Shown here: positions 1 to 64,000 of the stretch, in pieces
Position numbering within the stretch: the first letter of the stretch is position 1
Layout of the letters: the number at the start of each line of letters is the position of its first letter
Origin: Xanthostigma xanthostigma
Taxonomy: Eukaryota; Arthropoda; Insecta; Raphidioptera; Raphidiidae
Length of the DNA stretch: 64,000 bases
Direction: 5' to 3'
Assembly (NCBI GenBank): GCA_963575645.1
Contig: OY754475.1
Coordinates: 19,320,509 to 19,384,508, forward strand
Position numbers and translations under genes: made by a program
The notes under the pieces: generated by a model
Databases searched by the model: none
What the model saw: the letters and a program-made list of their open reading frames with translations, nothing else
Told to the model about the DNA's origin: nothing

Positions 1-299
1 ATCGTATTCACTCCAACAAATTAACAATAAAATAGTTCTATATTCACGTAATAACTAATAACATTACGTATATGCAGTTCGCAGTACGTTTCTGTGCGAC
101 CAATAAAACCCACGTCACAATATCGATTTTTTTTAATCAATATAAATAAAAAAGCAGATGTTCGTTTGTTCAAAATCTTAAATTTCCGAAAGTTCTTCAC
201 CAATTGCTTTGAAATTTTGACACAACGTTGTATTCCAATACGCGCGTTTTTTATGTATACCTTTTATATAGATGTTACACGTGTGACAGGTGAAAACAT
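1..299. other. No gene seen
   Basis: AT-rich sequence with only short chance reading frames on both strands. I recognise no repeat, RNA or coding signal in it. Confidence 0.6.
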
Positions 300-800
300 G
301 TTTTTTTTAAACAGCGCCATCGGTTGGACGTTAAAGCAACACACGCTATACTAAATATTTTACGGCAACGGGAGTGCCATCTGTTGACTGCATCTTTTGG
401 ACGGTAAAGCAACACAAGCTATACTAAATACTTTACGTCAATGAAACCATCATCTGTTGCATACAGCGCCATCTGTTGAACGTTAAACCAACTTACGGCT
501 GTTGTGTTTAATAAATACACGCGTCCATAATTATTTTAATATTCAAGACTTAATTTTAATCTGAGATCTTTTTTTTTTACAATTAATTTTATATCAAAAG
601 TAAATTACATAATACAAAATTAAGAATTATGCAATTTATAATTTAAAATAAAAGTGGATTTCTACATTACAACGACATACTAAATATTTTACGGTAAAGG
701 GAGCGTCATCTGTTGAACGTTAAAGTAACACGCGCTAAACTAAACATTTTACGGCAGCGGGAGCACCATTTATTGAACGTAACATCAACGTACACAAACC
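300..800 (+). repeat. Degenerate tandem repeat array (GCCATCTGTTG units)
   Basis: About five imperfect units. Each holds GCCATCTGTTGAACGTTAAA-like sequence followed by CAACACACGCTATACTAAA and TTTTACGGCAACGGGAG. Examples begin near 307, 375, 465, 685 and 745. The array is interrupted by AT-rich sequence at about 530-680. Unit spacing is uneven (roughly 65-75 bp where units are adjacent). Function is unknown; it looks like decayed minisatellite or repeated TE ends. No gene is seen from 800 to 1150. Confidence 0.6.
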
Positions 801-1548
801 AGACTGAGCCACTGCAACGCGCGGCCGGGTACAGCTAGTACTGATAAAAATCTGTAATAACCAATTACCGAACATTTTCGACATGAGTTTCTGTTAGGCT
901 ATGTTTTGTTTGTGAGTCAGTCTTCAAGTTTTGTTAGGTAGTGAAAAAATCGAGCATCAAAGTTCCGTAATTTTAACCGCACAGATGAGTTATGAGAGCT
1001 GCGCGTTTGTTTGGCATTGACTATTCAACAAATTAACAAAGCCTGCGATTGGCACCTCATCAGACGTCATTAGAATGCTCAACTGATCTCTAAATGTATG
1101 GATTTTCGATAGTCATTTGTCAGCTAGTTCTGAAGCCTCTTAGAAGTTGAGATATAGTCGGTTTTTTTAGTGTGGTGAACCTGATCTGGTTACTTTGGTT
1201 ACTGTTTTTGTTATAATTGAGGATTTTTTTGGAAATCAACTTTACTTTGAAAATTACATCTGTCAAAAATGACACAATAACTTGACGTGTAAAATTTGGT
1301 AAAATATCACTTGATGGGCTCCTACGATTTTTGCGAATTTTGAAACGAACAAAACTGTCCATTGTTATAGGACAGTTGAAGAAACACACTTTTTTTCAAG
1401 AAAAAACTACAAATGCCCGAAATTAAAGAAATTGACGTTAATATAATGATGATTTAGACACCATATTGACTTCCACTGAACAGTGCGACAACACCATATT
1501 TACTTTTATTCTATACTGAGCATAGGAATAAAACCGCAATCGAGCTAT

Positions 1549-1882
1549 TAGGGTGCAAAAATATACTTCTGTCTTTTTTTACGCCGTAAGCACTGGCGTA
1601 TCCAGAAGGGCAAATCAAGCACGGGGCACCCGGCTTAAGAAATTTCTAATTTGCTCCCTCTTGGGCCAAAAACTGGGTACGCCCATGTTAACGTCAAATT
1701 TTTGAAACAGAGATACTTTATTCAGATTGAATGCAAGTAAATCAACCAATCCTATCATCGGCGAAATCAGGGAATTATATCGAAGAAAGAGACGCAGATA
1801 TATTTACGATACGCTTTGTTGCGTTCACTCACCGCACATTGTCTAAATAGGCACTGATTTATATAGTTAATTAATAGATATA
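1549..1882. repeat. Dispersed repeat, family shared with 53046-53390
   Basis: Both copies share ATACTTCTGTCTTTTTT, ACGCCGTAAGCAC(T/A)GGCGTATCCAG, a GC-rich CACGGGG.ACCCGGCTTAAG segment and an ending with ATAGTTAATTAATAGATATA. The sequence is noncoding. The family is not recognised. Confidence 0.6.
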
Positions 1883-2066
1883 TGGACAACACTAATAATG
1901 TTTTATTAAGCTACACCACCCCGCAATAGTTTTTTTAATAACTCCTCTCAAACGCCCTCCCTTTTCACTGCGCAAAAAAACGACTCCTTAATTGGAATCT
2001 TATATGTTGAAAATTTTATAGATATTGACCTAACCGAAAGTAACTAACAAGATGGTTATACGGTAC

Positions 2067-2620
2067 TAGCGGTCCCGTCCGGTTTCACGCGGGTGTATAA
2101 GAACAAATGGAGAAGGGAGGAACATGAGTACACACGTTCATCTTAGTTTACCGAGATGAATGTTGTGTCCAAATTTCATGATGATCGGAGTTACCGTTCA
2201 AAAGCTTTTATCGATAAAATTTAAATGTAAGCCTTAGAAGAAAGCAATGTAGAAAATTAAAAAAAAAATTATTTTCGCCCAACGTGGAGCTCGAACCCAC
2301 AACCCTGATATTGACAGTCGTGTGCTCTACCGATTGAGCCATCCGACGTTGTATATCAGAACGCTAATATGAGTATATTATTTAGTTAGTGCATTTCACC
2401 TGAATAGAAGCTTATTTTTGACATACATTTTGCAACATTTTTCATTAATGGTCCGCTCCTAATGGTCGTAGCATGATATTATATAGCCTATAGCCTTTCT
2501 CGATTAATGGGCTATCCAACAAAATTTTTTTTTTTTCAATTTGAACCAGTAGAGTCTGAGATTAGCGCGTTCAAACAAACAAACAAACAAACTCTTGAGC
2601 TTTATATATTAGTATAGATT
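2067..2620 (+). mobile_element. RTE-like LINE tail with an antisense tRNA-derived module
   Basis: It runs from ACTAGCGGTCCCGTCCGG to TATATATTAGTATAG. The part reading CCAAATTTCATGATGATCGG followed by a run of CAAA units is typical of short LINE (RTE-type) 3' ends in insects. About 2277-2353, on the minus strand, is a tRNA-like segment with an A-box (GGCTCAATCGGTAG) and a B-box (GGTTCGAG). Fuller and partial copies lie at about 41155-41763, 45600-45780, 46240-46425, 46751-47055, 57987-58140 and 62601-62870. The last full-length type lacks the tRNA module. Confidence 0.65.
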
Positions 2621-2963
2621 AAAAATGACTTGTAACTTGTAAGTACTGTATTTTGTGCTATTAATATCGGACGTTTGTACAGTTTTTTTTCCTTGAAATA
2701 AAGTGTGTTTCAAAGGGAAGCGACTTCTTTATCTGTCCTGTAGCAATGGACAGCTTCGATCGTAATTTCTAAATTTGCCAATATCGTTGGAGATCAAATG
2801 AAATTTTAACTAAAATTTTAACAATATATCTTTGTCCCAAGATAAACGTGTAAACTGTAAAAGAATTAATTTTTGAAAATATTCTCAGTTACGACAAAAC
2901 AGTAACCAAATCTGGTTCACCACACTTAAAAAAACTGACTATAACAATTAGTTGGCTTACATA

Positions 2964-4978
2964 ATGATAAAAATATCGCTAAATGGCTTCGACTTCAGCG
3001 CAATGTGTCGATTGTGCTTAACAAGAGGCGGCACGTTGTTAGATATATTTGTCGTTTCATCTGAATTTACGGAGCAAATAGCTGATATAATTATGAAGTG
3101 TGCTCCGGTTCAGGTAAGGTCGCTTATTATACTTGATTACAATTAGTTACAAAGCAGGCTGTGAATCTCCCAAGTAAACGAAATAAATTGTCAACATCAC
3201 TTAAAATATGAACTATTAATTATTAATTATAGATAGATAAATAGATCAAATGCTTCATCGTGACATACAAGTCTGTATAATAGAGATCACACTTTCGCGA
3301 TTCGCAGATAACGAAATGCGACGAGATGCCGAATTTCATCTGTCGATCATGTTACACTCAATTGGAAAAAAGTCACCAGTTCCAGAAGCAAATCGTACTG
3401 TCTGACCAAACACTGCGGAGCTATCTTCTGCAAAAACGAACTTCGAACAGACAAACCAATGCTGCATGTTCCATTAAGGGACCTTCTGAGGATTCTTTAA
3501 TTCACGAAACTAATAAGGATATCACAATGAAAAGCGAGTCTTTAGACTTTCAAGACGTATCTGATATTAATGTCAACTTGAAAGAAGAGGTGCCTTCGAG
3601 TGATGCTTCAACATACACAATTAGCGAGAAAATCTTTATAAAATCTGAAATTAAAGAGGAACCAATTGATAACGAATCATCCATGCCAGTGGAATGCACT
3701 GATAACTTAATAGAAACTTTATCTAGAGAAGGCGGTAGTAAAACCAACAGTGAAATTAAAGAAGAACCGATAGATGACAATTCGTTAAAACCAACGGAAT
3801 GTACTGATATCTTAATAACCGATACGGAAATCATGTTTAAAAACTCAGAAATCGAAGAGCAATCGGATAACTTCACGCGTCATTCTCCTGCAGATTTAAC
3901 AGAACAGCGTGAAGATGGCATCAAAAATACTCCGGGGATTCATAAGAAACACAATAAATTGAGTAAAATGAAATATACGTGTAAACTTTGTAGTAAACGT
4001 TTCACCACTTTGAGTAAATTTAATATTCACAAACGTGCGCATACGGGAGAGAAGCCGCATCAGTGTGACGTTTGTAATAAGTTTTTTAGCTTTCCGAGTG
4101 ATCTTAAAATACACCAACGTGTACATACTGGTGAGAAACCGTATCGGTGTGACGTTTGTAAAAAGAGTTACACTCGATCGGATCGTTTGAAAAATCATCT
4201 ATGTCATACTGGTGAGAAGCCGCACAAGTGTGACTTTTGTAACAGATGTTTTACATTTTCACACGATTTGATAACACACCAACAGGTACATACTGGTGAG
4301 AAGCCGCACGGGTGTGACGTTTGTAAGAAGTTTTTTAGCTTTCCGAGTGATTTGATAAGACACCAACGCATACATACTGATGAGAAGCCACATCAGTGTG
4401 ACGTTTGTAAAAAGGGTTTCACTCGGTCGAGTGATTTGCGAAAACATCAGCGCGTACACACTGGTGAGAAACCATACCAGTGTGACGTTTGCAATATGTG
4501 TTTCGGCGAATTGAGTGCTTTAAACATACATGAACGGGTACATACTGACAAGATGCCATATCAGTGTGACGTTTGTAATAAGTACTTTAGCCAATTCGTT
4601 AATTTAACAAAACATCAACGCGTACATACTGGCGAGAAACCATTTCGATGTGACGTTTGTAATAAGAGTTTCGGCCAATCGGCTTATTTGAAATATCACC
4701 AGCGTGTACATACTGGTGAGAAACCATATCAGTGTGACGTTTGTAATAAGCTTTTTAGCTTTTCAAGTGATTTGATAAGACATCAACGCGTACATACCGG
4801 TGAGAAGCCGTATCAGTGTGACGTTTGTAATAAAGGTTTCAGCCAATCGGTTTATTTGAAGAAACATCAGCGTGTACATACTGACGAGAAACCATATCGG
4901 TGTGACGTTTGTAATGAACAATTTACTCAGTCAGCCAGTTTAAATAGCCACAAGCGGAAACACTCGTCAGTTGTTTAA
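2964..4978 (+). CDS. ZAD-C2H2 zinc-finger protein, gene 1 of tandem array
   Basis: Two exons: 2964-3113 and 3308-4978, with intron 3114-3307 (GTAAGG...TTCGCAG, phase 0), giving about 606 residues. The ZAD spans the intron, with zinc cysteines C15 and C18 in exon 1 and C62 and C65 in exon 2 (CRSC). ZAD is a known arthropod dimerisation module. A linker (about 95-270) carries two IKEEPID motifs and one LKEEVPS, which fit the SUMO consensus. Twelve C2H2 fingers with TGEKP-type linkers fill about 272-602. Finger 3 is one residue short between its histidines (HLCH). ATG 2964 is chosen because it gives the same 150-nt exon 1 as the four paralogues. AATAAA lies about 60 nt after the stop. Likely a nuclear DNA-binding regulator; targets unknown. 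Confidence 0.88.
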
Positions 4979-5005
4979 TTTATGGTTAATCATAATCTTC
5001 AAATC

Positions 5006-5093
5006 TTTGATTAACGTCTGAATAGAACTCTTCAAATAAATAAAATAGTCGACCAATTTTATTTATTTGAAGAGTTCTATTCAGACGTTAATC
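5006..5093. repeat. Hairpin just downstream of gene 1
   Basis: A near-perfect inverted repeat: TTAACGTCTGAATAGAACTC, CTTCAAATAAATAAAAT, a short GTCGACC centre, then the reverse complement. Related sequences occur at about 29936-29975 and 36845-36886, so this is probably a short dispersed foldback MITE rather than a terminator. Its AATAAA could serve gene 1 for polyadenylation. Confidence 0.6.
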
Positions 5094-5542
5094 TGTTAGT
5101 TATCTTCCACGACAAAATATATGACGTGTTACGTGAAATATTTAATTAAAAAAATCGCAAATCTCATTAAACTAATTATTATTTATCCTTGACTAGTGTC
5201 GTCCTAACAGATAGGTGATTTATTAATTAATATATTAAGAATATTAAAATTTAAAAAAATAAATATTTAAATAAGACTTGGAAGAGAATGAATTTAAAAA
5301 ACTGTACCGTCATCAACATCATAAATTAAATTGAAGCAAAAATTAATAGTTTCTTTGCAAATACGAACATCCATGGAAAGTCCTACGATTTACTAGTAAC
5401 TTTTAAGGTAGAATAGAATAGAATTTATTATCCATATATTTTGTCAAAAGCACAAAGTACAAAATAATAAATATAAATCGATATGCTAAGTAATATACAT
5501 AATTAAATACGAAAAAAAATCAATGCTATAAAGACACATTAA
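5094..5542. other. No gene; possible LINE tail remnant
   Basis: AT-rich. The part at about 5405-5470 (GAATAGAATAGAATTTATTA) resembles the reverse complement of a LINE 3' end with its short tandem tail. Nothing else is seen. Confidence 0.4.
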
Positions 5543-5936
5543 GTTAGTACGAGCACCAAGGCAACTTTAAATAAAAATCTTGATTTTTTTTATATTTCGG
5601 TAGATGGATGATATGTTTTCATTGATTTCTTCAAAACTAGTCGATGGAAATTTAAAAAAAACTATTTAAATTATAGTTAAAACCTTAATTAATAACAGTA
5701 GTTTTTTTAATTTCCACCGACTAGTTTTGGAGAAATCAATGAAAACATATCATCCATCTACCGTTTTATCATGAAGCCAATGTTAAATATGCCTTCTTTT
5801 GAAGTCATTTATTTATTTAAATAATCGGGCAACCCCCCCTAAAATTTTCAGAATTGGTTTAGACTTAGTCCAACTTCATATAAAAAAAATCAAGACTTTT
5901 ATTTAAAAATGCCTTGGTGTTCATACTACCTTATGT
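5543..5936. mobile_element. Foldback MITE (AGTACGAGCACCAAGGCA ends)
   Basis: The termini are inverted copies: GTACGAGCACCAAGGCA on the left, TGCCTTGGTGTTCATAC on the right. Inner arms (GATGGATGATATGTTTTCAT and complement) continue the palindrome with an AT-rich centre. Half of a second copy with the same arm is at about 40190-40335. No coding capacity. Confidence 0.7.
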
Positions 5937-5957
5937 AAAGCTTTACTCTTCTTTTAT

Positions 5958-6474
5958 GCCGGCACTTCACATGGCTATTTGTATTTGTGTATTTGGCATA
6001 TTTGGCAAACAATTACCAAGTGTGGAGGGTCTATTTGACAAAGTGTTGGCCTTATTTGCCTATTTGACAAATAAGGCCAATACCAAATACGCGTCACCGT
6101 GCGGTTGTCGGTTTTTCGAGGCACATCAAAGGAGTCAAATAGGCAAATACGGCAAATAAACCATCCACACAATGGCCATATTCAGAAGCGCACGCGCCGT
6201 GAACCTGTACGAACGTGCAGTATTTTTGTTTCTGTGCTGTGAGCGAGAACTGGAACAATTACTATTGAAAATGAATTGGGACAATGAAACAGTGCTAAAA
6301 TTCCTGGAATTTTGAGCTTTGCGTTCTGCTGCCAAATGTTTGTGTGTTTGCTATTTGACGGCCATGTGTAGATGGTCGTATTTGCCTCTATTTGCATGTT
6401 TGTCTTGAACGTCAAATAGTTTGCCAAATACAACAAACAACCAATAGCGAACACGAATAGCCATGTGAAGTGCC
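5958..6474. mobile_element. TIR MITE (GGCACTTCACATGGCTATT ends)
   Basis: The left GGCACTTCACATGGCTATT and right AATAGCCATGTGAAGTGCC are perfect inverted termini of about 19-20 bp, followed by looser matching with TTTGGCAAAC-type arms. The interior repeats ATTTGCCTATTTG motifs. Open frames here exist in several frames at once and reflect the palindromic sequence, not genes. Confidence 0.7.
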
Positions 6475-6793
6475 ACCTTTAAACAATAAATTCAAGATTT
6501 TTAATATCATGCGGTATCATAGTGTACATTTCGGCAAAATTACATAAGTATTATATCTAGTGTTTTGTCAGTGGGTTGGTCAGAAATGTATTGTAATTTT
6601 TTATCAGGCCATGCATTCACTGGATAAGTATCACCGGTGACCAAGACTGACTGTTTGGTCGTTTTTTTTCAGTCTATTAATATCTCATAAATCCTTAAAC
6701 ATAATACGGCGTTGTTGTGGTGTTCAGTATCTGTGATGTTATGAATTTTTTGGCAGTGCAGTGTTATCATCGTGAGGAAGTAAGATTCAAATA

Positions 6794-8498
6794 ATGGAAG
6801 AAATAGTGATAAATGACTTCGACTCAAGTACAACGTGTCGATTGTGCTTATCAAAAGGCGTTGCTGTTTTAAATATATTTGCCTTTTCAGACAAGTTAAT
6901 GGACCAAGTAGCGGATGTAATTATGAAGTGTGCTCCGGTTCAGGTAAGTCACTTTTAAATAGTTTGCTATTTATTATGTTTATATATTTCACAAACCATT
7001 ATAGTTTAATAATGTACCGCTAATTCATTTTCACTTTGTAGTTCCCAAAGTGTTATAAATTATACATAGATATATGTATGGCAAAATACCACATTTTTTT
7101 AATAAATATATTCATGATTCTTAGATAGCAAGATGCGATGAGATGCCGAACATAATCTGCGAATCATGTTATACTCAACTGGAGAAATGTAATCAGTTCC
7201 AGAAGCAAATAGTGCAGTCTGATCAAACACTACGTCGCTATCTACAACAACGAACTTCTAACAAACAAATCAAGGCTGAATGTTCCATTCAGGGGCCTTC
7301 TGAAGATTCTTTAATTCATAACATTAATACAGATGTCACGATGAAATGTGAAACTTTAGAATTTCAAGACGCGTCTGATATTAATATCAACTCGAAAAGA
7401 GAGATGCCTTCAAATTATACTTCAGTATACAGAAGAAACGAGGAAATCTGTTTGAAATCTGAAATTAAAGAAGAACCAATTGATGATAATTCAGCGATTT
7501 CAACTGAATGTACAGGTGACTTAGACATCGGTAATGGAATCAAGTTAAATGACTCAGATACCGAACAACAATCTGATAACGTCACACATATTCCTCCTGC
7601 TGATAATGATGCAACAGAATATTTTGATAATTGTAAAGATGAAAACAGAAACACTTCGGGAAGCGATAAGAACGAAGAATCAACTAAAAGGATATATAAA
7701 TGTGAGCATTGTAAGAAATGTTTTGCTTTTTTAAGTCAATTTAATATTCACAAGTATGAACATACTGGAGAGAAGCCGTATCAGTGTGACGCTTTTAAAG
7801 AGCGTTTCAGCGAACCAAAAACTTTGAAAATACACCAGCGTCTACATACTGGTGAGAAGCCATATCAGTGTGACGCTTGTAAAGAGCGTTTCAGCGAACC
7901 AAAAACTTTGAAAATACACCAGCGTCTACATACTAGTGAGAAGCCATATCAGTGTGACGCTTGTAAAGAGCGTTTCAGCGAACCAAAAACTTTGAAAATA
8001 CACCAGCGTCTACATACTGGCGAGAGGCCGTATCAGTGCGATTTTTGCGACAGGAGTTTCAATCAATTGTGTCATTTGAAATCACACCAGCGCATACATA
8101 ATGGTGAGAATTCGTATCAGTGTGACGTTTGTAACGAGCGTTTCAGCGAAACAATTCTTTTTAAAATACATCAGCGTCTACATACTGATAAGAAGTCATT
8201 TCAATGCGATAATTGCGACAGGGGTTTCAATAAATTGTCTCATTTGAAATCCCACCAGCGCATACATACGGGTGAGAATTCGTATCAGTGTGACGTTTGT
8301 AATAAGTGGTTTAAAGAATCATCTTATTTAATAAAACATCAACGATTGCATACTGGTGAGAAACCATATCAAAGTGACATTGATGATAAATGTTTGAGCT
8401 CTTCCTATGATTTGAAAACTTACCAACGCGTACATACTGGTGAGAAGCCATATCAATATAGCCACAAGTGTAAAAACCATAAAGATATAAGTAACTAG
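6794..8498 (+). CDS. ZAD-C2H2 zinc-finger protein, gene 2, with MITE-altered C-terminus
   Basis: Exons 6794-6943 and 7125-8498, with intron 6944-7124 (GTAAGT...TTAG, phase 0), giving about 507 residues. The ZAD cysteines are C15, C18, C62 and C65. The linker (about 95-240) has one IKEEPIDD motif. The finger region (about 240-500) is decaying. Finger 2 has lost its second zinc cysteine (Cys to Phe, 7794-7796). Fingers 2-4 are a recent 84-bp triplication. Finger 9 (YQSDIDDKCL) lacks both cysteines and one histidine. The last six residues (HKDISN) and the TAG come from a hAT-like MITE at 8478-8762. The ancestral ending, matching SSVV plus stop in gene 1, now lies beyond it at 8771-8785. The gene may be losing function but is open throughout. 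Confidence 0.82.
7779..8030 (+). repeat. Three tandem 84-bp zinc-finger units in gene 2
   Basis: Units 7779-7862, 7863-7946 and 7947-8030 are almost identical. All encode a finger with helix residues SEPKTLKIH. The first differs at the second zinc cysteine codon (TTT instead of TGT). This is a very recent unequal-crossover expansion. Confidence 0.9.
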
Positions 8499-8762
8499 AG
8501 TACGCGAGTGAGCCTTGAAAGTGTCTGCGATTGAGAGAGAGAAGGCTACTTACAATTCCGTATCACTATGGTAACTAAAGATAATATAAACAGCACATGG
8601 CTAGTTATATAAGGGTATCGTTTTCCCCGCCCTCCTCTCAACAGTTAATGATCTGTCAACGAGCGCTCATGAGAGAGAGAGAGAGAGAGAATGATATGGA
8701 ACGATTGCATCGTTCTCTCTCTGAACTGCAGACACTTTCACTTATGGCAAGCATAAAATATG
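8478..8762. mobile_element. hAT-type MITE inside the coding end of gene 2
   Basis: 285 bp flanked by the perfect 8-bp duplication GTAAAAAC (8470-8477 and 8763-8770). The left terminus CATAAAGATATAAGTAACTA matches the ends of the sister copy at 60801-61017, and both copies contain GAAAGTGTCTGC-type inverted subterminal arms. A (GA)n run is present. The element supplies gene 2 with its present stop codon. Confidence 0.85.
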
Positions 8763-8873
8763 GTAAAAACTCGTCAGTTGTTTAATTTTACATGTTTTTT
8801 CGGACAACACAAATGATAATCTGTAATTGTTAGTAGAAGTTTTGTTCCAAAAATATGTAATAATTGAAGAAGA

Positions 8874-9216
8874 TTTATTTGGTTGAGGAACAATTGAAAA
8901 ATAACATTCACCAGAGTATCGCTTGTGTTCAACGTTTCGAAAAAAATATTCATCATCAGGGCCTCAATGCAAGTTGAGATGGTAAATTGTGCAAATTATT
9001 GTTATATACATGATCATTCATTTTGAATTTGAACAGTTTACAAATTTAAAAATATCATAAAACAGTTTTTAAAGAAAATCGTTCTGTCCAATATATAAAT
9101 AAATATTGTACTTGCATTGAGGCCCTGATGATGAAAATATATTTTTCGAAACGTTGGCCATAAGCGATACTCTGGTAAAGCTTATTTTTCAATTATTCCT
9201 CAACCAAATAAATTTC
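8874..9216. mobile_element. Inverted-repeat remnant resembling Penelope-like element termini
   Basis: The arm at 8874-8985 (ATTTATTTGGTTGAGGAA...CCAGAGTATCGCTT...GGGCCTCAATGCAAG) is the reverse complement of about 9113-9216. Both arms carry a CGAAACGTT core next to a GATGATG stretch. That arrangement is typical of the regulatory repeats of Penelope-like elements and related retroelements. No reverse transcriptase remains. The class assignment is inference. Confidence 0.5.
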
Positions 9217-9864
9217 CTTCGATAATCTGTAAGTTGAAACAATGTGTTAAAATGTTTAAACAAGGAAATAGTAAGAAAATAAAGAACTGTGTATTTAAAA
9301 AAATGCAAAAAGTATTTGAAAAAGACTTACAAAAGAACGATATTATTCAAAAACTGTGCTTCCATCAAATATGAAGTTTGCTAAATCAATATCCTTGGAA
9401 TCGTTATATCAAATTGTTGAGAGAAACCATGGAATAGCTACACCCAATAATATATAACCTGAATTCTTATTGTGGACTGCGCTTTTTATACAAACGTTTA
9501 TAATATAAAGTAGCATTTTTGTGTTTTTCATCTGTATTTTTTCTTTATATAGCACCTAAGTATTTCTGCCCGTGATTTATTTAAAGTTTAAACAATAAAC
9601 TATTGAACGTCAGTATGTCAAACAATATGTCCGGTTCACTGAGCGAGGAGGGTAGAGTATGCGTGTGGTCATCTCTATCCTTTTCCTACGCGCACGATTG
9701 AGGCTAATGTATTATTTTGAGAGAGCTAGAAATTGGTTGCAACATCGGTCTGTGTTTTTCTTTGGTAGAAGGACACCTTTTAGACCGCTAGGGCATGTGC
9801 AGGCAATTACGAGACTTTGAAACGAACAATGAGTTAACTCGTAGTGAAAATATCCATAACTGAT
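9217..9864. other. Intergenic, no gene seen
   Basis: AT-rich spacer between gene 2 and the 5' block of gene 3. No repeat family or ORF with support. Confidence 0.5.
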
Positions 9865-10239
9865 ACATCGAATTCAGAAAATCTACGTGAAAATATTGAA
9901 ACACAAATAAAATCTTTCCAACAATGAGTGGAAAATATTTATTTTTAATTCCCATATTGTACCGGGTCGGATTTTCATGTTTTGCGCTCAAGGTTCAAAC
10001 AAAATTGGCGCCACGCTTCATCTTTTAATATACCCCAAACTATTTTTCACACAAAATCATCTCGTTCAAACGCTATAAGTTAAACATTGCTACGCCATCA
10101 GCCTTAATGGCGTCCAAGCGTCGTTCCAATTTAGCAACGGACTGTTTTCATAAAAGTGTGGAAAATAATCTTTCTGTAATCGACTCTGCTACACCGTTTC
10201 AGAAACGTACGCCACTGGGTAAAGAGTAAAATTCATACA
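9865..10239 (+). promoter_or_regulatory. Conserved 5' flank of gene 3, shared with gene 4
   Basis: About 370 bp aligns with 13263-13637 upstream of gene 4. Shared blocks include GAGTGGAAAAT.TTTATTTTTAAT, TAAGTTAAACATTGCTACGCC, TTAGCAA and AAAGAGTAAAATTCA just before the ATG. A dyad, ACGCCAT-N8-ATGGCGT (10092-10113), is kept in both copies, with a 7-bp spacer in gene 4. The block likely contains promoter and 5'UTR, but no transcription start is proven. Confidence 0.5.
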
Positions 10240-11676
10240 ATGGAACAGTTGTTGCTAAATAAGTTCAACATGAGTGAAGTGTGTCGATTGTGTTTATCGA
10301 AAGACGCCCCGGCGTTCGATATATTTACCTTTTCAACCGAATTGCAGAATCAAATAGCTGGTGTAATTATGAAGTGTGCTCCCGTTCGGGTAAGTTGGGC
10401 TTGAACAATATACATTTTAAAATGCTATTTATGTTCCAATCATTATTTATTTTGTGACAAGATTAAAATCAATACTGGGATTATCAGTGACAAAGAAAGA
10501 AGTTATATTAAAATTTATATTCTCGATTCTCAGATAACGAGATGCGATGAGATGCCAAATCTCATCTGCCAATCCTGTTACACTCAACTGGAGAAAAGTC
10601 ATCAGTTCCAGAAGCAAATAGTGCAGTCTGACCAAACACTGCGACGCTGTTTAAAGCAACTACGGACTACTAATAAACAAATCGAGGGCGAATGTTCCAA
10701 TCAGGGGCCTTCTGAGGATTCTTTAATTCATAACACTAATACGGATATCACAAAGAAAAGTGAATCTTTAGACAATAATGTCAACTTGAAAGAAGAGGTG
10801 CCGTCAAATTATAGTTCAGCATACGCAATTAGCGAGAAAATATTTATAAAAACGGAAATTAAAGAGGAACCAATAGATTATGAATCATTAATTGCAACGG
10901 AAAATAGCGATAACTTAATAGAAACTTTATCTAGAGAAGGTTGTAATAAAACAAGGTACGAAATTAAAGAAGAACCGATAGACGATAATTCATCAATTGA
11001 AACTGAGGGAGACGACACCATCGAAATGAACGTAAAAAACTCAGAAATCGAAGAACAACCTGATTACATCACGCACCTTCCTCCTGCTGATTTTGCTAAC
11101 AGTGAAGATGGAAACAAAAATACTTCGGAAAATCATGCAAAGCGAAAAGATTCAAGTAAAATGATATATAAATGTGAGATTTGTAATAAACATTTTGCCT
11201 ATTTATGTAAATTAAATGTTCACAATCGCATACATACTGGAGAGAAACTATATCAGTGTGACGTTTGTAATAAGTGTTTCTATTGGTCATCGCATTTAAA
11301 TGCTCACAAGCGTAGACATACCGGTGAGAAACCTTATGTGTGCGACGCTTGCAACAAGAGCTTCAGTAACTCAGGTAATTTGAGAAAACACCAACGCGTA
11401 CATACTGGTGAGAAACCATATCGGTGTGGCGTTTGTAATAAATGTTTCAGCGAATCAGGTGTTTTGAAAAAACATCAACGCGTACATACTGGCGATAAGC
11501 CATATCAGTGTGGTGTTTGTAATAAGTGTTTCAGGGATGCAAGCACTTTTAAAAAACATCAGCTTATACATACTGGTGAGAAGCCATATCATTGCGACGT
11601 CTGTGATAAGTCTTTCAACCAATCAAGTAACCTAAAAGAACACCAACGCTTACATGCAGATCCACAGCCAGTGTGA
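10240..11676 (+). CDS. ZAD-C2H2 zinc-finger protein, gene 3
   Basis: Exons 10240-10389 and 10534-11676, with intron 10390-10533 (GTAAGT...CTCAG, phase 0), giving about 430 residues. The ZAD has C15, C18, C62 and C65. The last exon-1 codon is CGG (Arg) where the paralogues have CAG (Gln). The linker has two IKEEPID motifs and LKEEVPS. Six regular C2H2 fingers fill about 262-428, the shortest set in the array. Past the TGA, 11674-11712 still reads as half a finger (CDVCNKHFTQ) in another frame, then stops. The protein has therefore lost C-terminal fingers by an old frameshift that gene 4 shares. AATAAA at 11700-11705. Likely a nuclear regulator; target unknown. Confidence 0.87.
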
Positions 11677-12555
11677 TGTTTGTAATAAGCATTTTACTCA
11701 ATAAATCGGTTTAAAACAGACTCAAAATTCTACTTTTCATATTTCACGTCAGGGATTGGGCCAGTGCAGTCTATCTCTGTGCCAACTTTCAAATTTTGCT
11801 TCAAATAGTTTCAAAGAAATTTACCTGCGACAGACAGACGGACATCGAAGTGGTTCGTTTGCATGGAACACAAAAATCCACATTGCATGTAAAACAGCAA
11901 ATCAGCATGTTGAAATTCCATACGCAGATTTGTAAACGTCGCGGGTGTGATATTGAATAACTGTTAGAAGAGAGATACAAGATTATAGATCAGTGACGGA
12001 TTTACCAGCAGGCTGAGTAGGTTTGAGCCTAGGGCGGCATATTTTAGGGGCGGCAAATAAAGATTATTTGATTACGTTAACAAATGTACATTATTTTGTA
12101 AGTAGCATACAAAAACGATTTCTTATTCAATTTCAACCAAATTGTTGGATTGTAAAAATAATCTAGGAACTGACAATTATAGAGTTACGGGCGGCAAAAA
12201 TTTAAAAGCCTATATTTAGGAAATGTGTAAATCAGTTATAGATGCTAAACATAAATTAGTGTACATAGTTATTACTGTAATAAAATATTGAAAATAAATC
12301 TGAGAACCTATCTGACTTTATATCGAACTGTCAAAAAGCCAAGATAAACATTTCGCATGCTTAACAGTGTCAATGATTTAATTGATCCAATAAAAACAAC
12401 CCCATCATATTTTCCCTATGTTCGGTACTATACTGTTTACACACTGTAAATATTTGAAATAATAATAAAATGATATTTATGTGCTTTTCAAATGTATTTT
12501 TTCTTTTCATCGTAAATCCATTTTTAGTGATACACGATGACACTAAGAATTTTTG
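11677..12555 (+). repeat. 3' flank of gene 3, duplicated after gene 4
   Basis: Segments around 11935-12545 align with 16165-16478 downstream of gene 4 and upstream of gene 5. Shared words include GTAATAAAATATTGAAAAT, TGTCAAAAAGC, AAAACAACCCCAT and TTTTCATCGTAAATCCATTT. The match shows that the gene, with both flanks, was duplicated as a unit. The gene 3 copy carries an extra insertion at 11991-12235. Confidence 0.75.
11991..12235. mobile_element. 245-bp insertion with 8-bp direct repeat
   Basis: TTATAGAT flanks the segment (11983-11990 and 12236-12243). The paralogous site near 16221 (GATTATAGACGATAAACAT) is empty. It begins CAGTGACGGATTTACC and includes GGGCGGCA words common in decayed hAT-type repeats. 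The termini match only weakly (TTTAC / GTAAA), so the family is uncertain. Confidence 0.65.
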
Positions 12556-12725
12556 ACGTGATAACGTCTTATAAATTGATGAAACACCAGCTGCACGCAC
12601 GAAAAAGTGTAACGTTGTAACGTTCCGCCTGTAAAATATATTATTAAACATGATATTCGAGCGGAATACGTTATCACGTAAAACTATCGTCCGTAAACCG
12701 ACTTTACAGACAACCAATTTTTTTT
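12556..12725. mobile_element. TIR MITE family B (ACGTGATAACG), deleted copy
   Basis: One end reads TTTTTGACGTGATAACGTC and the other CGTTATCACGTAAAAC followed by CCGACTTTACAGACAACCAA. Other copies: about 19905-20511, 21148-21584, 43209-43868 and 61926-62186. This copy has lost most of the interior. Confidence 0.75.
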
Positions 12726-12801
12726 TAATCTATTCGGAACCCAAAGGAATGGTGAGACCTCTGGTGAGAAATGCGCCGAACTGTCCTAAGGGGGTTTTGA
12801 C

Positions 12802-12872
12802 AGGTAAACATTGATTTAGAAAAGCATGATGAAGGCTATAGCCTCCATCATGCTTTTTTAAATCAATGTTTA
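12802..12872. repeat. 71-bp near-perfect palindrome
   Basis: TAAACATTGATTTA..AAAGCATGATG on the left and its reverse complement on the right, around a GGCTATAGCC centre. Small foldback element; no other copy noticed. Confidence 0.7.
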
Positions 12873-12923
12873 ACTTATGCCTTGGTTGTGTTCAGGTAGT
12901 CAGACTTTCAGACGAACTGTGAG

Positions 12924-13229
12924 TACAATACGCGCCACGAATCTAAAAGGCTAGGAAGTTAGATGCGGATGCGGGCTTGCGCTTGCACAGCCTGTTGAAA
13001 AACTGCAAACTCGCAACTCAACAAAACTAAAATAACAATAACAACTTGACAATAGCGTACTCGACTGTACTTTAAAGCAGGAAAGTGACAAAGGCAACGA
13101 GCCATCACGGCCAATCACCGACGAGCGCACGTTCCGTGCAGATGGGAATCTCAACGGCTCTAAAATGTGCCTTTGCGACGCTGTTTGTGACTAACTTCCG
13201 AACCTTTCAAATCCGTGGCGTGTATTGTA
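12924..13229. mobile_element. CGCGCC MITE (family A), copy 1
   Basis: About 306 bp with inverted termini TACAATACGCGCCACG and CGTGGCGTGTATTGTA. The interior contains TTTAAAGCAGGAAAG and TTGCGACGCTGTTTGTGACT. Seven copies lie in the window: here, 26888-27206, 27444-27770, 33121-33436, 52712-53030, 60454-60781 and 63122-63431. A conserved short frame (SLSCFKVQSST...) is repeated in every copy, but only as a consequence of sequence identity. Confidence 0.85.
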
Positions 13230-13262
13230 ACTAGTAATGCCGCCCAAATTTTTTGAATTATC

Positions 13263-13637
13263 GAACGCTTACATCGATTTTAGAAAACCGATGTGGAAAT
13301 ATTGTAACAACCATATCGAATTTTGTAACGAGTGGAAAATGTTTATTTTTAATATTTATATTGTGTTGGGTCGGACTTGCATGTTTTGCGTCCCGGGTTC
13401 AAGCAAAATTTCCGCCAAGTCTGGCCATTATTTTCCTCACAAAGTCATATTCGTAATAATTAGTGTCGTTCAAACGCCGTAAGTTAAACATTGCTACGCC
13501 ATCAGCCAAATGGCGTGAAAGCGCCGTTCCCACTTAGCAAACTGTTTCTTGGAAGTGTAAAGAATGATTTTGTGTAATAGGCTCGGCTAAACGGGGCCAG
13601 AAAAGTGTACGGCTGTTTAAAGAGTAAAATTCACACA
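13263..13637 (+). promoter_or_regulatory. Conserved 5' flank of gene 4
   Basis: Aligns with 9865-10239 upstream of gene 3. It carries the same dyad (ACGCCAT 13496-13502, ATGGCGT 13510-13516). It begins directly after a family A MITE. The corresponding part of gene 5 is replaced by a palindrome (16487-16629), leaving only about 15-20 bp of matching sequence before the ATG. Promoter content is inferred from conservation. Confidence 0.5.
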
Positions 13638-15173
13638 ATGGAAGAATTGTTGCTAAATAAGTTTAATATGAGTGCAGTGTGTCGATTGTGTTTATCAAAA
13701 GACGTTCCAGCGTTCGATATATTTACCTTTTCAACCGGATTGCAGAATCAAATAGCTGATGTAATTATTAAATGTGCTCCCGTCCAGGTAAGTTGGTCTT
13801 AAATAATATGTCTTTTAAAATGTCGATTATATTGCAATCAGAATCTGTTTTGTGACATACCAATACTGGATTACAATCAGTTACAAAGAAAGAAATTGTT
13901 TTACGAATATATTCTCGATTCTTAGATAACGAGATGCGATGAGATGCCGAATTTCATCTGCCAATCGTGTTACACTCAGCTGGAGAAAAGTCATCAGTTC
14001 CAGATGCAAGTAGTGCAAGCTGACAAAACACTGCGACGCTATCTACACCAACTTAGAACTTCTAACAAACAAATCAAGGCTGAATGTACCGTTCAGGGGC
14101 CTTCTGAGGCTTCAATAATCCATAACACCGATGCAGATTTCAAGTTGAAATGTGAATCTTCAGAAATTCAAAACGTGACTGGTATAAATGTTAACCTGAA
14201 AGAAGAGGTGCCTTCAAATTATAACGAGAAAATATTTTTAAAATCTGAAATTAAAGAAGAACCCATCGATTATGGTTCATTCATTTCTGCGGAAAGTACT
14301 GATACTTTAATAGAAACTTCATATAGAGAAGGCGGTGGTAAAACAAGCTGTGAAATTAAAAAAGAACCGATAGATGGTAATTCATCAATTCCAACGCCGT
14401 GTACTGACAACTTAACAAACACTCTTTCTGACGGTGTCGAAACCGTGGTAAAAAAATCAAAAATTGGAGAGTTCACGCACCATCCCTCTGCAGATATTAC
14501 AGAATGTTTTGATATTCGTGAAGAAGGGAACAAGCATACTCCCGGAAGCCATAAACACGAAAAATTAAAGCAATTGGAGTATAAGTGTGACGTTTGTAAT
14601 AAGTGTTTCAGTGCATCAAGTTATTTGAGAAGGCATCTTCTTATACATACGGACGAGAAACCATATAAATGTAACGTCTGCGAAAAAAGTTTTATCTCTA
14701 ATAGTACTATGAAAGCTCATGAACGTATACATACTGGTGAGAAACCATATCAGTGTGACGTTTGCTATAAGTGTTTCAGTTCTTCGGGTACTTTGAGAAC
14801 ACACCGACAGATACATACTGATGAGAAACCATATAGTTGTGGCGTTTGCGATAAGCGTTTCATAAGATTATCTCATTTAAGATTGCATAAGCGCATACAT
14901 ACTGGTGAGAAACCTTATAAGTGTGACTTTTGTAATAAGAGTTTCAGCCAATCGTGTACTTGGAGAACACACCAGCGCGTGCATACTGGTGAGAAACCAT
15001 ATCAATGTGGCGTTTGTAATAAGTCTTTCAGAGATTCAAGTACTTTTAGAAAACACCAGCGCATACATACTGGTGAGAAGCCATATCGTTGCGACGTTTG
15101 TGATAAGTCTTTCAACCAATCAAGTAACCTAAAAGAACACCAACGCTTACATACAGATAAGAAACAAGTGTGA
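13638..15173 (+). CDS. ZAD-C2H2 zinc-finger protein, gene 4
   Basis: Exons 13638-13787 and 13926-15173, with intron 13788-13925 (GTAAGT...CTTAG, phase 0), giving about 465 residues. The ZAD has C15, C18, C62 and C65. The linker (about 95-265) holds LKEEVPS, IKEEPID and IKKEPID motifs and is nearly identical at DNA level to that of gene 5 (14181-14480). Seven C2H2 fingers follow (about 269-463). The last finger is almost the same as the last finger of gene 3, and the same half-finger relic follows the TGA (15171-15210). AATAAA at 15197-15202. A GTG-led extension at 13605 is not used because ATG 13638 is conserved across the family. Confidence 0.87.
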
Positions 15174-15581
15174 CGTTTGTAATAAGCATTTTACTCAATA
15201 AATCGGTTTTAAACACATTCGCGTACGGTGACTGCTTATAGCCATAAAAATGAAAACGCTAGAATGACACTACGGTGTTAGTAGTATTTACTGTAATGTA
15301 AATAAACAAAATCAGTACAGTCACAGCAGTGAAATATCTATACTGTTACGATATTAGATACCTTCCACTGTCATGCAGTTCTACCGGCGTAATACAACAC
15401 TGTTTGTATTCAGAATTTATAGCTCTGTTCCAAGCTGTCTGAGAACGGTAACACAATGGACACCGTCTTGCGCAGTAGCTAAAACAAAACTGTTTGTATC
15501 AGTTTTTGAGGTACTGTGCAAGACTGCAACGGTTCTGTTACCGTTCTCAGCCAGCTTATATATACAGAGCTTATATATACA
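15174..15581. other. 3' flank of gene 4, no gene
   Basis: Contains the finger relic and polyadenylation signal of gene 4, then AT-rich sequence. The open frame from 15373 runs into a MITE and has no domain I recognise. Confidence 0.5.
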
Positions 15582-15997
15582 GTCGAACCCAGATAAACAA
15601 GAGTTCAAAAGACCGCGATCTCTTTTTCGCTTATGGAGATTTTTTACTAACCGGAGTTTCCAGCTTATAGAGGTACAGGAGTGGCCTTTCTTACTTATAG
15701 AGGTCTATAAAAATACAGCAAATACCTATGTAGTGATAAACATGAATGTTTAATTCGATACGTTCGACTATCGCTGATAGACGTGCATGCAAGTAGTAGT
15801 CTCAGTTTTAGAGGTGCAGGCAAGTAGTAGTCTCAGTTATAGAGGTCCATGAGTGAAAAACGTCTTTCTCTTATAGAGGTTTCTGTTTCTCACTTAGAGT
15901 TTTTAGAGGATTACAAAGACGGTACCTGGCAAGTACTCTCACTAAGAGAGTTTTCTCACTTACCCAGTTCTCACTTACTCAGGTTTGATTGTATTTT
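15582..15997. mobile_element. Tigger/pogo-like MITE
   Basis: Inverted termini TACAGTCGAACCCAGATAA and TTACTCAGGTTTGATTGTA. The interior repeats TTATAGAGGT several times, as in Tigger-type ends where CTCTATAA motifs recur. Similar objects lie at 31773-32559 and 38071-38421. The class is inferred from the style of the termini. Confidence 0.6.
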
Positions 15998-16478
15998 TAG
16001 TTCTTTAACGCAAACTCGAAGGTGATGTTAATAACAATAAGCATAAACACTTGTCAGATATTTCATTTTTTACGTTTAATGGTGAAAAACAAGTTATGAA
16101 CTCTCTTCTTTGACTGAATCTGTGCTAAGAGAAATATTTAGTTAAAAATGTCCGTAGGTTGTCAATAAATCGGCGGGTGTAATATTGAGTAAGTGTTAAA
16201 GAGGGAGAAATTGTGATTATAGACGATAAACATAAATAAGTGTTCATAATTAGTTATTATTATAGTAATAAAATATTGAAAATATATCTGTCAAAAAGCA
16301 AAGACAAACATTTCGTTGCATGGTTAACATTAAAAACAACCCCATTGTATTTTCCCTATATTCGGCTTTATGCTGTTTACACACAGTAAATATTTGATAT
16401 AATAACGTAACAGTTATGTACTTTTAAAATGTATTTTTTTTTTCTTTTCATCGTAAATTCATTTTTAGTGTACCGCCG
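15998..16478. repeat. Intergenic block paralogous to the gene 3 downstream region
   Basis: 16165-16478 aligns with 11935-12545, minus the 245-bp insertion. No ORF. It separates gene 4 from the palindrome in front of gene 5. Confidence 0.65.
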
Positions 16479-16486
16479 GCGGTATA

Positions 16487-16629
16487 TATGTTACGGTTAA
16501 TGCAAGAAAGTAGTTTATTCGCGAATTAACCGGCTAATACCCGAATTAACAAACGTCAAGGATTGGTTAATTCGGGTATTAGCCGGTTAATTCGCGAATT
16601 AACTACTTTCTTGTATTAACCGTAACATA
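16487..16629. repeat. 143-bp palindrome 48 bp before the gene 5 ATG
   Basis: The arms (TATGTTACGGTTAATGCAAG, AGTAGTT.ATTCGCGAATTAA, CCGGCTAATACCCGAATTAA) are repeated in reverse complement around a short AACGTCAAGGATT loop. It is a foldback MITE that has replaced the 5' flank conserved in genes 3 and 4, so gene 5 may be driven differently. Confidence 0.8.
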
Positions 16630-16677
16630 GACAACGACTGATTTTTTGAAGTGATCTTCCATAGTAAAATTCACACA

Positions 16678-18514
16678 ATGGAAGAATTGTTGCTAAATAA
16701 GTTCAACATGAGTGCGGTGTGTCGATTGTGTTTATCGAAAGAAGGCCCGGTGTTCGATATATTTACCTTCTCAACCGAATTGCAGAGCCAAATAGCTGAT
16801 GTAATTATGAAGTGTGCTCCCGTCCAGGTAAGTTGGGTTCAAAGAATATGCTTTTAGAATGTCAATTATAATTTTTTGACATAAAATTAAAATCAATATT
16901 GGATTGTAATCAGTGACAAAGAACGATTATATTCTCGATTTTCAGATAACGAGATGCGATGAGATGCCGAATCTCATCTGCCAATCATGTTCCACTCAAC
17001 TGGAGAAAAGTCATCAGTTCCAGAAACAAATAATACAGTCTGATCAAACATTGCGACGCTATCTACTGAAACTACGAACTTCTAACGAACAAATCAAGCC
17101 TGAGTGGTCCTTTAAGAGGCTTGCTACGAATTCTTCAATCCATAACACTGATACAGATATCACGATAAAACGGGAATCTTCAGAAATTGGAGACGTTTCT
17201 GGTATAAATGTTAACCTGAAAGAAGAGGTGCCTTCAAATTATAACGAGAAAATATTTTTAAAATCTGAAATTAAAGAAGAACCAATCGATTATGGTTCAT
17301 TCATTTCTGCGGAAAGTACTGATACTTTAATAGAAACTTCATATAGAGAAGGCGGTGGTAAAACAAGCTGTGAAATTAAAAAAGAACCGACAGATGATAA
17401 TTCATCAATTCCAACGCCGTGTACTGACAACTTAACAAACACTCTTTCTGACGGTGTCGAAACCGTGGTAAAAAAATCAGAAATTGGAGAGTTCACGCAT
17501 CGTTCCGCTGCATATATTACAGATATTCGTGAAGAAAGAAACAACCATACTCCCGGAAGCCATAAACACGAAAAATTAAAGAAAATGGAATATAAGTGTG
17601 ACGTTTGTAATAAGTGTTTCAGCGTACCGAGCTATTTGAGAAGACACCTTCTTATACATACGGGCGAGAAACCGTATAAATGTAACATTTGCGAAAGAGG
17701 TTTTATCTCTATCAGCAATATGAAGGCTCATGAACGTGTCCATACTGGTGAGAAACCACATCAGTGTGACATATGTAATAAGTGTTTCGGCAATTCTAGT
17801 AATTTGAGAATACACGAGCGCTTACATACTGGTGAGAAGCCATATCGGTGTGACGTTTGTGATAAGTGTTTCAGAGTGTTAAGCGATATGAAAAAACATA
17901 AACGAGTACATACTGGAGAAAAACCGTACAAGTGTGACGTGTGTAATAAGTGCTTTACTGCGTCTGGCAATTTAACAGTTCATAAACGCAGTCATACTGG
18001 TGAGAAACTGTATCAATGTGAATTTTGTGATAAGAGCTACAACGAATCGGTTCATTTAAAAAATCATCTTCGTATACATACTGGTGAGAAACCATATAAG
18101 TGTGACGTTTGTAATAAGTGTTTCAGTATTGCGGACACTTTGAAAAGACACAAACGCGTACATACTGGTGAAAAGCCGTATCGGTGTGACGTGTGTAATA
18201 AATGTTTCGGAAATTCTAGTAATTTGAGAATACACGAGCGTCTACATACCGGTGAGAAGCCACATCAGTGTGACGTTTGTAATAAGTGTTTTAGCGATTC
18301 GTACACTTTGCGAATACATCAACGCATACATACCAGTGAGAAACCATATCAGTGTGACGTTTGTAATAAGAGTTTCGCCAAATTAGATCATTTGAGAACG
18401 CACTATCGCGTACATACGGGTGAGAAGCCATATCGGTGTGACGTTTGTAACACACATTTTACACAGTTAAGCGGTTTAAATAATCACAAGCGGAAACATT
18501 CATCAGACGTTTAG
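16678..18514 (+). CDS. ZAD-C2H2 zinc-finger protein, gene 5
   Basis: Exons 16678-16827 and 16946-18514, with intron 16828-16945 (GTAAGT...TTCAG, phase 0, the shortest in the family), giving about 572 residues. The ZAD has C15, C18, C62 and C65 (CQSC). The linker carries LKEEVPS, IKEEPID and IKKEPTD, and shares a nearly identical 300-bp tract with gene 4. Eleven complete C2H2 fingers occupy about 266-570. Fingers 3 and 8 have the same helix (GNSSNLRIHERLH). The C-terminus KRKHSSDV matches gene 1 (KRKHSSVV), so genes 1 and 5 keep the ancestral end that 3 and 4 lost. All zinc ligands look intact. Likely a nuclear transcription factor. Confidence 0.9.
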
Positions 18515-18544
18515 TTTAATTTGTTGTGTGCCATTTGTTTTAAA

Positions 18545-18886
18545 TAGAGCTGTAAAAGTAACGAGAAATTGTGTATCCGTATGTATTCGTTACTTAAAGA
18601 ACCAGTACCCGTTACTTTCGTATCGTTACGTTACTCGTTACTTTTCATACGACATACAATCGTGTACTAACAGCATCAAGCATGTATCATCGCATCGAGG
18701 CACGTCGCATACGTGGTACGGTATGACTTCGTTCGGATAACGTATAACCGCATCAAACGAGTCGAACTGACATGGATACGACAAATGCGAGTAACGAAAT
18801 GAATTTGTAAGTAACGATTCGTTACTTCGAGTCAGACGATGTACCCGTTACTCAGTAACGAATACATACGGTTTGTTACAGCTCTA
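18545..18886. mobile_element. 342-bp hAT MITE (family C), copy 1
   Basis: Termini TAGAGCTGTAAAAGTAAC and GTTTGTTACAGCTCTA, with a perfect 8-bp duplication GTTTTAAA (18537-18544 and 18887-18894). The interior is rich in GTTACT motifs. Two further 342-bp copies: 32198-32539 and 58317-58658. Confidence 0.92.
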
Positions 18887-18894
18887 GTTTTAAA

Positions 18895-19304
18895 TAAGTT
18901 ATTTGTAATATTATAGCCGTAAATCTTCCCCAATAAGCTGCTGCTTGCATATCCGTTAAGTAGCACTCGTCTTTTTAGAGAACATGCAAAAAAGTTGATA
19001 CGTGAATTTTTGTGTTATATATTATGTAGTGATTACGAAAATAAATCTTAAAAGCATTTTTATTAAAATATAAATAGTAGATAAGCGATTTTTCTATACG
19101 TAGATCAGTTATTTGTTTTTCTGTAAGTTTAATGTTCTACATTAGACTGTTCCTGCATATATATACAGAATTTTTTTACACCTCAAAGCGTCCCGACATC
19201 AAAGATCCCAACCACTGGCTTGTTGAGTGTTGTATATTTAAATGGACCTTAAATACTAGCTAATCTTAAAATATTAGCTTGCAATTTTTGACCCTCTTGA
19301 ACTA
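18895..19304. other. No gene seen
   Basis: AT-rich spacer after the hAT MITE. No supported feature. Confidence 0.5.
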
Positions 19305-19307
19305 TAC

Positions 19308-19792
19308 AGATTGTATCAAATCAAAACGGTTCATAGGACATTCTGTGTGTAAGACAGAGACGATATATAAAGATCTAAAGCAGTAAGTAAGAATGAGATA
19401 AATGATCGCTAATATAATTACTGTGGTTACGTAAATAAATAATTACGTACACTGTAAATCTTTTTACCAATTTATCAATTAAAACAACTACAAATAAATT
19501 TATTATGTTGGCGGTTGAATTACCACCATAAAACCATTTAATTATTTGGATTTTTTCCCGAACAGTATAAATAGCCATTTTATCAATAATTTCACTAGTG
19601 AATACTGACATTTGATAAAATTGTGATTTTTACTGTAGAAAACAAAGACGATACTATCAGATTGTATAACCACAGTAACTATTAGCGATCATTTATCTCA
19701 TTCTTACTTACTGCTTTAGTGCTTTATATAATATCGTCTCTGTCTTACACACAGAATGTTCTATGGACTGTTTTGATTTGATACAATCTGTA
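19308..19792 (-). mobile_element. Internally deleted Tc1/mariner-like element with long inverted arms
   Basis: The arms at 19308-19433 and 19656-19792 are inverted copies (ACAGATTGTATCAAATCAAA, AAGACAGAGACGATAT, GCAGTAAGTAAGAATGAGAT). Between them, on the minus strand (ending near 19560), lies a start MSVFTSEIIDKMAIYTVREK and then QIIKWFYGGNS. This resembles the N-terminal helix-turn-helix of mariner-type transposases. The catalytic part is gone. Confidence 0.6.
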
Positions 19793-19835
19793 TACAGTAT
19801 TAACCAGTCACTTTTACGAGACACCTATAGGTAGT

Positions 19836-20568
19836 AGTGATGTAATGAATATTCGCTTAGCGAATATTCTATCGCAAAATTCATGCGAATATCAATATAA
19901 AACGATAGTTTTACGTGATAACGTATTCCGTAATACATAACCTAAACCTCCCAAAATTTGGTTTCAATCCGCTTATCCTTGGTGTCGGAATGATAAGAAA
20001 TGTCAAAAGTGACGTTTGCAACTGTCAAAGTATTATGTTCTAATAATAATTAGTTATTCCAATACTTAACTTAGAAGGCGTTGCATTTCACAAAATACTA
20101 ATGTCAAAAAATTGAATTAAACATTAGAAATGCAGCCGTTTTCATGTTAAGACAAGACATACGTTATTTTCTAATTTCCATGTACGGCAAACAAAGACGA
20201 CCGACCGCGTCGCGCCATGCATTAGACAACATTGCATTTATACAGCTATTTTTCTATATAAATTTGTATAAAAAAACTGTTTAGGCAAATTCTGTTATAC
20301 GAAATCTATGTAAAATGTTCTCCTCTTTCGTTTAAGACTGGTTTCAAACCGATCTGATTTAAATTGAGCGAGAAATTAGCAAAAAGCACGCACAGGGTCA
20401 GGCGGAACGTTACGCGTTAGGAACGTTACACTTTTTCGTGCATGCAGCCGGTGTTTTATCAATTTATAAGATTGGTGATTCATCAATTTATAAGACGTTA
20501 TCACGTCAAAAGAAATATATATATTCGCGAATGTCTAAATATTGACATTCGTTACATCAGTAACATAT
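19836..20568. mobile_element. hAT-like MITE containing a nested family B MITE
   Basis: The outer ends, GTGATGTAATGAATATTCG and CATTCGTTACATCA, are imperfect inverted repeats. Inside, about 19905-20511 is a long version of the ACGTGATAACG family, nearly identical to 43231-43868. The 62-67 residue frame found in both copies is carried passively. The nesting order shows that family B moved later. Confidence 0.65.
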
Positions 20569-21147
20569 ACGCCACTGTTAAAATATTAAAATGATCGGAC
20601 TCTCCTCCCCCGCGCAAAATCGTTCAACGCCACTGGTCATTAATATACTGACCGATACTGGAGGGACAAATTTTATTGTATCGTTGATTTTTTCACTATT
20701 TGTAATTTCACGAAAAAAAACAATAGTTTCTACATTTATCGGTGTTTTATTCGTAATATTTGTAGCAGAGCACATATTCCATAAATTATTTTTTTAGGGA
20801 TAATTTTGTTCTAGCTTAAAAAATCCTAAGGGTGCCGGTACTGTAGGACTCTACCCTAAACGTTTTCTTAGGCAACGCTTACGTTTGCTTTGGAATTTTT
20901 GTTTTCACAAATTTCAATGTTTGTACGTGACCTAGCAGTACATTAAAATCTAATAATATAAATTATTGTTTGAACGCTGAAACACATGTAACGTTGCGAA
21001 TAATAATTGAATAACTTTGTACACAAACAATAGTTCATAAACAAAACACTGTAAACATGATAGACTGTTTAACACACTTGCAAACGTATTAAGGTGACTG
21101 TTCAACAGTTATTCAATATTGGTATGTTCCAACTAAGGGCGTAGATA
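20569..21147. other. No gene seen
   Basis: The 20591-20797 frame (68 codons, hydrophobic C-half) has no domain I recognise and no support. The remainder is AT-rich spacer. Confidence 0.5.
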
Positions 21148-21584
21148 TTTTTTTGACGTGATAACGTCTTATAAATTGATGAAACACCGGCTGCACGCAC
21201 GAAAAAGAGTAACGTTCCGCAAGCGAGAGCGCGATATAAGCGATAGTCTCTCTCTTCTCGCGTGACGTCAGAGAGTAGTGTGCGTTCAACATTTATTTCG
21301 GCTGTTCCAGCGAAAGCTACATCTGACAGATGGCCAGATAAATTATACGGTTTGTTAACAAATATATAATACCTACCTATATATACATTCTTTTTAATGT
21401 CTTTTATAATTGCTTAAAAATATGTATTTTGCTTTGGTTGATCAAATTATTAGTCGGTAAAAATATAGTTTGACAGCTACTAAAATTTAGGTTATGTATT
21501 ATTAAATATGATATTCGAGCGGAATACGTTATCACGTAAAACTATCGTCCGTAAACCGACTTTACAGACAACCAATTTTTTTTA
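21148..21584. mobile_element. TIR MITE family B, copy
   Basis: Left TTTTTGACGTGATAACGTC, right GTTATCACGTAAAAC plus CCGACTTTACAGACAACCAA. The interior includes GCGAGAGCGCGATATAAGCG, shared in reverse with 61926-62186, and an AT-rich segment not shared with the long copies. Confidence 0.75.
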
Positions 21585-22040
21585 AGTTTTATTAATATCA
21601 CACAAGAATACTCAGTAAGCAAGGTGTCAAACAAAATAATAATTCCCAAACCAATTTTTATATTTTTTTTTTCAAGAAATATTTCTAAATTTTATTTTTT
21701 AGCCAGGTACCTATTCGTATTATTTTCAGTTTTATTTTTTTATTATTATGATCCTGGAGGGGGAAATTACCCCCTTTACCCCCCACCCTATCTACGGCCT
21801 TGGTTCCAACCTGCTGGAAATGGCCAGTTCGAAACCGTAACGAAACTGGCTTGTATCGGTTTTGTGCGCATGCGTCGACTTTGCACTGTTTTGTGACGGT
21901 TTTTGGTTGGAACGCTTCTGTGACTGTTTTGTGTTCAAAGAGTGAAAGAAAGATATCTGAGTTATCTATATTGTGCATCAAAATATTTCAAATGTAAATT
22001 CAGATTCCAGGATTATAACCGAAGAAATGAGCTTCTTAAG
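21585..22040. other. No gene; short dispersed segment
   Basis: 21680-21770 (TTTATTTTTTAGCCAGGTA, TTATGATCCTGG, then a G run) is repeated at about 57440-57520. The overlapping frames on both strands show no domain. Confidence 0.45.
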
Positions 22041-22980
22041 GTCGATGTACACGAGACTGGCTTAGCCGCTGGATTTGGCTGCTAGGTCTCAAGCGTGCTG
22101 TGGCGTTTGGTTTCGTGATGCATTTTATGTATCCGCTTCACACAATACGTGCATTGAACCTGGTTTTGTAGATGGGTTTGGTGTGCGCGCAGTGGCAGTT
22201 CGAATGTTAACAAAAGTATATATTAGAAATCGTGTCCATAAGAATCGCAGGATTGTGGACAAAAAGTTCTTTATTCAGTGTACGACGTTTCGTCTATAAA
22301 TTTAGACTTTTTCAAGTACAATTAATGTGAAAATTTAAAACAATAATTATGAGAATAAACATTAATTACTAACCATAGCAATTAACAAAAGTTAAGGTAC
22401 ATAAGACAAAAACATGGCAACACGTTTATGTATACATTTTAAACAATAAAAATAAATAAAATAAATAAAAATACGAAAGTTAGTTCAATTTCATTACATA
22501 GTTATACTGACTACTTAAATTTTGAGTATCTGTTCTGTAATTCATAGAATTGTTTTTTCTAATAAAACACATTTCACTGATATTGCGTTTCTTCCAATTT
22601 GACTCTTTATCTAATATTTGAACTTCATCAAATAGAAATTTATGTCCAGTGTTGAAATGATGAGATGACAACGCAGTCTTATTATCACTTAATAAATTTA
22701 TATTTCTACAGTCCATTCTGTGTTGGTAAATTCTGTTTGTTAGTAGGCGTTTGCGTCGCCTACGTGACAAGATATCTGTTTCCTGATTGGTTTTTGCTCA
22801 GAACAAGCAGAAAAATAAGCACGAAAAATAGGCCCGGTTCTAATTTTGAAATCCATCTTGAGACCAAGCACGCGAGCCCGCATTGACGTCATTTTCATCA
22901 ACATAGCCAGCCCGGCAGCCAGCATCAAGTCCCGGCAACGATTCAGGCGGCAAAACCAGCCCCGTGTGCAGCGGCATTTC
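22041..22980. mobile_element. Old family D MITE (GTACACGAGRCT) split by a Penelope insertion
   Basis: 22041-22200 matches one end of family D (GTCGATGTACACGAGACTGG, GTGCGCGCAGT) and 22741-22980 matches the other (ACGTGACAAGATA, CCCGCATTGACGTCATTTTC, CCCGTGTGCAGCGGCATTT). The middle is a Penelope-like fragment. Better copies are at 27854-28279, 37224-37670 and 44896-45350, and a fragment is at 32560-32700. Confidence 0.65.
22200..22740 (-). mobile_element. 5'-truncated Penelope-like retroelement (GIY-YIG part)
   Basis: On the minus strand, a frame from about 22739 down to 22480 encodes LLSDNKTALSSHHFNTGHKF, then VQILDKESNWKKRNISEM and a closing NLSSQYN. This is the pattern of the C-terminal GIY-YIG endonuclease region of Penelope-like elements (H..N.GH.F....ILD.E.N...R..SEM). 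After the stop comes AT-rich sequence, then CTTGAAAAAGTC, TATAGACGAAACGTCG, a typical Penelope terminal repeat motif (about 22270-22320). The reverse transcriptase domain is missing. It is a dead fragment. Confidence 0.72.
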
Positions 22981-23556
22981 GAAAAAAATAATCACGTTTT
23001 TTGAAACAATTTTTAGAACATATTTTTAACTAACTAGCCAAATTTTGTGAAATTAAAATCTTAATCGCAGCTAATAAAAACAGTAGTAAAATCTCTTTTG
23101 CGACCGCAGTTTTGCGATTTTTTTACAATCTGAGTGAAGAGTCACCTTAACAATACTAGCGGGATAACAAAACACTGTCAGTCCGTATTATTTCAGTGTA
23201 CGCTTACTCCGTTTAACAAAACACTATCTATCGGTGACACGACATTCGAAAAACAAAACACAGTGTTCCCGTTTCCTTCTTTTCCAATCACGTCGTCTCA
23301 AAGGCCTGTAATCACAGCGACCGTTCAAAATAAAACACTGTCAGCGTCGATAAATAGGCGTCTCGACGTAAAAAAAGCAATCAGAGTTGCCTCTTTTTTC
23401 TTCAAATTACCTAACAAAGGGTAATTGTGTAAACAGCGTCGGATTTTTAAAAAACGGCTTTGTTTTGTTTCAGTATTTCAAATTCAGTTCGATTTACCGC
23501 CCAATTATGCAATCTTATCACAGCGATGTGTGGCTGGAATATGTTTATTTTGTTAT
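22981..23556. other. No gene seen
   Basis: A 96-codon frame at 23134-23424 repeats AAAACACTGTC-like words and has no recognisable domain. The rest is spacer. Confidence 0.45.
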
Positions 23557-23564
23557 GTGTTGAT

Positions 23565-24101
23565 TAGTGATGTGCCGGATCGTTAAAAATGCATATCCGC
23601 GGATACGGATCTGAATACGGATATTTGGTTTCAAGATCCGCGGATACGGATACGGATCTTAACTTTCTTAGAGTACGCGGCGGTAAATATTGCGCATCGA
23701 CCTTTGGAAACAGACTATCTGTTATGGGAAAAAGTTTCTTTAAGAGTTAACTCTTCACAGATTGTCTCTTTCCAAAGATCGATGTGCAGTATCTCATTAT
23801 AAAGATAGTTTTTTATTAGTACCTTTGAGTTATGTACTATTGGTATGGTACTCACTACGAATCAATTTTTGCAATTTAAAGGTGCCAAATACGATTTTAA
23901 GAAATAAAAAATAATCTGAATGGAATTTAACAGTTTTTCATTATTACCTAATCACCTATGCATATAAAATTTCATCTATGAATTGAAAATTAATAAGGTA
24001 AAAGATCCGTAAAAGATCCACCATAAAACTAACGGATACGGATACGGATCTTTCTTCTCCCTCGGATATCCGCGGATATACGGATATCCGGCACATCACT
24101 A
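23565..24101. mobile_element. 537-bp hAT MITE (TAGTGATGTGCCGGAT)
   Basis: Inverted termini TAGTGATGTGCCGGAT and ATCCGGCACATCACTA, with a perfect 8-bp duplication GTGTTGAT (23557-23564 and 24102-24109). The interior is full of GCGGATACGGATC repeats. Noncoding. Confidence 0.92.
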
Positions 24102-24383
24102 GTGTTGATGTCCTTCTAAGAAAATATTTTGGTACAATTTTCATTGAAAATTAGTTTAGTCACACCCTTTTCTTAAATTCACTATGCTTACAATGTCGGT
24201 TAAAATAATTATTATAAATGGTAGGAGATTGAATTAATGTTTGCCAAGGGCACCTAGTTGCCACGCAACGGACCGCAGTTTTAGGACTGTAAACATTTCG
24301 AAAAGCACTAGGAAATGTACAAAGTAAATTAAAGGTAAGAAGCAAAAGGTGAGACTGTAAGACGGTCACACACCAGAGCGATA

Positions 24384-24640
24384 ATATTTTTGAAGTAAAA
24401 CCTCTTTAGGCACGCTTGGCTTGGGTGAGTAAGCTGGTAAATGCCTGACGAAAGCGTTTACGGAAGTGCATCATCGGACGAGACGAACGGTGCGTGGTCG
24501 TTCGAGGCGAACGGTAGTTGAGAGGGAGATATAAACTAGTTCAGATAGTAAGAGAGAGAGAATTACGTTTCGTATATTGGAAGTTGAGAGGGAGATATAA
24601 GTTAATGAGTACGACAAAGACGGAGCATTAATCGAAATTC
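24384..24640 (-). mobile_element. Repeat family E (TGAAGTAAAACTTC), fragment
   Basis: Contains TGAAGTAAAACCTCTTTAGG, ACGCTTGGCTTGGG and TTGAGAGGGAGATATAA, matching 54297-54690 (reverse) and 58955-59555. The far end (GGCAGGAAGTAGTTTTACTT) appears at 25878-25935, so the LINE at about 24880-25875 probably inserted into this copy. Confidence 0.6.
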
Positions 24641-24879
24641 TTTTTTTTTTTTGGACAACTATTTGACGTTTAAAATGAAAACAATTGTTTTTGTGTCAAA
24701 AATACATTTCATCGAATTTTGCTGCATTTTGTAACGGGAAATAATGTAGGTTAATCAAAAAATATATTTTAAACATTTCGTCTTTGTAGATAATTATGTG
24801 CTACAGAGTGAGGTTATATGGTGTCGTTAAATCAGGATGTCTAATCAAAATATGGTGATAGATTATTGAATATTATTGT

Positions 24880-25875
24880 ATCATTATTATATTCCCTATT
24901 TTGTTTTTAATTTATACTAATGATTTGTCTAGCATTCTTGAAAGCACATTAGTACAATATGCTGACGATACATCTCTTGTAATTCGTCATTCAGAATTTA
25001 AATACCTTGAGAATAATCTAACCAACAGTATCAAGCAATTACATGGGTGGTTCAGTGCTAATAACTTGAAACTAAACATTAATAAAACTGAAATGGTCAA
25101 ATTTAGTCCCTCAAATAAAAATATCATAAACATCAGTGTGAATTCTGAAATAGTGACTTCAGTGTATAATACAAAGTTTTTAGGAATCGTGTTAGATTGT
25201 AACTTGGACTGGAAATCACACATTGAAAATGTTTCGAACAAATTACTAAGTTTTTTATATGCTCTTAGAACAATTAACAATAATGTTAGTCGAGAGGCGT
25301 GCCTAAGTGCGTATTATGCATTCATATTTGCTAGATTAAGATATGGTATTATATTCTGGGGCAACAGTAACGTCGTCTCGAAACTGTAATACAAAAAATG
25401 TGCATCAGAATTATTTTTGGTCTTAAACCTCGCGATTCTTGCAGGAACTATTTCATAAACAATAAAATTCTTACATTGCCTAGTATATACATTTTGGAGT
25501 CAGTCATGTTTGTCAAAGAAAACTACAGTTTTTTTTCTAAATATGAAATCGAACATAATTTTAACCCCAGAGGTCAGTCTGCATTCCTTTTGCGTCCACC
25601 AAGAACAAAACTCACGTTAGTTCAAAAAAATTGTGTAATACAAAGTATTAATCTTTATAATCATTTATCCTGCAGACTAAAAAATTTGTCAGCAAAAAAA
25701 TTAAGAAGTGAACTCAAAAACATCTTGGTAATTAAATGTCCTTACACAACTAAAGACTACTACGATATTAGCATTATTTAATTTCTATGTATTTTTTGTA
25801 TATGTATTGACTTATTCTACGCCAATTTTTTGGTATTTAATGAATAAATTTCTATCTATCTATCTATCTATCTAT
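24880..25875 (+). mobile_element. 5'-truncated non-LTR retrotransposon (LINE, Jockey/CR1 style)
   Basis: The frame at 24901-25389 encodes the end of a reverse transcriptase: IYTNDLSSILESTLVQYADD, with the catalytic YADD at 24958-24969, then LKLNINKTE and FLGIVLD motifs. A frameshift at about 25387-25397 breaks it. The rest of the C-terminus (CIRIIFGLKPRDSCRNYF...) continues in another frame at 25398-25781. The element ends in a (TCTA)n tail (about 25850-25875), as many LINEs do. The 5' end is missing and the copy is dead. Confidence 0.85.
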
Positions 25876-25935
25876 ATGGCAGGAAGTAGTTTTACTTCAG
25901 TCGTGTGGTCTAAAGCACACTCGTTTTTTTTATAA

Positions 25936-26887
25936 TGAATCACGTCCCCAAGTTTGTCGGTGTTATTTTTCAACACCCTGCAGATGTATCGTATATCGAA
26001 AGTTTTCTTGTCGCTTTGTTGTGTTCGCTGCCTAAGGCCTTGAGGCATTCATATTTCAAATAAATTAATAAACATAATGTCTGAAATTGTTACCAAACAG
26101 GGGTAAGGTAAAAGGTCATTGAACTACCGCAAGCAGACATTTTCACTGAAGGAAAGCGTAAAGTTAAAACATATTTGTAAATGTAATCAGTCTTTCTTTT
26201 CATTCGAATAAATAATTGAGAACACCTAATAATTAGAATTTCTTGAGTAACTCGAATCATTCTTCCGAGTGTGAATTGTTTCATCTACACACAGAGCCGT
26301 ACCGACAATGGGGCAAGCGGGGCGGTGCCCCGGGACCCTGAAGAGCCTACCGAACTCGTATATTTATCGTGTAGACTTATTCATGGTTCGCTGAAGAATT
26401 TTTTTACCTTAACGATTTATCATTCGAATATTTTTAAGTAATAGTTCCATCACGAATATAATAAAATAAGTGGCCCCGATTTTACTTTTTACTCCAGGGC
26501 CCCCGAGGTTCTAGTTACGGGCCCTGTCTCACCACGCCGTCAAATTTCCTATGTATTAGACGTGATAATAATCGAATGGTCGCTATTCGAATGATTTTCA
26601 TGATCGAACAATTTATTCGAAATTGTTCCTTTGTATGATGTATAATAATAATGAGTGGCCCTGGGCCAATTATAGCGGGGGATTCCTTAAGGAATTTGAT
26701 GTATAATAAGTTAAATATCATTTTTAATAAACATAACTATTCCGCTACGGAAATACGTCATCGCTAGTCAGTTTCAGCTGATTGGTTTATTGTTGTTGAA
26801 TCATGCCCATAATAATTGTTTAATATAACTAGTATATACATCTCTTTCCATGAACATACCTCTCTTTATCTATGCGTGAAAGTGAAG
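25936..26887. other. No gene; decayed GGGCCCC-type repeat at 26285-26530
   Basis: 26285-26530 starts AGAGCCGTACCGACAATGGG and ends near AGTTACGGGCCCTGTC, with GGTGCCCCGGGACCC inside, like decayed hAT MITEs. No intact termini or duplication found. Flanks show nothing. Confidence 0.4.
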
Positions 26888-27206
26888 TAAAGTACGCGCC
26901 ACTAATCTAAAAGGCTCGGAAGTCAGATGCGAATGCGGGCTTGCGCTCTTACAGTCTGTTGAAAAACTACAAACTCGCAACTCAACAAAACTAAAATAAC
27001 AATAACAATAGCGTACTCGACTGTACTTTAAAGCAGGAAAGCGACAAGTAACAAAGGCAACGAGCGATCACGGTTAATCACCGACGAGCGCACGTTCCGT
27101 ACAGGTAGCTGGGAGGTGGTGGGAGTATCAACGGCTCTAAAATGTGCCTTTGCGACGCTGTTTGTGACTAACTTCCGAACCTTTTAGATCCATGGCGCGT
27201 ACTATA
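26888..27206. mobile_element. CGCGCC MITE (family A), copy 2
   Basis: Termini TAAAGTACGCGCCACT and ATGGCGCGTACTATA. Same orientation as copy 1, with the TTTAAAGCAGGAAAGCGACA core. Lies 238 bp from copy 3, which is inverted relative to it. Confidence 0.85.
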
Positions 27207-27443
27207 CTGACTATAGTCACCCGTTTGAAATGAACACATTTTTTGAATATTATTTTTTGCAGTTAAGAGGATTTGAAAACGAAATATCTGGTTTACACTA
27301 TTTGTTTGTGTACGATGACCCTATTGTGACTCCCTGTTTGTCTACCCCACACAGCAGAGTTGTTCGAAAGTTAGCTCGGGGCTTATCGGGGGTGGCAGAT
27401 TTTAAATAGGCGGTGAATTTTTAACAGGAAAAGGATGCTCTTG

Positions 27444-27770
27444 TATAATACGCGCCACGGATCTAAAAGGTTCGGAAGTGAGTCACAAACAGCGTCGCAA
27501 AGGCACATTTTAGAGCCGTTGATACTCCCACCACCTCCCAGCTACCTGCACGGAACGTGCGCTCGTCGGTGATTGGCCGTGATCGCTCGTTGCCTTTGTC
27601 ACTTGTCGCTTTCCTGCTTTAAAGTACAGTCGAGTACGCCATTGTCAAGTTGTTATTGTTATATTAGTTTTGTTGAGTTGCGAGTTTGTAGTGTTTCAAC
27701 AGACTGTACAAGCGCAAGTCCGCATTCACATCTAACTTCCGAGCTTTTTAGATTCGTGGCGCGTATTATA
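27444..27770. mobile_element. CGCGCC MITE (family A), copy 3
   Basis: Termini TATAATACGCGCCACG and CGTGGCGCGTATTATA are perfect inverted repeats. Opposite orientation to copy 2. Full length (about 327 bp). Confidence 0.88.
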
Positions 27771-27853
27771 CCTAGTAATGGATTGCTGCATGGGCACAAT
27801 CAACGCACACTTGAGAACATAAAATACAGATTTTTACGATTTGATCGGAGATC

Positions 27854-28279
27854 TAAAGGCCGCTGCACACGAGGCTGGAAACACTGCTTCAACTTCTGCT
27901 GACCGGCAGGCTGGGTACGAGGCTGGAAATGACGTCACTGCGGGCTCGCCTGCTAGCTTACAAGACAGATTTTAAAATTAGAACAGGGGCTATTTTTCTT
28001 GCTAGGTTCTCTGCTTGCTCTGAGCAAGAACCAATCGGGAAACAGTATCTTGCCACGTGGGCGACATGAACAAGCGCCCACAAACCAACATGGCGTCATT
28101 CTGCTCAGAGTCCTAGACAGCAGACCACGTTTTGCTCTGTGTTTATATAACCTCAAAACAAGCTTGAAAATACGTCTGGTATGAAGCGAGCACATAAAAG
28201 CTATTAAGGAAACCAGCGCTATAAAACTAGTTGACAAATCTAGCAAGGAATCTAGCGGCCTCGTGTGCAGCGGCGTTTA
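27854..28279. mobile_element. Family D MITE (GGCCGCTGCACACGAGGCT), copy 1
   Basis: Termini TAAAGGCCGCTGCACACGAG and CTCGTGTGCAGCGGCGTTTA. The interior contains GAAATGACGTCACTGCGGGC and CCAACATGGCGTCATTCTG. Sister copies at 37224-37670 and 44896-45350 lie in the opposite internal orientation. Confidence 0.8.
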
Positions 28280-29340
28280 GAAACCTAAAAATTGTTCTTA
28301 AGAAAAATATGCAACAAACCTTTTACGGTGACTTCAAATCGCACGTTTAATTGTTTTAATCCAATCCTTTGGGATTTTTGTAACCACTTATTTTCATAGA
28401 TTTGTTTACACAAAAGTTTTTATTCTAGCAAAATGTTATAATAAAATTTCTGCTAAAGCACATTGAAAGCTCAACATTAAAATAATGACGATCTTCAAGT
28501 ATTACACAAGCTAATTTGAAAGCTCCTTTTTGGATCACTTAAATTTTACAGAAAAAAAATTGCACATGAAATAATTCTCTTAGCAATGTGAATACTTTGA
28601 AAACACTTTTTCCAAATCGTATTGTCATAAAAAACACTGATTTAAAATTTTTAGAACGCGTTGGTTTCCAAAATTTTTATCGGCGTTAACACTTATAGCA
28701 CGTTTTTAACTTTTTTTAAACCACGAAAACTTTTTATTAAAAAACTTTAATCCACACTTGATTTTTATAATACGTTGATCAACAAAAATTATTTATCTAA
28801 TTATTTCCAAAAAAAAAAAATTGGAAACACTTTTCACATTTTTTTAATTCACGGAAATATGTAAAATCTCTAATCCACGGATTTTAAAATTTCCTTAAAA
28901 AAATCTTAAACACTTTTCACGTCTTTTTTTAATCACAAAACTTTTACTACGAAATCACTAATTCACTTTCGTATCTAAAAATTTTCAGAAACGTTGATTT
29001 AAGAAAAGAACACCTCCTGTTTAAATCACTGAAATTTTATCATAAAAATACTAATTGACGCGTGATTTTCAAAATTTTTAAAGCACTTAATTTTTTTTTA
29101 TCAACTTGATAAATTTTAAAAGCTCAATCAGCAGTACCAATATTAACTTATTACACCAATGTATATACAAATATGTAATTATAACACAAAATATTCGACG
29201 ATAAACTCTCAAAATGTTGATAAAATATGTCAACAAAATCACGTGGCAAATAATTCGTTTAAGTCGACTTACACTCAAGCGAGGTGGGGAACGAAAAGAT
29301 ATTTGTCAGTTCCGGACTGAAAATTGTCAAATACAGCTCT
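28280..29340. repeat. AT-rich region with degenerate periodic words
   Basis: CACTTTTCAC, TTTTTAATCAC, AAAATTTTTA and AATCACTAATTCAC-like words recur every 60-120 bp between about 28540 and 29090, as in an old, badly decayed tandem array. No ORF or RNA gene is supported. Confidence 0.4.
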
Positions 29341-29414
29341 TAACATAATAAATAATGTGCTTATTTTTGTGTCGAAACGTTGATTATTAGAGTTTAGCAT
29401 GTAATTTTTGTTGT

Positions 29415-29870
29415 TCTTTAACCTTGTGTCCCGTTTCCCCCAAAATTAAAACTTCAAACAAGATTTTTGGGAACATTAAAATAAATGTGGACACATTTTA
29501 TAGCATTTATATATTTGAACTACTGTTGTACGTTGAAGACAATATAAATAATTTTAAATTTGGATCAGATATCCATAACTATAGCACCAGAACAAGTGAT
29601 ATGATTTATATAGAAAAATATAATACAACACGCTACAGTAAAGCGCCAATATGTAAAGGATGCATTCTATATAACAAATTGCCAAATGAAATAAAAAATA
29701 TAAAAAATAATAAAAAATTTAAATCAGTCTTGAGGAGCTACCTTGTTAATAAATGTTTGTACGAACCAGAATTGTAATTTTAGTACTACTTTATGTATTT
29801 GACTTGTGCATACTTATTTAAGTCTTAGCATTAATAAACTTATTATTATTATTATTATTATTATTATAAG
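29415..29870 (+). mobile_element. LINE 3' end with (ATT)n tail
   Basis: The frame at 29424-29777 encodes YIFELLLYVEDNINNF, then YSTRTSDMIYIEK, LYNKLPNEIKNIKN and FKSVLRSYLVNKCLY. This is the typical C-terminal tail of Jockey/CR1-like reverse transcriptase proteins, comparable with the tail of the LINE at 24.9 kb. An (ATT)n run follows (about 29843-29867). The catalytic domain is absent; a dead fragment. Confidence 0.75.
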
Positions 29871-31340
29871 TATAATTTGAAAAAAAAATTAAATCAAAAT
29901 GTTTTGATTTTATTTAATTTATCTTGACAGTATTCAAATCTTTGATTAACGTCTGATTAGAACTCTTCAATAAATAAAATTATCGACCAATTTTTCAGAC
30001 AATATATTAACAACAAAATATATAATATTTATTAATACATTAACGTTTCGATCCGGATTTTTTTTGTTAATTATTGTCTAAAAAATTGTCGATAATTTTA
30101 TTTATCTTGACAGTACTTTGCTATTTTTATTATGGTTAGACTATTTAATTTTTTTATTAAACTTTCTTTATCAATAAAGATATTATTTCATTTAATAAGT
30201 TTTTGATTAAAAATGTTTAATCCAGCGTTTTTTAGAAGACACGAAAATATAGTTTTCCCCTTTGTGGTGGCAGTGACGGGATTATAGTTGCAAAAATTTC
30301 GATGATGACGCAAACTGTTTATAATTTTATAGAAAATGTATTGTCATTGTTTAAAATTACATTTGAAAATTTAACCCTACCTAACAACGTACAATTAATG
30401 AAGCTAATAATAAAAATTGTATATAGAGCTAGTGTACATCCGCAGTGTCGTAAATACTTATAGGTATTACGCTCGAATAGTGACATAATGTGAAAAGGAG
30501 CGCCAGCGAGTTTTAACGATCACACGAGTGATAATATCTTTACGCACGAATTATAAATATGAACATTATTACACGTACCCCCGATAAAATAGCTGGTTTT
30601 CATTTCATTTTCAGTATCTTTTAAACATTTTTGACAATTCAATTGTGCAACATACTTCACTTCTATTTGGTTGTTTATGAAACTTACTTTTCGCGCCTAT
30701 TTCAAATCTAGAAAGCTTTATTTCCACCATCTGATGTACCCGTCACTTACACCACAAAAATTAATTCTTGGTTTTTCTCGATTATATTTATAGAACGCGA
30801 TTTTCTTCTATGGTGCTATCCATTTTATGCTCATTTAACATACATTGCTCAAAACAATTAATAAACTAAAAATTGCGAATTTAAAAAAAATACTTCCATT
30901 TGCGATACCCGTTGCTTACACCACAAAAAATAATTCATTTTTTAATATTTTTATTATTTTTTATCCACCATTTTTTCGCACTCGGGTAATAAAAAAGTAC
31001 AATTATTACCGTATACGGTAGCTATGGAAATCATTAATGCATTACAGAAAATCGTTTCACTTAAAATGCAACGTACACCGAAAAAGTATATACTTAAATT
31101 GCATTAATGATTTCCATAGCTACGATATCAACAAAACTGCATCTTCAATGAAAAGACAAATATTTTTACAAGGTAACTTATAAGTTTCACTTTCAACTTA
31201 TTGTGTTATCTAATTTACGGGACAACGAATTGAATAAAATTTAAACGCCGTTATATTTCTGGTAAGAAACTGTGTTTGACATTTTTCAACATCCTTTCGA
31301 TCGACTTACAAAATTAATCATTTATTTTTCGTTTTGACAA
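29871..31340. other. No gene; small repeats
   Basis: AT-rich. 29936-29975 repeats the gene 1 hairpin motif (GATTAACGTCTGATTAGAAC). 31017-31041 (GTAGCTATGGAAATCATTAA) and 31101-31124 are inverted copies bounding a 108-bp foldback. Nothing coding is supported. Confidence 0.5.
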
Positions 31341-31740
31341 CATCGTGTCGAAAACCGAATTCGCACTGTCACAGTCACCTGTTTTCGAGTGTCACTTGTT
31401 TTTCGCGCACGTCGTTTGTTTCGCGTGTCAGTTGTCCGCAGCGAGCCGAGAACACACCGCGTCGAGTTCAACGGAGACAATAATTTCTACGTTCTACACC
31501 GTGAACCTGTTCACAGTGTATGTTCAGCCTGTTCAGCCGAAAGATAAACTCAATCTACGCGGCGACGATTATACGTTTACCACGTGGCTCGTTCGGGCGA
31601 GTTCGGTTCGCGTCGTCAAAAACACTATACACATAGCACGTTTTGCGTTGCCTTGGTAACGAACTCGGTACGTTTTACGAGAAAGCTGCGGGAAAATATC
31701 GTGCTTTGCTACAACGACATTGTCATTCCCTGAGCTTCGC
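31341..31740 (+). other. GC-richer island with weak coding potential
   Basis: This stretch is markedly richer in CpG (CGCGCACGTCG, GCGGCGACGATT) than its AT-rich surroundings. It holds a 104-codon frame (31345-31659) with no recognised domain. It could be a first exon or promoter of an unseen gene, or an old TE. No splice partner is visible. Confidence 0.2.
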
Positions 31741-31772
31741 TAAGCTCCAGGATAAGTTCGGCTATTGTTGAC

Positions 31773-32559
31773 TAGTGTAAACTCCATTTAACGTCACTCG
31801 ATATAACGACAAACTCCTTAAAACGTCGAAATTACTTAGCTCTAGAATTGGTTTACCTTGTTGTTCATACAATGATACACTCTAAATAACGACAACAATA
31901 CGTCTTCATTAAGCAATAACCAGTACCTGTTTGTTATTTTGTTGCTTTGTTGTCGGCGCCATGCGTACCGAAGATTCTAAGAAATTCATTCTTTTGTTTC
32001 TTGCGAGTATCTTTTATAATATGTTTAGGTCAGCTGTTTGTAATAGTATATGAATATTTGTTAGTTGTAAATTTTATATATTATGAGTAAATACGTATTA
32101 TAGTAAAAAAATATTAATGGATTATTTCTTCTCTCCGTTTAACGACAGCTCTCAACAACGTCACAAAGGGCAAAGTCCCTTGAGTGTCGCTATATAGTAG
32201 AACTGTAAAAGTAACGAAAAATTGTGTACCACTTTGTATTTGTTACTTAAAGAACCAGTACCCGTTACTTTCGTATCGTTAAGTTAATCGTTACTTTTCA
32301 TACGACATACAATCGTGTACTAACAGCATCAAGCATGTACCATCGCATCGAGACGCGTTGCATACGTGATGCGATATGACTTCGTTCGTATAACGTATAA
32401 CCGCATCAAACGAGTCGAACTGACATGGATGCGACAAATGCGAGTAACGAAATGAATTTGCAAGTAACGATTCGTTACTTCGAGTCAGACGATGTACCCG
32501 TTACTCAGTAACGAATACATACGGTTTGTTACAGCTCTACTATATAGAGCTTACACTGC
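31773..32559. mobile_element. Tigger-like MITE carrying a nested hAT MITE
   Basis: Outer termini TAGTGTAAACTCCATTTAAC (left) and CTATATAGAGCTTACACTG (right) are imperfect inverted repeats. The interior includes TATAACGACAAACTCC-type words. A family C hAT MITE (32198-32539) sits in the right end with its own 8-bp duplication. The nesting order is therefore clear. Confidence 0.65.
32198..32539. mobile_element. 342-bp hAT MITE (family C), copy 2
   Basis: Perfect 8-bp duplication CTATATAG (32190-32197 and 32540-32547). Left end TAGAACTGTAAAAGTAAC, right end GTTTGTTACAGCTCTA. Same length as the other two copies. Confidence 0.9.
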
Positions 32560-33120
32560 AGTATTATATAATGTATCTACGATGCTGGTTTTGCTGCTGG
32601 AATTGTTGTTGGGACTTACGCTGGCTACGAAGATGGAAATGACGTCACTGCGACCTCGCGTGCTTGGTTACAAGCTGGATTTCAGAATTAGAACCGATGC
32701 TATTTTTCGTGCTTGTTATTTTTTTCAGTTACTAGTCTACCTTTTGATGGCAGCGCGTAACGCTGGCTGTGTTGGATTATAACCTAACTTTTGTTGATTT
32801 ATTAGTTACTAGAATAATCACTTAGATAGCGCTGCTAGTAACTAGTAAGTTGCAGTGTCGATAGGGCTTTAGTAAGTGTCCGTAGAGTGCCCATAGGCTT
32901 TGTAACTTAAAGTTGCTTTTGGCAAGCTTGAATTTATGTTTCACATCTGCCAGGCTTCCCTCGATTGCTCCTAAAGTTTGTTTTTTTTAATATTGTCAGA
33001 TTTCATATAATCAAACCAACGATTTTAGTGTTTCCTCGCGGGGGAAGACTTTCTCGCGAGGGGCTGTGGATGCGATGGCGTTTTTTACAAAGGAAAAAGG
33101 GGAGGGGAGATTAAAAAACG
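32560..33120. other. Family D MITE fragment and spacer
   Basis: About 32610-32710 contains GAAATGACGTCACTGCGACC and TTCAGAATTAGAACC, as in family D. The rest is spacer without genes. Confidence 0.5.
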
Positions 33121-33436
33121 TATAGTACGCGCCACGGATCTAAAAGGTTCGGAAGTTAGTCACAAACAGCGTCGCAAAGGCACATTTTAGAGCCCCACCA
33201 CCTCCCAGCTACCTGCACGGAACGTGCGCTCGTCGGTGATTGGCCGTGATCGCTCGTTGCCTTTGTCACTTGTCGCTTTCCTGCTTTAAAGTACAGTCGA
33301 GTACGCTATTGTCAAGTTGTTATTGCTATTTTAGTTTTGCTGAGTTGCGAGTTTGTAGTTTTTCAGCAGACTGTACAAGCTCAATCCTGCATTCGCATCT
33401 AACTTCCGAGCCTTTTAGATTCGTGGCGCGTATTAT
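33121..33436. mobile_element. CGCGCC MITE (family A), copy 4
   Basis: Termini TATAGTACGCGCCACGG and CGTGGCGCGTATTATA. Same orientation as copy 3. Confidence 0.87.
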
Positions 33437-33958
33437 ATACTTCTAGACAAAACTGCATCCTGCGTCTAACTTAACATCGCGTTTACGTAAACGATGCAAT
33501 GTGGCAAAAGACTCATGGCTTTTAGAGAGTGTTTTGTGTTCGGATCTCCGCCTGCAACAGGCTTAAATCTGAATCAGGATTGACGGCTGACTGTTCCTTG
33601 AACCCACATTTACCATCATATCGACATCTTCACTTGTTTGCGCAAACTATATAATGCATCCTTATATATAAAATAAAGTCCCTCCGCCGCGTCTGTCTAT
33701 CTGTTTGTCTGTCTGTCTGAACGCGATGAACTCAAAAACTACCGAACGGATTTTCATACGGTTTTCACTAATAGAAAGAGCGATAAACGAGAAAGGTGTT
33801 CCTTTGCTAGTTCTGTGAACTGTGTGCAGCGAAAGCCTGTTTTGAATTGTCGTTTTTAACTACGTTTAACCGTCTTCCAATTCGGAGCCACGATACGTAT
33901 CGGTATGAGCATGGAGATCGGAGAAACAATTATTGAATCGTGTTTTAATAAAGTACTA
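33437..33958. repeat. Spacer with RTE-like LINE tail
   Basis: About 33655-33800 (GTCTGTCTGTCTGAACGCGA, then CTACCGAACGGATTTTCATA) resembles the 3' end of RTE-type LINEs. The remainder shows nothing. Confidence 0.45.
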
Positions 33959-35955
33959 GTGTGACATGTGCGGATTATTCGCACTAAATAAGTATAATAA
34001 TTATCACTTTACAAAATTATTTTTTAAATATGTTTGCAGGTATTCAATTCGTTTCTGATTTTGCACACTGCTTATAACGATCTTCTTTTTGTTGTATTAC
34101 AATATGAAGCTCAGATGACAGATCGAAGAAATATTTTACTAAAATTGTCATATAGAGGCGCAAGTAGCAAAAGCGTTGAGCTAAGTCGTCAGATGGCATC
34201 ATGCAGCATTGCTGTGACGTTGTTCAGCATTACTCGCTGTTTCAAAATTAAAGCCGTCAGATGGCAGTATGCAGTATTGTGTCTGTTGTATTACAATATG
34301 AAGGTCCGATGACAGATCGAAGTGTTGACGTTGTTTCAAAATTAAAGCCGTCAGTTGGCAGACGTTGTTCAGCGTTGCTGTATTATTTACAAAAACAAAA
34401 GCAATAATAAATTGTTTAGTTGTCGATGTCAATACAGCAAGCAATTATCTGTAAAATGATATATAATTTATGTGGAGAAATTGTGAGGCTTTTTCTAAAA
34501 AGGGAGGCAAATATCTTAACCTTAGCGTATTAATATATATTATGATATGTGTGGTATCTACCTGAAATCTTCACTTTGATTACTGAATAAGGAACCATCT
34601 CGATATTTATCTGGTATTATTGAGAGAAATCATGTAAAACCTCAACAAGATGGCTGGTACAGGAATTACCGTTTCTCGGTGAGAGGCAACAGGTAAAAGT
34701 CCCAGCCACATCTGCCCCCGCCAGGATTCGAACCCGGTAATTACATACCTACGCCACTGGCCCACGTGCTTACCATCTCACTATTGTGCAGCTATGCTCC
34801 GCCTGCCCTCACGAAAAACATTGGAAGGCGGTTTGAATTCCAACTTTTTTTGGGAATTAGAGCTATCAGGAACCCGAGCTCTTACCAGTCGGTTTGCGTA
34901 TTCCGGATGGCAAATTCTTTAATATACACATAGACACCGATGGCCTCAGCTGTTGATCTCCTTTAATCTACAATCAATCTATATCTACGCTCCGCCTAGA
35001 GGAATATCTCTAGCTCCACCTAACTCTAGAGTAGGGATTCAAGGTCAACCAGGAAAGGATTAAACATCCAGTTTGATAAAGTTATGTTCACCAAATTGAA
35101 AAAGTTTCTTTTTGAAATTGAACAAATCTAAGCTTAGATATCTACGTTTAAATTCTAGTTAATTTGTCAAACGACGTTGGTACAATTGGCATCTTTTACG
35201 ACAGCTTTCTCTGGTTGTACACTGCAAAAAATAAAAGGGTATTTGCATTGTATTTAAAAACAAGCTTTTATTGAAGTGAACTGAAGAGAAACAAATATTA
35301 TCTTATTTGCAAACCTTTTTATATAAAATATCCGCTTTTTCATGCTTGTCTAGCGGTCGTGAAATACTACATCATATATATTAATACGCTAAGGTTAAGA
35401 TGTTTGCCTCCCTTTTTAGAAAAAAACTCACAATTACTCCACATAAATTATATATCATTTTACAGATAATTGCTTGCTCTACTGACATCGACAACGAAAA
35501 AATTTATTATTGCTTTTGTTTTTGTAAATTAATTAATTAACAGCAACGCTGAACAACGTCTGCCATCTGATGGCTTTAATTTTGAAACAACGTCAACACT
35601 TCGATCTGTCATCTGACCTTCATATTGTAAATACTGCATACTGCCATCTGACGGCTTTAATTTTGAAACAGCGAGCAACGCTGAACAACGTCACAGCAAT
35701 GCTGCATGATGCCATCTGACGGCTTAGCTCAACGCTTTTGCTTCTTGCGCCTCTATATGACAATTTTAGTAAAATATTTCTTCGATCAGTCATCTGAGCT
35801 TCATATTGTAATACAACAAACAGAAGAACGTTTTAAGCAGTGTGCAAAATTAGAAACGAATTGAATACCTGCAATCATATTTAAAAAATAATTTTATAAA
35901 GTGATGATTATTATACTTATTTAGTGCGAATAATTCGCACAGGTCACTCTAGTTT
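33959..35955. mobile_element. 2-kb foldback element with roughly 590-bp inverted arms
   Basis: The left arm (about 33959-34550) and right arm (about 35370-35955) are reverse complements over nearly their whole length: GCGAATAATTCGCACAGGTC-type tips, GATGACAGATCGAAGAAATA, TCATATAGAGGCGCAAG, GTCAGATGGCATCATGCAGC, and AAAAAGGGAGGCAAATATCT at the inner ends. Within the arms GCCGTCAGATGGCAG is repeated. The 820-bp centre holds unrelated repeats, including a tRNA-like SINE. No transposase frame. It resembles a Foldback-type DNA element. Confidence 0.78.
34620..35030 (-). mobile_element. tRNA-like SINE remnant and associated repeat
   Basis: The minus strand shows a B-box-like GGGTTCGAATCCTGGCGG (about 34715-34732) downstream of GTGAGATGGTAAGCACG. 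The adjacent part (34860-34990: AACCCGAGCTCTTACCAGTC, GTTGATCTCC.TTAATCTAC) is repeated at about 62475-62590. No intact cloverleaf. Confidence 0.4.
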
Positions 35956-37223
35956 AACACTAATACTGTTAAGTTGCGTAAAGTAAAATAAACGTAGTCG
36001 TACTACCATTTTCACAGAAAATGTTTGTCTTGCCGTGTGAAAATACAATGCATTCTACAATTAGAAATGAACTAGCCCAAAATTGAACCGTCAAAAATTT
36101 CGAAAATGAAGCTAAATTTACTTATTTTAGAGGAGGCACATGCAAAAAATACTGTATAGTAGAGTGCGTGACTCATATTGTGACTATTAAAACTCGCTGG
36201 CACTCGTTTTAAACATATTGTCACATACGAATAAAATATAAGTCTTCAAGCACAAGAAACATAAGCTACTAGTCGTATTTTGCAGTGTAACAATTCATTA
36301 ACAAGCCTGAGGGTAATATTAAATCCTTCACAGAGATACATTTCATAGAGAATGGTCCATTGGCTGAGCCCCTGTCTGCTAAAAATAGTTTCACAGTCAC
36401 TGGCTGGAAAATGGCACATTTAAAGGCAGGCTCCATCGCTTTAATTAGCGTTATTGCATACATACAGGGTGCTCCGTTAAACACAGTTCGCCGAGTCCAG
36501 TGGTGATAGATAATTCATTATTTACACTGAAAAATGTATTGAAGTTTTACCAATAAACTGTTGGCACATTTATAGCAAACTGGTGATTCTGAGCATGTTC
36601 TGAGTAGATTGTACTTACGCATTACAAAATAGATAAATGACACATACGTGACAGATTTCACAAAGTTGGAGTTAAGCCGTTCGCATACGAGGCAAAACGA
36701 AAGCAACTCAACGGTGATACGGTATATCTTCGCTGTCACTTCTTAGGTAAAAGAAGCATGTATATGTTCACAAATCATAATCTAAGATCATTGTCAAATC
36801 AGATTTTTTGACAATGCTCTCTGCAACCCAGCATAAGATTTCTTTGAAGAGTTCTAATCAGACGTTAATCAAAGATTTGAATAAGATTTCTTTGTTTATA
36901 AATATTTTGATACATATTGTTTGTTTCGACAAATAAATACACATTCTAAAAATTAGTTTTGGATCCGTGAATACAGATTTTTTTACCCGTGAATACGGAA
37001 AGTGGTCACAATTTTTTGATCGGCGAATACGGGAACCACAAAAAAAGAGCTTTTACTGTATTAATAAATGCATTAATGCATTTTACCCACAGAACCTGTT
37101 CTGTGATTTTACCTCTATGTTGCCTTTGTCTGCTAAAAGGTTTCCGACCGCTGGTCTAAAGTGTAAACATCACCTAGCGACTTAAATTGCTTTTGTGTTG
37201 CCTCGTGTGCGAACAGCCTTACT
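35956..37223. other. No gene seen
   Basis: Short open frames on both strands lack domains or splice support. 36845-36886 repeats the GAACTC..CAGACGTTAATC hairpin half seen behind gene 1. Confidence 0.5.
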
Positions 37224-37670
37224 TAAGGCCGCTGCACACGAGGCTAGAAACGCTGCTAGATTCCTTGCTAGATTTGCCTACTAGTTTTCTAGCGCTGGTT
37301 TTCTTGATTGCTGTTAAGTGCTCGCTTCACCCAAGACTATTTTTCAATCCTGTTTTGTATATAGATCTGGTGCGCGCGCAGTGACAGTTCGAATATAAAC
37401 ACAGAGCAAAACGTGTCTGTTGTCTGACTCTGAGCAGAATGACACAATGTTGGTTTGTGAGCGTTTGTTCAAGTGCCCTCGTGATAAGATACTGCTTCCT
37501 GATTGGTTCTTGCTCATACCGAGCAGGGAAAATAGCCCCTGTTCTAATTTTAAAACCTATCTTGTGAGCTAGCAGGCCAGCCCGCAGTGACGTCATTTCC
37601 AGCTTCGTACCCAGCCTACCGGCTAGCAGAACTCCAAACAACGTTTCTAGCCTCGTGTGGAGCGGCATTT
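37224..37670. mobile_element. Family D MITE, copy 2
   Basis: Termini TTAAGGCCGCTGCACACGAG and CTCGTGTGGAGCGGCATTT. The interior contains CAGTGACGTCATTTCCAGC. About 447 bp. Confidence 0.8.
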
Positions 37671-37719
37671 ACAGTTTGCTATAACAAACGCAACAGTGTC
37701 AAAACACTGCCAAACACGC

Positions 37720-37785
37720 CTATTGGGTGGTGGAAGTACAGAGTCGAATGGTGGAAGTACAGAGTCGAGTGGTGGAAGACACATG
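37720..37785 (+). repeat. Short tandem repeat, 21-bp unit
   Basis: GTGGAAGTACAGAGTCGA(A/G)TG repeats about 2.5 times. Confidence 0.7.
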
Positions 37786-38070
37786 AGCACAATTTATTTA
37801 TACAGTTTTTTAATTTAAAAATGAAAGTATTTGTTTTGTTGTTTACATAATATAAACTTGACTAAGGGCACCTTCAGCTGCTTTACTGATTTTTTTTTTA
37901 ATTTGCACAAGAATTGCTAAACAATAAAAACAGATGTAGGCGTAACTGGTGGCCAAAAAAAATCAATCCTAGCAGATCATTTCAGGAGATCAAAATCGTT
38001 TCAGTAGTTTTTGAAGCGAAACTTTTTTAGTGACATAACATTAAAGGGGGAATGATTCAAAGGCGGAGAA

Positions 38071-38421
38071 ATACAGTAGAATCTCTTAAAGTCAAACCAC
38101 GATAAGTTGAAAACCTCCAAAACTCGGAAAAATGTTTTGTTCCCTTTCCTTCAAGCCCCAAAACCTTCATTACTCAAAATCTCAACCCTCTATAGGTCGA
38201 AATAATCAATGAGTCCCTGCAAGCCATTTCGGTATATATTTTCTCTCCATAACTCGAATGAATAACTTGAACCTCTGTATCTCAAACATATAGCTACTCA
38301 AAATTAGTAAGAATGAATCTTAACCTCTACAAGTTGAATATTTCCTTACGAAATGCTATAACTCTATAACTCGAAATTTTGGCATCTCTTTTGAAGTTCG
38401 ACTTACAGAGGTTTTACTGTA
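38071..38421. mobile_element. Tigger/pogo-like MITE
   Basis: Left TACAGTAGAATCTCTTAAAG and right AGAGGTTTTACTGTA are inverted ends flanked by TA. The interior repeats AACTCGAA and CTCTATA words, as Tigger-type MITEs do. Confidence 0.65.
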
Positions 38422-40033
38422 TAATAGAATCCTTAATAACGCAAAATTAAAGGAGAAGTGATTCAACGATGGGGAAATATAAGAGAAATCTTTGTAACGC
38501 AAAATGGACAACACGTCAATAAAACGACTTCATAACACTAAAGAAGTTTCACTTCCGTGAGCTTATGTGTTTTTTTCATGCAATCCTATTCAAACGGATA
38601 GACAAACAGACAAAAATGATGTAAAATTTGGTCTAAGGGACCTTTCCCCCGCTAAATCAAAATAAACTGAGATTGGGAAACATGACAAATTTTACAATTA
38701 AGTAATACAAAAAAATTAAAAAAAAAATAGAAGCCGTCGTGAGACGCCTGCTAGATGTGAAACATTAAATTTAAGCTTTAAGTTACTGGTAGCGCCACCA
38801 AAGTGACTATCCTGGTGATTAGTTCCCGTCAACAAAAGCCATGTTATAATCCAACGCATACATACAGCAAGCGTTACGCGCTGTAACCTAGCTGTAACTG
38901 AAAAACGTAACGTTCTCCCATAAAACGTCGTCCCATGAAAGTGTCGCCCCAATTGCACGGTTTTATTCCCAACGAAACGCGCCAGTAGATGTTCCACATC
39001 AAAAAAACAATTGCTAAGCGTATTTCATAAACTGTACATTTCGGATAAAAGAAACGATTTTATTTATATGTGTTGATTGAACTAACTTCTGTATAAAATT
39101 TGCATTGATATGAAAACAGTCTCGCAGTTAGTCTGGAACTTTGAACTAGAAAATCAATGTTTTTTAGACATTTTTGTTTGATCTCCTGGTTTATTTACGT
39201 AGACTCATTATCTTTAGTTTTTATGCATTTAATTTCACATTTTTTATAACGACCAATCATCAAACAGAATTATTCATGTTTCATATTTCAACGCGTCGTT
39301 TGTTTTTTAATGTGAGATAAACATTCTTTTTTTTAAATTAATTGTTATTAATTGCCTCCACATTTCGAAGAATTGTATCTAATTTTAAAAAAACAAATCG
39401 GAAATCCACAATTTCATGCTGGAACTTTTCCAGTTACATAACATTAATGGACGTTCAATTTTTTTCCTTATTCTACCAACGAATATGACTAATGTTCTTA
39501 GTAGATTACAGAGGTTGCCTCGTTCCATCTGACCAATCAACATAAGCGTATAAATGACTAATATTTAGTGCAGTTAATTCCACCAACGTTTCGATCAAAA
39601 TTTGATCTTTTTCAAGGCTCTAAAAAGTCAATTGCACTTTGTCATAGAATTTGTGCAGTTAAAACAAATATTATAGACATATTTTATTAAAATATTATTA
39701 AAATCTTTTTTATACTTCATAAAAGTCACATGTGCGTATTAAATTATTCTAAAAAATAATGATAGATTCGTATTAAAACAGTCATTCCAATGCCATCTCT
39801 TGAGGGAATTATGAACTGAAATCGTTCAATCTCTGATCATAAGCAATATAATTTATTAGTCCCTGTTTGTTAGTCCTTTCAATGTCATTGTTATCGTATT
39901 TCTGTGTACTATTCACTGATCTCTAACAGTATGGATAAGAGCGCACATCATGTGAATCCAACTTGTTATAAGTGCGGCTTGTTTAAGGCTTGAAATCGGC
40001 TATCGATAAGCAAATCAACGTAGAAAGTTACAG
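38422..40033. other. No gene; retroelement-like scraps
   Basis: About 39560-39620 (CCAACGTTTCGATCAAAATT, GATCTTTTTCAAGGCTC) resembles a Penelope-type terminal repeat. 38430-38540 repeats ACGCAAAA words. No coding gene is seen. Confidence 0.45.
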
Positions 40034-41154
40034 TTTTTAACCGACGAAAAATAAAAACGGAGGAGGTTCTCAATTCGACGCGTATATTTTTTTCTTTTTT
40101 TTTTTTTGTTTTTTTTGTTTTTTTTTTATTTATTTAATATCTTTTTAATTAGTCGGGCACAACGGGTTTTTTATTGTTGTCAATAATTTATTAAGGTTTT
40201 AACTTTAATTTAAATAGTTTTTTTTTAATTTCCCCCGACTAGTTTTGGAGAAATCAATGAAAACATATCATCCATCTACCGAAATATAAAAAAAATCAAG
40301 CCTTTTATTTAAAGTTGTCTTGGTGCTCGTACTACCTTAAAACTGTCCAAAACATTGATCTAAATTAGATATTCCGATAACTTTTTTAGGAAGATTATTG
40401 TTATACAATGCGATGCAGACCGCACCGTGCAGTATGGCCCGCCATACGCCATAATGTGTTTCTGTCATGATTGACCGCCCTAGGCCCGGGCCTACTGGGC
40501 CTTAGGGCAAATCCGCCACTGGAAGACAGACTTTAATATATAGGAACTAACCGCCTGTACGCAATCAAGATAATTAGAGATCGGTGGTCTCTATATATAT
40601 TAAACGTAGTTTTGTGTATATGTGTGTGATTGCTTTTCGAGTCTGTCGCTATAAGACAACACCAATATGACATTATCCAATCGACACCAAAGTGAGATAC
40701 AAAACTGGAACTGAACCTACATCAACACAGTTCACGCCTGCGCGTACGGCAGACAAACAAAAACGAGTGCTACAAGGTGAAACTGTGGGACCCGTTTTAT
40801 TGATCCGTACAGCGAACATGCAGCAGTGTTCCAAATTGCTGTCAAATATATTCCGATAATGTAGTCAAGCATCCTCGGTTTAAAAATACCTCCTGCTAAA
40901 ATATGCCCTCCTAATACCGTTTATCTGTGAGTAATGAAAGCATCGTTGACTTCTTTATAGACATGATCTCCTGATACTATTTATGTTCAGAAATGACTGT
41001 AAACTGCATAGCATTTGTTTTTGAAGTTAATATTCTATTTTTACAGTATGACACTATCTAGTTCTGTGTTTTATTTTATGTTCGGATATTTCTATTAAAA
41101 ATGCTTTCCTAATACCGTTACTTCTAGATAATATAAAGTTATATTGGTAATCTA

Positions 41155-41763
41155 TACTAATATATAAAGCTGAAGAGTTTGTTTGTTTGTTTGTTTGTTT
41201 GTTTGAACGCGCTAATCTCAAGAACTACTGGTTCAAATTGAAAAAAAAAATTTGTTAGATAGCCCATTTATCGAGGAAGGCTATAGGCTATATAAAATCA
41301 GGCTACGATCATTAGGAGCGGAGCATTAATGAAAATTTTGCAAAATGTATCTCAAAAATAAGCTTCTATTCAGGTGAAATGCACTAACTAAATATACTCA
41401 TATTAGCGTTATCAGAATACAACGCCGGCTAACTCAATCGGTAGAGCACACGACTGTCAATACCAGGGTCGTGGGTTCGAGCCCTACGTTGGGCGAATAT
41501 ATATTTTTTTTTTTTATTTTCTACATTGCTTTCTTCTAAGGCTTACATTTAAATTTATTTTAATTTTATTTAATTAATTGATAAAAAAATATTAGTTAAA
41601 AAAAGTATAAATACTGCTTTTTATCGACAAAAAATTTTGAACGGTAACTCCGATCATCATGAAATTTGGACACAACGGTAAACTAAGATGAATGTGAGTA
41701 CTCATGTTCCTCCCTTCCCCAATCGTTCTTTTACACCCGGGTGAAACCGGACGGGACCGCTAG
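41155..41763 (-). mobile_element. RTE-like tail with tRNA-Lys-like module (41423-41495)
   Basis: The minus strand runs from TACTAGCGGTCCCGTCCGG to TTAGTATAG, the same family as 2067-2620. On the plus strand at 41423-41495 is a tRNA-like sequence: A-box TAACTCAATCGGTAG, B-box GGTTCGAGCCC, resembling eukaryotic tRNA-Lys(CTT) from memory. Its anticodon stem (CACGA/TACCA) does not pair, so it is a SINE promoter, not a functional tRNA. Confidence 0.7.
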
Positions 41764-42009
41764 TAATATATATTACCTATGAGTATAATTTTTTCTCCTG
41801 ATAGCTTTCGTGCTTACATAATTATTACAAAGAAATAATTCTACTCATAATAATTTACAGTACAACCATGTTCTATTATCAGAGAAACAGAATATAGCTG
41901 AATCAACAACTACTTTAATAAACCATCTTCTGTGCTTATGTTCGCCTGTTACTATTTTTCTCCATAAAATAATATGCAGACTAGTTTAAAAATACACTTC
42001 TGTGTACAA

Positions 42010-42483
42010 AACTTTTTAACAAAAAAATTAAACCGCCGAAAAACTGAAAAGCAAAAAATAATAAATCTTTTTATTTAACTAAGTTCTATCTGAGTAGTTG
42101 AACGTATGTGAAAGTCTAGTATATCTAAGTAATTTTGAGTCGGCGTCAACAATCCTTCGCCGGAAATCTCTGAGCGTTCACGAAGTTAATATGAGCGACA
42201 GAGCAACCCTAACGGGCACACGTCTTTGCGAGTGGTCGTGTGGAGAGCGCATGTTTAATGTTAATGTTTATCGCTGGAGATTTCACGTATCATTGTTAAT
42301 TTGATTTGGTTATTTCTTTTAGTGATCTTTGTTCATTGATGGTTTGACGCCGATTCAAAATTACTTAGATATACTAGACTTTCACATACGTTCAACTACT
42401 CAGATAGAACTTAGTTAAATAAAAAGATTTATTATTTTTTGCTTTTCAGTTTTTCGGCGGTTTAATTTTTTTGTTAAAAAGTT
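42010..42483. mobile_element. Foldback MITE with about 138-bp arms
   Basis: The arms at 42010-42147 and 42343-42483 are nearly perfect inverted copies (ACCGCCGAAAAACTGAAAAG, AAGTTCTATCTGAGTAGTTG, GAACGTATGTGAAAGTCTAG). The loop of about 195 bp includes a short frame without domains. Confidence 0.8.
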
Positions 42484-42544
42484 TTTATTTAATAATTTTT
42501 TGTGGCTATATAATTTATAATTGTAATATACACAACTCAGCATG

Positions 42545-42860
42545 AAAATCTGTGAGTGAACAATAAATCACCCCTATTTTCCCACCCTTAGGGTAGGAAT
42601 TTTTTTTCCAAATTTATATGAGACGAACCTCGAGGTATACCCTATCCAATAAAAAAATAATTATCAAAATTGGACCACTCTGTAAAAAGTTATGTGTGGT
42701 CATACATTACAATCAGTGAGTGAACAATCAATCATCCCCTGTTTTCCTACCCTTAGGGTTGGAATTTTTCTACGAAATTTATATGGGACCAACTTCGGGG
42801 TATACCCTTTCAAACAAAAAAATAATTATCAAAATCGGACTACTCTGTAAAAAGTTATGC
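42545..42860 (+). repeat. Two tandem units of about 165 bp
   Basis: Each unit has GTGAGTGAACAAT(A/C)AATCA, CCCTTAGGGT, a GGTATACCC word and ACT.CTGTAAAAAGTTATG. They lie within the element ending at 42960. Confidence 0.7.
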
Positions 42861-43208
42861 GTGGTCATACATAAATAAAAAAAAAAAAAAAAAATAAAAA
42901 AAAAAAATATACGCGTCGAATTGAGAACCTCCTCCGTTTTTGTTTTTCGTCGGTTAAAAATGTTCTCCTGATACCTTGTTACTTACAATTTTACACGTAA
43001 TGGTAGTTTTCAAGTTTAGCATGCGATTCTTCTAATTATCAGGGAAACAGGCACATGCTATTGCTAAATCAATAAATCACTCTCAATATTAGCTCGTACA
43101 TATTCAGGACGGTATAGTTGAAGTTCTAAAATCAAAATGATTTACAGTTTACTGAACTGGAACGTTTTTAATCGCGATGAGAGTAATTTCGTTCAACAGC
43201 GTAACAAA

Positions 43209-43868
43209 AAAATTGGTTGTCTGTAAAGTCGGTTTACGGACGATAGTTTTACGTGATAACGTTTTCCGTAATACATAACCTAAACCTCCCAAAATTTGGT
43301 TTCAATCCGCTTATCCTTGGTGTCGGAATGATAAGAAATGTCAAAAGTGACGTTTGCAACTGTCAAAGTATTATGTTCTAATAATAATTAGTTATTCCAA
43401 TACTTAACTTAGAAGGCGTTGCATTTCACAAAATACCAATGTCAAAAAATTGAATTAAACATTAGAAATGCAGCCGTTTTCATGTTAAGACAAGACATAC
43501 GTTATTTTCTAATTTCCATGTACGGCAAACAAAGACGACCGACCGCGTCGCGCCATGCATTAGACAACATTGCATTTATACAGCTATTTTTCTATATAAA
43601 TTTGTATAAAAAAACTGTTTAGGCAAATTCTGTTATACGAAATCTATGTAAAATGTTCTCCTCTTTCGTTTAAGACTGGTTTCAAACCGATCTGATTTAA
43701 ATTGAGCGAGAAATTAGCAAAAAGCACGCACAGGGTCAGGCGGAACGTTACGCGTTAGGAACGTTACGACCGTTAGGAACGTTACACTTTTTCGTGCATG
43801 CAGCCGGTGTTTTATCAATTTATAAGATTGGTGATTCATCAATTTATAAGACGTTATCACGTCAAAAA
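43209..43868. mobile_element. TIR MITE family B, full-length long copy
   Basis: Begins AAATTGGTTGTCTGTAAAGT and ends AGACGTTATCACGTCAAAA. The interior is almost identical to 19909-20511 but with a short duplication near 43760 (GTTAGGAACGTTAC). Near-identity of two copies 23 kb apart implies recent movement or conversion. Confidence 0.8.
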
Positions 43869-44307
43869 CGGCACTGTCAGGAGTGGGGGAAATGAGATGC
43901 TATTCGACTAGTAGTAGGTACGAATGTTGCGCTATAAAGAGGGTATTAATGGTATGGATTTTAAGATAAACCAATCAAATTGTAAATATTTCTACGCTAT
44001 AGGGAGTTGTTCGTTAATAACGAAGAACGTTATAAATAGGTTCCACTGTATATGTAAGGGCTGTAAGTGCTAAAGAAGAGGTTAAGAAACGCTGTCCTAG
44101 GTTTAACAATAGCGCCTGTGACCCTATGTACATAATATGTTTCCCTGATATTTATCTCTATAATAATATGCAAATAATAAACAGCTGACAAGACCGCCGT
44201 AATAAGTACTTACGTATACAACATGTTCTCCTAATACTATTTATTCTGTAATTGCTTCGTAGAAATGTTCTCTGGATCATAGTTTTCAATACAACATTCG
44301 TGTTGTA
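43869..44307. other. No gene seen
   Basis: Spacer without supported features. Confidence 0.5.
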
Positions 44308-44450
44308 TATGTCGCCGGGATATTGTCAAACCCGTGATATTGTAATTTCACTATGAAATTACAATATCACGATTGACAAAGAGTCGTGATATTATAATTT
44401 CACTAAGTGAAATTATAATATCACGGGTTTGACAATATCCCGGCGACATA
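44308..44450. mobile_element. 143-bp double-hairpin element
   Basis: Outer inverted ends TATGTCGCCGGGATATTGTC and complement enclose two separate perfect hairpins, each GTGATATT(G/A)TAATTTCA around a 2-4-base turn (about 44334-44371 and 44381-44425). The whole sequence is three nested or side-by-side palindromes with almost no unpaired sequence. Confidence 0.8.
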
Positions 44451-44895
44451 ATACTTACATACTGCAAATGCAAAATTTGAAGAGTTACTAATTTACAATG
44501 TATATTTAGCTTAATCCCCCCCCCTCTAGAAAAAATAAATATCTACGCCCTTGGGCCCCAGAAAGATAAAAAAAAATCGCATTATATATTAAAAAGAAAA
44601 AACAGTATGTCTTTCAACAACTTTTTGGGAACCTGTCCGAAAACTATCCCACGTCTCCCCTATTTAATGCTGTCTTTAAAGCCCTATCCCTACTTCTCTG
44701 AGAACTGTAACAGTTTTGCGCAGTACCTAGGTCAAAAACCGATTCAAACAGTATTATTTTCCAAAAAGTTGTTGAAAGGCATACAGGTTTTTAAAATATA
44801 ATGCGAACTTTTTTTCCGTGGTACGCGTCTCTGTTGCCCCTGCCTATAGTTACAGTGTATTGAGGTCAGGTTATATAGTATATTTGAAACATTTG
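44451..44895. other. No gene seen
   Basis: A 64-codon frame at 44607 has no domain. Spacer. Confidence 0.45.
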
Positions 44896-45350
44896 TAAAG
44901 GCCGCTGCATACGAGGCTAGAAACGCTGGTATAGATTCCTTTCTAGATTTGCCTACTAGTTTTCTAGCGCTGGTTTTCTTGATTGCTGTTAAATGCTCGC
45001 TTCACACGAGACTATTTTTCAATCTTGTTTTGTATATAGATCTGGTGTGCGCGCAGTGTAGTTCGAATATAAACACAGATCAAAAAATGTCTGTTGTCTG
45101 ACTCTGAACAGAATGACGCCATGTTGGTTTGTGGGCGTTTGTTCACGTGCCCACGTGACAAGATACTGATCGGTTCTTGCTCATACCTAGCAGCAGATCT
45201 AGCAGGGTAAATAGCCCCTGTTCTAATTTTAAAACCTATCTTGTGAGCTAGCAAGGCAGCCCGCAGTGACGTCATTTCCAGCTTCGTACCCAGCCTACCA
45301 GCTAGCAGAACTCCAAGCAGCGTTTCTAGCCTCGTGTGCAGCGGTCTTAA
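44896..45350. mobile_element. Family D MITE, copy 3
   Basis: Termini GTAAAGGCCGCTGCATACGA and CTCGTGTGCAGCGGTCTTAA. The interior is close to copy 2 (GAAACGCTGGTATAGATTCC, CAGTGACGTCATTTCCAGC). Confidence 0.8.
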
Positions 45351-45599
45351 GTTACCTGATAGTTCTACCTGATTTTTTTTGAAATTCCAAATCGGCACGA
45401 ATCGATTATTATCACTTTCGTTGTTTCTATTTGTATGTGTTCTGTTTGAGAAATAAGCCAGCTTGTTATCTGAAAATTAGACGTATTGAAAGCCTTCAGT
45501 ATCTAGATACAATCATACATTTAATTATCTTATGTACCTGCTCAACGTTGGTAGGAGTCAGGACCGGCTTAATATCGACAAAAATATTTCGATTATGTG

Positions 45600-45780
45600 T
45601 CCGTAATCTTCAAACAAGCCCGGCTTGGTCAGTCGGTAGAGCATTGACTGTTAATATCGGAGTCGTGGGGTCGAGCCCCACGTTGTGCGAATATATTTTT
45701 ATTTTTTTTTTTTATTTTCTACATTGCTTTCTTCTAAGGCTTACATTTAAATTTATTTTAATTTTATGTACGACTAATTA
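45600..45780 (+). mobile_element. tRNA-derived SINE module
   Basis: About 45619-45693 reads GCCCGGCTTGGTCAGTCGGT, GAGCATTGACTG, GTCGAGCCCCACGTTG, close to tRNA-Lys-type sequence. It is followed by the same TTTATTTTCTACATTGCTTT, CTTCTAAGGCTTACATTT tail as the other copies. The anticodon arm does not pair, so it is not scored as a tRNA gene. Confidence 0.65.
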
Positions 45781-45940
45781 AAATTAAATAAATCTAATTA
45801 ACAGCTCATTTGAAAACTGTTATAACTATAGGTACCTATATAAAAATAATTATCCTACAGTGTTTTCAATTCAATATTTATTATATTTTATTAATTACAG
45901 TAATTATTGATTATTTTCCATTTAAAGCACGTGATATTTA

Positions 45941-46219
45941 TTTTCAATAATTATGAATAACGGGAATGCGGACACATAGGTATAATTCTTTTCTTTTATT
46001 GTTTACGTTTCATCAAAAATATTGACTTTGTCAAAGCTCAAAAAACAATTTTTTTAAATTAGAAAATAAAGTTTTATTTTTTTATGTTAAACTTTATTTT
46101 CTAATTTAAAAAATTGTTTTTTGAACTTTGACAAAGTCAATATTTTTGATGAAACGTAAGCAATAAAAGAAAAGAATTATACCTATGTGTCCGCATTCCC
46201 GTTATTCATAATTATTGAT
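45941..46219. repeat. 279-bp near-perfect palindrome
   Basis: The arms (TCAATAATTATGAATAACGG, GAATGCGGACACATAGGTAT, ATGAAACGTAA..AATAAAAG, GACTTTGTCAAAG, AAATTAGAAAATAAAGTTT) meet near 46080 with almost no loop. The arms are about 135 bp long. A foldback MITE or inverted duplication. Confidence 0.82.
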
Positions 46220-46239
46220 TTAAAAGAAATTTATTACTT

Positions 46240-47400
46240 ATAAAAAGTATAAATTCTGTTTTTTATCGACAAAAACTTTTGAACGGTAACTCCGATCATT
46301 ATGAAATTTGGACACATTAATTCATCTTGGTAAACTAAGATGAATGCGCGTACTCATGTTCCTCCCTTCCCCATTCGGTCTTTAGCACCCGGGTGAAACC
46401 GGGCGGGACCGCTAGTATTATAATATAATTACCTATTGTATGTCTGTCTTTCCAGAAGGCCCCAGTAGACATAGAAAGTTGAAATTTGGCACACTTATAG
46501 TATAGGACACGGGATAGATCCTAACGGAGCCAGATTTTCGATTTTCGAAATAGAGTATATAAACAATGTAATAAAATGTGAAAATCAAATTGCAAAATGT
46601 CAAAATACTGACAGATCTTTAATAGGTTCTTAATATAAAACGTAAATTATATAAATAAAATAAAAAGAGCAAATAATTGAGTAAATTATAACTTTAACGA
46701 ATATCTAAATAATAACAATGTATCTATAAGGTATGTTATTTTTATATTATACTAGCGGTCCCGTCCGGTTTCACCCGGGTGTAAAAGAACGAATGGGGAA
46801 GGGAGGAACATGAGTACACACATTCACAGTTTACCGAGATGAATGTTTTGTCCAAATTTCATGATGATCGGAGTTACCGTTCAAAAGTTTTTGTCGATAA
46901 AAAGCACTAGGTATTTATACTTTTTTCAACTAATAATGTTTTTTTTATTTAATTAAATAAAATGAAAATAAATTAAATGTAAGCCTTAGGAGAAAGCAAT
47001 GTAGAAAATAAAAAAAAATAAAATAAAAATATAACCGGACGGGACCGCTAGTTTAATTATATATCGAAAAATGAATTCCATTAATAATTTTGATTTCGCT
47101 CTGAACATCCAATAAACATATTTCAAACATGGTACAGTGGCGTCAAAGCGTGTTTGCCCGGAGGGGTATATAACCCCTAGAGCCGCCCCTGACAAGGGTG
47201 CTGTGATAATTAACAAGTATACCTACCTAATTTACCACAGGTACAAGTAGAGTCATAAATCCTGAACCCCTTTATAGCAGCTTGTATGTTGTTATCAATC
47301 TTTCATTAGTATAGTTCGAAAATTCTTTAGGGACGCTAGAAAAATTCTATTAATAAACGAAAAACCGGATCATAGTTACCTAAGTGACACAAATATAATT
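46240..47400. repeat. RTE-like LINE tails and spacer
   Basis: 46240-46425 (minus orientation) and 46751-47055 (plus: CTAGCGGTCCCGTCCGGTTT) are pieces of the 2067-2620 family. The rest (46430-46745, 47060-47400) shows no gene. Confidence 0.55.
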
Positions 47401-47453
47401 ATTTCAACTAAGTTTCAGTGTGGAGTGTAAAGTGCACAGTCTCTAACGTCAAA

Positions 47454-49553
47454 ATGGAGTCTGGATTAATAAATCTGTACCTCGGAGGGATACAACACTA
47501 TGTCCATTTTTTTCCATATTGACTTTATTACAGAGTTAAAATCAGCTTTTCTCATATTTCTTAGAGGAATAGAGCACTATGTCCAAAACCAGTTAGAACC
47601 GGATATAGCATGTTTTAAAACAACACCAAGTCCACTTTCATTTAGAGGGATAGAACACCATGTGGACTTGGTGTTTTATCCTTCTGAAGCATGTGAATTA
47701 CTACTGGACATAGTGTTGTATACCTCTACACAGCCTGGCGGATTGTTAGTGAACTAAGAGTACTTTCGACAGTTCTGATGTATTTTTGAGTCATATGGAG
47801 GCGGATACTGTCCATGCACTGATAGAGCGGAAGAGAAAAAAACTTAACAATATGACAATTCTAACGCCCTGGGATTGGCAGCAGTTAGTCAGACAGACCT
47901 CAATGAAATATACTGTGCATAATATGGAACTGGAAGATTTTAAAAATTTTAGGTCTTTGTACGATGTCAAAACATGTGAAAATCCACCCTTTATTAATAG
48001 AAAAAAAGATGTCAACAAAGAACAAGTTCTTCTGTCAACCTGTGTTCAACTGCAAGTAAAACAGAACAGCATGGGAACTCTGTTTTTGAAAAGTAATTTC
48101 GCTGATGAAAACCAGGAGATTGACCTTGTTAGGTTTCGAAGGCGACACCTTACATTGCCAAACGATTTGCAACTGGTAACACCAAGTCCAATACCAATAT
48201 TAGGTCTTATAGTACAATAACTTTATTAGAGGGATACAACACCATGTCCATTAAAAAGTGAAAAAAAACCGTAAAAAAGGTTTTTTTTTTATTTTATAAC
48301 AACTGCATGATGTAAATAACAATAAATAGAATGTTCTGGTAAAATATTGTTTCAACATCTCAATAAATAGCTGTGCCAATAACACTTTTTGTTGAAAAAA
48401 AGTTTAAAACTCCTCTCCTGTAAAGTTATGAAAATGGACATAGTGTTGTATCCCTCCGAGGTACAGAAATAGAGTATTACCTTTAAAATCACTGACTACT
48501 ATAGCACTGGCGACGCATGTGTGGTCTTCGAAATTCGTGAAAGATACTTACAAAAAAATTGTAACTGATTTTGAAACAATTGAACAATTAATTGATTCAA
48601 TAAGGGATAGAGCCAGCGGTAAAGTAATGGAACTAATATTACCTCCTCGTTTTAACAATGCATTGAAATTCCACGTGAAAATTGTCGGATATAATATAAA
48701 GGAATTTTTCGGTACAACATATTTCATTGATGAAGTAATGTGCGTCGGGGATCGAATTATCTGTAATATGTATGGAGAAATTGAAGTGGGTAAAACAATC
48801 AAAGCAAGCGTTGTGAATAACGAATTGATAGACGTTGAAACAAGATGTTATTTTAGCTTGGCTTACGCGTATTGTAGTGACGATGAAGTGACCGATCTCT
48901 GGATGAAATGTGATAGTGAAAGATTTAAAGAGAAATTTGATTTCTTTTTGACTCACGATAAAAACCGATTTAAAATTTGTTTTGATAAATCGGATGTCTC
49001 TAACAGCTACGAGAAGCATTTAAATGGAATAGCTCATAATTATTTATTTCCTTCCGGAAATTATGACGCTTTTGAAAGCATATTCGAGAAGTGTCCTTGG
49101 AAAAAAAAGGGTACATATCTGGGAGATGTTGACGAGTATACTTTTAAAACAGTAGATTCTAAAATTATTCGTAAATATCATGGTGCACAGCTTTTGAGAA
49201 CCGATTACAGTGAAATGTGTATTTTTCATTTGCTTAAGAGATGTATGGGCAATCCCCAAATCATTCATTTGTTTCATAATCATTGCATACTTTTGCCAGA
49301 AACAGTTGAACTTATTGAATATGCATGTGTTCAATCGTTAATTTGGGTTATCTTTAACAGAATCAGTGATAATCCAGAAGATTTATACCGAAACGTTCTT
49401 TATTCGTTGTGCGAGTCGAGTTTATTCCAGTACTTGAAGAGAAGCGATAGCATTGACGTAGACGGCAAAACTTTTCGAACGGCTATGATAGAACAATGTG
49501 ACAAAATCGACAATCCGAATATAGCTATATTAAAAAAAGCGTTAGAATGTTGA
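47454..49553 (+). CDS. Uncharacterised protein gene interrupted by a TIR element after codon 7
   Basis: I do not recognise the family. ATG 47454 opens MESGLIN. The reading frame then meets a 992-bp element (47475-48466) and resumes at 48468-48471, continuing without a stop to TGA 49553. Removing the element plus one AAAT copy gives 367 codons; splicing at GT 47477 / AG 48466 would give 369. The first residues after the break are RVLPLKSLTTIALATH. The protein is soluble-looking, with no signal peptide or membrane segment. It is rich in Cys, Lys and Phe, mostly predicted helical by eye, with acidic and basic stretches (CPWKKKGTYLGDVDEYTF, HLFHNHCILLPETVELIEYA). A TCAGT initiator-like word is at 47415-47419, 35-40 nt before the ATG. 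Starting at the GTG at 48519 would omit the conserved-looking leader. It could be a pseudogene, or an intact gene if the element is spliced. Confidence 0.6.
47475..48466 (+). mobile_element. 992-bp TIR element with 4-bp duplication and iterated terminal motif
   Basis: Perfect 36-bp inverted termini (47475-47510 and 48431-48466) begin CTGTACCTCGGAGGGATACA and continue ACACTATGTCCATTTT. AAAT flanks both sides (47471-47474 and 48467-48470). The core GAGGGATACAACACYATGTC recurs inside in both orientations: plus at 47562-47589, 47643-47667 and 48226-48252; minus at 47660-47686 and 47703-47731; a partial copy at 47620-47637. One small ORF lies within. A 4-bp duplication occurs in several superfamilies (for example Sola and Chapaev), but no DDE transposase is present. 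It is non-autonomous or of unknown type. Confidence 0.88.
47795..48220 (+). CDS. 141-residue ORF inside the TIR element
   Basis: ATG 47795 to TAA 48220, ending 5 bp before an internal copy of the terminal motif. It encodes a basic protein beginning MEADTVHALIERKRKKLNNM, with TPWDWQQLVRQTS, then MELEDFKNFRSLYD, VLLSTCVQLQVKQNSMGTLF and VRFRRRHLTLPNDLQL. It has no signal peptide or catalytic motif that I recognise. I have a vague memory of similar W..LVR.T / DFK.F / F.....V..RRR patterns in uncharacterised arthropod repeat proteins; this is unverified. A TTG at 47786 would add three residues. It may be a captured or degenerate element protein. Confidence 0.5.
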   Translation: MEADTVHALIERKRKKLNNMTILTPWDWQQLVRQTSMKYTVHNMELEDFKNFRSLYDVKTCENPPFINRKKDVNKEQVLLSTCVQLQVKQNSMGTLFLKSNFADENQEIDLVRFRRRHLTLPNDLQLVTPSPIPILGLIVQ

Positions 49554-49684
49554 ACGAGCCTTTTTCCTGAGATCAGTGCATCTGATAATAGTTCACAAGT
49601 CAGCACTTGTTTTAAAAACAAACATTTATTTGTCATGTAGCAATTACGTATTATTTTTGAAGTGAAAACTTCTTTAGCGGCGTT

Positions 49685-50025
49685 GTACACTTTTTTTGTA
49701 ATGGGTAAAAAATGTTAAACTCGCGTCAGGACACGTGACCTGATCGAAAATTCGAAAGACGAAAACTTTTGTACACTTTTTTTGTAATGGATAAAAAATG
49801 TTAAACTCGCGTCAGGACACGTGACATGATCGAAAATTCGAAAGACGAAAACTTTTGTACACTTTTTTTTGTAATGGGTAAAAATGTTAAACTCGCGTCA
49901 GGACACGTGACCTGATCGAAAATTCGTAAGACGAAAACTTTTGTACACTTTTTTTGTAATGGGTAAAAAAATGTTAAACTTGCGTCAGGACACGTGACCT
50001 GATCGGAAATTCGTAAGACGTTAAT
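49685..50025 (+). repeat. Minisatellite, about 88-bp unit, four copies
   Basis: Units start near 49685, 49770, 49856 and 49943. Each reads TTGTACACTTTTTTTGTAAT, GGGTAAAAAATGTTAAACTC, GCGTCAGGACACGTGACCTG, ATCGAAAATTCG(A/T)AAGACG. Each contains the CACGTG E-box palindrome. It begins 130 bp after the stop of the interrupted gene. Minus-strand frames through it are an effect of the repeat. Confidence 0.88.
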
Positions 50026-50172
50026 ATTCAAGTTTTCACTTCTGCCGGCACTCCCGGAGTGTAACCCGTCTTTTTTTTATATACCAGCAGAACCAAATTA
50101 TTTTGAAATTATTCGTCAAACAACCAAGTAATATGAAATATTCATTTTTAATTTAACTTAAATGGTATACGC

Positions 50173-50386
50173 CAGGGGTAGCGAACCTATGGCACGCGTG
50201 CCACAGGTGGCACGCGACAGATTATTGTTGGCACGGCATTGATTGAGGTGCAAAGTTGGAAAAAACAATTGACTATCACCAAATAATAAATACGAAAAAG
50301 TTTCAAGACGCTCAAATTATCATTTTTATCTATGTTTGATTGATTGAAAAATTGACACTTAGGTGTAGAAAGGTTCGGCACCCCTG
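50173..50386. mobile_element. 214-bp hAT MITE
   Basis: Begins CAGGGGTAGCGAACCTATGG and ends TTCGGCACCCCTG, typical of hAT-family ends with GTGGCACGCG interiors. The target duplication is GTATACGC / GTATATGC (50165-50172, 50387-50394), one mismatch. Confidence 0.85.
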
Positions 50387-50489
50387 GTATATGCCACTGA
50401 AATTATGTTTTTACTTAGAAAGCATTTTAAATAAATAAACTGTCACTAATTTGGCAATTCTTCGTTTTTCAAAATTTTCTACCTATACT

Positions 50490-51099
50490 TGGTTATTTCC
50501 ATAGATATATATTTAATAGATTGCGGATACACTAGCACCTCCTGTACCTTTTAGAAGCCATTTTGTACGTGGAAAACGCCGTAAAAAGCGCACGAAATTC
50601 AAAAATATTAATTACTTTATAATATGATTTTATTGAGAAAAATGACAAAACTCACAGTAAACAGTGATATTTCGCTCCAAAACCTATTTTTATACTGAAA
50701 CGTTTCAAAAACTACAAAATTGAGCATAAATATAATGTAAAAGCTTAGAACATTTTACATTGTCAATTTGGCATCAAGGTTGACGAGCATTGATGCCAAT
50801 CTGACAATGTAAAATGTTCTAAGCTTTTATATTATATTTATGCTCAGTTTTGTAATTTTTGAAACGTTTCAATATAAAAATAGGTTTTGGAGCGAAATAT
50901 CACTGTTTACTGCGAGTTTTATTGTTTTTCCATTAACATCATATTATAGAATATTTAATCTTTTTGAATCCCGCGCGCTTTTAACGGCGTTTTCCACGTA
51001 CAAAATGGCTTCCATATGGCTTCTAATTGGAACCATTCCGCACAATGCTCAAGGATAGGCATCCGCTATCTATTAATATATATCTATGGTTATTTCAAT
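50490..51099. mobile_element. 610-bp foldback with about 285-bp arms
   Basis: Left and right arms are inverted copies from the tips (CCATAGATATATATTTAATA and complement) through GTACGTGGAAAACGCCGT, TTTCGCTCCAAAACCTATTT and ATGTAAAAGCTTAGAACATT, to GACAATGTAAAA near a small GACGAGC loop at about 50785. The hinge AAAATGGCTTC and its match are at the outer parts. Confidence 0.85.
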
Positions 51100-51359
51100 G
51101 ATAAAAATGTATTATACATTATTTATTAATCAATTTATTATAAGGTATTTTTTTAGAACGCATTAAAATCGTCAACATTGTATAACTGTCATATTATTTT
51201 GTTTAAAAATTCTATTGTAGTATAAAAATTATTTTAAAATAAAAACATTTTCATCTCTATTGTAAATAAGGCCTTTTGTTAATGTCTATATTTTTAACAC
51301 ATTTTTATCAACTCGCTTTTTTGTCTGTCTGTGTGGCACAAATTTTGCAATTTATTTTA
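51100..51359. other. Spacer, no gene
   Basis: AT-rich; nothing recognised. Confidence 0.5.
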
Positions 51360-51447
51360 AACCAACTTCCAGTTATCCGATTGAGTTTTAATTTTGCACA
51401 CGTGTAGGGTTTCTCACCAGTATGTATAAGTTTGTAACTGAATTACT

Positions 51448-52244
51448 TTACATGTACGTCACATTCTTATTATGTGTTCGCGCATGCTGTTTTAGATGAG
51501 CGAAATCTCTGAAACACTTATTGCAAACGTCACACCGATGGGGCTTCTCACTTGTATGTGTAAGTTTATGATAATTTAAATTGCTTGCCTGCACAAAGCA
51601 CCTATTACAAACGTCACACTGATGCGGTTTCTCACCAGTATGTGTCACTTTATGATCTTTCAAATGACCCAACTGAGTAAACCGCTTATTACACACGTCG
51701 CATTGATACGGCTTCTCACCTGTATGAGTACGTTTATGAACTTTAAAAATGTCTGACCGAATAAAACTCTTATTGCAAACGTCACATTGATACGGCTTCT
51801 CACCAGTATGTAACAGTTTGTGAGTTTTGAAGTGCGTACGAGACGCAAAACATTTTTACTGCACACGGTACACTGATACGGTTTCTCTCCAGTATGTGTA
51901 CGCATGTGAGCTTTTAAAGTATCCGAGCGGATAAAACACTTATTGCAAACGTCACAATTGTACGGTTTCTCACCAGTTTGCACGCGTTTGTGAACTTTTA
52001 AATGTTCCGGTGAAATAAAACACTTGTTACAAACGTCACACTGATACGGTTTCTCACCAGTATGTGATAATTTGTGAGTTTTTAAGGACGAATAATAAGC
52101 AAAAGTTCTATTGCAAATGTCACATTGATACGGTTTTTTGACTCTTGAATTTTTGGAACAATCTTTAGTCACTTGGGAAGAACGCTGGTCCTCGAATAAA
52201 TTTCGAAAATTTCGAGAGTGGCAACACTGGGTCAAGTACTCACT
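51448..52244 (-). pseudogene. C2H2 zinc-finger exon with a frameshift
   Basis: Minus strand. The open frame starts directly after an acceptor-like CAATAG (52250-52245) and has no ATG, so this is a terminal exon; the 5' exons, including any ZAD, are not visible. Eight fingers can be read in order. Finger 2 ends HKRVQ, losing its last histidine. Within finger 4 an A-run (51853-51857) shifts the frame, after which the fingers continue in the other frame through 51448 (KNVTYM, stop). Beyond the stop, 51365-51435 still encodes Y.LIHTGEKPYTCAKLKL-like finger residue in yet another frame. The fingers resemble those of the array at 3-18 kb (CDVCNKCF), so it is probably a related outlier that is dying. 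A sequencing error in the A-run is the alternative. Confidence 0.75.
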
Positions 52245-52711
52245 CTATTGTTAAAATACAGTAATAATTTTTGGATTTGTGCAGCGGAAATCATTTTTGC
52301 ATCATAAAACTTTCTAAAAACTTATTCGTATGTTTGAGTCAACGAAAATTATTCTGTTAAAAATAATACAGTAACGAGGGCATCGTCTATGATTTTGTTT
52401 TCTGCGGGTTTTTTTTTAATTTTATAAGATTTAAATACAGGACGTTTTCAAAACGATGCAGAGTTTCTTTTCTTTAAAAGCCATAATAATACGCCATTTC
52501 TGAGACATACTGCATAAAAGGTGATATTCTACTTCAAACTTCAGTTGTACAAACATTCTCAATGTCAAATAATAAAATATTGTTTGGCTTCGATTCAATT
52601 TCAGATAATAGTCTCTTCGCCAAGAACTGAAATTCGAAGACATGCGTCATTTCCTTCACGACTGACCAAGCACAGAGTTATTCAAATAGCAGAAGCCCTG
52701 AAAAAATAATG
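52245..52711. other. No gene seen
   Basis: Should hold the intron or 5' part of the minus-strand zinc-finger gene, but no ZAD-like exon is recognisable on that strand. Confidence 0.5.
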
Positions 52712-53030
52712 TATAGTACGCGCCACGCATCTAAAAGGCTCGGAAGTTAGATGCGAATGCAGGCTTGCGCCTGTATAGTCTGTTGAAAAACTACAAACTC
52801 GCCGCTCAACAAAACTAACATAGCAATAAAAACTTGACAAAATCGTACTCGACTGTACTTTAAAGCAGGAAAGCGACAAGGCAACGAGCGATCACGGCCA
52901 ATCATCGACGAGCGCACGTTCCGTGCAAGTAGCTGGGAGGTGGTGGGAGTATCAACGGCTCTAAAATGTGCCTTTGCGACGCTGTTTGTGACTAACTTCC
53001 GAACCTTTTAGATCCGTGGCGCGTACTATA
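52712..53030. mobile_element. CGCGCC MITE (family A), copy 5
   Basis: Termini TATAGTACGCGCCACG and CGTGGCGCGTACTATA. Orientation as copies 1 and 2. Confidence 0.87.
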
Positions 53031-53045
53031 CAGGCAACCCCCTTG

Positions 53046-53390
53046 GAGCAAACATATACTTCTGTCTTTTTTACGCCGTAAGCACAGGCGTATCCAGGAG
53101 GGCGAAACAAGCACGGGGGACCCGGCTTAAGAAATTTCTAATTTGCCCCCTCCTGGCCCAAAAGCTGGGTATGCCTATGTTAACGCCATAGAAAAAGGCA
53201 AAGTATTTGAAACAGAGATACTTTATTCAGATTGAATGCAAGTACATCAACCAATCATATCATCGGAGAAATCAAGGAATTACATCGAAGAAAGAGACGT
53301 AGATATATTTTCGATACGCTTTGTTGCGTTCACTCACCACACATTGAGTAGATAGGCAATGATTCATATAGTTAATTAATAGATATATGG
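53046..53390. repeat. Dispersed repeat, sister of 1549-1882
   Basis: ATACTTCTGTCTTTTTTACG at the start, CGTATCCAGGAGGGCGAAAC, and ATAGTTAATTAATAGATATA near the end, collinear with the copy inside the element before gene 1. Confidence 0.6.
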
Positions 53391-54296
53391 TTGAAACACG
53401 TTTTTTAGCTACTGCGCACGACTGTGACGATAATATTACCGTTCGCAGAGAGATTGGAACAGAGCTATCGTGTTTCATCTCAACCGCGTAGCGGATATTT
53501 TTAAATAAAATATTTTTCGAATTTGCAGTTTGGAATCGGCAATCTCATCTCTTTATAAATGTTACAGCTTGTATATATCTCCATTTTCTAATTAATAATT
53601 TTGATGACTTCCATCTGATAAAACTGATATCGTCAGTAAAAAAAGTTTATTCGTTATGATTTTATTTTTCCATAAATGTTGCTATTCATTTCATTTAACA
53701 TTTGAACAACTGACAGTTTCTCATTATTATTGTTCTTCTTGAACGCAGGCCCGACTTAAGATTAATTCAGATTGACTAATTTGCACAAAGCGGTTCGTTA
53801 CAGGGGCGGCCTCGACAAATTTATTCAGTCTCAAAAAAAAAACATCTGGCGATGTTGAATTATTTCGGCTTTTTCACCTGTAATTCGGTATTGGCCTATT
53901 TTTCACCGATTATTATAAGGAAAAAATATTTTATACTCATTTTTTTTATTTATTAAACCCGAACGTTTGATCACCTGCGAACATAGGCATCCGCTAAGAA
54001 CGGATTTTTAAAAATTCAATCCCTCTAAAAGGGTGTAACGGGGGTTCAAAATTTGCATGCAGAAATCATATATATCAATTCGAATGTGCGTAGGATTACT
54101 CCTGTCAACAAATAAATAAACACGTGTTTCGTACGTTTTCAAAAACAGTCCCTTCGAGTGTGAAAAGAAGTAAATAGTCTATAAAAATCAGCATGGGTGT
54201 CATTTTCAAGGTTTGTCAGGACGTTGATCACGTGAATGTCATCAATTTTGAAATTTATTAGGAGGGTCTACGTCGAGAAAGGAGTAACTATGCCAA
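53391..54296. other. No gene seen
   Basis: Spacer with decayed repeats. No supported ORF. Confidence 0.5.
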
Positions 54297-54690
54297 AAAA
54301 CGAGTGTGCTTTAACCACACGACTGAAATAAACTTCTTCCTGCCATAGTTTGTAATTATTCACCCGAAAATTCACATAATATTAATTTTAAAATGAATTT
54401 ACAATTTTATTCACTTTAATCGTAGAATATTTAATGTATTGAACAAAATATTACTTTTTTCTGTCACCCGATAGCGCCACTGGCAAGTAAAATATGTGTC
54501 ATTCTATTGTTAGTAATGCTTATATTTTCGGCCACCTGATGGCGCCACTCTTCCTATCTTCACTAACTTATATCTCCCTCTCAACATCCGTTCGCCTCGC
54601 CCGATCACACTTCCGTAAATCTCTCGTCATGCATTCACCAGCTTACTCCCCAAGTCAAGCGTGCGTAAAGAAGTTTTACTTCAATAATGG
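54297..54690 (+). mobile_element. Repeat family E, copy
   Basis: Starts AACGAGTGTGCTTTAACCAC, ACGACTGAAATAAACTTCTT and ends AAGTCAAGCGTGCGTAAAGA, GTTTTACTTCA. Contains GATAGCGCCACTGGCAAGTA and CTTATATCTCCCTCTCAAC. Inverse orientation to 58955-59555. The ends share GAAGTTTTACTTCA-type words. Confidence 0.6.
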
Positions 54691-55003
54691 GAATGCATCC
54701 GTGTTTCGTCTCCATGGCGTGCGAAGCCGGAGGGTAACGGCTAGTATTATTTGATTTGCCCAACCCTGCTTTTCGAACGGAATAGCTGATTCGCTTCTTA
54801 ATTAAGACTTTTGTTCTACACATCCCTTAATCTGCATTTTAATTAAATCGTGCAGCGTTAAAGCCGTAATCCCGAGACCAGATCACGAAGCCTGTGCGAG
54901 TTTTACTATGCATAATGCAGTTAATAATGCACTTTAGTATTTACCGTCCGAGCACACCAAAAATACGTACAGTTGACGCGTTTTGTCTTGGCATTCTAAT
55001 GTT
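54691..55003. other. No gene seen
   Basis: Spacer. Confidence 0.5.
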
Positions 55004-55011
55004 GGGTTACA

Positions 55012-55574
55012 CTGCAGCGTTGCCAGTTTTTTTTTGCCAAATCGGGATTTTGGAACTCTTTGAGTGAAAACAGCCTGATTCTTTCGTCGAAAGCGGGACA
55101 TAATAAAAAAACGTAATATAATCAGAAGTTTTTAAATACCTATTTATCTTTTTATTTGAATTAAAATTACATTTACGTGTGACAATAGATAGCAAAAATA
55201 GCCATAGAAAATGTATTTTAATAAAAATATAATATTTTAAATCAGATTTACCCTAGCGTTAAATAGTCTTATTCGTCTTCAGAATAAAAAAAAAACAGAA
55301 ATCAAAATCAAAAAAGTTTTATTCATTAGAAAAATATGGCGTTTCAAACAATAGTCTGTAGAGTGAGTGTTACAAATTGCAACTTACAATAAGAGAATAA
55401 TAATATTATTTATAAGAATTACTTATTCATGATATTTCTGTGAAGATTTAACTTCTTTTAAAGTTATCCCCGAGTTATCCCCGAAAAGCGGGACTGAGCC
55501 TGTCCCGCGTGGGACATTTAATTTTGATTTAAAAATCGGGACGTCCCGCCAAAATCGGGACGTCTGGCAACGCT
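55012..55574. mobile_element. 563-bp hAT MITE
   Basis: Perfect 8-bp duplication GGGTTACA (55004-55011 and 55575-55582). Inverted ends CAGCGTTGCCAG and CTGGCAACGCT. The interior contains AATCGGGA and GCGGGAC words in inverted orientation. Confidence 0.85.
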
Positions 55575-55689
55575 GGGTTACAGAAACATTGTCAAAAAAT
55601 TTTATTTGAAAATTACTTTAGTTTGTGATCATATAATTAGTTTTTATACACATACGGAAGTCGACACAAAAATAAATGATTAATATACA

Positions 55690-56330
55690 TATAGAAAAAA
55701 AACGACCAAGTGCGGGTCGGACTCGCGCACCGAGGGTTCCGTACAAACTTGTAGGTATGTTAATAGTTCGTACATCACGGGAATCGAGTCACGATGATTT
55801 TTCCCGCTTATCCGTTGGAAAACTGTTGTCCCCGTACATCGATAAACGTTGCGGTCAGTTTGCCAACTATAAGCGTGTAATTGCAAGTTAAGGACTACTG
55901 AACAGTATTGTACATCGTGGCTATATTTGATAGTCTAGTTGTCATACCGTGTTGTATGCGAGGGTTCTCTTACTGTGCTGTATAAACGCACCGGTAACGG
56001 ACGCTTGTTTTGTTACTGTGTACGTGCGTAGCATGTTGTTGCGGTTTAAAAACATTTTTTTTGTGATGTAACTACAAAATACGGTTTTCGGATTTTTCCC
56101 TTTACTTTTGCTATAAGACATTGCTTCGTGCCAGATTTCATGATTCTAGGTCAACGGGAAGTACCCTATATGTTTTTATTCCCAAGAGTCTTGACAGACA
56201 GACAGACGGACAACAAAATGATCCTATTTTTGAAAAAAAGTGCTTCAAGCTTGAGTAATTCGAGCTTCAAATATCTAGATTCAGTGCTTCGTCGGAGCAG
56301 ATTACAGTTAGAAATAAATATTTCGATATA
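55690..56330 (+). mobile_element. Non-LTR-type repeat (AAGTGCGGGTCGGACTCG)
   Basis: Begins GACCAAGTGCGGGTCGGACT, CGCGCACCGAGGGTTCCGTA and ends with CCAGATTTCATGATTCTAGG, a GACAGACAGACGGACAACAA run and CCTATTTT. This layout is typical of LINE or SINE copies seen across moth and butterfly genomes (from memory). No intact reverse transcriptase is present. Confidence 0.5.
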
Positions 56331-56364
56331 GGTACCCTTTTCCTCGCGAGACATTCTGTAGGTA

Positions 56365-56941
56365 TACAGTATGTAAACGCGTAAGGTGCACATAGGGAAA
56401 TTAGTATTGGGAAAAAATACTTGGATCATAGTTAGCCATGACTGCATTAATTGTTATTTCTATTGAATTATCATTGTAATCTTGAGGATTTCTATTTTAT
56501 TTTGATTTATTTTAATTTTACTTGGCTTTTTTAACAATGAAAAGCTCTTATAAATCATTATTTAAATTTTTTTGTACAAAAACAAAACAAAAAAACAACT
56601 CCATCTGTTTGGAAACATTTCATTCAAAAATTGTCTGACTGGTATGACGTATGCGCGTTGGTAAATCAGCGACCCAATGTCTTTAGGTTCAACACGAATA
56701 GGCGGAGATATTTGATCTCGCACCATATTTAAGTATATTTGGGAATTTAATGTCCCATTAATAAAAAAAGTCCGATTATGTTGTAATCATTCGAATATTT
56801 TCTTCGGTAGTATACACATTCATTTTGCAAAAGAATATTATCTGTCAAATTGAAAAACAAGATTTTAAGGCTCACTCTGATCCAGTCATTTTTTCCCAAT
56901 GTTAATTTCCCTATGTGCACCTTACGTGTTTACATACTGTA
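56365..56941 (-). mobile_element. Internally deleted Tc1/mariner-type element
   Basis: Inverted ends TACAGTATGTAAAC(G/A)CGTAA, GGTGCACATAGGGAAATTA flanked by TA on both sides. The minus strand at about 56625-56780 still reads NGTLNSQIYLNMVRDQI, then VRQFLNEMFPNRW, the pattern around the second catalytic aspartate region of Tc1/mariner transposases (.G.....Y..ML......VR.FL...FP.RW). The QDGAPAH core is deleted. A non-autonomous relic. Confidence 0.72.
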
Positions 56942-57986
56942 TAAAAGGTAAACACTGTTGCATTTCGGTTAAAGCCTTTGTTCTGTTCTATATTTAGAAT
57001 TTAGACGGAGGATGAACTCCTCGCTATGTTGTATAATTTTATTTTTATTTAAAAAAATACTTGCTGTTTCCGCACAGCGCTGTCAAAACCATTGGCGTAG
57101 CAAGAGGGGGGGGGGCAATTAGAAATAATTGATAAAAGCATGAGATATATTATCGAGTTAAAATGTTATCTTATAATATAAAATACTTAATAAAGTTTTT
57201 GCGTGAAAAAAAAGATTTTTAATCAGTTAATAACCAAGTCATTATTCGGAAACTTTGACACAATGAAATGACAAGCTCTTAACGATTTTCTAATGGAAAA
57301 TGTTTCGAAACTTTTTTCATAATCGTGTCAAAATATAGAGTGTATGCCGGTACAGTGCTCTCAAACAATCTCATGGTTACTTAAGGATGCTTGAGGTTAA
57401 TACAGTTGCAGACAAAAGTATGTCTATAATCAAGTATTTCTAAATTTTATTTGTTAGCCAGGTATTCGTATTATTTTCAGTTTTATTTTTTTATTATCAT
57501 GATCCTGGGGGGGGGGGGTAATTATTTCCAGAACAGTTATGCACCCGGGTGAAACCGGGCCTCCAGTTATTGATAAAATAAGCATCGATTTTATGATAAA
57601 TTGGACGTTAGGAGGTTTGAAAAATTACAGAGCACACAACGCTGAATTCTCTACATTGATTGCTGATTAGATAGAGCGCGACGAATTCATCTTTTTGTGT
57701 GGCTCAGACATTGGTAGACGTACTTGAAGCGTGACATACACGCACAACCAACCGCCAGCCAATGTTGTCGCGTTATACACAAAAGACGATCACTAAACCG
57801 TGACAACCGTCACGCAGTGCTGTAGCTTGGACCACTCGGTACTTAAAAACACGCGCGTGACTCATGTTACTCTTAAAATCTAACAGTTTAGCACACGTGA
57901 CGCAAACAATCCAGCGTATGCGTGACTGGTAAAAAACTTATAGCGAAGCAACAGGCAACCTGCTAGTTTGGGACATTTATAAAAGA
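56942..57986. other. No gene; poly-G scraps
   Basis: Contains a copy of the 21680-21770 segment at 57440-57520, followed by a G12 run. No gene is supported. Confidence 0.45.
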
Positions 57987-58140
57987 ATAGCGGTCCCGCC
58001 CGGTTTCATCCGGGTGCAAAAGAACGAATGGGGGGACACGAGTACGCACGTTCATCTTCGTTTTATCGAGATGAATGTTGTGTCCAAATTTCATGATGAT
58101 CGGAGTTACCGTTCAAAAGTTTTTGTCGGACGGACAAATT
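57987..58140 (+). repeat. RTE-like LINE tail fragment
   Basis: AGCGGTCCCGCCCGGTTTCA through CCAAATTTCATGATGATCGG, the same family as 2067-2620. Confidence 0.6.
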
Positions 58141-58316
58141 TTGAGCTGTGCGTTGATAGAGTCAGTCAGTCAGTCAAGGTTTCCTTTTATATATTTAGAC
58201 GAAAAGCGTTTTTCGCGTAGACCACTAGTCCTCTATAAAATCGCGAACTTTTTTTAAGTCCGTCGTTAAACTATTTAATTTATTTATTTTTTTTTTTTTT
58301 GGTAATTACTGTTTGA

Positions 58317-58658
58317 TAGAGCTGTAAAAGTAACGGGAAATTGTGTACCCGTATGTATTCGTTACTTAAAGAACCAGTACCCGTTACTTTCGTATCGTTA
58401 CGTTACTCGTTACTTTTTATACGACATACAATCGTGTACTAACAGCAGCAAGCATGTACCATCGCATCGAGGCGCGTCGCATACGTGATACGGTATGACT
58501 TCGTTCGTATAACGTATAACCGCATCAAACGAGTCGAACCGACATGGATACGACAAGTGCGAGTAACGAAATGAATTTGTAAGTAACGATTCGTTACTTC
58601 GAGTCAGACGATGTACCCGTTACTCAGTAACGAATACATACGGTTTGTTACAGCTCTA
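58317..58658. mobile_element. 342-bp hAT MITE (family C), copy 3
   Basis: Perfect 8-bp duplication CTGTTTGA (58309-58316 and 58659-58666). Ends TAGAGCTGTAAAAGTAAC and GTTTGTTACAGCTCTA. Confidence 0.92.
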
Positions 58659-58954
58659 CTGTTTGATATAAGATCGTATTCTATTGTATTGCATCAGTCG
58701 CACCGGTATACCTCCACACCTGCCGAAATTATTATCTACATTTTGATTTTCGATTATGTCTCGCATCATCTACTTTTTAACGAGCCTCTTTAACGCGTAC
58801 ACTTTTTTATTTATATTTTATGTACATTTTTGCTATTAGGATGATGTTCTCTACCATTAACGGTCTTTTATGGATGTGTTCGGTAATTTAACTAATAACA
58901 ACAACATTTTTGTACCGAACAAAAAGACTATTTAATAGCAATTGTTTTTATTAT

Positions 58955-59555
58955 AAGCTTTTGAAGTAAAACTTCTTTACGCACGCTTGACTTGGGGAGT
59001 AAGCTGGTGAATGCGTGACGAGAGATCGTCAGAAAGTGTGATCGGGCGAGGACAACGGAAGTTGAGAGGGAGATGTAAGTTAGTGAAGATAGAAAGAGGA
59101 TGACAAATACTTCACTGGCTAGTGGCGCCATCAGGTGGCCGAAAATATAAGTAGTACTAACAAAAGAATGACACATACTTCACTTGCCAGTGGCGCTATC
59201 GGATAACAGAAAAAAGTTTTGTAAACCTACTTAACTTGCAGAGCTAAATAATATTTCATAACGATTTACGGTTAAAATCCAAGGAGAGCTAAGTAATTAC
59301 AATGTATTACTTTTGTTTTCATTATCTTTATGTTTCTATTTCTTTCTTCTTACATTAGACTGTTCATTTCGTTCTTTAACAATTTTATAAATCATTATTT
59401 TGTTCAATACATTAAATATTCTACGTTTTACGTGAATAAAATTATAAATTCATTTTCAAGTCCATATTTTGTGAATTTTCGGGTGAATAATAACAAATTA
59501 TGGCAGGAAGAAGTTTTACTTCAGTCGTGTGGTCTCGCAAGCACACTCGTTTTTT
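58955..59555 (-). mobile_element. Repeat family E, longest copy
   Basis: Starts TGAAGTAAAACTTCTTTACG, CACGCTTGACTTGGGGAG, includes two tandem AGTGGCGC(C/T)ATC units near 59125 and 59190, and ends GGCAGGAAGAAGTTTTACTT, CAGTCGTGTGGTCTC. The ends carry short inverted AAGTTTTACTTCA matches. The 130-codon frame inside has no domain. Confidence 0.6.
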
Positions 59556-60453
59556 TATTAAGATCATTTGACGGTGGATACGGGGGGAGACCGGTCTTCC
59601 AGAGCGGGAAAATTAAAAAATGTTTTTCGATTTCGTTCGAAATTTTGAATATTTTGTACAAATTATTCATATTTTTTACAAGTAATCGGGATCCACGAGA
59701 AAAAATACAGGATTACATTTAAAAATCGAGGGTTACCCCTCACCCCGTGAGAGGGGAAGGGGGGATGTACAGTTTCATGCGCAAAGGATGTCTTCCTTAA
59801 AGCCAAACAACTTTTGTTGAAGGATTTTTTTTTTGAAAATGTGACCATATCGATATAATTCCCCATATTGATTAAAATGGAACACCCCACGTCATGACAG
59901 CGTGTCCTTCTCTGTCAATAAAACAGTTTACTGTCGATTGCTGTTTCATTAACTTAAGCTCGGGACGGTAAACTTGATTGAAATCTACCTCTTTGTCAGT
60001 AATTTAATTACTAGATCAATTTAAAGATTGTGTCCGCATCAGAACTTGACTCGAGTGAAGCCGGGTTCATAGCTAGTATTTCAATAATTCTTTCAATTCG
60101 TCTTTGGAGAGGAGTGCACAGTGCAGCTAACTTCTGGCACGTCATTTTAAAATTAAATAAGTTCGTTGAACGTAATGATTCTTCTTGAAACAATCCAGAC
60201 GCTTCACTAGATTCCAGGTGCGGAACTCTATAGTCTCTACCGTGATAATGCAACAATCTGTTGCATTCAACAGGATCGCCGGTCGTCGGCGGCCGGTGTT
60301 TTCGCTGGGTCCTGGATGATCCGCGCGCGCGTTCCCTCCGGTCAACCGGAGCAGGTTTATAAATCAGCAACACCACGTGCGTAGCGCCCGACACGCAACA
60401 GGGAAAATTGGGTACTACGCTCAAGATAGCGTAATAGAACCTGCTTCCACTGA
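59556..60453. other. No supported gene; GC-rich patch at 60270-60400
   Basis: A 152-codon minus-strand frame (60011-60469) crosses a GC-rich patch (CGGTCGTCGGCGGCCGGTG) and ends in a leucine- and arginine-rich helix-like tail (LAALCTPLQRRIERIIEIL). I recognise no domain, and its start lies in a MITE. It may be an exon fragment, but I cannot support that. Confidence 0.25.
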
Positions 60454-60781
60454 GTATAATACGCGCCACAGATCTACAAGGTTCGAAAGCTAGTCACAAA
60501 CAGCGTCGCAAAGGCACATTTTACAGCCGTTGTGACTCCCACCACCTCCCAGCTACCTGCACAGAACGTGCGCTCGTCGGTGATTGGCCGTGATCGCTCG
60601 TTGACTTTGTCACTTGTCGCTTTCCTGCTTTAAAGTACAGTCGAGTACGCTATTGTTAAGTTGTTATTGTTATTTTAGTTTTGTTGAGTTGCGAGTTTGT
60701 AGTTTTTCAACAGACTGTACAAGCGCAAGCCCGCATTTGCATCTAACTTCCGAGCCTTTTAGATTCGTGGCGAGTATTATA
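60454..60781. mobile_element. CGCGCC MITE (family A), copy 6
   Basis: Termini TATAATACGCGCCACAG and CGTGGCGAGTATTATA. Orientation as copies 3 and 4. Confidence 0.85.
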
Positions 60782-60800
60782 ATATATCTATGGTTACACC

Positions 60801-61017
60801 CATAGAGATATTAGACTAGGTACGCGAGAGAGCCGTAAAAGTGTCTGCAATTCAGAGAGAGAATAGTTACTTACCTCTATGGTAACTAATGATACAAAAC
60901 AATGCTGATATGAGTAAACAATAATCAGCTTTTCTGGCTTTTACTCTCTTAACTGAGGACACTTTCACTTATGTCAAGCATACGAACTAGCGTACTCTAG
61001 TTACTTATACCTCTATG
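60801..61017. mobile_element. 217-bp hAT-type MITE, sister of the gene 2 insertion
   Basis: Perfect 8-bp duplication GTTACACC (60793-60800 and 61018-61025). Right end CTAGTTACTTATACCTCTATG and left end CATAGAGATATTAGACTAGG. Shares GTACGCGAG.GAGCC and GACACTTTCACTTATG with 8478-8762. Confidence 0.88.
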
Positions 61018-61029
61018 GTTACACCTCAA

Positions 61030-61580
61030 CTGGTGTTGGGTAACTCAGATCTGAACCGGTTCAAAGAGCCGACTCCGACAGAAGATCCGTGGGAGCCGAC
61101 TCACTTTTTTATGAGCCGACGGATCAACGGATCCGCATAACTCAGTGAAACACTTAACACACAGAAGCAATAAGTATCTGTCAGCTCAAATGACTCATGC
61201 ATCATATGTCTGGCTATGCATTCTATACAGGTACACATTATACAATCAACTCAACTATACAGTGTACACACTACGCACAGGCGGTACAGTTATTACAGTG
61301 TTTCACTTAAATCACAACTATTTAAGGTATTGTATTGCATATTGCAATATGTTTTCTGTAACATAGCAAGTAGTAACCTGTAAAACCCCGCCTTATAATA
61401 TGTGAGTCCAGTCACTGGCATAATATTACGTGATATGATTGACTGAACTAACTCAGTGGCTCAGTTGACTCGAATAACATATTCAGAACTCGGCTCTTTT
61501 GGAACCGGTTCAGGGAGCCGGCTCACATACGGGATCCAGATGCAAAGATGCAGATCACTAAAAAGACCCGTTTTTCCCAT
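61030..61580. mobile_element. Decayed hAT-like MITE (GAACCGGTTC)
   Basis: GAACCGGTTCAAAGAGCCGA near 61058 and TCGGCTCTTTTGGAACCGGT near 61490 are inverted matches, with further AGCCGACTC repeats. The interior is AT-richer and noncoding. Exact ends and duplication are not resolved. Confidence 0.5.
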
Positions 61581-61854
61581 CTCTAACCTTATTATAAAGT
61601 ATCCATGGTCCATCAGCTGGACATCGTTTGTTTTTACCTACCCTAAACGTAAGTAGTAGACACGCATAATATATCGATCCGCGTTTTAGGAAGGGGACAT
61701 CATCCCCGGCTTGAAACAAAATTACATCGCTGCTTCTCTGCTTGTCGGCATCACAATACAGGTAAAACTCGCCTGCAAGCTTCACTGCACAATCGACGCT
61801 ATCAGATTACACTGAGTCGAGACGAATGTGTATTTTCAAAATGCTTGTCTATAT

Positions 61855-62350
61855 CAGGGGCGGGCAAATCTTTTGAACGCCGGGCCACATAGCTGATGAA
61901 AATTTGACCGCGGGCCAAAAATTTGCAAAAAAAAAAATTGGTTGTCTGTAAAGTCGGTTTACGGACGATAGTTTTACGTGATAACGTCATAAAGAAACAT
62001 TGATGAACTCTCTGACGTCACGCGAGAAGAGAGAGAAATGCGTACAAGCCGACGCTTCGGCCAATCGTGTCTCTCTATCGCTTATACCGCGCTCTCTCTT
62101 GCACGCTCAGACTCAGGCGGAACGTGACACTTTTTCGTGCGTGCAGCCGGTGTTTCATCAATTTATAAGACGTTATCACGTCAAAAAAGGTCCTCACATT
62201 CTATTTCCGCATTTGTAGAGCAAAAAATAAAAAAAGCTCCTTAGGTCGTCTGTTCTGGCCCTTGCTATTTCCTTACTATTTTTCTAAAATTTATAAAATG
62301 CTTCGCGAGCCGGACGAAATTGTGCTGCGGGCCGCCATTTGCCGAGGATC
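61855..62350. mobile_element. hAT-like MITE (CAGGGGCGGGCAAA) with nested family B MITE
   Basis: The outer sequence starts CAGGGGCGGGCAAATC and contains GCCGGGCCACAT and GCGGGCC words; the right end near 62350 is worn. Inside, 61926-62186 is a family B MITE running from AATTGGTTGTCTGTAAAGTC to AAGACGTTATCACGTCAAAA. Confidence 0.6.
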
Positions 62351-62399
62351 TATATGCATTGTGAGTAACGAATAAAGATCCGGTCAAAAAAAAAATTAT

Positions 62400-62870
62400 T
62401 TCGTCATCTACTTTGCAATGAGCCTATATATAAAGAGCTTTTTTGAACTACCCCTCAGGGAAAATTAGCGCTCCTAGGAACCCGAGCTCGTACCAGTCGG
62501 TTTGTGCGTATATATGCCGGCTGGCAGATTCTCAATACTCACTGATGATCTCAGTTGTTGAGCGTCTATAATCTACAATATCTCTCTCTATCTCTTCGTT
62601 TACCGAGATGAATGTTGTGTCCAAATTTCATGATGATCGGAGTTACCGTTCAAAAGTTTTTGTCGGGCGGACAAATTTTGAGTTATATTTTTCATTGATG
62701 CTCCGCTCCTATTGGTCGTAGCGTGATATTATATAGCCTATAGCCTTCCTAGATAAATGGGCTATCCAACAAAAACAAATTCAATTCGAACCAGTAGTTC
62801 CTGAGATTAGCGCGTTCAAACAAACAAACTCTTCAGTTTTATATATTAGTATAGATTATCATTGTATAGA
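62400..62870 (+). repeat. Repeat shared with 34860-34990, then RTE-like tail without tRNA module
   Basis: 62475-62590 (AACCCGAGCTCGTACCAGTC) matches the centre of the 2-kb foldback. 62601-62870 is a collinear copy of the 2067-2620 family but joins GTTCAAAAGTTTTTGTCG closely to ATTTTTCATTGATG, without the tRNA-like insert. Confidence 0.6.
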
Positions 62871-63121
62871 TTTTTGCAAGAAGGTTTTATTAAAAAAAAA
62901 TTGTTTGCGTCGTGTGCTTGAGCATGTATGGAGGTGTGGTGGGAACCAGTTTTACTTCTGTAGTGTGTAGTGTAAAGAACACTCTTTTTAATTAATTCTT
63001 TTTTTTTTTTGTTGCAGATGCTGACGAAACTCTACTACATATTTCTGGTGAGTGAGAATTTTTTATAATATAAATATCCTTTAACATTGAGCTCAAACCT
63101 ACAACAGCCCATTGTAACCAG

Positions 63122-63431
63122 ACTAAAATGTTAAGAAGTTAGTCACAAACACCGTCGCAAAGGCACATTTTAGAGCCATTGAGACTCCCACCACCTCCCA
63201 GCTACCTGTACGGAACGTGCGCTCGTCAGTGATTGGTCGTGATCGCTCGTTGCCTTTGTCACTTGTCGCTTTCCTGCTTTAAAGTACAGTCGAGTACGCT
63301 ATTGTCAAGTCGTTGTTGTTATTTTAGTTTTGGTTGAGTTGCGAGTTTGTAGTTCTTCAACAGACTGTACAAGCGCAAGCCCGCATTCACATCTAACTTC
63401 CGAACCTTTTAGATTCGTGGCGCGTATTGTA
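63122..63431. mobile_element. CGCGCC MITE (family A), copy 7, left end worn
   Basis: AGTCACAAACACCGTCGCAA through CGTGGCGCGTATTGTA. The left terminus has lost the GCGCC motif. Orientation as copies 3, 4 and 6. Confidence 0.8.
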
Positions 63432-63765
63432 CCTATATTATAATATCTTCTTTTTCATTAACTTTACTCGTCGTGATACATCCAAATAATATCTCGTAGC
63501 TAATTTTCCGTTTCTTCCGAAAAATCTTGAATTAACCAAACCGTCTCCTTTCTTACAAAACCTATTCAATCCCCGTCATCCCTAGGGAACAAGAATGCAC
63601 ATCAAATAGGGAATACAGCATCCGGAGATCCGTTGTACAGCGTATATATACAGGGTGAGTTTTAAGTTGATGCTTTTTTTTTACAGCGTGTAAAAATCAA
63701 ATAGACGAGCAAATATTTCAAATAGTTTTTTTATCAAAACTCAAAAATAAGAGAGAAACAGCCTT
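63432..63765. other. No gene seen
   Basis: Spacer without supported features. Confidence 0.5.
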
Positions 63766-64000
63766 TCGAAGTTTAAATAAATTTTATTAAATTTTCTTTA
63801 ATTTTGAGGACGGTCCTGGGGTTATATTATGTCACTATGGAAATAAGTTGTTATTATCTCTTAAAAACAGAACAATACACATGTCAGTTTCAAATAAGCA
63901 CCAACATACTTGATAATAACAACTTATTTCCATGGTGACATAATATAACCCCAGGACCGACCTCAAAATTAAAGAAAATTTAATAAAATTTATTTAAACT
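63766..64000. repeat. Inverted repeat cut by the window end
   Basis: 63766-63863 (AGTTTAAATAAATTTTATTA, GGTCCTGGGGTTATATTATG, ATGGAAATAAGTTGTTATTA) is matched in reverse complement by about 63911-64000, around a loop of about 50 bp. The right arm runs to the last base, so the true end lies outside. Confidence 0.8.

Follow-up and report, generated by a model that had tools for sequence, protein, structure and literature searches.

The window analysed here is a 64,000-nucleotide stretch of contig C12 of the Xanthostigma xanthostigma assembly, and all features of the locus lie on its + strand. A start codon at position 47454 (context caaaATGG) opens a leader of seven codons, ATG GAG TCT GGA TTA ATA AAT (MESGLIN; 47454-47474), which is parted from the rest of its gene (48471-49553; 360 codons and a stop, with the first in-frame ATG past the insertion at 48627) by a 992-bp element at 47475-48466. 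AAAT stands on both sides of the element, at 47471-47474, where it overlaps codons 6-7, and at 48467-48470. The first 36 bases of the element are the exact reverse complement of its last 36, giving perfect terminal inverted repeats (TIRs) at 47475-47510 (CTGTACC...) and 48431-48466 (...GGTACAG). The left TIR holds the proposed splice donor, a GT at 47477-47478, and the right TIR the proposed acceptor, an AG at 48465-48466. Deletion of the element and one AAAT in silico produced a single open frame from 47454 to a stop ending at 49553, which encodes 367 amino acids (7 leader and 360 further codons) and places the insertion site between codons 7 and 8; the remaining frame contains no in-frame stops. 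The element with its perfect repeats and flanking AAAT after codon 7 had been described in the initial annotation with coordinates that are right to the base, and the open frame of about 360 codons reported past it is part of the 367-residue frame restored here.

The interrupted gene belongs to a large family. At an E-value limit of 0.001, the 360-codon part matches at least 39 further places in the genome, and the top-scoring paralogue among those listed is 36% identical to it. Twelve of the 39 listed matches cluster at C12:17.7-18.8 Mb, on the same contig as the window, and six of the 39 listed genome-wide carry in-frame stops, so broken members also occur in the family; the cluster and the stop-bearing matches together suggest birth and death of family members. 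We fetched 15 of the 39 listed paralogues, chiefly the better-scoring ones. All 15 run across the insertion position in one open frame without the element, and no intron was seen there in any of them. The first ATG lies 3-9 codons ahead of the site in 13 of the 15; paralogue L079 has an ATG 9 codons ahead of the site and a second one further upstream, and L069 starts about 41 codons ahead. Short leaders and similar ATG contexts recur among the paralogues, with examples such as MEQQNIALNKVLDLKS and MGNKKIVLNKVLPLQ to be set against MESGLIN / RVLPLKS in the window. As the paralogues pass through the site in one open frame with a nearby upstream ATG, the leader belongs to the gene, and homologues with a joined leader, whose absence the initial annotation had named as evidence against its proposal, are present, although in different letters. 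A conserved stretch surrounds a tryptophan within the first 59 residues, the tryptophan being found in 16/16 aligned sequences, that of the window included. The gene product matched no Pfam family, no convincing relative among solved structures (best E 0.066), and nothing in phages and viral contigs at the settings used; a single-sequence fold prediction had a mean pLDDT of 34.4, too poor for use. Directly downstream of the gene is a tandem array of an 86-bp unit (49683-50020; 3.9 copies, 95% matches). Elsewhere in the window, five long single frames on the + strand at 3326-18514 look by eye like C2H2 zinc-finger proteins with a similar amino-terminal part, and would form a local gene cluster.

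A search of the assembly (623 Mb, 28 contigs) for further copies of the element, also proposed in the initial annotation, yielded 14 in total, on which the DNA, protein and pattern searches agreed. They are distributed over C2 (2), C3 (2), C4 (3), C5, C6 (2), C7, C9 (2) and C12, measure 989-995 bp, are 99-100% identical and share the same ends. Over 13,944 aligned cells, the 14 copies show 19 substitutions relative to the majority letters, some of them common to several copies; the window copy has no private changes and is identical to two other copies. The 36-mer of the window copy recurs exactly at 26 of the 28 copy ends; of the other two, L021 departs from it by one mismatch on the left, and L019 by a 3-bp insertion plus a substitution on the right. 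A perfect 4-bp duplication flanks 13 of the 14 copies (ATAT in eight, ATTT in two, ACAT in two and AAAT in one), with the duplication ambiguous at L010 and L015, which sit in AT repeats, and no matching duplication at L020. Because the 13 other copies share its ends and 12 of these have their own perfect 4-bp duplication, the insertion in the window is not a chance repeat.

Only one copy of the 14, that in the window, interrupts a frame of over 169 codons, a count to which copies within short, split exons would be invisible. At L013, the joined frame of 169 codons had no Pfam match. When one open frame near each of the copies L009, L010, L013 and L014 was scanned against Pfam, only that at L010 matched (DUF4817), and it lies about 0.8 kb beyond the copy; the frame scanned at L013 is limited to the portion ahead of the site and then runs into the element. 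Many copies outside genes with no splicing had been named in the initial annotation as evidence against an intron. Of that statement, the part concerning location is borne out, in that no frame of over 169 codons is interrupted by any of the 13 copies other than that in the window.

The element is non-autonomous and probably of Sola2 type, a label based on its duplications and termini. Sola elements in general make 4-bp duplications according to a review (PMC10741241), and for published Sola2 elements these are AWWT, with ATAT, AAAT and ATTT printed as examples (PMC3627910). The same three AT-rich duplications and inverted ends are found here: 11 of the 14 copies have AWWT, and the TIR is 36 bp long and perfect in the window copy. 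The full-length relatives of the element may encode a DDD/E transposase, which would be a further resemblance to the Sola2 elements in that source (PMC3627910). In contrast, the duplications of two copies are ACAT, outside AWWT, L020 has none, and a 992-bp non-autonomous element with perfect 36-bp ends differs from the published examples, whose ends are 12-21 bp (PMC3627910). Compared with insect miniature elements as described for iMITEdb (PMC5199201), the inverted ends, the fixed duplication length and the lack of a complete transposase are shared, but 992 bp exceeds the averages of approximately 370-480 bp given there for the superfamilies quoted, and an open piece of transposase is retained. 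The window also contains hairpin-like inverted repeats at 42008-42485 (142-nt arms, 99% complementary) and 45944-46218 (114-nt arms, 97%), which are possibly other short transposons.

The retained piece is a 141-codon open frame that starts at an ATG and is followed by a stop (47795-48220); it matches the carboxy-terminal part of frames of approximately 650-745 amino acids elsewhere in the genome. It is 44-46% identical to its best-scoring genome relatives, with 55% identity over one 61-residue stretch. While the remnant itself reached no Pfam cut-off, with only a chance-level match at E 0.14, PF25273 (DUF7869) was found above its curated cut-off in all five related frames scanned. Alignment of seven relatives revealed seven invariant acidic columns. 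Three of these, namely the aspartates of a DL motif and of SDN/SDS and the glutamate that directly follows GHT, could be a DDE triad. The remnant starts beside the last candidate triad residue and keeps only that one of the three. Since most of the transposase is absent, the element is not expected to mobilise itself. The same genome contains a related full-length element of approximately 3.2 kb, with a 743-amino-acid open frame for a DUF7869 protein, ends of CTGTG...CACAG and, in the three copies examined, the duplications ATAT, ATTT and ATAT. The three copies of this family (L029, L030 and L032 with L071-L073) are at least 99% identical over the stretch compared, and judging from their sequences it is apparently a recently active, complete Sola2-like family. 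The relatives L025-L028 seem to end in CAGCA...TGCTG, as read from the alignment edges, so CTGT...ACAG is not universal.

We also searched for an autonomous partner. The exact 24-mer of the element end had 26 matches in the genome, all within the 14 copies, and was unmatched in viral contigs. A 22-mer with up to 3 mismatches gave 57 matches, of which 55 fell in the ends or inner repeats of the 14 copies and two, single sites on C7 and C8, were left out of the partner assessment; no partner was found. An 18-base inner repeat motif, with up to 4 mismatches, had no match in 16 other transposase loci (L023-L038), each comprising 1.5 kb on either side of the protein match, a span that does not always include both ends. 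Near-identical copies without a detected partner suggest that the element arrived very recently, lost its source or was cross-mobilised.

Taken together, these observations make it very probable that the locus records a recent insertion of a non-autonomous Sola2-type element which disrupts one single-frame member of the family, the GT and AG being a by-product of its termini. An internally deleted cut-and-paste DNA transposon would have entered the gene very recently, using an AAAT at the boundary of codons 7 and 8 as its target. The mRNA of the interrupted allele would then read into the element and stop after 22 codons: as the initial annotation had pointed out, in-frame stops in the element leave unspliced mRNA with a short peptide, and the frame from the gene ATG ends after 22 residues (MESGLINLYLGGIQHYVHFFPY, then a stop). 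The allele would be null, or at best would make a protein without its first 59 residues via the ATG at 48627, and from its sequence it is most likely null or much weakened. That the rest of the frame is still open would reflect too short a time since the insertion for decay to set in. The very recent knockout that had been put forward as one of two explanations thus agrees with the intact duplication, the two identical copies, the element-free paralogues and the stop-free frame.

A less severe outcome, in which transcription through or from the element and a start at the ATG at 48627 yield a shortened protein without the first 59 residues, is in our view unlikely. The downstream frame is intact for 360 codons and that ATG is in frame, but the part lost would include the conserved stretch around the tryptophan. 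There is also no ATG between the last in-frame stop of the element and the gene, and therefore no ATG-started fused product begins there.

The other explanation put forward was that the element is a new spliceosomal intron, spliced at the GT that starts with its third base and at the AG that closes it, giving a product that begins MESGLIN-LN-RVLPLKS. Recomputation confirmed that the proposed sites would excise 990 nt and add two in-frame codons (L and N). The spliced leader resembles paralogue leaders such as ...IALNKVLDLKS, and as the paralogues have leaders of varying length, the protein could probably accommodate the two extra codons. All 14 copies moreover carry the GT and AG at their ends. 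Wherever the duplication is 4 bp long, the splice leaves 2 + 4 = 6 nt, which creates a stop in only one of the 12 type-by-phase combinations for the four duplication types seen. As the ends are inverted copies, this holds in either orientation, and the fixed residue stems from element termini that are common to a related full-length element. The observation that the element plus one duplication is a multiple of 3, to which the initial annotation had drawn attention, is immaterial to splicing, 6 nt being left at any copy length from 989 to 995 bp. Against these points, 79% of random 36-mers contain both a GT and a CT at some position, and 15% have them within the outer 10 bases.

The strength of the sites also speaks against an intron. 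With splice weight matrices drawn up ad hoc, and scores in bits, the donor TCT/GTACCT agrees with 4/9 consensus positions and scores -5.1, which puts it at or below 57.7% of the window's 3,824 GTs. The TIR acceptor scores -0.9, a value equalled or exceeded by 37% of the 3,213 AGs in the window, and is thus slightly above a typical AG. As a control we used 15 exon gaps in five chaperonin genes of the same genome, of which eight yielded a junction under the rule applied, and seven none. In the eight inferred introns the donors score between 1.2 and 6.6 and the acceptors between -6.3 and 6.3; one junction (L085; acceptor -6.3) looks wrong. The control rule takes the best-scoring candidate and so favours high scores; the equivalent selection at 300 random places, 194 of them usable, gave best pairs with a mean donor of -3.4 and a mean acceptor of -1.1. 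The TIR donor lies below the former mean and the TIR acceptor about equals the latter, and the sum of the proposed pair, -6.0, compares with a 95th percentile of 2.7 at random places. A scan without score limit found 13 GT-AG pairs that would restore the frame by removal of a single intron; all score -5.35 or lower, and none is positive on both sides. The proposed pair ranks second among them and leads the pairs that leave the protein nearly complete, while the top-ranked pair (-5.35) shares its donor and costs about 44 residues. Any one-step splicing at this locus would, on these scores, probably use the TIR donor, but nothing in the sequence points to high efficiency. Weak splice sites are sometimes used; judged by the strength of these sites, splicing is probably absent.

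Introners derived from non-autonomous elements offer a precedent for introns of this kind; one Aureococcus family carries its two splice sites internally and adds 12 nt, four of which come from the element (PMC9860276). The duplication, the GT and AG inside the element and the few codons added if it were spliced resemble that family as described there. The differences are a very weak donor and 13 of 14 copies outside any frame of over 169 codons. Copies inside coding genes as introns would be expected of an introner, and here a single copy of 14 interrupts such a frame; the uninterrupted homologous exon of the 15 fetched paralogues is equally expected of any exon insertion. On this basis we do not file the element as an introner. 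Among open-licence papers we found no report of a Sola element spliced as an intron, a result that does not prove absence. With 57.7% of GTs scoring at least as well as the donor, eight control introns far above it and 13 of 14 copies outside frames of over 169 codons, the proposal of an intron made by transposition is not supported, and we consider it distinctly improbable. More improbable still is the wider claim, framed on sequence features, of a Sola2-type element that is spliceable in either orientation, always adding two codons, and that would here be the first intron of an intronless gene and a terrestrial-animal introner at its birth.

We therefore return to a recent, disruptive insertion, in which the terminal GT and AG would be a by-product of the CTGT...ACAG termini and not working splice sites. 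The locus offers a clean example of how easily a fresh insertion into an exon mimics a new intron, the CTGT inverted ends supplying GT and AG free. The 14 near-identical copies without a detected partner can in turn serve as a case study of a Sola2-like element that arrived, or multiplied in a burst, very recently.
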